In this document: one piece after another, positions 1 through 64,000 of the stretch
How positions within the stretch are numbered: position 1 is the first letter of the stretch
Layout of the letters: each line of letters opens with the position of its first letter
NCBI GenBank assembly: GCA_904419285.1
Contig: CAJFQZ010000017.1
Span: 124,082 to 188,081 of the forward strand
DNA from: Lachnospiraceae bacterium UBA1818
Lineage (GTDB): Bacteria; Bacillota; Clostridia; Lachnospirales; Lachnospiraceae
Direction of reading: 5' to 3'
DNA: 64,000 bases
Position numbers and translations under genes: made by a program
The notes under the pieces: generated by a model
Database searches by the model: none
What the model was told of the DNA's origin: nothing
What the model saw: the letters and a program-made list of their open reading frames with translations, nothing else

Positions 1-928
<928 letters not shown>

Positions 929-982
929 TTAAGAATTCTAAAATAAATAATTTTTAACAATTCCGACAATATTTTACCGTAT

Positions 983-3900
983 TTAGAACCTGTTTTCAAT
1001 AGCTTTTTCAACCACTTTTACCCTGTTCTCCCCGAAATGATTCATCAGCCTGCCCAGAACCTGCTGATTTATCCTGATATTGCGGTTCCTCGGCAGCCGT
1101 TTCACCGCCCGCTCCTTCGCACAGTAGATCACGACTTCATCGTCTCCCTCCGAGTCCGCCAGGTATCCGTACACGATCTGTTCTTCCTCAAGATATGTCT
1201 TCTTGTCGGGGAACTGGATCCAGAGTTCCCGCTTCGTCTTTTCAAAGGGAATGACCTTCTCGCAGATCAGCTTGCTGGCACGTTCATCTTCCTCAGAGAC
1301 TCTCCCCCGGATGAACACCTTCTTATCTGTCTCCAGATATTCCCGGTTCTTCTCGTAGTCTCTCGGGAACACGACCACTTCTACGGTTCCCAGAAGATCC
1401 TCCAGTGTGACGAAAGCCATCATCTGATTCGTCTTTGTGTGCTTGACTGTCTTATCCGTGATCATACCGCCGATGATCTCTCGCGAACCCTCGCGAACCT
1501 TGGTCCTTCCGGTCTCTTCATCAGGCTGGAAGTCCGCGGTCGTCGCGGTGATGACCTTTCTCCATCTGTCCTCATATTCCTCCAGCGGATGTCCGCTGAT
1601 ATAGATCCCCAGCACCTCCTTCTCGAACGCCAGGAGGTTCTCTCTGGAATATTCTCCGACATCGGGGAGACGGATCTGGAATTCTTCCTTCTGTTCTTCC
1701 GAAACCATATCGAAGAGCGTCATCTGTCCCGCCATGGAATATTTCTTCTCCTGATTGACATGATCCACGATCTGGATGTAGATCGTCATGAACTGCTTGC
1801 GGGTCCCGCCGAGCGTATCCAGAGCGCCGGACTTGATCAGGTTCTCTATGGCCCTCTTGTTCAGCGCGTCTCTGGAGGCCATTCTTGTGATGAAGTCCTC
1901 CAGGTTCTTAAACAGACCGAACTCCTTCCGCTCGGCAACGATCGCCTGGATCACCGGGCGGCCGATGCTCTTGATCGCTGCCAGGCCGTAGCGGATATTT
2001 CCTCCGTCCACAGAAAAATCTGCCTCTCCCTTGTTGATGTCCGGGGGGAGGATCCGGATGTTCATCTGCCTGCACGCGTAAATATATTCTGCCACCTTCG
2101 GCGGATTTTCAATCACGGAGGTCATGAGAGCCGCCATGAATTCCACCGGATAATAATATTTCAGCCATGCTGTCTGATAGGAGACCACCGCATACGCCGC
2201 CGCGTGGGACTTATTGAACGCATATTTTGCAAAATCGATCATTTCGTCATAAATCTTGTTTGCAGTTTTCTCATCAATGCCGTTCTTGATACAGCCCGGA
2301 ACATTCGCCGCCTCGTCTCCGTAGACAAAGATCTGGCGCTCCTTCTGCATCACGTCCCCTTTCTTCTTGGACATGGCGCGGCGGAGAAGGTCGCTCCTTC
2401 CCAGTGTATATCCGGCCAGATCACGCACGATCTGCATGACCTGTTCCTGATAGACAATGCAGCCGTAGGTCGGCGCCAGGATCGGTTCCAGCTGGGGACA
2501 GTCGTAAGTGATGGAGCTCTGATCGTTCTTTCCCTTGATATACTGGGGGATAAAATCCATCGGACCCGGACGGTACAGCGCGATCCCGGCAATGATATCC
2601 TCCAGACTGTGGGGCTTGAGCTCCTTCATGAAGCCCTTCATCCCGCTGCTCTCGATCTGGAAGATTCCGTCCGTCTTTCCCGTGCCGATGTAATCCATCA
2701 CGGCCTGGTCATTGTAATCGATCTTCTCAATATCCAGATCCGGATCCTTTCTCCTCGCCATCCGGACGGCATTCTGGATCACCGTCAAAGTCCGGAGTCC
2801 CAGGAAATCCATCTTCAGAAGTCCCAGCTCCTCCAGTGTGGTCATGGTAAACTGTGTCGTGATCGTACCGTCTGCCGCCCTGGACAGAGGTACATATTCG
2901 TCCACAGACTTCTGGCTGATAACAACGCCTGCGGCATGCATGGAGCTGTGCCGCGGAAGCCCCTCCAGACGCTTCGCCATGTCGATCAGGTTCTTCACCT
3001 GTTCATCATTTTCATAGGTCCTGCGCAGCTCCGGATTCTCCTGAAGCGCTTTGTCGATCGTGATATTCAGTTCCTGGGGGATCATCTTCGCGATGCTGTC
3101 CACGAACGCATAGGGCAGATCCATCACACGCCCCACGTCGCGGATCACGCCCCGCGCCGCCAGGGTTCCGAAAGTGACGATCTGCACTACCCGGTCCTTG
3201 CCGTACTTGCGCACCACATAATCGATGACCTCCTGCCTTCTCTCATAGCAGAAGTCCACGTCGATATCGGGCATGGACACACGCTCCGGGTTCAGAAACC
3301 GCTCGAACAGGAGCTGATAACGGATCGGGTCAATGGTCGTGATCTCCAGGCAGTAGGAGACAATGCTTCCCGCCGCAGACCCTCTTCCCGGACCGACTGC
3401 GATCCCGTGATCCTTCGCATACTTGATGAAATCCCATACAATAAGGAAATAATCCACATACCCCATGTTCCGGATCGTATCCAGCTCGTAGCTCAGACGG
3501 TCCTTCAGTTCCTGGGACGGCTCCGGTCCGTACCGCTTCTCCAGCCCCTCCCAGCAGAGCTTCTGCAGATATTCCCATGACGTCATCCCGTCCGGCACGT
3601 CGTATTTGGGCAGCTTGGTCACTCCGAACTCGATCTCCACAGAGCAGCGGTCCGCGATCTTCTGCGTGTTCTCCAGCGCCTGGAGCGCATACGGGAACAG
3701 ACGCTCCATCTCCTCCGGAGACTTCACATAATACTGCCCACCTTCGTAGCGCATGCGGTTTTCGTCCGCCAGCTTCTTGCCTGTCTGGATGCAGAGGAGG
3801 ATATCGTGGGCTTTCGCGTCCTCCGCATAGGTATAGTGGACGTCGTTCGTGGCGACAAGCTCGATGCCTGTCTCCTGGGACATCTTGAGGAGCTGCTGGT

Positions 3901-4459
3901 TCACCAGCGCCTGATCCGGCAGCCCGTGATCCTGCAGCTCGAGGAAATAGTTATTCTCCCCGAAGATATCCCTGTACTCAAGCGCAGTCTTCTTCGCCTC
4001 TTCATACAGACCTTTCACGATATACCTCTGGACTTCTCCCGCAAGACATGCGCTGAGGGCAATGATCCCGCCGTGATACTGGCGCAGCAGTTCCTTGTCC
4101 ACCCTGGGTCTGTAATAATATCCTTCCACAAATCCTTTGGAGACGATCTTCATCAGATTAGCATATCCTTCATTGTTCTCCGCAAGAAGGACGAGATGAT
4201 AGTATCTGTCATCTCCGCCTGTCACCTCTCTGTCAAACCTGGAATTCGGCGCCACATAGACCTCACAGCCGAGGATCGGGTTGATCCCCTGCTTCTTCGC
4301 TTCCCTGTAGAAATCGATGACGCCGTACATCACTCCGTGATCCGTGATCGCAGCGCTGTTCATCCCCAGCTCTTTGACCCTTGACACATATTCTTTTATT
4401 TTATTCGATCCGTCCAGAAGGCTGTATTCTGTATGAACATGCAGATGTACAAAACTCAT
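983..4459 (-). CDS. dnaE: DNA polymerase III alpha subunit, DnaE type
   Basis: Replicative/lesion-extending polymerase; in Clostridia it normally works beside PolC. It has 1158 residues, the usual size. The N-terminal PHP domain opens with HLHVHTEYSLLDG. The polymerase active site has the three-Asp motif PDIDVDF near residue 397, preceded by the GPGRGSAAGS loop. The C-terminal OB-fold (near GGMITD...FVTLED) is present. There is no inserted exonuclease domain, which separates it from PolC. The ATG at 4459 has a GAAGGTG RBS. It lies between cvfB (upstream) and pfkA (downstream), all on the minus strand. Confidence 0.97.
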   Translation of the reverse strand: MSFVHLHVHTEYSLLDGSNKIKEYVSRVKELGMNSAAITDHGVMYGVIDFYREAKKQGINPILGCEVYVAPNSRFDREVTGGDDRYYHLVLLAENNEGYANLMKIVSKGFVEGYYYRPRVDKELLRQYHGGIIALSACLAGEVQRYIVKGLYEEAKKTALEYRDIFGENNYFLELQDHGLPDQALVNQQLLKMSQETGIELVATNDVHYTYAEDAKAHDILLCIQTGKKLADENRMRYEGGQYYVKSPEEMERLFPYALQALENTQKIADRCSVEIEFGVTKLPKYDVPDGMTSWEYLQKLCWEGLEKRYGPEPSQELKDRLSYELDTIRNMGYVDYFLIVWDFIKYAKDHGIAVGPGRGSAAGSIVSYCLEITTIDPIRYQLLFERFLNPERVSMPDIDVDFCYERRQEVIDYVVRKYGKDRVVQIVTFGTLAARGVIRDVGRVMDLPYAFVDSIAKMIPQELNITIDKALQENPELRRTYENDEQVKNLIDMAKRLEGLPRHSSMHAAGVVISQKSVDEYVPLSRAADGTITTQFTMTTLEELGLLKMDFLGLRTLTVIQNAVRMARRKDPDLDIEKIDYNDQAVMDYIGTGKTDGIFQIESSGMKGFMKELKPHSLEDIIAGIALYRPGPMDFIPQYIKGKNDQSSITYDCPQLEPILAPTYGCIVYQEQVMQIVRDLAGYTLGRSDLLRRAMSKKKGDVMQKERQIFVYGDEAANVPGCIKNGIDEKTANKIYDEMIDFAKYAFNKSHAAAYAVVSYQTAWLKYYYPVEFMAALMTSVIENPPKVAEYIYACRQMNIRILPPDINKGEADFSVDGGNIRYGLAAIKSIGRPVIQAIVAERKEFGLFKNLEDFITRMASRDALNKRAIENLIKSGALDTLGGTRKQFMTIYIQIVDHVNQEKKYSMAGQMTLFDMVSEEQKEEFQIRLPDVGEYSRENLLAFEKEVLGIYISGHPLEEYEDRWRKVITATTADFQPDEETGRTKVREGSREIIGGMITDKTVKHTKTNQMMAFVTLEDLLGTVEVVVFPRDYEKNREYLETDKKVFIRGRVSEEDERASKLICEKVIPFEKTKRELWIQFPDKKTYLEEEQIVYGYLADSEGDDEVVIYCAKERAVKRLPRNRNIRINQQVLGRLMNHFGENRVKVVEKAIENRF

Positions 4460-4592
4460 TTACGCACCTTCCTTTCTTTTTTACCTCTTCTTTAACAATC
4501 AGGAAAAGGGCCGCTCCCACCCGGGAACTGCCCTGGTCAGTCCTGCCGATCCCTCTGTCCGGGACCGGCATCTGTTTATTCAGCACTGTCTC

Positions 4593-5423
4593 TTATTTTT
4601 TCAGCCGGATGGCTTCCTGCTCTCCGCTGATCTCGATCTTTCCCTGCTTCAGCAGACGTCCCACAGCTCTCTTGAACGCCGCCTTGCTCATGTCGAACTC
4701 TCTTCGGATCTCTTCCGGAGAGGACTTGTCCGTGACTGCGAGCCTGCCTCCGCACTGCTCCAGCCTTGCGAGGAGCAGCTCCGCATCCTTGTCCATCTGC
4801 TCCGGGATCCTGCCGCGCACGCTTAAATCCAGCTTGCCGTCCGCCTTCACCGACGTGACTCTCGCCTCGACCAGCTGGCCGATCCGCATCCGTCCATAGA
4901 CTTCCCTGCGGGGTATCATCGCCGAATACTGATTATCCACAGCCACATAGACGCCGTATTCTCTGTTGATCCCGTATACGGTGCCGCGCACCATATCGTT
5001 CTTCTTATATGGGGAATCTGTTCTGAGCAGAGACGATATCTTCATCGTGGCGCAGAGACGTCCGCTCTTGTCAACATAGAGACTGACGAGACACCGGTCT
5101 CCCTTTTCCACCTTCTCCGTCTGCTCTTTATATGGGAGAAGAAGATCCTTCTCCAGCCCCCAGTCGAGAAATGCTCCCACGCGGCCCACATCCACGACCT
5201 CCAGGACCGCCAGCTCTCCCAGCGTCAGCTTCGGCTCCCTTGTCGTGGCGATCATACGGTCGGAAGAGTCCTTATATAAGAAAACCTCTACCGGATCGCC
5301 GACCTCTATCCCTTCCGGAACCTGCTTCTTCGGGAGAAGCACTCTCTCTTCATCGCTTCCCAGGTACACTCCGAAATCCACGATCTTGACCACGGTCAGC
5401 ACCTGTTTTTCTCCTAATCTCAT
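4593..5423 (-). CDS. cvfB: S1-like RNA-binding protein CvfB
   Basis: 276 residues with successive S1/OB-like beta-barrel segments: an N-terminal domain starting MRLGEKQVLTVV, a second near residues 70-130, and a canonical S1 domain near 145-210 (VRGTVYGINREYGVYV). A C-terminal winged-helix-like part follows (EEIRREFDMSKAAFKRAVGRL). This is the architecture of CvfB/YitL, an RNA-binding protein linked to virulence gene expression in staphylococci; its exact role in Clostridia is not known. The start at 5423 has an AAGGAG RBS. It is transcribed toward dnaE with a 133-base gap. Confidence 0.88.
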   Translation of the reverse strand: MRLGEKQVLTVVKIVDFGVYLGSDEERVLLPKKQVPEGIEVGDPVEVFLYKDSSDRMIATTREPKLTLGELAVLEVVDVGRVGAFLDWGLEKDLLLPYKEQTEKVEKGDRCLVSLYVDKSGRLCATMKISSLLRTDSPYKKNDMVRGTVYGINREYGVYVAVDNQYSAMIPRREVYGRMRIGQLVEARVTSVKADGKLDLSVRGRIPEQMDKDAELLLARLEQCGGRLAVTDKSSPEEIRREFDMSKAAFKRAVGRLLKQGKIEISGEQEAIRLKK

Positions 5424-5539
5424 ACCATTCTCCTTATAACTCCTTATAATTTTAAGGTCTTATGCCGTCTTTTGTAACTTTACCTATTTAATCTAATGGA
5501 TGGTGTTAAAATTGTCAATCAATTCACTTTTGAAAAACA

Positions 5540-6288
5540 TCATTTAATCAGACGGAATTCTGTTGACAATAAATAAACATATGAAGTGTACGAATATACA
5601 CTTCCATCACAACGTGCAGTAAGTACTAATTCATCCACCCCAGAAAGTGGGATTGAATAATTTTGTGGCTCTACTCCTGCTGTAAAATGCTCTGTAGCCT
5701 GTATTAATTCCTCTCCATTTCTAAACTCCAGCCATGCCTGACGCTTAGTATCATTATTCACAGATGATAATGCTAATGTAAATTCTAATCTGCTGAACTC
5801 TCCATTTAATTTATAGGTTACTTCCTGGAAACCATTATTGTTAGTCTGATAATTAGTACAATATATTACATATGGTCTATTGTTTCCTTCATTATCCGTG
5901 GTTCCGTTATATATACAAAATCTCCTACGTTCCCTATAAATTCCTGCATATGAAACAAATCGGTTACTGTTGGTTCTTCTGGTGTCACTGGTGTGTCTCC
6001 AGGATCCCCGCTTCTTGAAGCCCCATCATTTCCATCATCAGTGTCCCCCTTCTGTCCTTCTGTAGATCCTGCACTATTCCCTTTACCGTCATCCGTTTCT
6101 GTACCTTTACTGCTAGACGGATTAGTACCTGTACTTGAAATATTAGATATTAAGGCTATCATTGCTCCTATTACCGCTACGGCTGCAAGCAACTTCAAAA
6201 AGCTTTTATCAACCTTCAATATTATATACGCCCCTACAATTGTAACAATTAACGGAATTAAAATATCGCTAATAATAACTTCACCCAT
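5540..6288 (-). pseudogene. Two-TM protein with linker and NPCBM-like domain, split by a frameshift
   Basis: Two minus-strand frames add up to one protein of about 249 residues. The first (6288 down to 5866) encodes two N-terminal membrane helices (about residues 5-50), then a Ser/Thr/Asp/Gly-rich linker. The second frame continues through NEGNNRPYVIYC and FQEVTYKLNGEF and ends with a beta-rich stretch at 5540. That second part resembles NPCBM/NEW2-type jelly-roll domains, an assignment from pattern only. The frames meet at a (TA)4 tract at 5908-5915; removing one TA unit joins them as DFVYNGTTDNEG. The gene is clearly more AT-rich than its neighbours and may be acquired. Function is unknown. 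A sequencing error is possible. Confidence 0.6.
5908..5915. repeat. (TA)4 dinucleotide tract at the frame break
   Basis: A TATATATA tract sits exactly where the two halves of the 5540-6288 gene lose frame. Three units instead of four would give one continuous reading frame, so slipped-strand change by one unit is the simplest explanation. Confidence 0.6.
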
Positions 6289-6303
6289 ACAAATCGCCCT
6301 TTT

Positions 6304-6571
6304 AATTATTGTTTAGATTATTTTTTAATTATAACACCCGTCAGTCTTTTTTTATAGTTTTATCTCGACACTTTACGCGTACAATATTTATCTCATTTCA
6401 TCCTCAAACTTTTGAATTTCTAAAAGCGGTACTCTATATCATAGATAGAAAAGGAAGAGCAGCCAGCAGCTTGCCACAAAATAATTTACTATCACTCACA
6501 AACAGCCGTCACTGTTGGCAGTAGTGACGGATATTTCTTTTCCTATAAGACCTCATAATAGAGACTAATTT
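6304..6571. other. AT-rich intergenic stretch with one hairpin
   Basis: No convincing gene. It holds an inverted repeat at 6506-6530 (CCGTCACT, 9-base loop, AGTGACGG) downstream of the endoQ-helicase stop as read on the minus strand. The T-runs on either side are weak, so it is only a possible terminator. Confidence 0.35.
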
Positions 6572-9500
6572 CTACAGTTCAAACAAACTCATCTGATGAC
6601 AGTTCTCTTCTTTTCTCTTCTTCTCCGCATTTTCTGTCTCTATCAGTCCCTGCGGAAGTGTTTTTAGAAACTCAGATGTTTCTCCGGATGTCGTCAGGAT
6701 CAGTTCTTCCTTTGCCCTCGTCATGCCCACATAGAACAGCCGTCGCTCTTCTTCCCTGTCTGTGGGATGCGTTTCACTCTCCAGGGGGATCGATCCCTGA
6801 TCCGCCCCGTAGATGAACACAACCGGGAATTCCAGCCCTTTGGAGCCGTGCAGGGTCATGATGGTGACCGCGTCGGAAGTGTATTTTTTCGTGCCGCACC
6901 GCTTCAGGTCGCTCTCCACGCCCAGGCTGAGTGCGTCCAGGAATTCCGGCATTGTCTTGTAAAACACAGTCATCTGAAGAAGCTTCTGCATGGCAGGGCT
7001 GTCTGAGAGTCCCAGTTCTTCCATCCACTGCTCCAGGAATTTCTGTGGCTTTTTCTTCTGATAGAGCGGGCGGAACTTTTCTGCTGCATTTTCGATGATC
7101 TCTGCTGTCATCTCATTCCACTCCAGCTTCCACAGCTCCTCAGCACAGGACTTCACAGAGGCAGGATCCTGCGGCTCCTCCAGATACCGGAAGAAGCAGA
7201 TGCTCTCCTGGACGGCCCTGTCTGTTAAGAAGTCCTCTCTGCCGGCTGCGATATACGGGATGCTCTCCTTCTTCAGGCATTTCTCCACAAGCTCTGCCTG
7301 GTGATGGGTCCTGCAGAGCACTGCGATCTCATCGAATCCTCTGGGCCTGCGCTCTCCCATCTCCCAGGCCGCTTCATGAGCCTCAAGCATTCCGATTCCG
7401 CCCACCAGACGGTTGATCTCCTTTGCGATAAAAACAGCCTCTCCCATGGGGCTCCCTGCGCGGACAAGCCGTACGGGAAGACCGTCCGGACAGTTCGGGT
7501 GGAGCAGACGCCCATCACACTGTTCCGTGTCTTTTTCCCCGCTCTGCTCTGCATCCGCCTTCTCTCCCTGGGAGATCATCTCCAGCGCCGCGCTCAGGAT
7601 CTGCGGAGATGACCGGTAGTTTTCCTTCAGCTGTATCACCTCAAGGTCACTATATTCTTTCTTAAGCTTCTCAAAACATTCCGCATCTGCGCCTCGGAAC
7701 CCGTAGATGGACTGATCCGGATCCCCGATCACAAACAGCTCCCGCCCCACTCTGCTCCACAGCTTCACGAGCCGGAACTGCGCCGGATTGATATCCTGGA
7801 ATTCATCGACCAGAAGATAGCGGAACTGCCGCTCCCATCCTTCGCTCAGGCTGCCGTCCTCGATCCGCTCTGCCGTGCGCAGCAGAAGCTCGTCAAAATC
7901 CCAGAGCTTCCGCAGAGCCTTCTTCTCCTCATAGCTCCGGAACGCCTGCTGCCGCAGCTCCCTGATGTTCTCTCCCTCCTGAGACATGGAAAGGCCGGAC
8001 TTGTACCTTGAGGCTGCCTCAAGAAATTCTTTCGTGTTCATCGGGATCCCGGTCTCGGCGATGGTTTCTTCTGCCATCCTGCGCTGTTCTTCGTCCGTGA
8101 TGAGCACTGAGTCCTCGCCCTGCGCCTTCAGAAAATTCAGGCACACAGCATGGAAGGTCCCGATCTGCATGGTGCGCGCCGCCTGCTTTTTCCCGGTCTC
8201 CCGCTGGATCCTCTCTCTCATCTCCGCAGCCGCCTGGTTCGTAAAGGTGACCGCAGTAATGTCAGACGGCTTCACCTTCCTGTATTCCAGAAGGTACCTG
8301 AGCCGTGAGACAAGCGTCTTCGTCTTTCCCGTACCCGGGCCGGCCTTCACAGCGATATGAGGCGAACTGCACCGCACAGCATATGCCTGTTCCGGGTTCA
8401 GGACCGGCGCCGAGGCGGCGCTTTTCTCTTTTCCGTCTGTCACGTCCCGGCCGCCACGCTCCGACGCAGTCTCCTGCCCTTTCTCCGGCTCTGCCGAGGT
8501 CTTTTCCTGCTGTACGCTCTGCTCCCCGCTGCATTCTCCGCCGGCAGGTAAGCCGCCCTCATCTGATCTGCCGGCAGATGAGCCGATCGCATCTGATCCT
8601 TTGGCAGGTGATCCATCCGCATCTGATCCGCCCGCCTGCGCCGTGCCCGCGCCCAGCAGATCGAAGAAATTCATCTGTCCCTCTGTATTGTTCAGCTCCT
8701 CAGCGCTGAACAGACGGATAACGCCGTATTCTCCGTCGAATCCCGGGATGCGTTCCACCTGGCCGCTGCGCAGCCTCTCGATTCCTTCCGCCACACGGCT
8801 CCCCGACACTCTGCGGATATCTTCCAGAGGGAGGTTTCTCAGGATCTCGAATTCCGGTCCAAGCTCAGAGAGAATCCTGCGATATTCCCGTTCCGCCTTT
8901 TTGCTGGCGGCAGATGTCCCGATGGATGCGCCGATGACTTCCGGGAGCGGCACAAGGCTCTCGAACCGCTTTGCATTTTCCCGCACATACCCCTCCGGGC
9001 GGTCTGAGAGCTCCTCCACCCGATGGGAGACTCCGATGGTGATCTTCCTGCCGCACACCGGACATTTTCCGTTATACTTCATCGTCTCGGACGGAGTGAG
9101 ACAGAGGTTGCACTTCCGGTGTCCGTCCATATGATATTTTCCTTCTTCCGGGAAGAACTCGATCGTCCCGCCAAGCCCTTCCCCGGTCTGGATTGCTTTC
9201 GCCAGCGCCTCATATGACATCGGAATGTCGAACAGGTTCGCCTCCCGGCCCAGCTTTGCCGGGGAGTGGGCGTCTGAATTTGAGATGAGCTGGAAGCGGT
9301 CCAGAGCGGACACGCGCCAGTTCATCGGCGGATCTGAAGAAAGCCCGGTCTCCATGGCGTGTATGTACGGCGTGAGATCTTCAAAGCACTCCTCCACTGT
9401 GTCAAATCCGGAAAACGCGCCGAACAGAGAAAAGTGGGGCGTCCAGATATGCGCCGGCACATAGACTGCGTCAGGGCAGAGCTCCAGCAGGATCTCCAGC

Positions 9501-9928
9501 AGATCATGGCAGTCCAGCCCAAGGATCGGGCGGCCGTCAGAATGGATATTCCCGATCTGTTCCAGCTTCGCGGAGATCTTTTCCGCGTCCTCCAGCCCCG
9601 GCAGAAGGATAAGGCTGTGTACCTTGCGGACCTTCCCGTTTTTCTTGTAGATCGAACTGATCTCGCCTGTGACCACAAAGCGGGGAATCATTTCCCCCGG
9701 CACGCCTTCCTCCCGGAGCCGGTACTCATCTTTCAGCACATACAGCCCGTCCTCCGCCGGTTCCAGTTTCTCCGTCAGTTCCTCCCGCCATGCCGGATGC
9801 GTGAAGTCTCCGGTACCCACGATGTGGATTCCTTTCCTCCGCGCCCAGAGGTCAAGATGCTCCGGCGTACAGTCTTTGCTCGTTGCCCGGGAATAACGGG
9901 AATGAATGTGTAAATCTGCTATGTACAT
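6572..9928 (-). CDS. EndoQ-like PHP nuclease fused to UvrD-family helicase
   Basis: 1118 residues from the ATG at 9928, chosen for its AGAGAGGTGA RBS; the frame stays open further upstream. Residues 1-390 match the endonuclease Q family. They have PHP metal motifs (DLHIHSRYSRATSKD, GTGDFTHP, SNSDAHS) and a four-Cys zinc site near 272-292 (CNLCLTP and CPVCGRK). EndoQ nicks DNA 5' of deaminated bases. A Gly/Ser/Asp/Glu-rich linker (about 440-510) leads to an SF1A helicase: AGPGTGKT near 528, VDEFQD near 705, GDPDQSIYGFRGA, and C-terminal YVGMTRAKEELIL. The fusion suggests nicking followed by unwinding from the nick; this is inference. It overlaps the RBS region of brnQ's end, so the two are probably co-translated. 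Confidence 0.88.
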   Translation of the reverse strand: MYIADLHIHSRYSRATSKDCTPEHLDLWARRKGIHIVGTGDFTHPAWREELTEKLEPAEDGLYVLKDEYRLREEGVPGEMIPRFVVTGEISSIYKKNGKVRKVHSLILLPGLEDAEKISAKLEQIGNIHSDGRPILGLDCHDLLEILLELCPDAVYVPAHIWTPHFSLFGAFSGFDTVEECFEDLTPYIHAMETGLSSDPPMNWRVSALDRFQLISNSDAHSPAKLGREANLFDIPMSYEALAKAIQTGEGLGGTIEFFPEEGKYHMDGHRKCNLCLTPSETMKYNGKCPVCGRKITIGVSHRVEELSDRPEGYVRENAKRFESLVPLPEVIGASIGTSAASKKAEREYRRILSELGPEFEILRNLPLEDIRRVSGSRVAEGIERLRSGQVERIPGFDGEYGVIRLFSAEELNNTEGQMNFFDLLGAGTAQAGGSDADGSPAKGSDAIGSSAGRSDEGGLPAGGECSGEQSVQQEKTSAEPEKGQETASERGGRDVTDGKEKSAASAPVLNPEQAYAVRCSSPHIAVKAGPGTGKTKTLVSRLRYLLEYRKVKPSDITAVTFTNQAAAEMRERIQRETGKKQAARTMQIGTFHAVCLNFLKAQGEDSVLITDEEQRRMAEETIAETGIPMNTKEFLEAASRYKSGLSMSQEGENIRELRQQAFRSYEEKKALRKLWDFDELLLRTAERIEDGSLSEGWERQFRYLLVDEFQDINPAQFRLVKLWSRVGRELFVIGDPDQSIYGFRGADAECFEKLKKEYSDLEVIQLKENYRSSPQILSAALEMISQGEKADAEQSGEKDTEQCDGRLLHPNCPDGLPVRLVRAGSPMGEAVFIAKEINRLVGGIGMLEAHEAAWEMGERRPRGFDEIAVLCRTHHQAELVEKCLKKESIPYIAAGREDFLTDRAVQESICFFRYLEEPQDPASVKSCAEELWKLEWNEMTAEIIENAAEKFRPLYQKKKPQKFLEQWMEELGLSDSPAMQKLLQMTVFYKTMPEFLDALSLGVESDLKRCGTKKYTSDAVTIMTLHGSKGLEFPVVFIYGADQGSIPLESETHPTDREEERRLFYVGMTRAKEELILTTSGETSEFLKTLPQGLIETENAEKKRKEENCHQMSLFEL

Positions 9929-9933
9929 TGAAA

Positions 9934-11298
9934 TCACCTCTCTGTACTTTCCCTTGATCGTAAAGAATAAACCATATGGACCCCAAGCCCGATCAGCAGT
10001 CCCGCCAGAGCCGGGCATACCCAGCCGAAGCCCTGCTCCGAAAAGGGAAGGACACCCGACGCGGCCCGTATTACTGTCTCAAGATGCAGGACATCACGCA
10101 GTACCTCCGGAAGAGTCCTCAGGAAGTCAAAGACCGCTCCCGCTGCCGTAAACCCGATCGTCCACCGCAGCACCCTTCTGTCATCCTGGAAGAATCTTCC
10201 GCAGAGGGTGAGCAGGATCAGCACAACAGCCAGCGGATACAGGAACATCAGAACCGGCATGGAAAATGCGATGATCGCATCCAGCCCAAGATTCGCCACC
10301 AGGAACGACAGGACACAGAAGGATACCGCCCAGACGCGGTACGACGGGCCTCCCGGGAAGATCTTCACAAAGGTCTCTCCGCAGCTTGTGATCAGCCCCA
10401 CTGCAGTCTTCAGGCACGCCACTGTGACAGTCGCCGCCAGGATGACCGCGCCGGCGCCGCCGAAATAGTATTCTGCGATCTGCGCGAGTGCTTCCCCTCC
10501 ATTGGACGCTGCCGGGAATACGCCCCGGCTCTGCGCGCCTACAACCGTTACCAGGACATAGATCACCGCCATCAGAAGCGCGCTGAAGGCTCCCGCCTTC
10601 ACTGTATTTGCCGCCACTTCTCCCGGCTCCTTCACCCCCAGGCTCCGGATCACGTCCACCACCACGATCCCGAACGCGAGTCCCGCCAGGACATCCATTG
10701 TATTATATCCTTCCAGCAGCCCCGTGAAAAACGCTGCCTGCTCATAGGCCCCGGAAGCCGAGATCTCCCCGATGTTTCCCATCGGTGACAGGACAGCGCG
10801 TATGACAAGGACTCCCAGAAGACAGAGAAAGAGCGGATTCAGCACTTTCCCCACCCAGGTCAGGATCTCTCCCGGCCGCAGGGAAAAGAAAAGCACCGCC
10901 GCGAAAAACACTGCCGAAAATAGCGCCAGAGCGGCCGTCTGCATCTCTACCGGAAGGATCCGCTCTACTCCCACAGTAAATGAAACAGTAGCGCAGCGCG
11001 GGATCGCAAGGAACGGCCCGATGGCGAGATAAAGCGCACAGGTGAAAAAAAGGCCGTACCGCTTTCCCACACGGCTGCTCAGCTCAAGCAGACTTTCCTC
11101 CCGGCTGATCCCCAGCGCCGCAACACCAAGAAGAGGCAGGCCCACGCCGGTGATAAGAAACCCGGCTGCCGCCTGCCACATATTACTCCCCGCAAGCTGT
11201 CCCATGGATGCCGGGAAGATCAGGTTGCCCGCCCCGAAAAACATGCCGAACAGCATACTTGCCACAAATATAAGTTCTCTGAACCTCAGTTTTTTCAT
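9934..11298 (-). CDS. brnQ: Branched-chain amino acid:cation symporter (LIVCS family)
   Basis: A 455-residue integral membrane protein that takes up Leu/Ile/Val with a cation. Its start is typical of the family: MKKLRFRELIFVASMLFGMFFGAGNLIFP, whose GAGNLIFP core is the BrnQ hallmark; about twelve hydrophobic segments follow. I chose the ATG at 11298 over the longer frame to 11355 because the extra 19 residues are polar and the family starts here. Its TGA stop (9934-9936) lies inside the RBS of the downstream EndoQ-helicase gene, so translation is likely coupled. No terminator separates it from the upstream two-component system. Confidence 0.92.
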   Translation of the reverse strand: MKKLRFRELIFVASMLFGMFFGAGNLIFPASMGQLAGSNMWQAAAGFLITGVGLPLLGVAALGISREESLLELSSRVGKRYGLFFTCALYLAIGPFLAIPRCATVSFTVGVERILPVEMQTAALALFSAVFFAAVLFFSLRPGEILTWVGKVLNPLFLCLLGVLVIRAVLSPMGNIGEISASGAYEQAAFFTGLLEGYNTMDVLAGLAFGIVVVDVIRSLGVKEPGEVAANTVKAGAFSALLMAVIYVLVTVVGAQSRGVFPAASNGGEALAQIAEYYFGGAGAVILAATVTVACLKTAVGLITSCGETFVKIFPGGPSYRVWAVSFCVLSFLVANLGLDAIIAFSMPVLMFLYPLAVVLILLTLCGRFFQDDRRVLRWTIGFTAAGAVFDFLRTLPEVLRDVLHLETVIRAASGVLPFSEQGFGWVCPALAGLLIGLGVHMVYSLRSRESTER

Positions 11299-11400
11299 CT
11301 TTTTTCCATCCCCTGTCAGTTCTGCTCCGATACGTCGGCAGGTTCCGCCGCCCATATCCGAAGCCGTCTATTGCCATTCTACTACAGGGGAAATCAGGAT

Positions 11401-12663
11401 TCAAGGGGTGGGAAATTCCAGGCACGCCTTGAACTGATCGCAGTCGATCTTGATGTCAAATTCTCCTCCCAGCGCTTTCGCATAAGTGCTCACGATCGCC
11501 AGTCCGAGACCGTTTCCTTCACTGCTCCTGGACTTGTCGCCTCTCGCAAACCGCTCCACAATATCCTCTTTCGTAAAGTCCATATAGTATCCGGCGGTAT
11601 TAGTGATCTCAAGACAGAGCTTCTCCGGCTTTCCCTGTTCTTTCCCTTTCCGGTATGTCTTCACAAACACGCGGGTCCCTTTTGCCGAATATTTAAGCGC
11701 ATTCTCCATCAGATTCTGGACGATCCTGTAGAAATACATATTGTCCGTCTCGACCTCCGTGCTCTCGTCCGTGAGCTGCTCTACAAAGCTCAGCCCGCTC
11801 TCTTTGATCCGGTCGTCCAGATCCGCGAAGATCTGATCGATCAGACGGTTCACCTCAAACTTCTCCACATGGAGCTCCACATTGCCGCTGCTCGCTTTAG
11901 CCAGTGAGAACAGACTGTTGATCATCTCCTTGAGCTTTTCCGCCCGCTCTGAGATAACTTCCACATAATCTTTCACAACATCGCTGAGCTCTTCCTTTTT
12001 GATCAGCTCGATATACCCCACCATGGACGTCAGCGGCGTCTTCAGGTCATGGGACACATTGGTGATCAGGTCCACCCTGAGCTGATCGCTCCGGGACACC
12101 TTTTCCAGACTCTTTCTCTCGATCTCCAGCGCCTCGCTGATCCGCTGCTCGGTCCGCTCTTCCAGATGATCGATGATGAAGTCCAGCTTCTTCTGCCAGA
12201 ACCGATGGGACAGTGCCAGGTACAGCGCCGTCTGAATCAGGACGGTCATCACCGTCAGATATCCGGATGCCGTATACATATATCCCTCGCTGATCATGCT
12301 CAGAAGATACACGCACGCCAGGAAGAGGATCACGCCGCCCGCCTTCAGGATCTTCTTCTCCAGCTGTCTCGATGCCTCTCTCCATTCTTCATAGTAATCT
12401 TCCTGCTCCGGCTGCCATCCGCCGAGTTTTCTGTTCAGGAAATTATTGAAGAAAAGCACGGATCCGCCGCCGAACGAAAGATTTCCGCAAATGAAAAAAA
12501 GAAGACTCGCCTCATCCGAATAATATCCTCTGTATATAATATTTATCAGAAAGAAAAAAAGTCCTCCGGCGATCGCTCCGGCGCCCAGCACCATGATCAG
12601 ATCCCGGTTCCTGGAATTGATCTCTCTCCACTTTTCACTTGTATTTTTCCATCTTGTAGCCAA
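11401..12663 (-). CDS. Sensor histidine kinase, VanS-like
   Basis: 420 residues. The N-terminal half has four hydrophobic segments in two pairs (about 22-75 and 105-150) with little extracytoplasmic sequence, so the signal is probably sensed in the membrane. A coiled stretch leads to the phosphoacceptor H-box NVSHDLKTPLTSMVGY near residue 203, then N-box QNLMENALKYS and G-box GNGLGLAIVSTY. The start appears to be TTG at 12663, with an AAGGTGG RBS nine bases upstream, overlapping the response regulator gene by 29 bases. It ends with VanS/YycG-like features but the stimulus cannot be read from sequence. Pairs with the regulator at 12635-13342. Confidence 0.87.
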   Translation of the reverse strand: MATRWKNTSEKWREINSRNRDLIMVLGAGAIAGGLFFFLINIIYRGYYSDEASLLFFICGNLSFGGGSVLFFNNFLNRKLGGWQPEQEDYYEEWREASRQLEKKILKAGGVILFLACVYLLSMISEGYMYTASGYLTVMTVLIQTALYLALSHRFWQKKLDFIIDHLEERTEQRISEALEIERKSLEKVSRSDQLRVDLITNVSHDLKTPLTSMVGYIELIKKEELSDVVKDYVEVISERAEKLKEMINSLFSLAKASSGNVELHVEKFEVNRLIDQIFADLDDRIKESGLSFVEQLTDESTEVETDNMYFYRIVQNLMENALKYSAKGTRVFVKTYRKGKEQGKPEKLCLEITNTAGYYMDFTKEDIVERFARGDKSRSSEGNGLGLAIVSTYAKALGGEFDIKIDCDQFKACLEFPTP

Positions 12664-13342
12664 TTCCCCACACCACCTTTACATATCTTGGTTTCTTTGT
12701 ATCAATCTCGATTTTTTCCCGGATGTGCCTGATGTGCACCATCACCGTGTTCTCCACTGCGAAATTCGCCGATTCCTCCCAGACATTTTCATAGATCTGC
12801 TCCGCGGAAAACACCTGCCCCGGATGCTCCATGAGAAGCTCGAGGATCTTATACTCTGTCGCAGTCAGGTGCACCTCCTCTCCCTCGACAATGACAATCC
12901 TCTGCTTCTTATCCAGCACAAGTCCCCCATTGACGATCCGGTCTTCATCTGCCTTCGGCGCCGCGCCGCCCCAGGCATGGTATCTTCGCAGATGAGCCTT
13001 CACCCGCGCGATCAGCTCCGACGCATTGTAGGGCTTCTCCACATAATCATCCGCCCCGAGAATGAGCCCTGATACCTTATCGCTCTCCTCAGTCTTCGCC
13101 GAGAGAATGATCACCGGTATCCGGTACTGCTCCCTTAGCTTCATCAGCGCCGACAGTCCGTTCATCTTCGGCATCATCACATCCAGGAGGATAAGGTCGA
13201 TCTTCTCCCTCTCCAGCGCGTCAAGCGCCTCCATCCCATCATACGCCTTCACTACTTGATAGCCTTCATATTTCAGCAGTTCGCTGATCGAGTAGACGAT
13301 CTCTCTGCTGTCGTCCACCACAAGGATCGTTTCTCTGTCCAT
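12635..13342 (-). CDS. OmpR/PhoB-family response regulator, VanR-like
   Basis: 235 residues from the ATG at 13342 (GGGGGGCAGCTT precedes it; the frame is open a further 23 codons, which look non-coding). Receiver domain: acidic pair in VVDDS, phosphoacceptor Asp in LLDVMMPKMNG, conserved Lys in YVEKPYNASELIARV. A C-terminal winged helix follows (LTATEYKILELLMEHPGQVFSAEQIYENVW). Forms an overlapping two-gene unit with the kinase downstream. Targets are unknown; brnQ lies just after the pair. Confidence 0.92.
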   Translation of the reverse strand: MDRETILVVDDSREIVYSISELLKYEGYQVVKAYDGMEALDALEREKIDLILLDVMMPKMNGLSALMKLREQYRIPVIILSAKTEESDKVSGLILGADDYVEKPYNASELIARVKAHLRRYHAWGGAAPKADEDRIVNGGLVLDKKQRIVIVEGEEVHLTATEYKILELLMEHPGQVFSAEQIYENVWEESANFAVENTVMVHIRHIREKIEIDTKKPRYVKVVWGIGYKMEKYK

Positions 13343-13409
13343 AAGCTGCCCCCCCTGTTCCTGCCTGTATTTCAGCCCTTGCGGCTGCTGTCTTTTGTTC
13401 ATATATACC

Positions 13410-13438
13410 ATAGTAAATGCGAATTAAAAAAACCTCAA
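13410..13438 (-). promoter_or_regulatory. Sigma-A-type promoter for the two-component genes
   Basis: On the minus strand, TTGAGG (-35) and TACTAT (-10) are separated by 17 bases, about 70 bases upstream of the response regulator start. Read by eye only. Confidence 0.5.
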
Positions 13439-13525
13439 TGTAAATCTTAAAAATTTCTTATCATATGGGTTGCCGTTCCCCGTACCCATGGATAGGAAAA
13501 TGCAGCGTCATAGCTGAACCAGTTA

Positions 13526-13554
13526 AACGAAAACACCGCGGAACCTCCGCGGTG
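13526..13554 (-). terminator. Rho-independent terminator of thiT
   Basis: CACCGCGGA / TCCGCGGTG hairpin followed on the minus strand by TTTTCG and further T's, 25 bases after the thiT stop. Confidence 0.8.
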
Positions 13555-13578
13555 CATTCATATATACGATACCATATT

Positions 13579-14244
13579 TTACTCCAGCGCTGTCTGCTTC
13601 ACTCTGTTCAGCCCTTTCGACACTGCCGGGATCGAGATAACGATGACCGTGATCACCGCCTCCACAAGCAGGTAGCTGTAGTTGTACAGGATCGGGTAAA
13701 GGCTTCTCAAGGACTGCGGGAAATTATCCGGCATGTAGTCCATCCAGTACAGGTAGCCTCCCAGCGCATGGAACGCGCCCCTCGCAATCACTGCCGCAAT
13801 ATATCCTTTCACCAGGCCGTGTTTACTCTTCGCGAAGAATCCTGCGGTCCCCAGCGCTGCAAATGTCAGGATGTAGTCGCAGCACACCTGGAAGAAGGAA
13901 AGCACGTACGGCTCCTGAAGGAACTGAAGGATCCCGTATGCAAGCCCTACGAGCACTCCTGTCTTCGGTCCGTACCAGTTTGCCGCCAGCACGATGAAGA
14001 GCATGCTGCAGAGCGTCACGCTGCCGCCCCACGGCATCTCAAAAATCTTCAGATAAGATGTGACAAATGCCAGCGCCATCGTCACTGCGCAGAATACCAG
14101 CTGCTTCGTCCCCATCCTCTTTTTCTCCGACACCTTGCCGGCAAATGCGATCGCCGCCACAAAAAGCAGGATTCCTGCGATGATGCATACCGCGTATCCC
14201 GCCGTCGTGAGTCCGCCGTCGGCTGTAACAAGAAAATCAAACAT
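13579..14244 (-). CDS. thiT: Thiamine transporter, ECF substrate-binding S component ThiT
   Basis: 221 residues with six predicted membrane helices; brings thiamine into the cell with a shared ECF ATPase/T module that is not in this window. The family signature is seen in the MALAFVTSYLKIFEMPWGGSVTL region and in NWYGPKTGVLVGLAYGILQF; the Trp/Tyr-rich YLYWMDYMP near the end fits the thiamine pocket region. It has an additional N-terminal helix before the KQLVFCAVTMALAF core. The ATG at 14244 has a GGGAGG RBS. A TPP riboswitch and a terminator-like hairpin lie in its leader, which strongly supports the thiamine assignment and predicts repression when TPP is plentiful. Confidence 0.93.
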   Translation of the reverse strand: MFDFLVTADGGLTTAGYAVCIIAGILLFVAAIAFAGKVSEKKRMGTKQLVFCAVTMALAFVTSYLKIFEMPWGGSVTLCSMLFIVLAANWYGPKTGVLVGLAYGILQFLQEPYVLSFFQVCCDYILTFAALGTAGFFAKSKHGLVKGYIAAVIARGAFHALGGYLYWMDYMPDNFPQSLRSLYPILYNYSYLLVEAVITVIVISIPAVSKGLNRVKQTALE

Positions 14245-14287
14245 AAAAAATTCCCTCCCATTCTCAGAATTGAAAACAAGAGGGCAG

Positions 14288-14315
14288 AAAATTCAAGACT
14301 CGCCCGCGAGTCTTG
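14288..14315 (-). terminator. Leader terminator-like hairpin before thiT
   Basis: A perfect 9-bp stem (CAAGACTCG with CGAGTCTTG, 4-base loop) followed on the minus strand by AATTTTC. It lies between the TPP riboswitch and thiT, so it is the likely expression platform. Two other hairpins lie in the same leader: 14386-14414 (11-bp stem TATCAGATAGG/CCTATCTGATA) and a nested one at 14321-14363. Confidence 0.55.
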
Positions 14316-14411
14316 GCGCGGGATTCGGGTCGGCATCAGCCGACATAATACTTCTCCGAATCCCTGCGCATCCTCGCGGAGCGTTTATCAGATAGGGAAT
14401 TTTCCTATCTG

Positions 14412-14499
14412 ATAACGTTTCCCTACGTTGGCATTATCCAAATCAGGTTATGGGTCGAAGTTCTCAACTTCCTCTCAGCCTGTACTGCAAGCTCCCCTT
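14412..14499 (-). ncRNA. TPP riboswitch (THI element)
   Basis: Reading the minus strand from 14499, the conserved TPP aptamer landmarks occur in order: GGGGAGC, then GCTGAGAGG, then ACCCATAACCTGATTTGGA, then TAATGCCAACGTAGGGAAA. These are the pyrimidine- and pyrophosphate-sensing helices of the THI box. It sits about 170 bases upstream of thiT, with alternative hairpins in between. Confidence 0.96.
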
Positions 14500-14533
14500 G
14501 TCATCAATCTTATGTAATTTTATGTCGGATATT

Positions 14534-14562
14534 ATGTTAAACGTGTCGGGCGGAAATGTCAA
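14534..14562 (-). promoter_or_regulatory. Promoter for riboswitch-thiT transcript
   Basis: TTGACA (-35), 17 bases, TAACAT (-10) on the minus strand, placing the transcript start roughly 30 bases before the aptamer. Confidence 0.6.
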
Positions 14563-14589
14563 GCTGTGTATTTCTTCCTGTTCCCTCCG

Positions 14590-15834
14590 TCACCAGTACT
14601 TTCCCTGCTTCCATATCCTTTTTCCCTGCTGGAACAAGGTGAGATATCTGATCTTTCCGCGGATCGTCCCGGCAATCTCTCCCGCACGCTTCACCGGCAT
14701 CTCTGTATATTTCAGAAGCAGACTTTCCGCTTCCTCCGGAAAATCCTTCAGCTTCTCCAGATTCAGCATTGAGCTGTTCTTTACATAGCGGAGCAGATCT
14801 CTCTCCCATCTGCAGAAAGAATTTACTTTCAGTCCCAGCAGATTGGTCTTGGCAAGGCTCTCCTCCCGATCGTAGAGCAGTGAATTTCCTGTATCGAAGA
14901 CCGGTGCCATACCGCAGAAGAAACGCCGCTTAGAATCATAGAGAAAGCCCATATTATTCAGATGCCGGTCCGTATTTGACAGGATAAAATCCGTCATGAT
15001 CGAGTACTCCAGCTGCCGGCGGACTCTTTCTTCCTCCATCCCCGACTGGACCGCCCTGGAGATCAATGCCTCATACAGGGAACTCTCATTCGGTATTTTA
15101 TAATCCAGCAGGAGCTGGTAAGCTGAAACGAATTCCCTCTCTTCTGATGTAAACATCGGGCTTAGGGAACACGGATATTCCGTTCCCCTGATCTTCCTGT
15201 ACTCAATTCTGTACGGAACATAATGATCCCACGAAAGCCTCTCATGCAGCCTGACAGCGATCAGTTCGTTCACCGACTGCTGTCCATAATACTCGGAAGT
15301 CACTTTCAGCAGGCAGCGGGCCCCCTCCCGGATGACCCACTTTTTCTTCATGTCTCCATTTACAGAGAAAGACGGTGATAAATTCCCGGGCAGCGCATTC
15401 TTCCTTCCGGTTTCTTCCGTATCGGTCAAAAGATTCCCGAGCACATCAGAAAAAATATTTTCATAGAAATTCAGATCTTTCCAGTACAATTTCCGCTCAG
15501 CAGGCTGCATCCAGTAATGGTCCGTAAGACTCAGGCCATATGAGGATAGCATCAGAGACAGATTCGTCTGCATCCCTGCACCAGCCAGAACATGCTGCAG
15601 TCCGATTCTTGAGTCCGGAATTGCACGATTCTCCCACCATTCAGGGAGTCTACTCCCGTCTGCCCCGCAGCCGGCCGGGAGTTCCTCCGGAAGCAGGACT
15701 TCCGCAGCGCGCTTCAGGCGGCCTGTACAGACATCCATCTGAACAATGGCGATTTCTTTATCCTTATGTTTCAGCACATAAAGTTCTGTCCTCTGATCTG
15801 TGTTTTTCCCACTGATAATCCGTCGCTGCATCAT
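14590..15834 (-). CDS. Orphan HipA-like kinase-domain protein
   Basis: 414 residues. The C-terminal half carries HipA-type kinase signatures: a lysine strand (RCLLKVTSE) followed by a conserved Glu (VNELIAVRL), the catalytic loop SNTDRHLNNMGFL, and the metal-binding motif MAPVFDTGNSLLY. HipA proteins phosphorylate glutamyl-tRNA synthetase or other targets in toxin-antitoxin pairs. Here there is no HipB-like DNA-binding partner on either side and the classical STGGAQPK-like glycine loop is not obvious, so activity as a toxin is not implied. The ATG at 15834 has an AAGGAGGAG RBS. Related clostridial proteins are often mislabelled as excisionase. Substrate is unknown. Confidence 0.68.
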   Translation of the reverse strand: MMQRRIISGKNTDQRTELYVLKHKDKEIAIVQMDVCTGRLKRAAEVLLPEELPAGCGADGSRLPEWWENRAIPDSRIGLQHVLAGAGMQTNLSLMLSSYGLSLTDHYWMQPAERKLYWKDLNFYENIFSDVLGNLLTDTEETGRKNALPGNLSPSFSVNGDMKKKWVIREGARCLLKVTSEYYGQQSVNELIAVRLHERLSWDHYVPYRIEYRKIRGTEYPCSLSPMFTSEEREFVSAYQLLLDYKIPNESSLYEALISRAVQSGMEEERVRRQLEYSIMTDFILSNTDRHLNNMGFLYDSKRRFFCGMAPVFDTGNSLLYDREESLAKTNLLGLKVNSFCRWERDLLRYVKNSSMLNLEKLKDFPEEAESLLLKYTEMPVKRAGEIAGTIRGKIRYLTLFQQGKRIWKQGKYW

Positions 15835-15959
15835 GGGCTCTCCTCCTTCGCCGCATCTTTCTCCGTGTTTGTCCTGTATTTTAACATGACGGACAGCGCT
15901 TGTAAATTCGGATTATATGAATGAGGCACGCAGTGTAATATAAGATTTCCCAAAGAAAT

Positions 15960-16003
15960 CGGCAGAACATCTGTCAATTTCGATAGACGTCCTGCCGTTT
16001 TTT
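15960..16003. terminator. Terminator hairpin after the PHP surface protein gene
   Basis: CGGCAG / CTGCCG stem with additional interior pairing; T-run TTTTTT on the plus side and ATTTCTTT on the minus side. On the minus strand it follows the stop at 16035 by about 30 bases. Confidence 0.6.
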
Positions 16004-16034
16004 AATTCCTGTTCCTGCGAGTTTTAATGTCTGT

Positions 16035-19000
16035 TTATCTCCTGCGCTTTCTCACAACGATCACAACAACCGCTGCGCCTGCTGCCAGAACCGCAATCAC
16101 CGCAACCGCGATCCAGATTCCAACCGAAGCGTTATCGCCCGTCTGAGCGGCGCTGCCCGGGTTTTTCACTGCTGATCCGCCCTGCTGCGCACCGTTTCCG
16201 GTCTGACTGCCTCCGGTCTGCGTATTTCCGCCCTGCTGTCCGCTGCCCGGCTGGTCTGTTCCCGGTACATCTGTTCCCGGCTGATCATCGCCCGGCTGGT
16301 CTGTTCCCGGCTCATCTGTTCCCGGCTGATCGCCGCCCGGCGCCGGTTCTTCTCCTGAGATTTCTGTGCAGGATGCACTGATCTCAATCTTTCCTGTTAC
16401 AGCCTCACCTGGGATCGTCAGCTCGCCAGTCTGCGCGTCATACGTGTAATCCCCGGCGTTCAGCTCCTGTCCTGCGACTGTCACTGTGATCTGCTCCGGA
16501 AGCTGATATCCGTCTGCTGCCACAATCTTTCCTGTATAGTCCTGGCCTTCTGCGGCAGTTTCCGCACCTTCAAAGCTTCCGCTGGCAACTGCTACTGTCA
16601 CCTCATAAGTCTCCGGTGCCGGCTCTTCTCCCGGCTCCGCCGGCAGGATCTCGGACCTGTCGCGGACTCTCAGGCGGTTGCCCTCTGCGTCATGGGAGAC
16701 GAATCCCACCGCGCTGATGTAAGCGCCCTCTGCCACGAAGTCTTCCAGTGCCCGGGATGTCTCGTCTGAGTATCCGATATATCCGTCGATGAATACACGG
16801 CAGCTCTCGCCGCTCTCATCCTGTACGGTGATGCTCTCTACGATTCCGCCTGCAAGGGTATAGTCAATGACTTCGCCCTCCACGCGGACCAGCTTTCCGA
16901 AGTTCGTCTCGTAATCGTTGGCTTCTTTTGTAGTCACATCTGTGATCACCACGTCTTTGCTTCCCTCCAGCACCGTCACGGTGATGGCTGACAGCTGTTT
17001 GTCGCCGATATACTCGCTGACAGAGCCTGTCACCTGGACCTGATCGCCCCGGCGGATATTGCTGTCGTCAATCGGGAATACGTTGATTCCGTTGCCCTCA
17101 TCGTCCTGGATGTAGATTGTGTTGAAGAATGCGTTTCCGCTCTCGGCAGAAGAATGCGTTTCCGCTCTCGGCAGTTCCGTTTGCCACGGTTCCGATCACG
17201 GTGAACACCTCTCCATCCTCACCCGCGCGCGCCTCCTGGATCGTGCTGATCTCCGGCTCGACTTTCACGTCGCTCAGCAGGTTCTGCGCCATGATTCCGT
17301 TCGCATAGGATACCTGGTCCTCTGCGGATACTTCGAAGTTGGAGCAGAATACAGTACCGCACGCATAGACGCGTCCGCTTCCCACAGCCTCTGTCGCCAT
17401 GGATACGACCTCGCCCTTCGGCACCACTGCTGTCGCCTCATCGTACGGAGCGCTGTAGCTTAATACCGGCTTGTCATGTCCCTGTGTCGGAGCCTTGCTG
17501 TTGATGGAATAGGTTGTGTCATGCCCGTAGACAATGGCCTCACCCTCGCCCACGCTGACAGAGCATCCTGAGTAGGAGCTGTAGGTAAGTCCGGATTCCG
17601 CAACGCCTTCCAGAATACTCTGGACCGCCGGATCCGTGCTTTCATAGTTAAAATCATCGAAGTACAGTCTGTATGGCTGTCCGCCGTTCTCATCCTGATC
17701 GATCAGCTCATCGTCATTGATCCGCATGGTAGAGCCGATACCGCTCAGCAGATTATTTGCCTGCTCATAGGATGTGTACGGCAGTCCGCTGTTCGCATCT
17801 TGATAATCTGCCAGTCCGCAGACGACCACGGTCCCGCCGTTGTTGACATAATCGCTGACTGTCTGGATAAAGCTGTCCTCGAATACGCTTGGCTGAGCGT
17901 CTCCGGTGTAATCGCTTGTGTATTTCAGCGGAGCGGAGATCACAAAGAGCGCCACATCCTGCAGCATCTCCGGCGTCACTTCCTCGCCCGGCTGTACGAT
18001 CTTCACCTGGATATTGTCCGAGGTTCCCATGTTAATAAAGTTGGTCATATTGCCGGAATAGTATCCGTTTACATAGTCATTGTAATGTGTGCCGTCCACA
18101 AGGACTTTTGTCGCGATGGACGGATCTGACACGCTCAGCTTGAGCACGTCTGTAAATGTATACTCTTCCCCGCCGATCACTGCTCTCAGCTCGGCGTTGA
18201 TATTGAAGCCGCCTGCCTGGTCCGCCGTGTACGGGAAGGAATACTCGAAGGAGTCTCTTGCACCGATCACGCCGCCGTCGCCGATCTGCGACACGTCAGC
18301 TGTGTGGAACGGTTCTGCCTGTCCCTCGATCGTGTAAGTCAGCGACGTCACTGTCATTTCTTCACTTAAGTTGTTGAAGATCTGACTGGAAATGTTGATT
18401 TCGTCTCCCCTGATCGGCATCGCCACATCGCTGGATGTATTGGAAATGCCCGCGTTCACGCTCTCGCCGGTCCATACCGGAGCCGTCACCGCGATCTGCT
18501 TGTCCGCCTGGGTGATGCGCAGATAGTAGTAGCCGTATCCTGTGGAAAGATTGTCAAACTCTACTGTCGCGCTTCCGCCTGTAAATGTCTTCTCTGCCAG
18601 CGTCTGTCCGCCGTTTACGATAACTTCTACCTTTGTCTCTCCCGATGTATCTGTGGGGTCTGAGATATCTGCTGTGATATGGATGGACTCCTGCTCATCA
18701 AGGATGGATCCCATGGCATTGCCGTTCAGCTCATACAGGATGGACAGATCGTTGTCCTCTGTAGCATAGACGCGGTAATTCTTCATTGCGTCGTAGATAG
18801 AGTTCTCCGTCAGCCCGTCTGCGAGCACCACGCTTCTCGCCGTATTGGAATCGCCCCAGTTTCCTTTGTGGTTGTCCTGGTTGTTGGTAGGAGCTACATG
18901 CCAGCCCTTGTCCAGCGCTCTCGTATAGTAGCTGTAGGACGGGAAGTATCCGGAGCTTCCGATGGCTCCCTCGCCGTTTCCTACCTCGATCAGTGTGATC

Positions 19001-21156
19001 TGATTGTCGATGACCGGATCATACAGTGCGAAATCCATGAAGTCTCCGAACGTATCTCCCGGATGGTTGAACTGGGAGATTGTCTCCGGGTTCTCATTGA
19101 GCGTATCATAGTATGCCTCCAGCACCGCGTAATTGTCACCTTTTCTGTAAGGCTCTGCGTTTCTGTTTTCAAATCCTTCGGAATTGAATGTATTGATATG
19201 TCCCGGAGCTCCGCCGGACCAGGTCATCTCGAATCCGTAGATCCCGACAAAATCTCCTTCCTGAGCCGTGATATTTCTCGCGCCCTCACGTCCCTCTCTC
19301 CAGGAAGCGTTCACTTCCTCTGCATTTTCATCTCCGAGATGGGTCGTTCCCGCACTCGGCAGTCCGCTCTGTCCCTCGAAGGAGTTGGAGTGGTCTGTCA
19401 GAGCCAGGAAGTCAAGGTTCTCCACATTTGCCGCATGCTCGAACGCCTGCTCCACTGTGCCCGTTCCGTCGGAAAGGTTTGTGTGGGCATGGAGCTGTCC
19501 GAAATACAGGCCATAATCTTCGATCTGCACAGGCGCCTTGTATGTAAATGTATAGACCTCCCCGGTCTGTGCCTCCGCATCGCCGCTCTGCGGGATATAT
19601 GCCAGCGCCTTCACCACGACAGGCTGATCCTTCTCAGGCGTCGCTGTGATCTCCAGAGGCTCTGAGTACAGCTGGTCTGTATTTCCCGCCTCCGGGTCAG
19701 CCGGCTCTGTGCCGTCTGTATTCATTGTGTAATAGATCTGAGCTCCGTCGGCCGCTTTCAGGGTGATCTGCTGTCCTGCCACAACACTTGCTCCGCTCTG
19801 CGGTGACGCCTCTACCTCAAGCCCTTCCACTGCAGACGGCTCATCCGGCTCATCAGAACCGCCCGGCACGTCCGTCACCTTGTAGAACTTCAGGGCGAAC
19901 ATTCCCTCGCTGCCCTCTGCGATATTGTAGTACGCGCTCCAGTTTCCGTTGCTGTCATACCACTCCATGTACGCTTCGCGCACCGTGTTCTTCACATAGT
20001 ACAGACCGTTTCCTGCATCCTCCAGGACCCATTTGTCGTTCTTCTCTCCCAGCGGCATGCTGGAGAAGCTGTCTCCCATACCGATATTCTGACCATTGTA
20101 AGAGAAGCTGTAGGTTCCGTCCTCATTCTCTGCAACGGTCCACACATCCGCATCCGTATAACCGCTCAGTGTACCGTCGCTCTCTTCTGTCACGTCTGTA
20201 CCTTTGTTATAGTAACCGTTATACTCTGCCGAAAGCGCCTTGCCATATGCCGGCGCATAGATCACCACCCGTTCGCCGTCCGCGATGGGCGCTGTGTCTC
20301 CCGGCTCGCCAGATCCGCTAACCGTATACTGCAGAGTCTGTACCGCGCTGTACACGCCCTCAAGTACCGCAGCCGCCTTCAGCGTGCAGTCCTCTGTGAT
20401 CACTGGCATGTTGTCGGCGCTGTAAAGTTCTCTCGCCTCATTCGTCTCATCCGACGGATCACTTCCGTCCAGCGTATAGTAAATCAGCGCTCCGGAAGTG
20501 GAAGTCGTCAGCGTGATCTCCGTCCCGGAAGCCACAGCTCCTGCCTGGGGATCCGCCTGCGGCGCAGCTACTGTCCCCTCTGACGTTCCGCCTTCCACCG
20601 CTCTGTAGAGCGTGAATTCAGAAGGGTATCCGTTTGGATTTCCCGAAACGGTCGTCGTCTTATAAGCGCGGAACTTGTTCTGGCTGCTCCGGTTGCTCGC
20701 CAGGATGACTGTATCATCTCCCTGGCCGCTGAACGTGAACTTCCCGTCCTGGCATTCCCATTTCCACTGATACTCCGTATCGGAAATGCTGATTCCGTTA
20801 TCATTGCCGCCCTTCGGCGCAAGGAAGTGTCCGTCCATATCCTTGATAGTGGCAGTACCGCCCGACACGGCGATCTCCCAGACTGTCTCGTCCGCCGGAG
20901 CCGGGATCGTATCTCCCAGTGCAGTTCCCAGCTCATCCGCCGGAAGCCAGTTATTGTCAAACTTCTGCGGTGCGTATCCGGTGTCTGTCACCATGACATA
21001 GCTGCCTGTCGTAAACTCTGCTTCTCCCGTGATCTTCCCGAAGGAAGTCCCTTCCGCGGCAGACACCGTGGACGGAAGCAGGGAAAATGCCATCAGGACA
21101 GCCATACACAGTGCGGTAAGCCTTGCGCTTAATGCCGTCTTTCCTTTACTTTTCAT
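16035..21156 (-). pseudogene. Wall-anchored PHP-domain metallohydrolase-like protein, frame broken by 25-bp duplication
   Basis: About 1700 residues if the duplication at 17124-17173 is reduced to one copy. The start is the ATG at 21156: the AGGAGG RBS abuts an earlier ATG at 21162, so the third codon is the usable start. Signal peptide (ALCMAVLMAFSLL...VSAAE). Two beta-rich domains alternate with chitobiase-C-like segments (ALIYYTLDGSDP, QIYYTMNTDGTEP). A CehA/McbA-type PHP domain starts near residue 550 (FGQLHAHTNLSDG, ALTDHSN, QFNHPGD, TNNQDNHKGNWG). Then come Ig-like and glutaminase-like parts (VNNGGTVVVCGLADY), an OB-fold spanning the break, a repeated GTDQPG linker, and an AAQTGD sorting signal with membrane helix and RKRRR. 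Probably binds or cleaves phosphoesters outside the cell; substrate unknown. As read, it would be secreted but not anchored. Confidence 0.8.
17124..17173. repeat. Perfect 25-bp tandem duplication
   Basis: Two identical adjacent 25-base copies (17124-17148 and 17149-17173), each starting GAAGAATGCG and ending CTCTCGGCA. The length is not a multiple of three and shifts the frame of the surface gene; with one copy the reading continues as ESGNAFFNTIYIQDDEGN. Confidence 0.95.
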
Positions 21157-21228
21157 CTTCATCCTCCTAATCTTGAAAAATGACTGTAAAACCGGTCTCC
21201 GGAAAAATCCCGGAGCCGTCTATCTATA

Positions 21229-22389
21229 TTAAACTCTCCGGCTTCTGCCATGTACCATCAGTCTGGCACTGATGAAAGCCACGAGAGGAACTGTCAGAAG
21301 GATCCCGAAAGAACCTGCCACACTCTGTACCACCTCCAGCGCAATGGAGTCTGTATTAATCAGCTGCAGAAAGGGGATATCATAGGTCTGCACCAGGATC
21401 AGCATGTTGAGAGACGATCCTGCAAATGCCAGGATCAGCGTATTTGCCATGGTTCCCATGGCGTCTTTTCCAATCTGCATTCCGGAGCGGAACAGACTGC
21501 CCGCAGATGCATCCGGGTTCTGCTCCCTCATTTCCCACACCGACGACGCGATTCCGAGTGCCACGTCCATCACTGCACCCAGAGCGGAGATCAGAACTCC
21601 GCACACAAGGAGCCCGCTGATCTTCAGCCCTTTGTCCGCGCCGTACAGGATCAGGTTTTCCGCCTCCTGCATGTTGAAGCCGTTCATGGGCGAAAGAGTT
21701 CCCGCCGCTGCCGCCGCAATCCCTGCCGCGAGCACACCGCCCACGCAGCCGCATACCGCGCACAGCGTCTTTTTCGAATAACCGTTCAAAAAGATGAGCC
21801 CGGCTGCCGCTGCCACTGCCGATACTCCGATGGTCACCGGTACTGCCGGGACGCCCCGGATCAGGCAGGGGATCAGGATGAACCAGATACATCCAAGCGT
21901 GAGCAGGAGTCCTGCCAGGGCGCCGACGCCCTTTTTCCCGCCAAGAACTGCAAGCAGTGCGAAAAAGATGAGCAGAAATACGCCCAGCACGATCCCTCTG
22001 TCATAGTTGAACACCGATGCGTAATAGGAGCCTTCCTCGTCCGTCATGATCCGCACGATGATCCGGTCACCCTGATCCACATCCACGTTGAACAGCGCGC
22101 TCATATAGTTGGTCACTGTCATGATCTCGTCCTTATGGTCTCCTGACAGGATCCGGATCTCCAGCTCCTGATCACCCACGCGGCGTCCCTCCGCGTTCTG
22201 ATAATCCTCCTGTGCGTTGTCCGCCAGAACTGCCGTGACTTCCGCGGATGCGTACACCATCCGGCTGGTATCCGACGCAGTCTCATCCTCGTCCGTCCTG
22301 TACAGCCAGACCGCAGTGCCCGCCAGGAGCGCCAGTACGAGCATCATAGGGAGCACCCGGAGCAGTGTATGTAAAATTTTATCCTTCAT
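21229..22389 (-). CDS. YibE/F-family membrane protein
   Basis: 386 residues from the ATG at 22389 (the frame runs on to 22491, but the extra residues are not membrane-protein-like). An N-terminal helix is followed by an extracytoplasmic beta-rich domain (about 35-125, with DQELEIRILSGDHKDE) and then seven or so membrane helices with many Gly/Ala residues (GALAGLLLTLGCIWFILIPCL, LVCGVLISALGAVMDVALGIASS). This is the YibE/YibF architecture seen across Firmicutes. The biochemical role of the family is not established. It lies upstream of the PHP surface protein with a 70-base gap and no strong terminator. Confidence 0.85.
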   Translation of the reverse strand: MKDKILHTLLRVLPMMLVLALLAGTAVWLYRTDEDETASDTSRMVYASAEVTAVLADNAQEDYQNAEGRRVGDQELEIRILSGDHKDEIMTVTNYMSALFNVDVDQGDRIIVRIMTDEEGSYYASVFNYDRGIVLGVFLLIFFALLAVLGGKKGVGALAGLLLTLGCIWFILIPCLIRGVPAVPVTIGVSAVAAAAGLIFLNGYSKKTLCAVCGCVGGVLAAGIAAAAAGTLSPMNGFNMQEAENLILYGADKGLKISGLLVCGVLISALGAVMDVALGIASSVWEMREQNPDASAGSLFRSGMQIGKDAMGTMANTLILAFAGSSLNMLILVQTYDIPFLQLINTDSIALEVVQSVAGSFGILLTVPLVAFISARLMVHGRSRRV

Positions 22390-22604
22390 AATCCCTGTAT
22401 TCCTTTCCCACGGAAAATTCAGCGCCGATATACAGGAAACGATCCGGCAGATTTCAGCCTGTCGTCCCATAATATCCGCGCTGTGATTCATTTGCCTTAA
22501 CTTTTTATGTTTTTATTTTATGGGGGCTGTGTTAAATGTGAGTCTGACTTTCTGTGAAGTTTAATTTAAATTTATGAAAAGTTTTCCGGGCGGTCGTGGC
22601 TTTC

Positions 22605-22749
22605 GTCCGCAATTGGGCAGCGCACCTCGATTCCGCTTTGCTCCATCTCGGTCATGGCTTTCGCCACATAGTCTGACGGGATCGTCCGCAATTGGGCAGC
22701 GCACCTCGATTCCGCTTCGCTCCATCTCGGTCGTGGCTTTCGCCACATA
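22605..22749. repeat. Two 66-bp direct repeats, period 79
   Basis: Copies at 22605-22670 and 22684-22749, from GTCCGCAATTGGG to TTTCGCCACATA, differ at only two positions by eye. The last 15 bases before copy one (22591-22605) repeat the unit's tail, suggesting an older tandem array. Confidence 0.9.
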
Positions 22750-22810
22750 AGAACAGAAAGATAAAGCAGGAGAAATGCAAGCATCCCTCCTGCTTTATCT
22801 TTCTGTTCTT
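22749..22810. repeat. 24-bp perfect inverted repeat (long hairpin)
   Basis: Left arm 22749-22772, right arm 22787-22810, 14-base loop, no mismatch. Arms begin AAGAACAGAAAG and end CTTTCTGTTCTT. It lies downstream of tRNA-Lys on the minus strand and may end that transcript, though it lacks a classical T-run. Confidence 0.85.
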
Positions 22811-22885
22811 GCGCTGCTCAATTGCTGCACGCAAAAAAACCGCCGTCCCCGCGGCTTCTCGTCCGCAAAAACAGCGATTTCTAAG

Positions 22886-22958
22886 TGCGCGATCAGGGGT
22901 TCGAACCCTGGACACCCTGATTAAGAGTCAGGTGCTCTGCCAGCTGAGCTAATCGCGC
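22886..22958 (-). tRNA. tRNA-Lys (anticodon CTT)
   Basis: 73 bases on the minus strand, no encoded CCA. Acceptor GCGCGAT pairs with ATCGCGC plus discriminator A. The D-arm has AGCTCAGCTGG, the anticodon stem-loop CTGA-CTCTTAA-TCAG gives anticodon CTT, and the T-arm has GGTTCGAACC. Confidence 0.96.
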
Positions 22959-23229
22959 TTATTCTTTTTTCCTGTTGAGCTTTCCTCAACGCAAGTGATA
23001 TTATATAACAGCTTTTTCAGGAATGCAAGCTTTTTTTTCATTTTTCGAAAAAATTTTGTAGCTGCTGTCCAACAGTGCGGATGCTGTCCTTCCCTGCCAT
23101 CCGGGCAGACAGCGCGAATGCAGAGAAAACCTGCGATTCAGAGGGCAGCTGCACAGACAGCAGGCCGTGCGAACCGGGTTCGTCAGCCATACAGCAGACT
23201 CCGGCTGCATGGCTGGGGCCGGCTGCATA
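22959..23229. other. Intergenic region between tRNA-Lys and the lipid kinase gene
   Basis: I see no gene. It has an A/T-rich block (about 23020-23060) with runs of T and A next to GC-rich sequence, and would contain the tRNA promoter, which I could not pick out. Confidence 0.4.
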
Positions 23230-24198
23230 TCAGAGCTCCGATCCGTGAGTTGATCCGGCTGCCGGCAGTTCATCCTCCCGCCCGCTCTCAGAAGAAATAT
23301 CCGCAACAGCCTCCTCTTTTACCATGATGTCCAGCGCCTTCTTCTTGTTTGTCACAACGACGGAATCATGCACTCCTCCGAATTCTCCGTCCAGCGTCCA
23401 CGGGATTTCTTCTATGGACTCAAACTTGATCGAGCCGGACCGGAAGGAGTACATGCGCTCAGGATTGATCTGTCTCATGACGATCGCTCCCAGCAGATCG
23501 TTCAGCTCAAGAGGATTCTTCGGCGTTTTGATCAGGGTAACCTCAAATTCTCCATCATCAAACTTCACATTTTTTCCGATGATCCCCTTAAATCCTCCCA
23601 CAGAACGCGAATTCGTCACCATACCGTACATGAACTCGTCTTCTATCTCCTCGCCGTCATGGGTCACCTTGATGCGGTAAGACGGAATATTGAAGATACG
23701 CTTCGTCCCCTCAAGGACATACGCCAGATGACCGAGGACATTCTTCATGCTCTGTTTCGTCTCATAAGACACGTCTGTGAACAGTCCGAACGCTGCCACA
23801 TAGATGAAATAATCCTTGTTAAATGTTCCCACATCGCACGAAAACGGCACGCCGTTCACCACAGTGTCCGCCGCCTCAAGAATATTTTTCGAGATATGAA
23901 GGCTACTCGCAAAATCATTCGTCGTTCCCGCTGGGATATAACCGATCGGCACCTGCACAGTACGCATCTGCATTCCGCTCACGACTTCATCCAGCGTCCC
24001 GTCTCCGCCGCTGCATACGACGATGTCATACTGCTCTTCATATGCTTTTGTCTTTTCAAATGCATCGTGATATTTCTGTGTGGGGTACACGGTCACTTCG
24101 TACCCTCCCTTGACAAAGATATCCAGCACATCCGACAGCTTCGGCTTCAGCAGTCCCATACCGGAATTCGGATTATAGATAAACAGCATTTTTTTCAT
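23230..24198 (-). CDS. Diacylglycerol/lipid kinase family protein (DagK/YegS/BmrU type)
   Basis: 322 residues. Shows the nucleotide-binding GGDGTLDEVVSGM motif near residue 65 and PAGTTNDFASSL near 95, which define the DAGKc domain; an N-terminal FIYNPNSG strand starts the fold. A C-terminal beta-sandwich follows with VGGFKGIIGKNVKFDDG and the conserved WTLDGEFGG. Probably recycles diacylglycerol or phosphorylates another lipid at the membrane. An added C-terminal acidic tail (about residues 290-322) is not typical. The ATG at 24198 has a GGAGGTG RBS. Separated from crh by a terminator. Confidence 0.9.
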   Translation of the reverse strand: MKKMLFIYNPNSGMGLLKPKLSDVLDIFVKGGYEVTVYPTQKYHDAFEKTKAYEEQYDIVVCSGGDGTLDEVVSGMQMRTVQVPIGYIPAGTTNDFASSLHISKNILEAADTVVNGVPFSCDVGTFNKDYFIYVAAFGLFTDVSYETKQSMKNVLGHLAYVLEGTKRIFNIPSYRIKVTHDGEEIEDEFMYGMVTNSRSVGGFKGIIGKNVKFDDGEFEVTLIKTPKNPLELNDLLGAIVMRQINPERMYSFRSGSIKFESIEEIPWTLDGEFGGVHDSVVVTNKKKALDIMVKEEAVADISSESGREDELPAAGSTHGSEL

Positions 24199-24226
24199 AT
24201 GAACGCACCTCCATGTCTGTTATAGT

Positions 24227-24257
24227 GAAAAAGGCTGCACCATTGGCACAGCCTTTT
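24227..24257 (-). terminator. Terminator after the crh gene
   Basis: Minus-strand hairpin AAAAGGCTG / CAGCCTTTTT with a T-run, about 60 bases beyond the crh stop; closes the murB-rapZ-whiA-crh unit. Confidence 0.8.
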
Positions 24258-24314
24258 CTTCATCCATTATGATTCTATATTATCCGGCCGGTCCGGCCGT
24301 TAAAATACAGCACT

Positions 24315-24575
24315 CTAGTTGGTTGCCTTGGCAAAAAAAGTCTTGATCCCTTCAGCGGCTTTCTTCTCATCCTCACCGTCTGTCACTACCGTGATCTCAT
24401 CTCCGCCTACCAGATTCAGGCTCATCATACCCATAATGCTCTTTGCATTGATGTTCTTCTCTCCCACCTGAATGTATACCTTGCTGGCATACTGGCTTGC
24501 TTCCTGAACCAGCAATGCGATCGGTCTTCCGTCAAGGCCTTTGTCCGCTTTTACTACAACCGGTGTCTTAATCAT
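24315..24575 (-). CDS. crh: Crh-like HPr homolog with Asp at position 15
   Basis: 86 residues, HPr length. The phosphotransfer His15 of HPr (GLHARP) is replaced: the sequence reads GLDGRP with Asp at exactly position 15. The regulatory Ser46 is kept in NAKSIMGMMSL, the HprK site. This pattern matches Bacillus Crh (Gln15 there), which works in CcpA carbon control but not in sugar transport. The gene directly follows whiA with an ATGA overlap, as part of a murB-rapZ-whiA cluster that parallels the B. subtilis yvcJ-yvcK-yvcL-crh order. So I infer a regulatory, not transport, role. A true PTS HPr must lie elsewhere. Confidence 0.82.
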   Translation of the reverse strand: MIKTPVVVKADKGLDGRPIALLVQEASQYASKVYIQVGEKNINAKSIMGMMSLNLVGGDEITVVTDGEDEKKAAEGIKTFFAKATN

Positions 24576-25531
24576 AATAATCCTCCTTGTTCTCGCCTCA
24601 CCTTATCCGCCAATTCACTCAGTTTCCGCAGTCTGTGGTTGATACCTGACTTTCCCACAGGAGGTATCAGCATTGCTCCCAGTTCCTTCAGAGTCGCATC
24701 TGGATTTTCCAGGCGTGCCGTAGCAGCTTCTACCAGTCCCTCCGGCATGTTTTCAAAACCGATCGTGTCTCTGAGATATGTAATATCCTCAACCTGTTTT
24801 ACCGCCGCTGACACTGTCTTATTAATATTGGCAGTCTCGCAATTCACTTTTCTGTTAACAGAGTTTCGCATTTCTTTGAGAATCCGGACATTCTCAAGCG
24901 CCATCAGCGACACATGCGCCTCCATAATATTCAGGATATCTACTATCTGAGAGCCCTCTTTTAAATAGACTACATAGGTTTTTTTACGCTGTACAATCTT
25001 CGCGTCCATGGAAAACCCGCACATAAGATCCCGGATCTGCTCCGCCATCGGCATGGAAGAACATACGATCTCAAAATGATAGGATTTGCTCGGATCACTC
25101 ATGGATCCGGACGCCTGAAAAGCACCTCGCAAAAAAGCCCGGCGACAGCACATCTGCTGCACGACCAGAGGGTTCACGGCGTGAAGCTCTTCCGCATTAC
25201 TCTGATGGTCGTCCAGATATTTTGTCGCCTGAAGAATCCGCAGTGCGTCTTCATGCCGTCTCACGATGACCGCATAAGACACTGTCTGCTTTGCAATATT
25301 TCTTCTGACAGAGATATCAGTCTTTATATTAAAGGTTTTTTCTATCAATGTAAAGACTTTTCTGGCAACAAGCAGATTTTCCGTATGGATTTTTATGCTG
25401 CACATGTCAAACCGGTTGATGACGACAGTGCCGCACATCCCGACAAAGGCGGCAAGCTCCGCGATACAGCAGTGTCTGGCGGAGCTGATATTCTTCGCCA
25501 GTTCTTCTTTAACGTTTCCGGAAAATGACAT
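24572..25531 (-). CDS. whiA: WhiA, LAGLIDADG-like DNA-binding regulator
   Basis: 319 residues; N-terminal degenerate homing-endonuclease fold (CIAELAAFVGMCG; CCRRAFLRGAFQASGSMSDP) and a C-terminal helix-turn-helix (ATLKELGAMLIPPVGKSGINHRLRKL). WhiA controls sporulation septation in actinobacteria and affects division and envelope in Firmicutes. I start at the ATG at 25531, since the GTG at 25540 lies inside the RBS (AAAGGTGAG). It follows rapZ by 22 bases and overlaps crh by four (ATGA). Confidence 0.95.
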   Translation of the reverse strand: MSFSGNVKEELAKNISSARHCCIAELAAFVGMCGTVVINRFDMCSIKIHTENLLVARKVFTLIEKTFNIKTDISVRRNIAKQTVSYAVIVRRHEDALRILQATKYLDDHQSNAEELHAVNPLVVQQMCCRRAFLRGAFQASGSMSDPSKSYHFEIVCSSMPMAEQIRDLMCGFSMDAKIVQRKKTYVVYLKEGSQIVDILNIMEAHVSLMALENVRILKEMRNSVNRKVNCETANINKTVSAAVKQVEDITYLRDTIGFENMPEGLVEAATARLENPDATLKELGAMLIPPVGKSGINHRLRKLSELADKVRREQGGLL

Positions 25532-25553
25532 CCCACTCACCTTTTATTTTGAT

Positions 25554-26432
25554 TTATTTTCTTTTCGTGATACTGTCCTTCCCAATATCCCGATGTTCGA
25601 TCCGCACCCCATAGCTTTCCTCCTTGTCCAGGATCTGGTAAAGCGCGTTCGCAAGCGTAACGGAGCGGTGCTTTCCGCCCGTACAGCCGATAGCGATGAC
25701 AAGCTGATTCTTGCCCTCCAATATATAATTCGGAATCAGAAATTCCATTAAGTCCTTCAGTTTTTCAATAAAGATACGTCCCTTGTCATTCTCCATGACA
25801 TAGTCCTGCACCTCCGGGTCATTGCCCGTCTTCTCCCGCAGCGTGTCAATATAATACGGATTAGGGAGGAACCTGACGTCAAATACAAGGTCTGCGTCCT
25901 GCGGAATGCCGTATTTGAACCCAAACGACATGACCGTGATGAACAGATTACAGAAACTCTGCCCGTCCACAAAGATCTTTTCCAGCTCCAGCCTCAGTTC
26001 CCTTGTCAGCATCTTGCTCGTGTCAAGGATATAGGTTGCTTTCATCTTCAGGAAGGCGATCTTCTCCCGCTCTTTTGCGATCCCCGTATCCACACGGCCC
26101 GATCCGCTCAGCGGATGCTGGCGCCTCGTCTCCTTATACCGCTTGACGAGCACATCGTCATGAGCGTCCAGAAAAAGGATCTCATATCCGACCTTCTTCT
26201 CATCCAGTTCCTGCAGGATCTCCTCCAGGCCGTCCAGATCCTGGCCGCTGCGGACATCCAGCCCCAGCGCCGTCTTCTTGATCTCTTCCCCCGGAGCGTT
26301 CAGCATTTCCACAAATCTGGGCAGCAGCGGGATCGGCAGATTATCCACACAGAAGTACCCCATATCCTCAAGCATCTTCAGAGCAGTTGATTTTCCCGCT
26401 CCTGACATTCCCGTAACTATCACAAACCGCAT
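25554..26432 (-). CDS. rapZ: RapZ/YvcJ RNase adapter, nucleotide-binding
   Basis: 292 residues. P-loop GMSGAGKST at residues 8-16, Walker B-like FLDAHDDVLVKRY, and C-terminal signature IGCTGGKHRSVTLAN. In E. coli RapZ steers RNase E to small RNAs that regulate glmS; in Firmicutes YvcJ hydrolyses GTP and its target is less clear. The presence of glmM and murB in the same window fits amino-sugar and wall metabolism. The RBS overlaps the murB stop (AGGAGAG-TTTTAG). Confidence 0.95.
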   Translation of the reverse strand: MRFVIVTGMSGAGKSTALKMLEDMGYFCVDNLPIPLLPRFVEMLNAPGEEIKKTALGLDVRSGQDLDGLEEILQELDEKKVGYEILFLDAHDDVLVKRYKETRRQHPLSGSGRVDTGIAKEREKIAFLKMKATYILDTSKMLTRELRLELEKIFVDGQSFCNLFITVMSFGFKYGIPQDADLVFDVRFLPNPYYIDTLREKTGNDPEVQDYVMENDKGRIFIEKLKDLMEFLIPNYILEGKNQLVIAIGCTGGKHRSVTLANALYQILDKEESYGVRIEHRDIGKDSITKRK

Positions 26433-26435
26433 CTT

Positions 26436-27341
26436 CTAAAACTCTCCTATCCTTCTTACCTCCGGCTCAAGCTTCACGCCGGAATTTTCCTCCACACGGC
26501 GGATCACCTCTTCCATCAGCTCATATACTTCCGCCGCCGTTGCATTCCCCCTGTTTATAACAAACCCGCAGTGTTTCTCTGACACCTGCGCATCACCGAT
26601 GCGGAACCCCCTAAGCCCCGCATCCTCGATCAGCTTCCCTGCAAAATATCCCTCAGGGCGCTTGAAGGTGCTTCCCGCGCTGCCGAACTCCAGCGGCTGC
26701 TTGCTCACCCGCTTCTGCTTCAGCTCATCCATCCTGGCGCGGATCTCTTCCCTGTCGCCCCTGCTCAGCGAGAGAACAGCTTCCAGCACAACATAGTCCA
26801 TCCTTGACACAATACTCGTGCGGTATCCCAGCCCCATCTTCTCCACCGGGAGTGTCAGGACTTCCCCTTCTGTAGTGAGGACCGTCGCACTTTCAAGCAC
26901 CTGCGCCATCTCTCCGCCGTAGGCGCCCGCGTTCATCCTGACCGCTCCGCCCAGTGTCCCCGGGATCCCGGAGGCGAACTCCATGCCCGTCAGTCCGGCG
27001 CTGTAAGCCGCTGCGGCGACTTTCGAGAGCAGCGCTCCCGCCTGCGCACGGATCCGTTCTCCCTCTGTGCTGATCCCGCTCATCTTCCGGTATACCTGGA
27101 TGATCACTCCCCGGTAGCCTTTGTCCCCGACGAGCAGGTTGCTCCCGTTTCCGATGATATAATAGGGGATCGACTGCTGTCTGCACAGCTCGATGATCCC
27201 CCTTACTTCTTCCGTCCGGGACGGCGTCACAAACCAGTCCGCCGGCCCTCCGATGCGGAAGGTCGTATGTCTTTCCATCGGCTCATTTACGGCTACTGCG
27301 TCCGCTCCTGCGATCGCGCACAACTCTTTATATAAATCCAT
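26436..27341 (-). CDS. murB: UDP-N-acetylenolpyruvoylglucosamine reductase
   Basis: 301 residues, reduces UDP-GlcNAc-enolpyruvate to UDP-MurNAc in peptidoglycan synthesis. FAD-binding signatures: HTTFRIGGPADW near residue 30, GNGSNLLVGDKGYRG, and GIPGTLGGAVRMNAGAYGGEM. The C-terminal part has GSAGSTFKRPEG (the catalytic Ser) and VSEKHCGFVINRGNATA. I start at 27341 (MDLYKELC, GGAG RBS); the longer frame to 27569 crosses the promoter. First gene of murB-rapZ-whiA-crh. Confidence 0.95.
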   Translation of the reverse strand: MDLYKELCAIAGADAVAVNEPMERHTTFRIGGPADWFVTPSRTEEVRGIIELCRQQSIPYYIIGNGSNLLVGDKGYRGVIIQVYRKMSGISTEGERIRAQAGALLSKVAAAAYSAGLTGMEFASGIPGTLGGAVRMNAGAYGGEMAQVLESATVLTTEGEVLTLPVEKMGLGYRTSIVSRMDYVVLEAVLSLSRGDREEIRARMDELKQKRVSKQPLEFGSAGSTFKRPEGYFAGKLIEDAGLRGFRIGDAQVSEKHCGFVINRGNATAAEVYELMEEVIRRVEENSGVKLEPEVRRIGEF

Positions 27342-27399
27342 ACTTATACTCCGTTTCTTTTCTATGCCGCTCCCGCGGCAGCCTTTCTTCTGCTCCCAT

Positions 27400-27428
27400 A
27401 TTATAATCCAACACTGCCCCAAAGTAAA
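27400..27428 (-). promoter_or_regulatory. Promoter for murB operon
   Basis: TTTACT, 17 bases, TATAAT on the minus strand, about 60 bases upstream of the murB start. It faces the divergent promoter at 27446-27474. Confidence 0.65.
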
Positions 27429-27445
27429 GGCGGACGCCGCTAATC

Positions 27446-27474
27446 TTGCCAAATCATCAGAAGCAGTGTATAAT
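27446..27474 (+). promoter_or_regulatory. Promoter for the CNNM/CorC gene
   Basis: TTGCCA, 17 bases, TATAAT; a near-consensus sigma-A promoter about 70 bases before the GTG start. Confidence 0.75.
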
Positions 27475-27545
27475 GAAGCAGTATCACTAAATTTTTGCGC
27501 CGCACTGAGGCGCACTGTACTATTAAAAGGAGTGAAAAAAATACA

Positions 27546-28907
27546 GTGGACTCTGGTGACACCTTTCAACTACTCATATTGATCGTTCTTCTGATGCTCT
27601 CGGCCTTTTTTTCGTCTTCCGAGACAGCGCTCACGACAGTGAATAAGATCCGTCTTCGCTCGCTTGCCGACTCAGGCAACAAGCGTGCGGCTCTTGTGCT
27701 GGACGTGACCGAGAATCACACATCCAAAATGCTGAGCGCCATTTTAATAGGTAACAACATCGTCAATCTCTCGGCTTCTTCTCTCGCCACAACACTCGCA
27801 TATGCTTTCGGCGGTTATATGGTCAGTATCGCGACCGCGGTGCTTACGGTTGCCATCCTCGTCTTCGGCGAGATCACCCCGAAGAACTATGCCACGCTCA
27901 ACGCGGAAAAGATCGCCCTCAGATACATCAGGATCATCAAATTCTTCATGACTGTCATGACGCCCGTGATCTTTATCATCAATCTTTTTTCACGCGGGAT
28001 CATGCTTCTGCTCCGGGTAGATCCGAACTCCGGCAAGCAGGGAATGACCGAGGATGAACTCCGCACGATCGTGGACGTAAGCCACGAGAACGGCGTCATT
28101 GAATCCGGCGAAAAGGAACTGATCTACAACGTGTTCGATCTGGGAGACGCCAAAGCCAAGGACATCATGGTCCCCAGAGTGCATGTGACATTTGCAAATG
28201 TTGAGAACACCTATGAAGAACTGATCGACATTTTCAGGGAAGACAAGTTCACACGACTTCCTGTATATGAAGAGACACAGGACAATATCGTAGGCATTAT
28301 CAATATGAAGGATCTTCTCCTCTATGACAGGAACACGCCGTTCAATATTCGGGATATCATGAGAGAGCCTCATTTCACCTATGAATATAAGAGTATCTCT
28401 GATCTTCTTGTGGAAATGCGCGCGTCTACCTTCAACATTGCCATCGTGCTTGATGAATACGGCGAGATGGCAGGCCTGATCACTTTGGAAGACATCCTGG
28501 AAGAGATCGTCGGAGAGATTCATGACGAATACGATGAAAAAGAGGACGAGGCGGTCCAGGAGATCGGCGACCGGGAGTATATCGTTGAGGGATCCACAAG
28601 CCTTGACGATGTGAACGACCGGCTTGGCACCGATCTGAACTCGGAGGATTACGATTCTCTCGGCGGTTTTATCATAGAACATCTGGACGACCGGCTGCCC
28701 GAAGAGGGAGACGAGGTCTGTACAGAGAACGGGATCCGGCTCGTTGTGGAGAAGCTTGACAAGACACGGGTAGAAAGTGTTCATGTCTATCTCCCCGAAA
28801 CACAGAACGGCACAGAGGCCGACTCCGATTCTCCGGATGACGCGGAAACGGAAGAAGCAAAGACCACTTCCCCGGACGCTCCTGAAGAACAGACGGCAGA
28901 AGCGTAA
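27546..28907 (+). CDS. HlyC/CorC (CNNM/DUF21) family transporter with CBS pair
   Basis: 454 residues from a GTG start; RBS AAAGGAG lies 13 bases upstream, a slightly long spacing. The longer frame to 27495 crosses the promoter region. Four membrane segments in the DUF21 region (VLLMLSAFFSSSETALTTVNK; SILIGNNIVNL-like; VLTVAILVFGEITPKNYA), then a CBS pair (VPRVHVTFANVENTYEEL through FNIAIVLDEYGEMAGLITLEDILEEIVGEI), a CorC_HlyC domain near 345-425, and a Glu/Asp/Ser-rich tail. The family exports Mg2+ or related cations; the ion here is not determined. Confidence 0.92.
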   Translation: MDSGDTFQLLILIVLLMLSAFFSSSETALTTVNKIRLRSLADSGNKRAALVLDVTENHTSKMLSAILIGNNIVNLSASSLATTLAYAFGGYMVSIATAVLTVAILVFGEITPKNYATLNAEKIALRYIRIIKFFMTVMTPVIFIINLFSRGIMLLLRVDPNSGKQGMTEDELRTIVDVSHENGVIESGEKELIYNVFDLGDAKAKDIMVPRVHVTFANVENTYEELIDIFREDKFTRLPVYEETQDNIVGIINMKDLLLYDRNTPFNIRDIMREPHFTYEYKSISDLLVEMRASTFNIAIVLDEYGEMAGLITLEDILEEIVGEIHDEYDEKEDEAVQEIGDREYIVEGSTSLDDVNDRLGTDLNSEDYDSLGGFIIEHLDDRLPEEGDEVCTENGIRLVVEKLDKTRVESVHVYLPETQNGTEADSDSPDDAETEEAKTTSPDAPEEQTAEA

Positions 28908-28939
28908 TCCCCATCAAATTCGGCACAACAGCATCAGCA

Positions 28940-28971
28940 GGTGGCTGCCTTTTGGCAGTCACCCTTTTTTT
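28940..28971 (+). terminator. Rho-independent terminator
   Basis: GGTGGCTGCC / GGCAGTCACC stem with TTTT loop, then eight T's, 30 bases after the CNNM stop and before the amidase gene. Confidence 0.9.
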
Positions 28972-29018
28972 CTGTCTGCATACACTATTATAGATCAATC
29001 AGAAAAGGAACTTACGCT

Positions 29019-29783
29019 ATGCCTTATTCAATCATGCTTGACGCCGGCCACGGAGGACGTGATCCGGGCGCCGTCTATAACGGCAGGCAGGAAAAAGACG
29101 ACACGCTCGCCCTTACTCTGGCTGCCGGCGAGATCCTCCAGGACCGTGGGATCGACGTGATGTACACCCGAACCACCGACGTCTATGAATCCCCCTACCA
29201 GAAAGCCATGGAAGCGAACGCTGCCGGCGTGGACTTCTTCGTCTCCATCCACCGCAACTCCTATCCCACGGACAATGCGGTTTCAGGTGTAGAATCACTT
29301 GTCTACGACAAATCAGGAATCAAGCTGGAGATGGCAGAGAATATCAATGAGCAGCTCGAATCTGTCGGATTCGTAAACCTGGGAGTCAAGGCTCGTCCCG
29401 GCCTGGTCGTCCTCCGCCGCACACAGATGCCGGCGGTACTCGTGGAAGCGGGATTCATTAACTCGGATACCGACAATCAGCTCTTTGACGACAACTTTGA
29501 TGACATCGCGCTCGCCATTGCAGAAGGGATCCTCGGCACCCTTAACACGGACAGCGGCTCCGCTCCCTCCGGCTACACTGTACAGACCGGCGCATTCCGG
29601 AACAAGGCAAATGCAGAGCGGCTTGAAGCCGAGCTGAAGGAGCTCGATTTTCCCGCGGATATCGCAGAGGGCGACGGGCTGTACCGTGTCACAGTCGGAG
29701 CCTTTCTCTCCCTGGATGAAGCGGCGGACATGGAGCGCAGACTCAGGCGGGCAGGATATCAGACTGTGATCATCAGCCGTTAA
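29019..29783 (+). CDS. N-acetylmuramoyl-L-alanine amidase (Amidase_3) with SPOR domain
   Basis: 254 residues. The catalytic domain (1-175) has zinc ligands in LDAGHGGRDPGA, the Glu of the KAMEAN region and SIHRNS, and the catalytic Glu in VLVEAGFINS. The SPOR domain (about 185-254) has YTVQTGAFRNKANAERLEAEL and YRVTVGAFLSLDEA, and binds denuded glycan strands. It cleaves the bond between MurNAc and stem peptide. No signal peptide or membrane helix is seen from either the chosen ATG (RBS AAAAGGAA) or the longer frame, so the export route is unclear. CwlD-like in size of the catalytic part. Confidence 0.9.
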   Translation: MPYSIMLDAGHGGRDPGAVYNGRQEKDDTLALTLAAGEILQDRGIDVMYTRTTDVYESPYQKAMEANAAGVDFFVSIHRNSYPTDNAVSGVESLVYDKSGIKLEMAENINEQLESVGFVNLGVKARPGLVVLRRTQMPAVLVEAGFINSDTDNQLFDDNFDDIALAIAEGILGTLNTDSGSAPSGYTVQTGAFRNKANAERLEAELKELDFPADIAEGDGLYRVTVGAFLSLDEAADMERRLRRAGYQTVIISR

Positions 29784-29846
29784 GCCCGTATCGGATACTG
29801 CGCAGCGCATTGATACGGGTCCGGCGGAACATATGCATATACAGCA

Positions 29847-29888
29847 GCAGGGGCAGAGAAGATCTCCTCTTCTCTGCCCCTGCATTTT
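29847..29888. terminator. Bidirectional terminator between amidase and glmM
   Basis: GCAGGGGCAGAGAAGA / TCTTCTCTGCCCCTGC hairpin with a 5-base loop, followed by ATTTTTA on the plus strand; the genes converge here. Confidence 0.85.
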
Positions 29889-29929
29889 TACTGCCTTATA
29901 TCTTATGTTCTATTCTCTCCGCCGGAGAA

Positions 29930-31273
29930 CTACTCTGTCAGCCCTTCAGCCTCGATGACTTTCACCACGCTGTCTACATATTTCTCGCAGATGTCATCTG
30001 ATGCAGCTTCCACCATAACTCGGATCACCGGTTCTGTGCCGCTCTCCCTCACAAGGATGCGCCCCTCTGTTCCGAGCTCTTCCGCCGCTTTGTCGACCGC
30101 TGCCTGTACAGCCGGGTTCTCGCGCGCTGTCTTCTTATCCTTCACGCGGACATTCTTCAGGAGCTGCGGGTAGATCTTGACCTCGTCAGCCAGCTTGCCA
30201 AGCGTCTGCTTCTTCTCAAGGATCACTTCCATGACCATAAGGGATGTCAGGATACCGTCGCCGGTCCTCGCATGCTTGCTGAAGATAATATGTCCGGACT
30301 GCTCTCCGCCGAGAACGAAGCCGTTCTTCAGCATGTTCTCATAGACATACTTGTCGCCTACTGCTGTCTGCTCATATTTCATTCCAATCTTATCACACGC
30401 CTTGTAAAGGCCAAGGTTGGACATAACGGTCGTCACGATCGTATTGCCTGCAAGACGTCCCTGCTCCATGAGATATTTTCCGCAGACATACATAATGCGG
30501 TCGCCGTCCACAACATTGCCGTTCTCATCCACTGCGATACATCTGTCCGCATCTCCGTCATAGGCGAATCCCACATCCAGCTTCTTCTCTTTCACAAACT
30601 CCTGGAGCACTTCAATGTGAGTGGAACCGCAGTTCGTGTTGATGTTCGTTCCGTCCGGTTCATTGTTGATGACATAAGTCTTTGCTCCAAGTGCATCGAA
30701 TACGCTCTTCGCGATCGCAAAAGAGCTTCCGTTTGCACAGTCAAGACCGATCCTCATATCCTTGAAGGAACGGGTCGCCAGTGAGATCAGATGTCCGATA
30801 TAGCGGTTTCTTCCTGCCGCATAATCGATCGTACGTCCGATCTTCTCTTTCGTAGCCAGCGGCAGTTCCTCTGTCTCTCCGTCAATATATGCCTCGATCT
30901 TCTCCTCTACCTCTGCCTCCATCTTATGTCCGGCGCTGTTGATCACCTTGATTCCGTTGTCATAGAACGGATTGTGGCTCGCGGAGATCATAATTCCGCA
31001 GTCAAAATCCTCTGTTCTCACAACATAGGAAACACTCGGAGTGGTCGTCACGTGAAGGAGATAAGCATCCGCGCCCGAAGCAGTAAGCCCTGCTGCCAGC
31101 GCATACTCAAACATGTAGCTGCTCCTTCTCGTATCCTTGCCGATCACGATCCTTGCCTTGTGGTCCTGGCCGAAATACCAGCCCAGGTAGCGTCCTACCT
31201 TAAATGCGTGCTCAACTGTAAGAACTACATTTGCCTCACCGCGGAAACCGTCGGTCCCAAAATATTTTCCCAT
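29930..31273 (-). CDS. glmM: Phosphoglucosamine mutase
   Basis: 447 residues; converts glucosamine 6-phosphate to glucosamine 1-phosphate for UDP-GlcNAc. Motifs: KYFGTDGFRGEAN at the start, phosphoserine loop MISASHNPFYDNGIK near residue 100, metal-binding YDGDADRC near 240, sugar loop GGEQSGHI, and phosphate loop RESGTEPVIRVM. The ATG at 31273 has an AGAGGACG RBS; the frame runs on to 31324 but the family starts with MGKYFGTDG. Confidence 0.96.
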   Translation of the reverse strand: MGKYFGTDGFRGEANVVLTVEHAFKVGRYLGWYFGQDHKARIVIGKDTRRSSYMFEYALAAGLTASGADAYLLHVTTTPSVSYVVRTEDFDCGIMISASHNPFYDNGIKVINSAGHKMEAEVEEKIEAYIDGETEELPLATKEKIGRTIDYAAGRNRYIGHLISLATRSFKDMRIGLDCANGSSFAIAKSVFDALGAKTYVINNEPDGTNINTNCGSTHIEVLQEFVKEKKLDVGFAYDGDADRCIAVDENGNVVDGDRIMYVCGKYLMEQGRLAGNTIVTTVMSNLGLYKACDKIGMKYEQTAVGDKYVYENMLKNGFVLGGEQSGHIIFSKHARTGDGILTSLMVMEVILEKKQTLGKLADEVKIYPQLLKNVRVKDKKTARENPAVQAAVDKAAEELGTEGRILVRESGTEPVIRVMVEAASDDICEKYVDSVVKVIEAEGLTE

Positions 31274-31349
31274 AATAATCGTCCTCTTATCTTCATATTC
31301 TATACTCGCACTGACAGCCGGCATCTTTTTCCAGCCCCAGCACTTTTTT

Positions 31350-31378
31350 ATTATATATCTTTTACGATTTGGTTACAA
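31350..31378 (-). promoter_or_regulatory. Promoter for glmM
   Basis: TTGTAA, 17 bases, TATAAT on the minus strand, about 75 bases upstream of glmM. Confidence 0.7.
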
Positions 31379-31461
31379 GTGTTTCTTGAATGTTACATAA
31401 ATTATCGTGATAATACTGCAGAAACTGAAGCAAATCAGGCGGCGGACATATAAAATAGGAG

Positions 31462-31490
31462 TTTACGCCCGTACGCTTTTACGATATACT
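31462..31490 (+). promoter_or_regulatory. Promoter for HAD phosphatase leader
   Basis: TTTACG, 17 bases, TATACT; 128 bases upstream of the HAD start, leaving a leader of about 120 bases. Confidence 0.6.
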
Positions 31491-31527
31491 ATGCAGAGAG
31501 AACAGCTTTTATAATAGAAAAGAACAG

Positions 31528-31567
31528 CGGGGAAGCAGAGTAACAGCCTTGCCTTCCCCGGCTTTTT
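31528..31567 (+). terminator. Terminator-like hairpin within the HAD gene leader
   Basis: CGGGGAAGCA pairs with TGCCTTCCCCG-type sequence (8-bp core CGGGGAAG/CTTCCCCG plus further pairs), then CTTTTT. It lies between the promoter and the RBS and no plus-strand gene ends here, so it may be an attenuator. Confidence 0.6.
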
Positions 31568-31617
31568 CAGCACCGACAAAGATTTCAGCCGCCCGGAGCG
31601 GCAGAATGGAGATCAGA

Positions 31618-32409
31618 ATGATAAAATTAATCGCAAGCGATCTGGACGGGACTCTGCTGCAGAATGGAGCCCAGGAACTGACTCCGAGGGCAATCGACCT
31701 CGTCCGAAAACTGACAGAGAAAGGGATCTATTTTGTCGCCGCCAGCGGACGGCAGTACGCAAATGAACGCCGCCTGTTCGCCCCGGTCCGGGACGACATC
31801 TCATATATCGCGGAGAACGGATCTGTCTGTATCCACAAGGGGAAAGTCATCTCCCGCGGGATCATCGAAGATGATCTGGCATTCCGGATCCTCAGAGAGA
31901 TCAAACAGCAGACAAATTTCGAAGTTGTCGTCTCCAGGGAGGATACCTGCCTGATCGAGAACAATGACCCGGCCTTTGTGGATCTGATCGTGAACGTAAT
32001 GAAGAATACGACAGAGATCGTAGATGACATCACCAAAATACACGGTCCCATCCTGAAGATCGCCATCGCGAGCATGGTGGACGGCCCCCATGTCGTTGAT
32101 AAGTATCTGAAATATCTGCGGGACAAGTTCGGATCCGAGATCAAGGTAGTGACCTCCGGAAATATCTGGATCGACTTCATTGCCCCCGGCACCAACAAGG
32201 GGACTGCCTTGTCCGGGCTCATCAGCCTGCTCGGCGTGAAGCCGGAAGAATGCGTCGCCTTTGGCGATCAGTATAATGACGTAGAGATGCTGGAGCTGGT
32301 GGGGACAAGCTATGCCATGTCCAACGCCGCACCGGGAATCTCGATCTACGCAGACTATGTCACCGACTCCGTTGAAGATGTGCTGGAAGACATACTTGCC
32401 GGCGTCTGA
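31618..32409 (+). CDS. Cof-type HAD-IIB phosphatase
   Basis: 263 residues. Motif I DLDGTLLQNG (nucleophile Asp near residue 8), motif II AASGRQYANE, Lys in motif III within PGTNKGTALSGL, and motif IV FGDQYNDVEML. The cap is the IIB type between motifs II and III. Family members dephosphorylate sugar phosphates or cofactors; the exact substrate cannot be predicted. Two ATGs, at 31606 and 31618, both have GGAG at seven bases; I chose the second since the family begins MIKLIASDLDG. Confidence 0.92.
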   Translation: MIKLIASDLDGTLLQNGAQELTPRAIDLVRKLTEKGIYFVAASGRQYANERRLFAPVRDDISYIAENGSVCIHKGKVISRGIIEDDLAFRILREIKQQTNFEVVVSREDTCLIENNDPAFVDLIVNVMKNTTEIVDDITKIHGPILKIAIASMVDGPHVVDKYLKYLRDKFGSEIKVVTSGNIWIDFIAPGTNKGTALSGLISLLGVKPEECVAFGDQYNDVEMLELVGTSYAMSNAAPGISIYADYVTDSVEDVLEDILAGV

Positions 32410-32440
32410 AAGCCATCTGCCCCATCGCATAGGTAAAAGA

Positions 32441-32483
32441 AAGGAAGGACCAGCCGCCGCTTCGGCGCTGTCCTTCCTTTTTT
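32441..32483. terminator. Bidirectional terminator between HAD gene and surface protein
   Basis: AAGGAAGGAC / GTCCTTCCTT stem around an inner GCCGCCGCTTCGGCG, T-run TTTTTT on the plus strand and A-run before the left arm. Confidence 0.9.
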
Positions 32484-32517
32484 CTGTTCCTTCTATTCTC
32501 TTGACTTCTGATTTTTC

Positions 32518-34128
32518 TCAGCTTTCACGTTTTCTGCCCAGAGTCAGGGTAACCCCCGCTCCTCCCGCCAGTGTGAGCATTGCGCCCCACAGAAGAAGCT
32601 CGGATGTATCCCCCGTCTTCGGAGCCTTGCTCGTCTTTGCCGTAGATGATGACGTCTGAGACGCCTGTGTCTTCCGTGTTACCGTAACTTTGGCCGCTGT
32701 GTCTTTCCCGCTGTCTGATGCAGATGAAGCCGTTTTCTGGTCTGTCTGACCGCCGGTCTCTTTCTTATCATCTGTCTGGCTGCCCGCAGCCGGGTCTTTC
32801 GTATCCGGATCCTCTGCATCTGCCGCATCCTTATCCTGCGGCTCAGCTGCCGGGTCTTCCGACTTCACAGGATCTTCAGATTCTGACGGATCTTTTGTCT
32901 CCGCGGGATCCTCTGTTTTCACCGGATCTGTCGTCTCCGTCGAATCTCCGCCCGATTCCGCAGGATCCTTTGTATCCGCGGGATCTCTTGTTCCTGCAGG
33001 ATCTTGTCCCTCTCCGTCTGTTTCTTCTTCAGGCTCTGAGCCCGGCACATATGCTGCTGATGCCAGTACAAGAACACTTTCGCCCGTTCCGTAATCCTCG
33101 ATGATATTCTCATCATATCGGTACGGATAACCCATGACCTGATATCCGTTCACGATATCCCCTGTTCCTCCTGCTAGGAAGATACCGCCGTCAAGAGCCG
33201 AGAGTGTACCCTCATCGCAGTTCGTAGGATCTACAATATAATTCTTCCCGTCCGGCATTGTGACGATATTCCACATATGTACGATGCCGTTCATGGTCCC
33301 GCTCACAGTGCAGCACTCAATCTTCTGATCATCGAATTCCGTCTGATCGCAGAGATACTGAAATGCCTTGGCATATGCCTCGCACACTACTTTTGTCTCC
33401 GGATCCTGGTCAAATACATAGATGATCTGCCATGCATCTCCGTATGGGACCACACTGTTCTCTGTGATCGTATCATCATAATCCGCCAGACTGCAGATCT
33501 CATCCTTGTATCCTGACAGCTTATCATAATCGGATGCATTCCTGTACTTGTCTACGATCTCCTGTGCATAGGAAACTGACCGCTCTGCCATCATCGCCTT
33601 TACTGCGCTGACCTTATTGACATTTCCTCCCAGCTGATATGCCTGCGCGACTGCAAACTTGATATTTGCGATCTCCACAGACACAGTATCCTTATTCCGT
33701 TCCGGATTACGATAACTGTAGGAATATCCCGTTGTCTTATCGAACCAGTAGAGTTCATAAGGACACTCCGCGATCAGCGCATCTCTGACTTTGTTCAGAG
33801 ATGTCCTCAGCGCCTTCAGCGCTTCAGTCCTGCAGGAACTGTCGCTGGCACTGCTGCTTAATCCCAGTTCCTCATATGACCATGACATTGTCATCTTTTT
33901 CCCGCTCAGCATATCAGAAGTGCTTCCCCCGTCAGAAGCGATCTTAATGATCTTGTCATACAGCCGGTCATAAATCTCACACTCTTCGTCCGACAGTGTG
34001 ATTCCTCCCCGCTCAGATCGTTCTTCCGCCGCCTGCACCGCCGTGCATCCGGCGTATCCGAAGACTGTACCGGCTGCGAACAGCGACGCGAGTCCGACCA
34101 CAAGAATCCTTTTCGGCCTTCCTGCCAT
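32518..34128 (-). CDS. Wall-anchored transglutaminase-like protein
   Basis: 536 residues. Signal peptide (ILVVGLASLFAAGTVFGYAG). A helical region (40-200) precedes a transglutaminase-like core: Cys in TKVVCEAYAKAFQYL, His in NGIVHMWNIV, Asp in NYIVDPTNCD, forming the expected Cys-His-Asp order. A proline/acid/threonine linker of DP-repeats (KDPAES, EDPAET and similar) follows, then the sorting signal APKTGD, a membrane helix and GRKRES. Such domains act as proteases or cross-linkers; which one is not clear. RBS AAAGGGGG. First member, in map order from the left, of a run of surface genes that share the same anchor type. Confidence 0.8.
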   Translation of the reverse strand: MAGRPKRILVVGLASLFAAGTVFGYAGCTAVQAAEERSERGGITLSDEECEIYDRLYDKIIKIASDGGSTSDMLSGKKMTMSWSYEELGLSSSASDSSCRTEALKALRTSLNKVRDALIAECPYELYWFDKTTGYSYSYRNPERNKDTVSVEIANIKFAVAQAYQLGGNVNKVSAVKAMMAERSVSYAQEIVDKYRNASDYDKLSGYKDEICSLADYDDTITENSVVPYGDAWQIIYVFDQDPETKVVCEAYAKAFQYLCDQTEFDDQKIECCTVSGTMNGIVHMWNIVTMPDGKNYIVDPTNCDEGTLSALDGGIFLAGGTGDIVNGYQVMGYPYRYDENIIEDYGTGESVLVLASAAYVPGSEPEEETDGEGQDPAGTRDPADTKDPAESGGDSTETTDPVKTEDPAETKDPSESEDPVKSEDPAAEPQDKDAADAEDPDTKDPAAGSQTDDKKETGGQTDQKTASSASDSGKDTAAKVTVTRKTQASQTSSSTAKTSKAPKTGDTSELLLWGAMLTLAGGAGVTLTLGRKRES

Positions 34129-34314
34129 ATTGTGATTCCCCCTTTGTTATAAAATTCCACGTTAAAATCAGTATAGCACTACAAAATAAGTTTTGACCAT
34201 GTGTTTTATTACTCACTTTTTATTTTATTTGACCTATTTTATATTATTTTGCATTTCACCCTTTATTTTTCAGAATTTTATTTTCATCTGGAGGAAGCGG
34301 ATGTACCGGGCAGA

Positions 34315-34360
34315 CAAAAATCTGCCGCACCGCCTGCATTCTGCAGACAGTGCGGCAGAT
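34315..34360 (-). terminator. Terminator of first GH3 gene
   Basis: ATCTGCCGCAC / GTGCGGCAGAT stem with an inner CTGCA/TGCAG pairing; TTTTTG follows on the minus strand, about 35 bases after the stop. Confidence 0.9.
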
Positions 34361-34393
34361 ATATGTGATTCAATGAGAAACTATATCAGGTGA

Positions 34394-37300
34394 TTATCTC
34401 CTCTTTCTGCTCACGATCGTTGTTGCTGCAAGACCGATCACTGCAAGTGCTCCGATCATAGCTGCCATTGCTGTCGTTGTATTGGCTGTATCGCCTGTCT
34501 TGACTGAAGTCGTACCTGCTGTCTTCGTTCCCGCCGTGCTGCTTCCGGATGTATTATTAGAAGATGTAACGCCTGCTGTCAGAGTTCCGTCAATATCCTT
34601 GCTGTCCGTCGCTGCCGCATTGTTATCTTCTGCTGCTGTTGTGTCATCTGCTGCCGGAGCTGCCTTTACAAGTGCTGCAAGTGCGCTCTGAAGATCAGAT
34701 ACTGCTGTCTGTACTTCTTCTTCTGTCGCGTTCTCGTCTGCATAGACATCTTCTGCTGCTGCAAGAGCCGTTCTCATCAGCGCGAAGCTCTCTGCCTCGT
34801 ATGCAGATTCATTCAATCCGGATGCGCTCTGGATCAGAGCTGCAAGAGCATCCTTATCCGGTGTCAGCCGCATCTCACTCATCTCTTTGAGGAGTGTTCT
34901 CCACGCCTGATCTACATCGTCCTGCATTGCATTCTCATCTGCATAGACGTCGTTCGCTGCTGTCAGAGCCTCTTCGAAGCCTTCTACTGTGCTCTCGATG
35001 TATTTGCCAAGATCAAGTCCTTCTGCCATATTGATCACTGCTTCAAGATCAGACTTGTCGCCCTGCTCGAATGACAGATACTGCATCATCATGAGAATGT
35101 CGTGCCAGCTCTGGTCTACCATCGCCTGTGTCACTGTGTAGTCGCCCGCATATACTCTGTCGAGAACTGCCTGTCCGTTTGCAACTGCTGCGTTGAATCT
35201 GTCAGCAACTGCCGGGATAACACCCTCTGTATCTGCGGATGCCGCAAGCTCGAGTGCGTACTCAAGAACTGATGTGGAGAGTGTCTCTTCTACTTCAGAT
35301 TTAGCAAGTACATTGTAGGAATCAAGACCTGCATTCTGTGTGAATGCTCCGATCTCTACATCTACGCCGTTCTCCTGTCCGATCTTAACAAACTGTGTAG
35401 AATCCATGATCACATTCAGCACGTTCCTTGCTGCTTTCTGAAGGTCGCCGAGCGGAAGTGTATTATTATCTTCATAGTATCCCGTATACTCTACATAAGT
35501 CTTTGTTCCGTCTGCTGTTGTTTTTGTTGAAATAGAAGCAACGCCTTCGTCAATCTTCTCCTGCACCTTTGCGTTTACAGCGTCAGCCGTAACTTCTACA
35601 GAAAGAGTTGTATCGCCTTCCGGATCAAGTACGAAATCATTCCAGTTCTCTGTTGAGCTGCCCCAGCCCTGAGTAACTGTCACGTAACCGTCGTCTGTGA
35701 AATCCGGAGCCACATCCTCAACAGCCTGTCTGATGGAAGCTGATGATCCGCCAGGCATGATCAGATCATTGCCTGCATGCATGGAGTTCACCGGTGTGGA
35801 CTGTCCGCCGCCCCAGTCTGTCATGATCAGGCCGTTGAATCCCCATTCACCTCTCGGGATATCTGTACACAGATCGTAATCGTCTGCTGCCGGCCATGCA
35901 TTGTTAAGGTTATAAGAAGTCATAATACCCATCGGGTTCGCTGCCTTTACCGCGATCTCAAATCCCTTCAGGTAGATCTCGCGAAGTGCGCGCTCTGTAA
36001 TCGTGTTGTTCACAGCATTACGATTGTCTTCCTGGTTATTTCCTGCATAGTGTTTCAGCGTAACGCCGATTCCCGGATAACTCTGCACACCTGTCGTAAC
36101 GGCTGCCGCAGTCATACCAGCTATAAACGGATCCTCTGAGTAGTACTCAAAATTACGTCCGCAGAGCGGGTTCCTGTGGATATTCATACCAGGCGCCAGC
36201 CACATTGTAACGCCCATCTCTGTCATTTCTTCACCGATCGCCTCGCCGAACTGTCTTGCGACTTCTCTGTCCCAGCTCTGTGCGATCAGTGTGCCGATCG
36301 GGAATGCTGTACAATACTGATAGTATGTCTGACCGTCATCTTCATACTGCTGTGTGATACGGATGCCGGCAGGGCCATCAGCCAGAACGATATTCGGGAT
36401 CGTTCTCGTCTCATAATAGTTGCTTGTCGTCTCGCCTGCTGCTCCCTGTACGGAGTTTGCCTGTGCTCCAACGATCGGAGTATTTGATCCGCCCCAGCCG
36501 ATTCCTTCCACGATATAGGACATTTCTTCCGGAGTCAGGCTTGCAAGGAACTCTTCCATGGATACCGTTCCCTGATATACATCAAGGAGTGTCGGATTGT
36601 CCACTGTCTTCTCTACATACTGAATCGTCTCTTCATAAGGCTCGATCAGCTGAGAAGGTGTAGTGTTGCTTCCGCTGGGCTCTTTTGTATATCTCGGATT
36701 CGCCGTCTGATCCACTGTTTCATAATCGCTGTCCTCATAAACATAAGATACAACGCTCTCATCATCATACTCAGATGCATTATCCGCATACGCAACATCT
36801 GCTGCTGCAATCTCAAATCTCGGAGCCGCCGCGATCTGCTCTGCTTCGCCGTCATAGCTGTACGGCTCAACACCCTCGTTGGAAAGGACATCCATATCCT
36901 CATCCTGTACCATCTGGTTGCTGAGCTGCTCTGTGGTGCAGGTCTCATCCAGGGATACTACTGCTGCCACTGCCGTATTTCTGGAGCTGTTTCCGACTCT
37001 CACTACATAGTCGCCTGCTTCCATAATATAGGCAGCCTGCTCCATGGAGTAGGAAGACATTTCTGTTGTGTTATAGGAAAGAGCCAGTGTCTGGGACTCG
37101 CCCGGTGCCAGTTCATCTGTCTTTCCAAATGCAGCCAGTTCCTGATACGGTTTTTCAAGCTCTCCGTCAGGAGCCGAGAAATATACCTGAACCACTTCTT
37201 TGCCGGAATATGTATCGCCGGTATTCGTCACTCTAACAGTTACCGTAACATTTTCAGCATCTACCGATACATCTGTCACATACATTGCAAAATCTGTATA

Positions 37301-38227
37301 AGACATACCATAGCCGAACTCATATGCCGGAGTTACATTGAATGTATCAAAGTAGCGGTAGCCTACATAGATATCATCCGTATAGTTCTCCTGTGTGTCA
37401 TCCCCGTCATTCACTCCAAATGTCTCGGAAGATGAATAATCTTCATAGTTTACCGCCCAGGTATCGGTCAGCTTTCCTGAAGGAGTCACTTCGCCGTTCA
37501 GGACTTTGACAACAGCATCTCCGCCTCTCATACCTGCCTGGGACATCAAGAGCATAGAATCCAGCCCTTCTGTCTCTGCAAAGAACTTCGTATCCATTAT
37601 TCCGCCCACATTCAGTACTACGATAGAGTTCTCAAAGTTGGCTGCCATCTTGGCAATATTTGCCTTCTCAATATCAGTCAGATAATAGTCTGACATCTTC
37701 CGGTCCGCAAATTCTCCGGAGCTCCTTGCGATCACATAGACAGCTGTATCTGTGCCGCCCGCTTTTGCGGCTTCGATCTGTGCATCTGTAACCTCAATAT
37801 CCGGGACAAGCGATGCTCCGCCTACGCCGCCTGTACTTCCGCCGCCTTCTTCATAGGCCTCACCGAATGCATTCAGCCAGTCTGTAGACGTTACGTTGTA
37901 GCCGGCGTTTACAAAGCCATCCCAGACATTGACTACATTTCTCTGGTTTACATCACCGGATCCTGTTCCTCCTTTAATAGTGGTGTAAGCACCTCCGCCG
38001 AACAATGCAATATTTCCGCTGTCAGCAATCGGCAGAGCATCGTTCTGGTTCTCCAGAAGGACCATACCCTGGGTTGCAAGATTCATGGACAACTCCGCAT
38101 TTCTTGCTTCACGTTCTGAGACTTCGTCGCTGGTCGTTTTCGCCATTACGGGTACTGCTGCTGCGCTTGTAGCCGCAAGCATCATCGCCATAGAGGCTGC
38201 GACAACTCGTTTGTGCTTCTTTTTCAT
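34394..38227 (-). CDS. Wall-anchored glycoside hydrolase family 3, reversed domain order
   Basis: 1277 residues. Signal peptide to MAKTTS. The GH3 C-terminal alpha/beta domain comes first (about 45-300; [18 protein letters not shown]), then a fibronectin-like domain (about 320-420; [13 protein letters not shown]), then the TIM barrel (about 570-880) with [45 protein letters not shown] and the nucleophile Asp near 803 in LIMTDWGGG. This reversed order is known in Butyrivibrio and Ruminococcus beta-glucosidases. A helical FIVAR-like module, a Thr/Ala linker, VKTGD signal and SRKRR tail complete it. Hydrolyses beta-linked sugars, probably gluco- or xylosides. RBS AGGAGG. Confidence 0.9.
   Translation of the reverse strand: [1277 protein letters not shown]
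34571..35275. repeat. Shared helical C-terminal module, copy 1
   Basis: Encodes about 235 residues from [16 protein letters not shown] to [14 protein letters not shown] is nearly identical to 38755-39463 in the neighbouring GH3 gene, including an uninterrupted run of about 60 matching bases. Confidence 0.9.
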
Positions 38228-38297
38228 TCACTTTCCTCCTTTTTGTTTGTTTTTTCACATCTAAGAAAAGTATATTATCAATTTTCAGATTTTCACA

Positions 38298-38311
38298 TGT
38301 AATATATTACA
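38298..38311. promoter_or_regulatory. Palindrome TGTAATATATTACA, possible operator
   Basis: Perfect 14-base palindrome about 75 bases upstream of the first GH3 start. A close match, GTAATATCTTAC, lies upstream of the second GH3 gene at 43770-43781. Confidence 0.4.
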
Positions 38312-38507
38312 CATTTTTTGTGATTTTCTATTATTTTTTGTATATATTTTTAATATATTGTATATTTTTTAAAAACTGTGAAAAAGTATACACTATTCAA
38401 AATTACCGGTTTCATTTCCCGTAACCAGTTTTTCTGATATCTCTTTGCAAATACCGGGCAGCACATTCAGGGGCCTCTGACATGGGCGGTCTCCGGCCCG
38501 CTGCCGC

Positions 38508-38549
38508 CAAAAAAACTGCCGTACCGGATGCACCATCCGATACGGCAGT
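38508..38549 (-). terminator. Terminator of second GH3 gene
   Basis: ACTGCCGTATCGGATG / CATCCGGTACGGCAGT hairpin followed by seven T's on the minus strand, about 40 bases after the stop. Confidence 0.92.
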
Positions 38550-38588
38550 CCTGTCATCTTTTCACTTATTTATCAGCTTCAGCATTTA

Positions 38589-41500
38589 CTATCTTTTCTT
38601 TTTGCTCGCGATCGTCGTCACTGCAATTCCAGCTGCTGCAAGTGCACAGATCATAACTGCCGCTGTCGCTGCCGTATTCACTGTATCACCAGTCTTAACT
38701 GAAGTTGAGCTTGTTGCAGGTGTACTTACCTTTGTTGTACTGCCGCTGTTGTCAACGCCTGCTGTCAGAGTTCCGTCAATATCCTTGCTGTCGTCAGCTG
38801 CTGCTGTTGTATCATCAGCCGCTGTCGTGTCATCAGCTGCCGGAGCTGCCTTTACAAGTGCTGCAAGTGCGCTCTGAAGATCAGATACTGCTGTCTGGAC
38901 TTCTTCTTCTGTCGCGTTCTCGTCTGCATAGACATCCTCTGCTGCTGCAAGAGCTGTCCTCATCAGCGCGAAGCTCTCCGCCTCATATGCTGACTCATTC
39001 AGTCCGGATGCGCTCTGGATCAGTGCTGCGAGAGCATCCTTATTCGGTGTCAGCCGCATCTCGCTCATCTCTTTCAGAAGCGTTCTCCATGCCTGGTCTA
39101 TGTCGCCCTGCATTGCGTTCTCGGCTGCATAAACATCGTTCGCTGCTGTCAGCGCTTCTTCGAAGCCGTCCAGTGTGCTCTCGATATACTTGCTGAGATC
39201 AAGGCCTTCTGCCATACGGATCACTGCCTCAAGATCAGACTTATCGCCCTGTTTGAAGGACAGATACTGCATCATAGTAATGATGTCGCTCCAGCTCTGA
39301 TCTACCATTGCCTGCGTTACTGTGTAGTCGCCTGCATATACTCTGTCGAGGATTGCCTGTCCGTTTGCAACTGCTGCGTTGAATCTGTCTGCCACTGCCG
39401 GTACAACACCTTCTGTGTCTGCGGATGCCGCAAGCTCGAGTGCATACTCAAGGACCGCTGTATCAAGTTCAGCTACTGGCTCTTCCTCTTCCGGAGCATA
39501 GGTAAACTGGAAGTAATTAATATTAATATCCGAACAGTTAAAATACAGCCGCAAAGTGTGCTGTCCTTCTGTCAGATAGATTTCCTTCGCCTCCTGAGTC
39601 ACCCAGTTCCACCATCCGCCTGTATGGCCGTGGACGAATGATGCAAGGACATCGCCGTCGCATTCCAGCTGATAGCTGTACTGGATATTTCCAGATTCAT
39701 CGAGTGCTGCTGTACGCGGTGCCAGAAGGTAGCGTCCGGATTTTTCTACATTCACTTTGAACAGGAGATAATTGCCTGTCTTCACTGTTCCTACGATCAT
39801 TCCCGCTGCCCCTTCCGGATCTTCCGGATCCTGGCTTGCCTCTGTAGTAAACTGCGATCCATACTTATAAATATTTGACGTCGCCTTCATCTTCGTCACA
39901 TCGCCCGGCTGGGAAGCTTTGATCGTTGTAACCTGCACTTCAGGCTGTCCAGCAGAATTAAGATCCGTAACTTGAAGATCTTTCACGATCACCGGTGTCT
40001 CCGTCACATCTGCCGTACTCGTTCCGTCTTTGAGAGATCCCATGCCATTCGCAGCATAGATCACAAGCTTTGGATCATTTAACGCCATAGTCTTTGTTCC
40101 CATATCGACGAAATCAGTACCATTGACACTGAAACTAAGCTTGAAAGTGTCGCCTTCTTTCCTAATCTTATAATAGAAATCATGTGCCTGCCCGTCATTG
40201 GTATATGGACGGAGCAGTTCCATATTCGGCGTATCTGAAGAAGCCGTCCCATTTGTCTCCTGCACATTTACAACGCCTTCCCAATTGCCTGAATTCCAGT
40301 CATTACATTCATACTTGACGCCGACATAGTTGTCCGGATCATCCATAACAAGGAGTCCGAACTGCTGGTAAGCCTGTCCGCCTTCTACTTCAAAATTTAA
40401 CGTTGCTACCGCTTCCCAGTCGCCATATGCCGGCTGAGAAAGATAATTCTTTACATAGTTATCTGCGGATGTCTGATAAAACTGTCCGACTTGAGATGTG
40501 ATCTGTACATATCCATCTCCCTTTTCAAAGTGTGTCTCATCCGGATCATTCAGTGTCCAGAAATCTTTCAGCTCCGAACCTGCAAAGTCGTCACTATGCG
40601 GACGCAGCTCCTCTGACGGAATCTCATCCAGGTAGACCTTGTACTCTGTCGCCTGGTCATCCGACTCTGCGCGAACGACTGCATATCCATCGCACATTGT
40701 TACGGATGCACTGACGTTTTCAGGCGTCTCCGCAGTGATTTCCGTATCAGCCGCACTCTCTACCTTAACCGTATAGGATTTAATCGTCGGATAGAAGTTA
40801 TAAATTTCTTCTCCGTTGACAGAAATACTGTTTACTTTCGCATAGACCGGATTCTCTCCTACCGGATCAAGATCAGCCTCGTTTGTAAAATAAATTCTGT
40901 ATATTGTAGCACCGTTATCATTTGCTACACGGATTACAGCGCATCCTGATTCTGCAGTCGCCTGCGTGATCTCCACTTCACCCTCATCAGATTCTGCACT
41001 GACTTCCGGCATCCTGCTCAGGTCGCGCGTGAAAATCTTATACTCCTTTTTCAGCGGACTGAATATGTTCAGATTCTCCCCGTCGATCCGGATTCCCGAC
41101 AGCACCGGCTTTTCCGGAGCTTTCACTGTATCCACGGCAAACCAGTCGCCTGTAGTTCCGGCATATTCTTCCGCATAAGTCGGAAGTCCGTTTGTTGTAC
41201 GGTAATTTTCTGACTTCATCACAAAAGTCAGGACTCTCTTAGCCGTCCTCTGAAGTTCGCCAAGCGTAATTCCGGAATCAACCGTTCCTTCCGGACTTCC
41301 GCTGCTTACCCAGTTCTCATATGATTCTCTCAGAGACTGATCCGCATTGCCGGAACCGTAAGGCCCCTCCCCCGGCATAAGAATATCTGTATTCGCACGC
41401 ACCCTGTACGCATTATTCCAGGTATGCTCCATATAGTCACATGCACCTTCACGGATCCACCAGTCCGTCATAAGAACGCCTTCATATCCCCACTCATCCC

Positions 41501-43646
41501 GCAGGATTGTCTTCATCAGTTCATAATTGTAGTAAGCCCACTCTCCGTTCACCTTATTGTAGCTGGTCATAAGGTTGAGGGGCTTCGCTTCTTTGATGCA
41601 GATCTCGAATCCTTTCAGATACAGTTCCCTCTGTGCTCTCTCTGAGCAGCGGGAGTCATTATAATTTCGGTTTGTCTCCTGATTGTTCAGCGCAAAATGC
41701 TTCGGACAGGCAGATACTCCCTGTGACTGTACACCTTTCACATAATTTGCTCCCATGCGTCCTGTCAAAAGGGGATCTTCGGAAAAGTATTCAAAATTTC
41801 TTCCGCAGAGCGGATCTCTCTGGAGATTCATTCCCGGAGCAAGGATCACATCAGAACCGTTGAGCACCATTTCCTGTCCCACAAGCTGATAGAGTTCTTC
41901 CACCAGGTCATCATTCCATGTACTGGACAGACAGGTACCGATCGGAACAAGCGATGCAGAAGCTGTCAGGCGGATTCCCGACGGTCCGTCTGTTGTAGTC
42001 ACAGGTACGACGCCTTTCTCTCTCAGACTCTCCGTTATACCTCCGTAAACCGCGGCATTTCCCGGTGCTCCGAGAGAACTTCCCATAGTGTAGTCTCCTC
42101 GGGTAAGGGCTTCCAGATCATCAAAATCAAGCTGTGCTACAAACTGGTCCAGCGTATATGTCCCATCATATACATCATTAAGAGTGATCACATCTTCTAC
42201 ATCGCTCTTGACCGCCGCGGGAAGTTCCGATTCGATCCGGTCGTGGAGATCGACCGTGGCAGTCGGGACCGGCTCATATTCGAGCACACCGTTATTGTTC
42301 ACCATACGGTCATAGCCCTGCTCAACTGCATTCGCCTCTGTACACTGCTCTGTCACTCTCAGTTCCGGCTCCGTGTAAACTCCGACTTCCTTCGCATCTC
42401 TCACTGAATTTCCCACGTAGATCGGATACTCCCCGGCTTCCATTACATACGCTGATTTATGTCCGGTCTTGCCTGCATCGTCATAGGACGCCATCTGATC
42501 CGCTTTAAACGTCAACGTGATATCCTGCTGCTCGCCCGGTGCCAGTTCATTCGTCTTTGCATATGCAGCCAGGGACTTCTCCGCCTTGCCAAGCTCGCCC
42601 TGAGGGGCACCGTAATACACCTGTACAACTTCTTTTCCCGAATAAGTATCGCCGGTATTCGTAACAGTAACATCGACGCTGATGCTGCCATCCGACTCAG
42701 TCACATCTTTTGTATCAATTGCAAAATCAGTATATCCGAGTCCGTATCCGAAAGGATACATTACGCTGTCCTTGGCAAACGTCTCAAAATACCGGTATCC
42801 CACATAAATATCCTCTGCATAATTGTTATATTCTGTATTCCCGAAATTCGCAGCACTCGGATAATCTTCATAAGAATCCGCAATCGTCTGAGGCAGCTTT
42901 CCCGACGGAGCGACAGAACCGCTCAGCACATCTGCAACAGCATTTCCACTCTCCATGCCGCCCTGCCATACATACAGGATACTGTCCAGATTGTCATAGT
43001 CACTTACCCAGCTCATGTCGATCAGGGTTCCTACATTAAGCAGTACGACCACGTTCTCAAAGTTATCATTTGCTTTAGCCAGCATATCCTTTTCCAGATC
43101 TGTCAGATACCAGCTTCCCGGTTCAAGCCTGCTTTCACGATCTTCTCCGGAGGAACGCCCGATCACGACAACCGCCGTATCGCTGTACTCCGCGGCATCT
43201 GCAACCACCTCGTCATCCAGCGGCATCTCAGGGTGCGACAAAGGCCAGTTTCCCCATCCGCCTGCACTCGGAACATGCTCGCCGCACCACTTCTCATATA
43301 CTGCTGCCAGTTCCTCATTGACCTGGATTGCCGGATTGTCCCGAAGTCCTTCGAGAAGGTTCACTGTATAAGGTACCTTTACATCCCCGCCGGAGCCATA
43401 TCCGCACGGAAAATAATCAATCTGTACACGTCCGAATACAGAAACCTTCTCCACCGACGTACCGCCGCCGAGCGGAAGTACCTGGTTATCATTTTTCAGC
43501 ATGACAATCCCTTCTGCCGCTGCTTCTCGCGCCGTATCGGCAAGTCCTGCCTGCAGTTCCGCCTTTGCAGGCATGGATGGGACCCCCAGTGTTGTCACAA
43601 GCATCGCAAGTCCCAGCCCCAGTGACAGTATTCTCTTTTTCTTCAT
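38589..43646 (-). CDS. Large wall-anchored GH3 enzyme with added binding domains
   Basis: 1685 residues from the ATG at 43646 (AAGGAGAG RBS; the longer frame crosses the promoter). After the signal peptide: GH3 C-terminal domain (about 30-270), fibronectin-like domain, TIM barrel with [45 protein letters not shown] and the nucleophile Asp near 728 in VLMTDWW. Then two beta-sandwich repeats (about 840-1010), a concanavalin-like domain (about 1020-1210, [12 protein letters not shown]), a CBM6-like domain (about 1240-1390, [18 protein letters not shown]), the FIVAR-like module, and a VKTGD anchor. Likely an extracellular beta-glycosidase with its own carbohydrate-binding parts. Substrate not determinable. 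Confidence 0.88.
   Translation of the reverse strand: [1685 protein letters not shown]
38755..39463. repeat. Shared helical C-terminal module, copy 2
   Basis: Near-identical DNA partner of 34571-35275, about 4.2 kb away in the same orientation; the rest of the two GH3 genes is much less alike. Confidence 0.9.
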
Positions 43647-43769
43647 AAACTTCTCTCCTTTTCTCTGTTTTACAAGATGTTTTTGATCCCTCCTTATAGC
43701 TTTATTCAGTTGGATTGAGTATACCATGGGCCCTGAATCTGTTCCCATATAAAAAATTACATACTTTTT

Positions 43770-43781
43770 GTAATATCTTAC
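43770..43781. promoter_or_regulatory. GTAATATCTTAC motif upstream of second GH3 gene
   Basis: Imperfect palindrome sharing 11 of 12 bases with the element before the first GH3 gene. It lies just upstream of a TATACT -10-like hexamer (minus strand, near 43720-43725). Confidence 0.35.
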
Positions 43782-43803
43782 GATTCCAGAACCTTGTTTC
43801 ACA

Positions 43804-43849
43804 CAAAAACCAGCGCGGCGGATGAGCTGTTCATCCGCCGCGCCGGTTT
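43804..43849 (-). terminator. Terminator of GH2 gene
   Basis: Minus-strand hairpin ACCGGCGCGGCGGATGA / TCATCCGCCGCGCTGGT followed by TTTTTG, about 35 bases after the GH2 stop. Confidence 0.92.
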
Positions 43850-43882
43850 TCATCTTATTTTACGTTTTAGCAGAATGTCTGT

Positions 43883-50151
<6,269 letters not shown>

Positions 50152-50250
50152 GTCTTTCAAAAGAGAGGATTCCATATACTATTTTTCAATTATCATTCAA
50201 TATTTTTATTTTTCCGTCATTTCAGACATTTTTTCCACTGTTTACCGCGC

Positions 50251-51246
50251 TCATTTATCAAAAGAGAACAAGAGTCGCTGGCTTTCATCGTCATACATGT
50301 TTTCTTTTGTCACGATCATCAGGGAAGTGTCGACCTCCTTTTTCTCAATGGACTGGCCGTTAATCAGATTGTACGCATTTTCCACGCCGAGATATCCCAT
50401 TGCATAGGGATTCTGCACGATCAGGGCGTCTACCTCCCCGGTCTCCAGCATCCCCACGGAGACCACATTGCAGTCAAATGCCACCACATGGATCTTGTCA
50501 CCCAGTCCCCGTTCCTGTATGGCATATCCCACTCCGAGGCTGGTCCACTCATTAAACGTAGCGATCACATTGATCTGCGGATTTCTGTCAAGCATCTCCA
50601 GAGTTCCCTGTTTCGCCTCCTCGGTGGTAGAGTTGACGTTGATCGCATCCACGATCACCGCCCGGTCATCCTCCGCCACTGTATCACGGAATCCTGCCTC
50701 TCTCGTCTGTCCGTTCTCCGAGTTTTTGTCAAAATTGACGATTCCGATATTCATCTCCGGATCCTCACAGGCAAGCGCAGCCTCTCCAGCAAGACAGCCC
50801 GCCTCATAATTGTCGGTTCCGATATAGCACTCCACCGCCCTGCTGTTCACCTCACTGTCTATGGCAACGATCTTCACTCCCTCTGCCGCCGCCTCATCAA
50901 CAGCCTCTGCATTCGCTTCGAAATCTACGGCAGAAAAAACGATCGCATCCACGCCCCCGTCGACCACGCTCTTGATCATTCTGTTCTGGGCAGCATAGTC
51001 CTCCTCAGACAATGGAGCTTCGAATATCAGATCCAGATTATACTCCGTACTCGCCGCATTCGCCCCGGCCCTGACCGTTTTCCAGAAGGCGGATTCTGCC
51101 GACTTGGCGACAAGGGCTACGCTCTTCTTTCCTCCCGGGAGCTGCTGCGCATTCATCGTTCCGGTACGCTGCAGCCGGCATGCTGTCAAAGCGGTCACAA
51201 GAAAGAAACACATAACGGCCGGCAGCCGGTACCATCTACTTCTCAT
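50251..51246 (-). CDS. Sugar-binding lipoprotein (periplasmic-binding-protein family 4)
   Basis: 331 residues. Lipobox VTALTAC gives a lipid-anchored extracellular protein. The fold is the ribose/galactose-binding type: SVALVAKSAESAFWKTVRAG, then DAIVFSAVDFEANAEAVDEA, VKIVAIDSEV, IGTDNYEAG, VIATFNEWTSLGVGYAI, DALIVQNPYAMGYLGVENA. No ABC permease or ATPase gene is near. It overlaps the YesM-type kinase gene by 11 bases, so it probably acts as the sugar-sensing partner of that kinase rather than in uptake (inference). Confidence 0.88.
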   Translation of the reverse strand: MRSRWYRLPAVMCFFLVTALTACRLQRTGTMNAQQLPGGKKSVALVAKSAESAFWKTVRAGANAASTEYNLDLIFEAPLSEEDYAAQNRMIKSVVDGGVDAIVFSAVDFEANAEAVDEAAAEGVKIVAIDSEVNSRAVECYIGTDNYEAGCLAGEAALACEDPEMNIGIVNFDKNSENGQTREAGFRDTVAEDDRAVIVDAINVNSTTEEAKQGTLEMLDRNPQINVIATFNEWTSLGVGYAIQERGLGDKIHVVAFDCNVVSVGMLETGEVDALIVQNPYAMGYLGVENAYNLINGQSIEKKEVDTSLMIVTKENMYDDESQRLLFSFDK

Positions 51247-52951
51247 ACTTGTCCTCCTTTATCTTCGGCATCCGTATCGTGACACAGGTTCCTTCATCCA
51301 GTTCGCTCGCGATGGTGATTCCGTACTCTTCTCCAAAATAAATCTTGATCCGGTCATTGACGTTCTTGATCCCGATCCCTGTCCGGTCTCCGGATTCTCT
51401 CTGCAGGATCTCCCTGCACATCTCTTCTGTCATTCCCACGCCGTTGTCTTCAATCTGGAAAATAATGTCGTCTTCCTTTGAAAAGATGCGGATGTCTATC
51501 TTTCCTTCATCCGGCATCTGATTGACGCCGTGATAGATCGCGTTCTCGATGATCGGCTGAAGCGTGATCTTGTTGCAGAGATATCCCAGACAGGTCTCGT
51601 CAACATCAAAATGATAGGTGAACTGATCTTTGTATCGTATCTTCTCTATCTTCAGATAACTCCGGGCATGCTGCAGCTCCTTTTCAATAGGAATCATCTC
51701 GTGACCCTTGCTGATGCTGATCCGGAAGAGATTCGCGAGCGCCGTCACCATCTCTTCCGCCTCTTTGTTCTGACCGTCCTCACACAGCCATGCAATAGCG
51801 TCCAGCGTATTATAGAGGAAATGCGGGTTGATCTGTGCCTGCAGCGCCTTCAGTTCCGTCTTTCTCAGGCTGATCTCCTCCTGCCGCACCTGCTCCATCA
51901 GACTCTGAATCCGGAGCACCATATGTCCGAAGGACTCTGACAGGGTGGTGATCTCAGAAGTGCCGCCGCGGATACTGTACTCAAAGTTCTCTGCATCCTT
52001 CTCGAAGTCCTCCATGGCTTTCGCCAGCTTCTCTGCCGGGCCGGAGAAAAGTCTGGATAGGAGCCACCCCAATACGGATGTGACCATCAGGACCACCAGA
52101 AGAATCACAAGCAGCCGGTACACCACGCTTTTTACCTGGGCAGTGATCATCTCATCCACATAGCACACTCCCACGATCTTCCAACCGCTGTGCTCCATAG
52201 TATGTACGGTATAGATCGCATCCTTGCTGATGTGTGTCCTGTCTTCCGACAGATCCTCCGTCTGTTCCTCTCTCAGCCCCGCATTGATCAGCTGCTGCTG
52301 CGGGTGATATACGACATTCCCGTCAAGATCCGTCAGGAAGCAGTATCCTCTCTGTCCGATCCCCACCTCGTCAATATAGTTTGCAATATTGGAGAAACGG
52401 ATGTCGAGGGCAAGATGCCGGATCTCGCCCCGGTCGTCTTCAATATCCTCATAAATAGTGACGACCCACGGATACTGGTCTACAAAAATGGATTCCACAT
52501 GCGGCTTGGAAATATTCAGACGTCCCCCTCCGACGTCAGTATATGACTCATACGACAGGTTGGTCATATAGTCCGGCTTCATCTCCAGCCCTGCTGTCCA
52601 GCACTGGAGAAGGTTTCCGTCGTCATCATAAGTGGTCACTGCCGCAATGTCAGTCCTCACCTCGACAAGATTCTGCATAAAGTCATTTTCGTCCGGGGTA
52701 TCCAGATTCTCCTTGATCAGCCCCAGCGTCGTCTCGATCTCACCGGTATAATTTTCAAGCGTGTTCTGCACCTGTACGACAGACTGCTCACTGCTCGTGA
52801 CCGCGCTCTGCTCCATGGCATCCCGGTAGATCCGCACAAAGATCAGTATGGCGCAGATCACACTCACCAGGACCATGATCATGGACAGGACGACGAACAT
52901 TTCCGAGATCGATATCTTCTTCCAGTTTCTTCTACTCCTGCTTCTGTTCAT
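51236..52951 (-). CDS. YesM-type sensor histidine kinase
   Basis: 571 residues. One N-terminal helix (about 18-40), a large extracytoplasmic Cache-type domain (about 45-275; YSNANLS-like features and GYCFLTDLDGNVVYHP), a second helix (about 278-300), HAMP-like linker, then the His_kinase core AQINPHFLYNTLDAIAWL with the phosphoacceptor His near 390, and HATPase motifs PIIENAIYHG and DNGVGMT, GIGIKNVNDRI. Paired with the AraC-type regulator (20-base overlap) and the binding lipoprotein (11-base overlap). RBS CAGGAGAG. Confidence 0.93.
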   Translation of the reverse strand: MNRSRSRRNWKKISISEMFVVLSMIMVLVSVICAILIFVRIYRDAMEQSAVTSSEQSVVQVQNTLENYTGEIETTLGLIKENLDTPDENDFMQNLVEVRTDIAAVTTYDDDGNLLQCWTAGLEMKPDYMTNLSYESYTDVGGGRLNISKPHVESIFVDQYPWVVTIYEDIEDDRGEIRHLALDIRFSNIANYIDEVGIGQRGYCFLTDLDGNVVYHPQQQLINAGLREEQTEDLSEDRTHISKDAIYTVHTMEHSGWKIVGVCYVDEMITAQVKSVVYRLLVILLVVLMVTSVLGWLLSRLFSGPAEKLAKAMEDFEKDAENFEYSIRGGTSEITTLSESFGHMVLRIQSLMEQVRQEEISLRKTELKALQAQINPHFLYNTLDAIAWLCEDGQNKEAEEMVTALANLFRISISKGHEMIPIEKELQHARSYLKIEKIRYKDQFTYHFDVDETCLGYLCNKITLQPIIENAIYHGVNQMPDEGKIDIRIFSKEDDIIFQIEDNGVGMTEEMCREILQRESGDRTGIGIKNVNDRIKIYFGEEYGITIASELDEGTCVTIRMPKIKEDKYEK

Positions 52952-54527
52952 TTGCTCTCCTGCATTCCTTGGGCGACATTCCTGTTATCTTCTTAAAACA
53001 ATGGCTGAAATAGAACTGATCCCTGTACCCGCACGCCTCCGTGATCTCCCTGATCTTCATCGTCGTCCCAAGGAGCAGTTCCCGCGCTTTCCGGATCCTC
53101 CTGTCTGTCAGGAGCTCCACAAAGGTCCTCCCCGTGTTCTTCTTGATCAGAGTGCTTAGATAATTGGGAGACACCCCGATCTCACTGCTGACCGAAAGAA
53201 GGGACAGCTCCTGGTCCGCATACTTATTTTCAATGATATCCAGGGCCTTCTCACAGATGATCTCACTGCTCTTTTTCTTCTGTGTGGAGATCAGAGACTT
53301 TGCCGCAAGGCACATCTTCCGGATCGTCCTGAAGCCTTCCGTCATCCGCTCCACAAGCCGCACATCGTTGAGGGGATAGTCCTTCTGCAGCTGCTTCAGC
53401 GCTTCCTCCCCTGCCGCCACATAGACTGCGCCGTGGACCGCCGCCGCCATCTGAAAGATCAGGACACCGAAGTACATGACAGTAAAATTCCAGGACCTCA
53501 CATCCTGTTCCACTTTATCCAGATAGCGTTCCAGTTCTTCCGCGCTCCCGCTCTTGAGCAGTCCCTCCAGGTGTTCCGTGATCTCACGGATCCGCTCCTG
53601 TCCCCCGTTCTGCTCCGGCTCTTCATCAGAAATAAAATAGATGCGGCTTCCCCCTTCCCCGGAGTAGCTGACCGCATTCACCGCCTCCAGATAACATTCC
53701 CGGCAGTCCGTCAGTCTCTTTACGCTGCGGCTGATCCCCATAAGACAGTTCAGCTTCAGCATCCGCTCTACACTCTGGACGATCTCCTCGGAAAGGATAT
53801 GGAGGTACTTGTTAAAGCCGGACGCCGTCGCCGCCAGAATGGAGATGATCTCGCCCTTCAGATAGCAGCTCACATGCCGCACATATTTTCCCAGTATCAT
53901 ATCTACCGCATCCGCAGTGGCTCGGGTGGTCCGGTCAGTCCCGTCCGCATCCTGTATCCGGGTCACCACAACCGCAAAGCTCAAGCTGGGCGATTCTGCG
54001 TTCCGCAGCAGGCCCACCGACACCGCCATCTCACGCAGCTCTTTTTCCGCATCATCATTTTTCTCCATCGTGTCCAGGAGCAGCGGAAGAAGGAACTCCG
54101 ACTTCTCCATCTCCTTTTTCACCCGATCCGTCCTGGAGAACATCTCAAACTGCCTGTCCAGCTTCTTCTTCACCTTGGCAAGCTCTTTTTCCAGGTCTTC
54201 TGCGGAGATCGGCTTCAGCAGATAACTGATGATATTGTACTGGATTGCCTCCTGAGCATAGGAGAAATCATCGTATCCGCTCAGAAACATGATCTGTACT
54301 GCCGGGCGCACCTCCCGGATCTGCCTTGCCAGCTCGATCCCGTTGATGAACGGCATCCGGATATCCGTGATCAGGAGATCCGGTTCCAGCTGTTCCACCA
54401 TCTCAAGCGCGTCCGCACCGTTTTCCGCCTCCCCGATCACGCGGAAACCCACGGACTCCCACTTTACATTCCTGACGATCCCCCTCCTGATCCGTTCTTC
54501 ATCTTCTGCAACGATTACTGTATACAT
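52932..54527 (-). CDS. YesN-type response regulator with AraC DNA-binding domain
   Basis: 531 residues. Receiver domain VIVAEDEERIRRGIVRNV with phosphoacceptor Asp in LLITDIRMPFING near 55 and Lys in YLLKPISAEDL. The middle region is variable; the C-terminal AraC domain (about 430-530) has two helix-turn-helices, SVSSEIGVSPNYLSTLIKKNTG and ITEACGYRDQFYFSHCFKKITG. Likely activates glycoside-related promoters nearby, which is inference from position. Start at 54527, RBS AAAGGAA. Confidence 0.93.
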   Translation of the reverse strand: MYTVIVAEDEERIRRGIVRNVKWESVGFRVIGEAENGADALEMVEQLEPDLLITDIRMPFINGIELARQIREVRPAVQIMFLSGYDDFSYAQEAIQYNIISYLLKPISAEDLEKELAKVKKKLDRQFEMFSRTDRVKKEMEKSEFLLPLLLDTMEKNDDAEKELREMAVSVGLLRNAESPSLSFAVVVTRIQDADGTDRTTRATADAVDMILGKYVRHVSCYLKGEIISILAATASGFNKYLHILSEEIVQSVERMLKLNCLMGISRSVKRLTDCRECYLEAVNAVSYSGEGGSRIYFISDEEPEQNGGQERIREITEHLEGLLKSGSAEELERYLDKVEQDVRSWNFTVMYFGVLIFQMAAAVHGAVYVAAGEEALKQLQKDYPLNDVRLVERMTEGFRTIRKMCLAAKSLISTQKKKSSEIICEKALDIIENKYADQELSLLSVSSEIGVSPNYLSTLIKKNTGRTFVELLTDRRIRKARELLLGTTMKIREITEACGYRDQFYFSHCFKKITGMSPKECRRANEQKQE

Positions 54528-54554
54528 GCGCCATTCCTTTCCGTAAACAAACGA

Positions 54555-55256
54555 TCACTTCAGTTCCACAACCGCGTAAGGCCTTCCTTCTCCATCGCAG
54601 AGTTCTACTACGATGCGCCCGTCCTCTGCTGACATCTTCGGAAAGATCATATCCCCGAGCACCGCCGACTTCTTATAATCCACGCGGAGCTGCTTCACCA
54701 CCGTCTCCTGAGGCACTGACTCCAGCGCCATCTGAACATACTGACAGTTGTTGACATGTTCATTCGTATCGATGTGATATCTTCGCACCGGGAACGGCGG
54801 CAGGCTCTCACACTTCTCCGGCATGGCGATCTTGCGCCCCTCATAGGGCATGGAGAGCGGAGGACATGTCCCGTACGGTTCGATCTGCTCCGGCTCCGGA
54901 CGCGCGGGGCGCCCCTTTGCCAGATCCATGAATACCCAGATAGAATTCGCACAGGCAAGACGGCTGCCGCTGCTGTCGTTCATGTAGAAATTACGGTTGC
55001 CGTACAGGCCTTTGAACTCTGTCGCAAACGTCCCCACCGTGATCTCTTCCCCCAGCTTCGGATACCGCTCCACGATGACCTGCCAGTAGGACAGGACCCA
55101 CGCCTTCTGCTTCTCTCTGAGATATTCCATCCCCAGCCCAACCGCCTCTGAATGAAAGGTGCTGCTGTCCTGGAAATAGTTGATCAGCGCGGGCAGGGTC
55201 ATGGTCCCTCTGTGATCGATCTCGCTGTACCTCACTCTGCTCTTAAACTCATACAT
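54555..55256 (-). CDS. Acyl-ACP thioesterase
   Basis: 233 residues, two hot-dog folds. First: SRVRYSEIDHRGTMTLPALINYFQD; second: VRRYHIDTNEHVNNCQYVQMALES with the catalytic-type Asn/His residues. Releases fatty acids from acyl carrier protein; the preferred chain length cannot be read. Start at 55256 (AGAAGGTAGAG RBS) rather than the longer frame to 55310. It follows the cation efflux gene by four bases. Confidence 0.9.
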   Translation of the reverse strand: MYEFKSRVRYSEIDHRGTMTLPALINYFQDSSTFHSEAVGLGMEYLREKQKAWVLSYWQVIVERYPKLGEEITVGTFATEFKGLYGNRNFYMNDSSGSRLACANSIWVFMDLAKGRPARPEPEQIEPYGTCPPLSMPYEGRKIAMPEKCESLPPFPVRRYHIDTNEHVNNCQYVQMALESVPQETVVKQLRVDYKKSAVLGDMIFPKMSAEDGRIVVELCDGEGRPYAVVELK

Positions 55257-55260
55257 CGCT

Positions 55261-56466
55261 CTACCTTCTTTCTGTCTGCTGCTCTTCTTCTGTCTTCGCC
55301 ACAAAATCATAATCCACCGTGATCACGCACTGATATCTCGGATCCACTTCTTTCATCTTCTCCGCCAGGCGTTTCGGCAGTTCTTCTCTCGTCTTTTCAT
55401 CATATTCAATGGGAATCACCATGTCAAAGATCAGGTTGCTCTGACCTTCCCCCGGGACCACCCGGAAATCATGAAGGCTGCACTCCGGATCAATGGCCTT
55501 CAGTGTATCAACTGTCTTCTGCCGAATCTTCAGCACACTCTCGTCTCTCGTCTCGATCGGATCCATGTGGATGACAAGGAAGATTCCCAGCTCTTTTCCC
55601 GCATCCCGCTCGATCCGGTCAATGATCTCGTGGGACTGTTCGATATCCACGTCGTTCGGGACCTCTGCATGGATGGATGCCATGCTCCGGCCCGGTCCGT
55701 AATTATGTACGATCAGATCATGCGTCCCCTCGATCCCGTCGTAGCTCTCGACGAACTTCTTGATCTTCCTGTATACCTCCGGATCGATCGCCTCTCCGAT
55801 CAGCGGCTCCAGCGTATCCCTTGCGATGCCGACGCCTGCCCACATGACGACGAGAGCCACTCCTGCTCCCACGATCCCGTCGATATTGATCCCGGTCACA
55901 CCCAGGAACACAAGGGAGAGCACTGTCGCGCCGGTCGTGATCACATCTCCCATGGAATCTGCGAACACAGCCTTCATCACCTTTGAGTCGATCCGTTCTC
56001 CCAGCTTCCTGTTGAACAGTCCCAGCCACAGCTTGACCGCGATGGACAGAAGAAGGATGAGCACAGAGATCAGGCTGAACGTCATTTCCTCCGGATTTCT
56101 GATCTTACCCACAGAATCCTTGAGGAACGTAAATCCCACCTCGATCACCAGGAAGGAGACCACCAGCGCAGCGATGTACTCCATCCTTCCGTGTCCGAAG
56201 GGATGATCCGCATCCGCAGGCTTCTCCGCCATCTTCACGCCCACAAACCCGATGATGGACGAGCCTGCGTCAGATAAGTTGTTGAACGCATCCGCCGTAA
56301 CAGATACACTGTTCAGGACTAGTCCCACTGTAAATTTTACTGCAAATAAAAAGACATTGCAGAAGATGCCCACGATACTGGCGAGCACTCCGTACGCCGT
56401 TCTCACAGACACCTTCTCCACGTCCTGATAGTCTTTTATAAAATGCTTTACAAGAAATTCTGTCAT
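55261..56466 (-). CDS. Cation diffusion facilitator family efflux protein
   Basis: 401 residues. Membrane part with the metal-site motif ADAFNNLSDAGSS and HPFGHGRMEYIAAL, then KAVFADSMGDVITTGATVLS, then a cytoplasmic C-terminal domain (about 210-300, DLIVHNYGPGRSMASIHAEV). A further extension of about 95 residues (SLHDFRVVPGEGQSNLIFDM) is longer than short CDF proteins. Exports divalent metal by proton exchange; the metal is not determined. Starts 2 bases after the spoIIR stop. Confidence 0.93.
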   Translation of the reverse strand: MTEFLVKHFIKDYQDVEKVSVRTAYGVLASIVGIFCNVFLFAVKFTVGLVLNSVSVTADAFNNLSDAGSSIIGFVGVKMAEKPADADHPFGHGRMEYIAALVVSFLVIEVGFTFLKDSVGKIRNPEEMTFSLISVLILLLSIAVKLWLGLFNRKLGERIDSKVMKAVFADSMGDVITTGATVLSLVFLGVTGINIDGIVGAGVALVVMWAGVGIARDTLEPLIGEAIDPEVYRKIKKFVESYDGIEGTHDLIVHNYGPGRSMASIHAEVPNDVDIEQSHEIIDRIERDAGKELGIFLVIHMDPIETRDESVLKIRQKTVDTLKAIDPECSLHDFRVVPGEGQSNLIFDMVIPIEYDEKTREELPKRLAEKMKEVDPRYQCVITVDYDFVAKTEEEQQTERR

Positions 56467-56468
56467 TA

Positions 56469-57110
56469 CTATTCATTTCCTTTCCAGAAATACCAGCTTA
56501 TCTTAAAGTCAGACGTCGCTGTCACACCGGAATATTCCTCCTCTGTAAGCAGGCTCTTCATCTTCCCGCTCCCGCCGCCGGGAGTCACCACATTGACTGC
56601 TCCGTCAAAGCAGAGCCCCGGGTAGAGCACGCACCACCAGTTGTGGCCTTCCGCCGCCCCGATCTCAACCCTGAGCGCTTCATAGTTCCCGGCAGGAAAC
56701 AGCATCTCCCCTATCGTCCTGTCGGAGAAATAGCAGGTGGTCACTGCCGCATTCACCGGATACTCATACCCCTCCGCGCGGAGTACCGCCCTTCCCGCTA
56801 CCTCGATCTCGTCCGTATGCCTGCGGATCCAGTCCGCCTGGCTTCCGGCATCCGGCTCTGAAGGCATCGCTTCCTCCAGATAGAGAAGGACTGCATCCCG
56901 CACTTTCAGTTTCAGCCTCTGATCCTCCGCGCTGTCGCTGTTGGCCAGCACATGGAATCTGAGGACTTCCCCCGCCAGCTCCCGCTGCGCTTTCTCCTCG
57001 GCGGCTGCATCGGTCCTGTACAGGACCGCCCCGAGGATCAGCGCTGCTGACAGAAGAGCCAGAAGAAGGATCATCCTGTCTTTATATTTTTCTACTGTAT
57101 ATCTGTCCAT
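56469..57110 (-). CDS. spoIIR: Stage II sporulation protein R
   Basis: 213 residues from the ATG at 57110, chosen because GGAGG sits eight bases upstream; earlier ATGs overlap that RBS. An N-terminal membrane helix (LLLALLSAALILGAVLY) is followed by the SpoIIR core: VLRFHVLANSDSAEDQRLKLKVRDAVL, then AAVTTCYFSDRTIG and FPAGNYEALRVEIGAAEGHNWWCVLYPGLC. SpoIIR made in the forespore triggers processing of pro-sigma-E in the mother cell. A sigma-F promoter is expected but I could not find a convincing one. Confidence 0.94.
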   Translation of the reverse strand: MDRYTVEKYKDRMILLLALLSAALILGAVLYRTDAAAEEKAQRELAGEVLRFHVLANSDSAEDQRLKLKVRDAVLLYLEEAMPSEPDAGSQADWIRRHTDEIEVAGRAVLRAEGYEYPVNAAVTTCYFSDRTIGEMLFPAGNYEALRVEIGAAEGHNWWCVLYPGLCFDGAVNVVTPGGGSGKMKSLLTEEEYSGVTATSDFKISWYFWKGNE

Positions 57111-57239
57111 ATGTAATACCTCCATATTCATTCCTGCTGATATATGGAGTATGGACACTTTCTCCCCCTTTATTCAAAAAAACCGAGCCGGGCCGCATGT
57201 TCTCCCGAGAGCCCGCTTTCCCCTGCCGCGCCGGCAGGG

Positions 57240-57914
57240 CTATTCCTTGTGGCGCAGCGTCCCCACCACGGTATCTACCTGGTTGTTGATATGCTGTCCT
57301 GTGATCCGGGTTGCCAGATCCTTGTCTCCCGCGGCGATCGCCTCAATGATCGTTCTATGTTCTTCCAGAAGCTGGGGATAGCATTCCTTCTTTTTCAGAT
57401 ACTCGATCCGGTACCGGTACATCTGCTCCCGAAGATTGTTCAGAAGCTGAATGAGCCTGCGGTTGTCCGTCGCCGTGAAGATCACGTCGTGGAACGCCAC
57501 GTCCGCCTCCGCGATCTTCGTAATATCGTCGCTGTCAAGGACATCTCTGAAATGCTCTGCCGCCGCGCGCAGCTCCCGTACTCCTTCCTCATCGATACGG
57601 TCGCAGGCGAGCTGAACGGCCAGCTCCTCCAGGGCACATCTGACTTCCAGCACATCCCTTAAGTTCTTCTCCGTGATCTCTGCGACTTCCGCACCCTTTC
57701 TCGGGATCATCAGCACCAGGCCTTCCAGCTCCAGCTTGCGGATCGCCTCCCGGATCGGCGTGCGGCTCACTCCCAGCTTGTTGGCGAGCTGGATCTCCAT
57801 CAGCCTCTCCCCCGGCTTCAGCTCTCCTCTGAGGATCGCCTGCCTCAGAGTATTGAACACCACATCCCTGAGCGGAAGGTATTCATTCATCGTAACTTCA
57901 AAATCTGTTCCCAT
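57240..57914 (-). CDS. GntR-family (FadR/FCD subfamily) transcription regulator
   Basis: 224 residues. Winged helix (about 15-80; LANKLGVSRTPIREAIRKLELEGLV) and all-helical FCD effector domain (about 90-215; HxxDVI-type FHDVIFTATDNRRL and EHRTIIEAIAAGD). Family members sense small organic acids. Its ATG overlaps the ispE stop region, so it is probably co-transcribed with ispE. Targets unknown. Confidence 0.93.
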   Translation of the reverse strand: MGTDFEVTMNEYLPLRDVVFNTLRQAILRGELKPGERLMEIQLANKLGVSRTPIREAIRKLELEGLVLMIPRKGAEVAEITEKNLRDVLEVRCALEELAVQLACDRIDEEGVRELRAAAEHFRDVLDSDDITKIAEADVAFHDVIFTATDNRRLIQLLNNLREQMYRYRIEYLKKKECYPQLLEEHRTIIEAIAAGDKDLATRITGQHINNQVDTVVGTLRHKE

Positions 57915-57915
57915 A

Positions 57916-58791
57916 TCATTTCCTCCTGACGCTGTGTATGTTCGTGATATACACCTGCTTTGTAAGTGCTTTCTCTCTGATCTTTCTCTGTGCGGTCTTC
58001 GCCGCAGCCCGGTTCTCGAAGAGTCCGAACACGGTCGGCCCGCTGCCGCTCATCATGGCTCCGAGCGCCCCCGCGGCCATCATCTCCTTCTTGATCTCGT
58101 CGATCACGGGATACATGGGGACGGTCACATCCTCAAGCACATTTCCCATGGAGGCGGCAACCGCCCTTACATCCCCCTGCTTCAGGCCTTCGATGATCCC
58201 GTCTATATCCGGATGCTCCGTGATCGCCTTCGCGTCCAGCGCCTCATACACAGTCTTTGTGGAAACGCTGACCGGAGGCTTGGCGATAAGGACTGTACAC
58301 TTCGGCATGGGCGGAAGCACGCTCAGCTCCTCGCCGATCCCTTCCGCCAGCACGGTCCCCCGCATGATGCAGTAGGGCACATCCGCTCCCAGCTTCACGC
58401 CCCGGTCCATCAGCTCCTTCTGCGTGAGCCGCAGCCTGAACAGCCTGTTCATGCCGAAAAGAACTGCCGCTGCATCCGAGCTGCCGCCGGCAAGCCCTGC
58501 CGCCACCGGGATATGCTTGTCCAGCATGATCTCAACCCCCTGGTCCAGCTGAAATTCTTCCGTGAGCATCTGCGCCGCCTTATATGCAATATTGCCTTCT
58601 CCAACAGGAAGGAAGCCGAGATTCGTGGCAAGCCTGATCCCCGGTTCCTTCCTCTTTATGATCTTCACTTCGTCGTACAGATAGATCGACTGCATGATCA
58701 TGCGCACGTCATGATATCCGTTCTCTCTTCTCCCCAGCACATCAAGCCCCAGATTGATCTTGGCAAGCGCTCTCAATTCGATCTGATTCAT
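57916..58791 (-). CDS. ispE: 4-diphosphocytidyl-2-C-methyl-D-erythritol kinase
   Basis: 291 residues, GHMP kinase in the non-mevalonate isoprenoid pathway. ALAKINLGLDVLGRRENGYHDV at the start, the glycine-rich ATP loop PVAAGLAGGSSDAAAVLF near 95, and GSGPTVFGLF near 255. RBS AGAAAGAAGG. First gene of a two-gene unit with the GntR regulator. Confidence 0.96.
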   Translation of the reverse strand: MNQIELRALAKINLGLDVLGRRENGYHDVRMIMQSIYLYDEVKIIKRKEPGIRLATNLGFLPVGEGNIAYKAAQMLTEEFQLDQGVEIMLDKHIPVAAGLAGGSSDAAAVLFGMNRLFRLRLTQKELMDRGVKLGADVPYCIMRGTVLAEGIGEELSVLPPMPKCTVLIAKPPVSVSTKTVYEALDAKAITEHPDIDGIIEGLKQGDVRAVAASMGNVLEDVTVPMYPVIDEIKKEMMAAGALGAMMSGSGPTVFGLFENRAAAKTAQRKIREKALTKQVYITNIHSVRRK

Positions 58792-58876
58792 CCTTCTTTC
58801 TCCGCTCCTTTTCTCTTATGTACAGAAGCCTGTTCCGGGTTCCCCGGCGCCTCCTTGTATCTTGTATACATTATAC

Positions 58877-60436
58877 TCACAGTATACTCATATTTTCCTT
58901 AAAAATCAACAGCTTATCGCCTGGTTTTACCGTGTCGCCCTCCAGGCTGTTCACCTCCCGGATCCCTGCTTCCGTAGTCATATATTTCTTTGCAAGGCTC
59001 CACAGATCTTCCCCTTTCTGCACAATATGGCCGACGATCCCCGGCCTTTTCTCCAGTTCTTCCAGGTCAAGCGGCTGCATCTCCACCTCTGTGATCACCT
59101 CCGTGGGAACCGCTCTGCGGATAAACGTGTCGAACGTCAGGACCGCCTTGATCTCCACCGCTTCACCTCCTGCCAGGCTCACCATGAGCTGCTCCACATG
59201 GCACGCCATGCTGCTCAGGACATTTTCGGGCATATCCTGGCACTCCACAAGGTGGGAGAACGGCACCATCCCCTGCCAGCTCCCGTAGGGCTCCATATCG
59301 TCCGCCCGCAGGTACAGGAACGCGACATGAAGGATCCCCTCGATCCGGATCCCTTCGTCCGTCTCCTCCGTGTGTTCCACCTGGATGCTCCCGCGGCTGT
59401 AAATGATCTGAAGCACATCCTCTTTCAGCTCCGGCAGGGTAAGGCGCTCGGACACCTTGCACTTGGACTGGTTCTGCATCAGCAGCTCCTCATAGACCGC
59501 GCTCCGCGTGGTAAAGCTGCAGTTCTGCTCCAGGGAGTAGAGGTCTTCGAGGATCTCCATCTCTTCCTCTTCATAGATATTCATCCTCAGGTTCAGAGTG
59601 CCCTCGATTCCGAGGACGCGCATTTCTCCGTCCTCGTCCATACGGATGTCAACAAGGGTATCGTCCAGAGCGTGGTGAACATAATAATACATTTCCTCCG
59701 AGACGCCGTCACAGGAGATCCTGCCTTCATAAGGAACGCTCTGGGCGATCCAGTCCGCCTTTTCCTCCTCCGAAAGATACATACAGAAGACAAGGAGCTC
59801 TCCCCGCAGGATCAGTTCATCCTGCCCCAGCCGGATCTCCAGCTTCCTGCTGTCCACATCCGTGAGAAGGATCTGTCCGATACTCTCCTTGGTCCCCGGC
59901 AGTGTGATCTCCTCCTTGATCCGGTATGTATCCTTTTTGGAGACCGCCAGCTTCAGAAGATCGATCCTCTTCCTCTTTCTGTAGACCGGCACATCACTCT
60001 CAATATCCACCGTAGTCTCTTCGTCCTCCAGTCTCTCCCGTCCGATCTCCATCTCCACCATGACGCGCAGGCTCAGCTTCCTTGAGTGCACCACCGACGC
60101 GGTAAATTCTGTGCGCACATTCTGGATGAACCAGGTCTCGTCCTCGCCTCCCTCTGTGTAGACCATCTCCTCAAAAGGGAGCTTTCCTTCCAGCACCGCC
60201 GGTTTCGGGTCTCCCGTGGCAGTGACATAGAGGATCTGAAAGTAGACTTTGCCGGTGATGCGGACATAATTCTCCACCAGCCGGATCTCCTCTGTCTTCA
60301 CCCTGGCATTTCCCATTACAATACGCTGCACGTCGTCTTTGGCGTCCGGCACATTATAATCCTCATCAAGGTAAAACTGGTCAAATATCCTCTTTCCTTC
60401 TTTTGTATAATGAATCGGCTTCCTGATCAATTCCAT
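58877..60436 (-). CDS. sipL: SipL-like spore coat morphogenesis protein (SPOCS domains plus LysM)
   Basis: 519 residues, the same size as C. difficile SipL. The bulk is made of SPOCS (DUF3794) repeats, for instance at about 30-160, 165-280 and 305-440 (VYFQILYVTATGDPKPAVLEGKLPFEE; VAFLYLRADDMEPYGSWQGMVPFSHLVE). A C-terminal LysM domain (about 465-510, HIVQKGEDLWSLAKKYMTT, VKPGDKLLIF) ends it. SipL binds SpoIVA and holds the coat to the forespore. RBS AAGGAGG. Eleven bases separate it from the lipoprotein gene upstream. Confidence 0.9.
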   Translation of the reverse strand: MELIRKPIHYTKEGKRIFDQFYLDEDYNVPDAKDDVQRIVMGNARVKTEEIRLVENYVRITGKVYFQILYVTATGDPKPAVLEGKLPFEEMVYTEGGEDETWFIQNVRTEFTASVVHSRKLSLRVMVEMEIGRERLEDEETTVDIESDVPVYRKRKRIDLLKLAVSKKDTYRIKEEITLPGTKESIGQILLTDVDSRKLEIRLGQDELILRGELLVFCMYLSEEEKADWIAQSVPYEGRISCDGVSEEMYYYVHHALDDTLVDIRMDEDGEMRVLGIEGTLNLRMNIYEEEEMEILEDLYSLEQNCSFTTRSAVYEELLMQNQSKCKVSERLTLPELKEDVLQIIYSRGSIQVEHTEETDEGIRIEGILHVAFLYLRADDMEPYGSWQGMVPFSHLVECQDMPENVLSSMACHVEQLMVSLAGGEAVEIKAVLTFDTFIRRAVPTEVITEVEMQPLDLEELEKRPGIVGHIVQKGEDLWSLAKKYMTTEAGIREVNSLEGDTVKPGDKLLIFKENMSIL

Positions 60437-60447
60437 GGCTGTCCTCC

Positions 60448-60906
60448 TTATTCAAATATGACATTCTTGTCAGATGCTTCAAGCTGTACTACGAGACAGG
60501 GAAATGTTGTGATCTCCTTTATCTCCTCCCCTTTCTCCGGTCCCAGAAGATTCGTATGGATTCGGATCTCATCCTCCGTCTCGTAGAGTTCGGTCACCTG
60601 GACACTGTATCCCGTCGTGAGCTGCGCTCCGTATCCCTCCGCGATGAAAAGCTTTCCCTGATCCGTATAGGTCATCCTGAACGGCTCCGCCTTCTCTTCC
60701 TCGATCATCTGTCCCAGCTCCCGCGGCACATCTGCCTGATCCAGTACGATGAACTCCAGGTCCCTCAGCTTCTCCTGCCGCCCGCTGCGCGAGATGCAGC
60801 CGGTGAGCAGCAGGACCGCCGTCAGACAGACTGCGTACAGGAAGAAGCGGCGGCTTCTGGATCGTCTCATGCCCGAATTCCCCGCTGTATTTTTCCCTAT
60901 CATCAT
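60448..60906 (-). CDS. Lipoprotein with PrcB-like C-terminal domain
   Basis: 152 residues. Signal peptide with lipobox LLLTGC. The C-terminal part (about 80-150) has FIAEGYGAQLTTGYSVQVTELYE and IHTNLLGPEKGEE, matching the PrcB_C domain of protease-complex inhibitors. Located directly before sipL, probably the same transcript, so a sporulation-linked envelope role is possible (inference). The start is uncertain: ATG at 60906 or at 60870, both with weak RBSs. Confidence 0.7.
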   Translation of the reverse strand: MMIGKNTAGNSGMRRSRSRRFFLYAVCLTAVLLLTGCISRSGRQEKLRDLEFIVLDQADVPRELGQMIEEEKAEPFRMTYTDQGKLFIAEGYGAQLTTGYSVQVTELYETEDEIRIHTNLLGPEKGEEIKEITTFPCLVVQLEASDKNVIFE

Positions 60907-61296
60907 ATGTAGGTTCCGGGGCGATTATGCGTTATATTCCCACTCATTCGGCGTTCTCCGGACATTACTGTTCTCACCTGACCGCCGCCCGCATGCGCGC
61001 TCCAGTTCCGCACTTCATGCCATGACTGCTTATGCGGGCGGCGGTTACAAGTTCCACTCGTGCTCAGGGAGAGTAACCAGCTTTTGCCGGAGATGTTAAA
61101 ACTTGTGTCTATTATCTTGTTTTTTCCAGTACTGTACCCTGACTTTTGCAGATAAACAGATTAAAAATGGCCGCAATCCCAGTATTTATGCTGGATTGTG
61201 GCCTTATCACTTTGTCATTTTTTCATGGTGTTTTTTCCAAAATTTTTTTTATTTCTCCCAGAGTACGGATACGTTTTCCAAAATCGATATCCATAA
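60907..61296. other. Intergenic region at the junction with the mobile fragment
   Basis: 390 bases without a believable gene. It contains an imperfect hairpin at 61169-61203 (GGCCGCAATCC...GGATTGTGGCC) followed by T-rich sequence. The host-to-element join lies somewhere between about 61100 and 61297; I see no attachment-site repeat. Confidence 0.6.
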
Positions 61297-62383
61297 TCAA
61301 TCCAATATGACCCATTTTGGGATACGGCAGCGTCAATGCTTCTGCTTGCACTTGTATTTTATCTGCATTATGAAGCACCGCCGGAAGAACAGAATTTTGC
61401 GATGGTAATGGAAATGCTCAGAGCCGGGGCGATTGAGGACGAGGACGACCCAAGTCCTTCTCCGCTTGATAATCTGTTTTCGGATTTGATGATAGATAAT
61501 CCTGACCACATTGCTTTGAAGTATTACCACTCTTATCATTCCGGTTCTTCCAAAACATTAAAATCCATAAAGTCTTGCTGCTCTTACTTCTGCCGATGAA
61601 CTGGATTTGCAGTCACTCGGAGAGAAAAAGGTGGCACTGTTTGCACTGATACCGGATAACGACTCTAGTTTCAACTTCTTGGTATCCATTCTTTACACAC
61701 AGCTTTTTCAGCAGTTATTTTATGCAGCCGACCATATCCACGGCGGTTGTCTGCCGATGCCTGTTCATTTTATGATGGACGAATTTGCCAATGTTTCACT
61801 GCCGGACGACTTCGACAAGATACTGTCGGTTATGCGTTCCCGTGGGGTATCGGTAAGCATCATCTTACAGAACTTGGCACAGCTTAAAGCCTTGTTTGAA
61901 AAACAGTGGGAGAGCATTGTGGGTAACTGCGATGAATTTCTTTACCTTGGTGGAAATGAGCAGTCAACCCATAAATATGTGTCGGAGCTGTTGGGCAAGG
62001 AAACCATTGATACCAACACGTTCGGAAAGAGTACCGGAAGAAGCGGTAATTATTCCACCAACTATCAGATTAGCGGCAGAGAGTTACTTACCCCTGATGA
62101 GGTGCGTATGCTCGATAATCAGTACGCTATTTTATTTATCCGTGGGGAAAGACCCATTATGGATTTCAAATATGACATTATGAAACACCCGAATGTGGCA
62201 CTTACCACAGACGGAAAGGCAAGTCCTTATAAACACGGAGAAGTCACAAAAGATATTGCTTCGATTGCTATTTGGGACATTGACCCTGCAACACTTCCTG
62301 AAAAGGAAATGGAAGAAACGAACTGGGAACTTCTTTCCGATGAGGAGATGGAAGCTCTGTTCATAAACAATCAAACAAATTAA
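61297..62383 (+). pseudogene. virD4: VirD4/TraG coupling protein, 5'-truncated with internal deletion
   Basis: Conjugation coupling ATPase. In the first frame the reading begins SIQYDPFWDTAASMLLLAL and runs through GSSKTLKSI to about 61570. It then shifts frame to SLAALTSADELDLQSLGEKKVAL and continues to the stop at 62383, including the Walker B-type HFMMDEFANV and QNLAQLKALF. The stretch normally between TLKSI and AALTSADE, roughly a dozen codons or more, is missing. The N-terminal half, with the Walker A motif, is absent and replaced by unrelated DNA. Dead. Confidence 0.85.
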
Positions 62384-62402
62384 ATTTTGGAGGTATTCAA
62401 CT

Positions 62403-62765
62403 ATGACTATTTTTAAGAAAAAAGCAACTGACATTCAGGAAACAAAGAAACTGCCTATGACCGGAAAGGTCAAGAAAGGCTTCCGTGCTTACTGCACAAT
62501 GGTCATTGTCGGTGCGTTGGCACTTGGAATGACAACGACTGCATTTGCAGCGAATGACCCGCTTACCGTAGTTAATAATCTGTCTGACTTTATCTTCGGA
62601 CTTATCCGTGCCATCGGTATGATTTTGCTTGGCTTTGGTATCGTGCAGGTCGGTCTTTCACTCAAATCTCACGACCCTTCTCAGAGAGCCAATGGCTTCC
62701 TGACTCTTGCGGGCGGTGTCATTATCACTTTTGCGAAAGAAATCCTTACTCTTATCACAGGCTAA
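62403..62765 (+). CDS. Maff2-family mobile element protein
   Basis: 120 residues: a leader-like helix ending in TTTAFAANDP, then a second hydrophobic stretch (FIFGLIRAIGMILLGFGIVQVGLSL) and a third (GGVIITFAKEILTLI). Small pilin-like/VirB2-like membrane protein of Tn1549-type elements. RBS GGAGG. Appears intact. Confidence 0.9.
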   Translation: MTIFKKKATDIQETKKLPMTGKVKKGFRAYCTMVIVGALALGMTTTAFAANDPLTVVNNLSDFIFGLIRAIGMILLGFGIVQVGLSLKSHDPSQRANGFLTLAGGVIITFAKEILTLITG

Positions 62766-62839
62766 GATAAGAGTTACACAGTTATCGAGGGGTGTGCCAA
62801 GTTACGGGACACCCCCTTAATTGTAAGGAGGTGCTTTGA

Positions 62840-63676
62840 ATGAGTGATAACTGGGTAGTTCAAAATCTTGAAAATGCCCTTGAAACTTGGAATGAAAAAC
62901 TGTCGGAAATATGGACACTCATCACAACTACACCGCAGAACTTTAAGGGCGGGAATATCTGGAAGGTTATCGTTGACATCAATGGTGCAGTTCAGGCTAT
63001 CGGGCTTGCATTGCTTGTATTGTTTTTCGTGATAGGTATGGTAAAGACCTGCGGAAGTTTTACAGATGTGAAGAAACCGGAACACGCTTTAAAACTCTTT
63101 GTCCGTTTTGCATTGGCGAAAGGTGTTATCACATACGGAATGGAGCTTATGCTTGCATTATTTAATATCGTGCAAGGGACAATTTCAACCATTATGAATG
63201 CTGCCGGATTTGGAACTCCGGAACAGACGACCTTACCCGCAGAGATGGTAACGACCATAGAGGATTGCGGATTTTTTGAGAGTATCCCTTTGTGGGCGGT
63301 AACGCTTATCGGAGGATTATTTATCACGGTGCTGTCGTTCATTCTGATAATGACGGTGTACGGAAGATTTTTTAAGTTGTATATGTACACAGCACTTGCA
63401 CCGATACCGCTTTCCACATTTGCAGGAGAACCTACACCGAATGCAGGCAAGAGTTTTATCAAGAGCTATTGTGCAGTTCTGCTTGAGGGAGCAGTCATTG
63501 TACTTGCTTGTATTATTTTCTCCGTATTTGCTTCATCGCCGCCAGTGGTTAATCCTGATGTAGCAGCAGTTACGCAGGTGTGGGCATATATTGGGGAACT
63601 GGTATTTAATATGCTCGTTCTTGTCGGTGCGGTAAAGATGTCTGACCGTATTATCCGAGAAATGATGGGACTTTAA
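62840..63676 (+). CDS. TrbL/VirB6-like conjugation membrane protein
   Basis: 278 residues with about six membrane segments (GLALLVLFFVIGMVKTCG; AVTLIGGLFITVLSFILIM; LLEGAVIVLACIIFSVFA). Part of the conjugation channel. Located between maff2 and prgI as in related elements; CD0411-type family. RBS AAGGAGG. Intact. Confidence 0.88.
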   Translation: MSDNWVVQNLENALETWNEKLSEIWTLITTTPQNFKGGNIWKVIVDINGAVQAIGLALLVLFFVIGMVKTCGSFTDVKKPEHALKLFVRFALAKGVITYGMELMLALFNIVQGTISTIMNAAGFGTPEQTTLPAEMVTTIEDCGFFESIPLWAVTLIGGLFITVLSFILIMTVYGRFFKLYMYTALAPIPLSTFAGEPTPNAGKSFIKSYCAVLLEGAVIVLACIIFSVFASSPPVVNPDVAAVTQVWAYIGELVFNMLVLVGAVKMSDRIIREMMGL

Positions 63677-63690
63677 GGAGAGATTTTGAG

Positions 63691-63828
63691 ATGAACCAAA
63701 GAGATTGTAAGAAATGTGTTTACTATGGCGGTAAACGGAAGGGCAAAGTCTTTTGCCTGAATGATAAATGCGGGAGGGAGAACGACCGAAACCGCAGGAA
63801 AGGAAACAGATATGGAAGTAAAAATTAA
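63691..63828 (+). CDS. Small Cys-rich protein of conjugative element
   Basis: 45 residues, starting MNQRDCKKCVYYGG, with four cysteines (CKKC and CLNDKC) spaced like a mini zinc ribbon and a basic tail. RBS AAGGAGA. Its end overlaps prgI by 17 bases. Function not known. Confidence 0.6.
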   Translation: MNQRDCKKCVYYGGKRKGKVFCLNDKCGRENDRNRRKGNRYGSKN

Positions 63829-64000
63829 CCGTGAAATCAGAAATTATACAGAGTCAATGTTTTTTGGACTGTCGCTCAGACAGCTCATTTTTTCTGTTCT
63901 TGCTTGTGGCGTTGCGGTAGGACTGTATTTCTTGCTCAGACCGTATGTTGGCACGGAAACCGTATCGTGGGTGTGCATTTTGGGTGCTGCTCCGTTTGCG
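63812..64000 (+). CDS. PrgI-family (VirB3-like) conjugation protein, 3' end cut off
   Basis: 63 residues to the window edge: MEVKINREIRNYTESMFFG, then LSLRQLIFSVLACGVAVGLYF and a second helix start. Matches the N-terminus of PrgI proteins, which lie before virB4 in such elements. Confidence 0.85.
   Translation, partial: MEVKINREIRNYTESMFFGLSLRQLIFSVLACGVAVGLYFLLRPYVGTETVSWVCILGAAPFA

Follow-up and report, generated by a model that had tools for sequence, protein, structure and literature searches.

Does a protein that joins an endonuclease Q (EndoQ)-like nuclease to a UvrD-type helicase act as a self-contained repair machine, or together with partners? The question is raised by one gene within a 64,000-nucleotide stretch of a Lachnospiraceae genome (the window), for which an initial annotation had described, at positions 6572-9928, a PHP nuclease, a CxxC...CxxC zinc site and a full SF1A helicase in one chain of 1118 residues that could nick at a deaminated base and unwind from the nick. 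Profile matches and alignments bear out this single-chain architecture, and the position holds; the gene is read from the minus strand, its start ATG at 9928-9926 and its stop at 6574-6572 (Table 1). The listed open reading frame contains a further in-frame ATG upstream, at 10018; placement of the start at 9928 fits both the homologues and a ribosome-site-like stretch, GAGAGGTGA. The main finding, which the annotation had missed, is that the fusions carry two putative beta-clamp-type motifs, and since both are conserved on the chain, a self-contained machine is unlikely. On balance, we favor a repair machine tethered to the clamp, in which an EndoQ nick would be followed by peeling of the lesion strand beside the clamp.

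Table 1. Coordinates in the window of the EndoQ-UvrD fusion gene, its parts and its neighbors.
Feature	Position	Strand	Evidence
EndoQ-UvrD fusion gene, 1118 aa	6572..9928	-	ORF, profile matches (TIGR00375), PfuEndoQ alignment
EndoQ domain (PHP, zinc and C-terminal part), aa 1-404	8717..9928	-	PfuEndoQ alignment, Foldseek
Four-cysteine zinc-type site, C273 C276 C289 C292	9053..9112	-	PfuEndoQ alignment
Internal beta-clamp-type motif QMNFF, aa 418-422	8663..8677	-	G417 and Q418 in 56/56
Disordered, poorly conserved linker, aa 423-509	8402..8662	-	pLDDT < 50; high pairwise distance
UvrD/PcrA-type SF1A helicase, aa 510-1101	6626..8401	-	Pfam, NCBIfam, Foldseek, motif columns
Shortened 2B region, aa 900-1019	6872..7231	-	Residue pairs counted by hand, HMMER alignment
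C-terminal beta-clamp-type motif QMSLF, aa 1112-1116	6581..6595	-	Q1112 in 56/56
BrnQ/LivCS transporter gene, 5 bp upstream of fusion	9934..11355	-	TIGR00796 E 6.2e-126
CvfB-like S1 protein, 276 aa, downstream of fusion	4593..5423	-	Pfam; 16/135 loci
dnaE, DNA polymerase III alpha, downstream of fusion	983..4459	-	14/135 loci

The N-terminal half matches the NCBIfam profile TIGR00375 over aa 4-404 (E 4.4e-55). Its score of 187.6 bits falls short of the curated cut-off (326.6), a threshold reached in none of the 391 genomes of the class, classic EndoQs included, and this half is therefore named here an EndoQ-like homologue and not a TIGR00375 equivalog. It aligns in sequence with P. furiosus EndoQ (PfuEndoQ, 5zb8; E 1.6e-51), and Foldseek matches it to the solved EndoQ structures 5zb8 and 7k30 with E values of 2.2e-27 to 2.5e-25 and TMt of 0.84-0.87 (identity to 5zb8 32-33%). 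The named residues of the PHP domain have a metal role in PfuEndoQ. All twelve of those reported (D6, L7, H8, H10, E76, H84, H139, E167, S191, D192, A193 and H194; PMC4357722, 2015) are identical in the window protein when counted by hand along the alignment, as D5, L6, H7, H9, E89, H104, H160, E193, S218, D219, A220 and H221. Eleven of them are kept in all 56 aligned fusions and L6 in 55, and the zinc-type cysteines C273, C289 and C292 are likewise present in 56/56, with C276 found in 50 and lost in six (it is also lost in 2 of the 26 EndoQ cores, L118 and L125). The PHP and zinc residues thus match EndoQ in sequence, and the domain matches it in its whole fold, leaving the EndoQ assignment of the initial annotation unrefuted, and the half looks able to nick beside deaminated bases. 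EndoQ cleavage is reported to leave 3'-OH and 5'-P ends (PMC4357722), and the base pocket is described as lying between the catalytic and zinc domains (PMC11354406). The fusion shares its PHP-type fold, the twelve residues, the four-cysteine site and the C-terminal part with the EndoQs of P. furiosus, T. kodakarensis, M. acetivorans and B. pumilus (the last from a 2017 study, via PMC6202378); unlike them, it has a helicase, ends in a second clamp-type motif and falls in a separate clade.

The C-terminal half matches the UvrD/PcrA families of Pfam (PF00580, E 2.9e-64; PF13361, E 1.2e-43) and contains SF1A motifs Q, I, Ia and II-VI, giving it the appearance of an active-looking SF1A motor. Its fold is matched by Foldseek to DNA-bound chains of D. 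radiodurans UvrD (4c30) with TMt of 0.70-0.74, and to DNA-free UvrD and PcrA with 0.60-0.63. It scores below the curated cut-offs for PcrA (309.5 of 911.2 bits), Rep (290.4 of 951.45) and UvrD (260.6 of 1144.45), and it is therefore a UvrD-family helicase rather than PcrA, Rep or UvrD itself. Motifs I-VI are shared with all three; the fusion differs from them in its N-terminal nuclease, its C-terminal clamp-type motif and a 2B region that lacks about 52 residues relative to PcrA (residue pairs counted by hand on the HMMER alignment lie 119 apart, aa 900-1019, against 171 in PcrA, 386-557). The term full helicase therefore calls for a proviso on the 2B region. The linker between the halves is acidic and glycine-containing, as first described, and with the surroundings of the motifs it is predicted to be disordered (pLDDT < 50 over aa 416-507); its mean pairwise distance among fusions (0.88 for aa 426-508) compares with 0.30 for the EndoQ part and 0.52 for the helicase. 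With a pTM of 0.60 for the whole chain, the model does not predict how the two halves are placed relative to each other.

Within this poorly conserved sequence, the internal motif GQMNFF lies directly behind the EndoQ core, at the position of the PIP box in archaeal EndoQ, and QMSLF forms the extreme C-terminus of the chain. G417, Q418 and Q1112 are invariant in the 56 aligned fusions, which are related and not independent rows. Among 106 distinct fusions (109 fused chains less 3 duplicates, near-duplicates remaining), 92 show the internal pattern, and all 14 that fail it keep the GQ. The C-terminal pattern is found in 99 of 102 with a complete end, a count without L085, L160 and L191 (contig-cut) and L192 (whose frame ends without the tail); the three failures are the near forms QMSLS, QLSLA and QISLI, and 85 of the 102 carry both motifs under a loose pattern. 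No tail motif of this type occurs in 35 classic EndoQs or in 23 helicase-less relatives, which represent 20 distinct sequences (L218 with only 1,356 downstream bases) and leave out the split fusion L176, the contig-cut L101 and L193, and L094, L096, L121 and L125, with little downstream sequence. The tight pattern, whose version for the distinct fusions also permits M at position 4, unlike that for neighboring ORFs, occurs elsewhere within 105 fused chains only 2 times in their 113,320 residues. Among 973 neighboring ORFs, a set called mechanically, two end in it, one of these being the helicase fragment of a fusion that is split; of the 190 open frames of at least 100 codons in the window, only the fusion gene has it. 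As a yardstick, PolC of the same genome ends in QLSLFDF, which resembles the tail of the fusion in type and in placement at the extreme C-terminus; a further, internal copy behind the nuclease sets the fusion apart from PolC. The clamp consensus is given as QL[S/D]LF, and a PolC QLSLF peptide binds B. subtilis DnaN with a KD of 3.8 uM (PMC12309361), a value at which two motifs could pay. QMSLF fits QxxLF, and QMNFF is a near form with F for L at position 4. Archaeal EndoQ is reported to work with PCNA via a C-terminal PIP box, to which the motif behind the core of the fusion can be likened, and the same work points to clamp consensus motifs in EndoQ homologues of bacteria (PMC4858679). By motif match, the fusion is probably a beta-clamp client, with DnaN as its predicted partner.

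The reading closest to the initial annotation is a nick-and-unwind enzyme that works without the clamp, its Q..LF tails being unrelated to it or binding another partner. Both catalytic halves look intact and clamp binding is read from motif match, as such an enzyme would allow; nonetheless, two clamp-consensus motifs with invariant glutamines stand within an otherwise unconserved tail and linker, placed as in the genome's own PolC and in the PIP box region of archaeal EndoQ, which makes a clamp-free enzyme unlikely.

In the clamp-tethered machine that we favor, the chain would ride on the dimer of DnaN. The two motifs may fill one cleft of the clamp each, and two weak contacts would then add up to one firm tether. 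Hypoxanthine, uracil or an AP site would be nicked on its 5' side by the EndoQ half, which would create a 3'-OH and put the lesion at the 5' terminus of the strand downstream. The fused motor, predicted to run 3' to 5', could then load at the nick onto the undamaged strand and displace the lesion strand as a 5' flap, the clamp would hand the 3'-OH to a polymerase, and a 5' nuclease and ligase would complete the repair. The shortened 2B region may render the motor less autoinhibited; alternatively, nuclease and clamp may replace the usual activator (MutL or dimerization). A more specific version, which we advance only tentatively, is single-chain, replisome-associated post-replicative repair: the chain would occupy both DnaN clefts behind the fork, scan the new strand for pool-derived dU and dI, nick, peel, and pass the 3'-OH to the polymerase on the same clamp. 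Clamp orientation would then set the choice of strand, making the repair of deaminated bases resemble clamp-directed mismatch repair.

NucS/EndoMS is reportedly a clamp-bound mismatch nuclease. MutL is described as an activator of UvrD (PMC13238157). NucS/EndoMS and MutL-UvrD mismatch repair both resemble the proposed scheme in coupling clamp-guided incision to strand removal, whereas the fusion would hold incision, motor and clamp motifs in one chain, and its expected lesion is a deaminated base. If this is true, incision, strand removal and clamp coupling of one repair pathway are fused in one gene, the whole reaction may run from one chain riding the replication machinery, and the steps after an EndoQ nick can be tested with a single purified protein together with DnaN and a polymerase. 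Among the matches listed from the open-licence PMC literature no paper on an EndoQ-UvrD fusion was found, nor did that literature yield a paper on TIGR00375.

The fusion is not a chance event, as the 56 aligned fusions (that of the window and 55 loci from a scan of a genome collection) keep one layout. It occurs in 15 of the 391 class genomes, plus one more cut by a contig end, and many gut bacteria of the Clostridia are among its named carriers. Trees were built from 90 and 55 rows, and a structure alignment from 55 of 64 listed fusions; in the 55-row tree the fusions form their own clade, separate from classic EndoQ, with support of 100/100. Some ten changes on the tree are apparently best read as losses of the helicase with EndoQ kept, and the helicase would thus be dispensable. 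Overall, the family is old and patchily kept in Clostridia-type bacteria. EndoQ alone is not absent from Firmicutes, as had been considered: classic EndoQ (about 400 aa) is found in 32/391 class genomes, and an EndoQ frame of only 417-496 codons in 7 of 25 genomes of the same genus (in two, G018 and G021, it lies close to where a contig stops). A natural experiment is available within a single genus, where some close relatives have the helicase and the clamp motifs and others lack them. Relocation of the helicase was rejected for ten genomes with standalone EndoQ (three of them, G017, G589 and G665, one contig each), since the best-scoring matches, at 33-41% identity, are at the level of UvrD paralogues in genomes without EndoQ.

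These standalone forms bear on a second alternative, a clamp-bound helicase for general work at forks or transcription conflicts, similar to Rep or PcrA, with EndoQ as a passenger that has its own repair role. The relatives without a helicase also lack both motifs (none of the 23 keeps one), so the motifs travel with the helicase, which speaks for this reading. Against it, a helicase query at E <= 1e-70, with the best few candidates scored in each genome, found matches in 11 of 196, all of them carriers of the fusion (cut by contig ends in one); the distances of the EndoQ part correlate with those of the helicase part (Mantel r 0.65, 0/2000 permutations); and one motif lies directly behind the nuclease. 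We consider this slightly less likely still than a clamp-free enzyme.

A third alternative is an anti-phage nuclease-helicase similar to Gabija GajA-GajB, attacking phage DNA in which bases are deaminated or modified. The helicase half is hit by the GajB profiles of PADLOC (best E 1e-80) and the family is patchy, but what these profiles describe is a UvrD-like motor, any motor of that kind may score with them, and the identified neighbors are housekeeping and repair genes. No GajA (OLD-type nuclease) was found among the six window neighbors scanned with NCBIfam at this one locus, two of which lack an NCBIfam match (the CvfB-like protein of 276 aa, and one of 140 aa without a Pfam match). A search of 50,697 phage records gave no match to the EndoQ part, none of the plasmid records extends over 80% of the fusion protein, and viral contigs gave one partial match, at a contig end; a mobile or viral origin was rejected on these grounds, and a defense role is improbable. 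A degenerate or assembly-made chimera, for which split and truncated forms might speak (L176 split; L193, L101 and others cut by contig ends), is refuted by the family data, as the fused chains come from many families, including the single-contig genomes G111, G187 and G422, and their catalytic columns are invariant.

Compensation for missing uracil repair was likewise rejected, since 19 of 20 genomes have UDG as a backup. EndoV was not found in any of 37 genomes, 20 with and 17 without EndoQ; being absent from the latter too, it does not point to EndoQ.

The coupling to brnQ, from which an odd regulation had been proposed, is real in the window as a 5-bp gap but is not conserved: a brnQ-related gene lies upstream in only 2 of 135 loci (neighbor clusters), and a regulatory meaning was rejected. 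Likewise, one conserved operon was rejected, the best neighbor cluster, the CvfB-like one, reaching only 16 of 135 loci, all from the genus of the fusion or labeled Mediterraneibacter; 3 of the 135 are classic EndoQs, some genomes are counted twice, and contig ends truncate many flanks. Repair-type neighbors comprise a yaaA cluster (14/135 loci, named in Pfam from two members) and an HhH-GPD glycosylase cluster (9/135, named from three), and in six of these nine loci, some from the same genome twice, the EndoQ stands without a helicase.

Two beta-clamp-type motifs, one behind the nuclease core and one at the C-terminus, distinguish the fusion gene of the window (see table), whose product is classed as an EndoQ-like homologue carrying a helicase of the UvrD family. 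The initial annotation had read an EndoQ-like deaminated-base nuclease and a UvrD helicase in one chain, and this is borne out in a single 1118-codon gene: residues 4-404/406 match TIGR00375 (E 4.4e-55) and the solved PfuEndoQ (E 1.6e-51), and residues 510-1082 match PcrA, Rep and UvrD, with the helicase motifs intact. Twelve PfuEndoQ residues named as conserved or possibly important (PMC4357722) are all aligned and identical in the window protein (positions counted by hand along the alignment), as are the four cysteines of the zinc-type site. In an alignment of 56 fusions (the window protein and 55 other loci), no substitution is seen at eleven of the twelve positions, and residue L6 is retained in 55; C273, C289 and C292 of the zinc-type site are invariant and C276 is retained in 50. 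This second cysteine is replaced by S or R at the other six loci (L150, L159, L181, L185, L189 and L200). The AlphaFold model (mean pLDDT 82.3, pTM 0.60) falls below pLDDT 50 at residues 416-507, and no part of the 56 fusions is less conserved than the linker that joins the two halves. Foldseek superposes the model on PfuEndoQ (TMt 0.84-0.87), on DNA-bound D. radiodurans UvrD (TMt 0.70-0.74) and on DNA-free UvrD and PcrA (TMt 0.60-0.63).

Coordinates of the fusion gene and of accompanying features
Feature	Coordinates	Strand	Remark
EndoQ-UvrD fusion gene	window 9928->6572	minus	single open frame, 1118 codons
Protein between fusion and cvfB	window 5866-6288		140 aa
Histidine kinase and OmpR-type response regulator	window 11401-13411		upstream of brnQ
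SRAP (HMCES-type) protein	L152:1046-1648		YEQISLF end
EndoQ relative on IMG/VR contig	L231:4-381		50% identity

Most fused chains end in a Q-x-x-L-F-type tail, commonly QMSLF (residues 1112-1116 here) or QLSLF, and carry a second clamp-type copy directly behind the EndoQ core (QMNFF, residues 418-422 here); G417, Q418 and Q1112 are invariant in the 56 aligned fusions. The clamp consensus is given as QL[S/D]LF, more generally QxxLF, and a PolC peptide binds B. subtilis DnaN with a KD of 3.8 uM (PMC12309361); PolC of the same genome terminates in QLSLFDF. The C-terminal motif is present in 99 of the 102 distinct fusions with a complete end (83 by the tight pattern), and 85 of the 102 have both motifs. 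Among 106 distinct fusions, the internal motif is found in 92 by a loose and 77 by a tight pattern, and all 14 that fail the loose pattern still have GQ. Outside these two places, the 113,320 residues of 105 fused chains contain 2 further tight matches. Of 973 neighbouring ORFs, 2 terminate in the tight motif: the helicase portion of a fusion that is split, and an SRAP (HMCES-type) protein. The tail of the latter suggests that clamp-bound AP-site protection in Clostridia may merit attention. A diverged form of the family (L225, genome G960; 1188 aa) has QAVLF internally and QLRLF at its C-terminus.

PCNA binds a PIP box at the C-terminus of T. kodakarensis EndoQ and stimulates the enzyme, and clamp consensus motifs are described at the C-terminus of bacterial EndoQ homologues (PMC4858679). 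None of 35 classic EndoQs (30 from the class-level set and 5 from the phylum-level set) has a C-terminal clamp motif. The Pfu PIP box lies within residues 411-424, deleted in PMC4858679, whereas the EndoQ core alignment stops at 382; the internal motif of the fusion, about 12 residues past the core end, is nearer, and thus occupies the same region but not the same column.

A tree of 55 rows sets the fusion-type clade apart from classic EndoQ with 100/100 support. The deepest row of this clade, L118, is fused; it is followed by L125, a standalone (a fusion-type EndoQ without helicase) on a long branch. Standalone rows are interspersed among fused ones, with 10 changes, all 10 forced by well-supported branches (11, at least 8 forced, in an earlier 90-row tree). 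Tree topology by itself cannot determine whether the helicase was gained or lost. However, fused rows are basal or nearly so, EndoQ and helicase distances co-vary (Mantel r 0.65, 0 of 2000 permutations), and standalone genes of the genus have the same cvfB-dnaE surroundings as fused ones; loss from a fused ancestor is therefore the better reading than gain. Mean pairwise distance in the 56 fusions is 0.30 for the less diverged EndoQ half versus 0.52 for the helicase half. At the standalone loci (25 plus three), hits to helicase queries did not exceed stretches of 18-37 residues where the linker begins, except at the split locus L176, and a close helicase copy elsewhere was not found in 10 standalone genomes. 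The internal motif is absent from all 23 standalones counted, and thus motif and helicase go together, although a shared deletion boundary could also account for its loss.

SF1A motors travel 3' to 5'. EndoQ incises 5' of the lesion, leaving 3'-OH and 5'-phosphate (PMC4357722). A helicase moving 3' to 5' on the undamaged strand would peel away the end that carries the lesion, producing a 5' flap and leaving the 3'-OH available for synthesis at the clamp. In UvrD-family monomers the 2B region is described as enforcing inactivity until it is displaced by dimer formation or by a partner (PMC13238157). This region counts 119 residues along the alignment in the fusion versus 171 in PcrA, and the motor may therefore work as a monomer or be controlled by the nuclease of the same chain. 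The mechanism proposed initially, a self-contained repair machine, was half right; the double clamp-type motif, added here, makes of the domain fusion a candidate repair enzyme whose coupling to the clamp can be tested.

The genome holds a single full-length copy, its nine other matches being partial and nearly all within the helicase region. Across 25 genomes of the genus, its own included, a fusion-length frame (>1,000 codons) is found in 15, an EndoQ frame of 417-496 codons in 7 and neither in 3. Among 391 genomes of the class, excluding matches at E > 1e-6 (mostly 230-285-codon frames or second pieces of one gene), 15 have a frame of >1,000 codons (own included), one more has a fusion ended by the contig edge (G069), 32 carry the classic EndoQ, roughly 400 aa long, 2 carry a helicase-less EndoQ of the fusion type, and 2 give partial or uncertain matches (G229, G042). 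Matches occur in 16 of 295 genomes of the order (own included) and, at E <= 1e-15, in at least 202 of 398 of the phylum. A scan of named genomes gave at least 575 relatives; the best 80, which were kept, are titled mainly Lachnospiraceae, Ruminococcaceae/Oscillospiraceae and unnamed Clostridia, and include Christensenella, Anaerovorax and one MAG labelled Treponema. The closest among the matches listed are 'uncultured Ruminococcus' (row 1) and Mediterraneibacter MAGs (rows 2-7). The fusion in the MAG labelled Treponema sp. UBA4873 (L189) may reflect gene transfer or a binning error. A 52-kb IMG/VR contig begins within an EndoQ relative, perhaps the host flank of a provirus.

Some neighbours of the family loci fit repair. 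An HhH-GPD glycosylase cluster is a neighbour at 9 of 135 loci, 3 of them fused and 6 lacking the helicase, and yaaA at 14; cvfB (16 of 135) and dnaE (14 of 135) are both a genus trait. In the window, the protein between the fusion and cvfB has a single hydrophobic stretch and a part rich in Ser, Gly and Asp, with no match in NCBIfam or Pfam. For the histidine kinase and response regulator, the matching models are of the PnpS/VanS/PhoR and of the VanR/PhoB type, and even the top matches score under their cut-offs.
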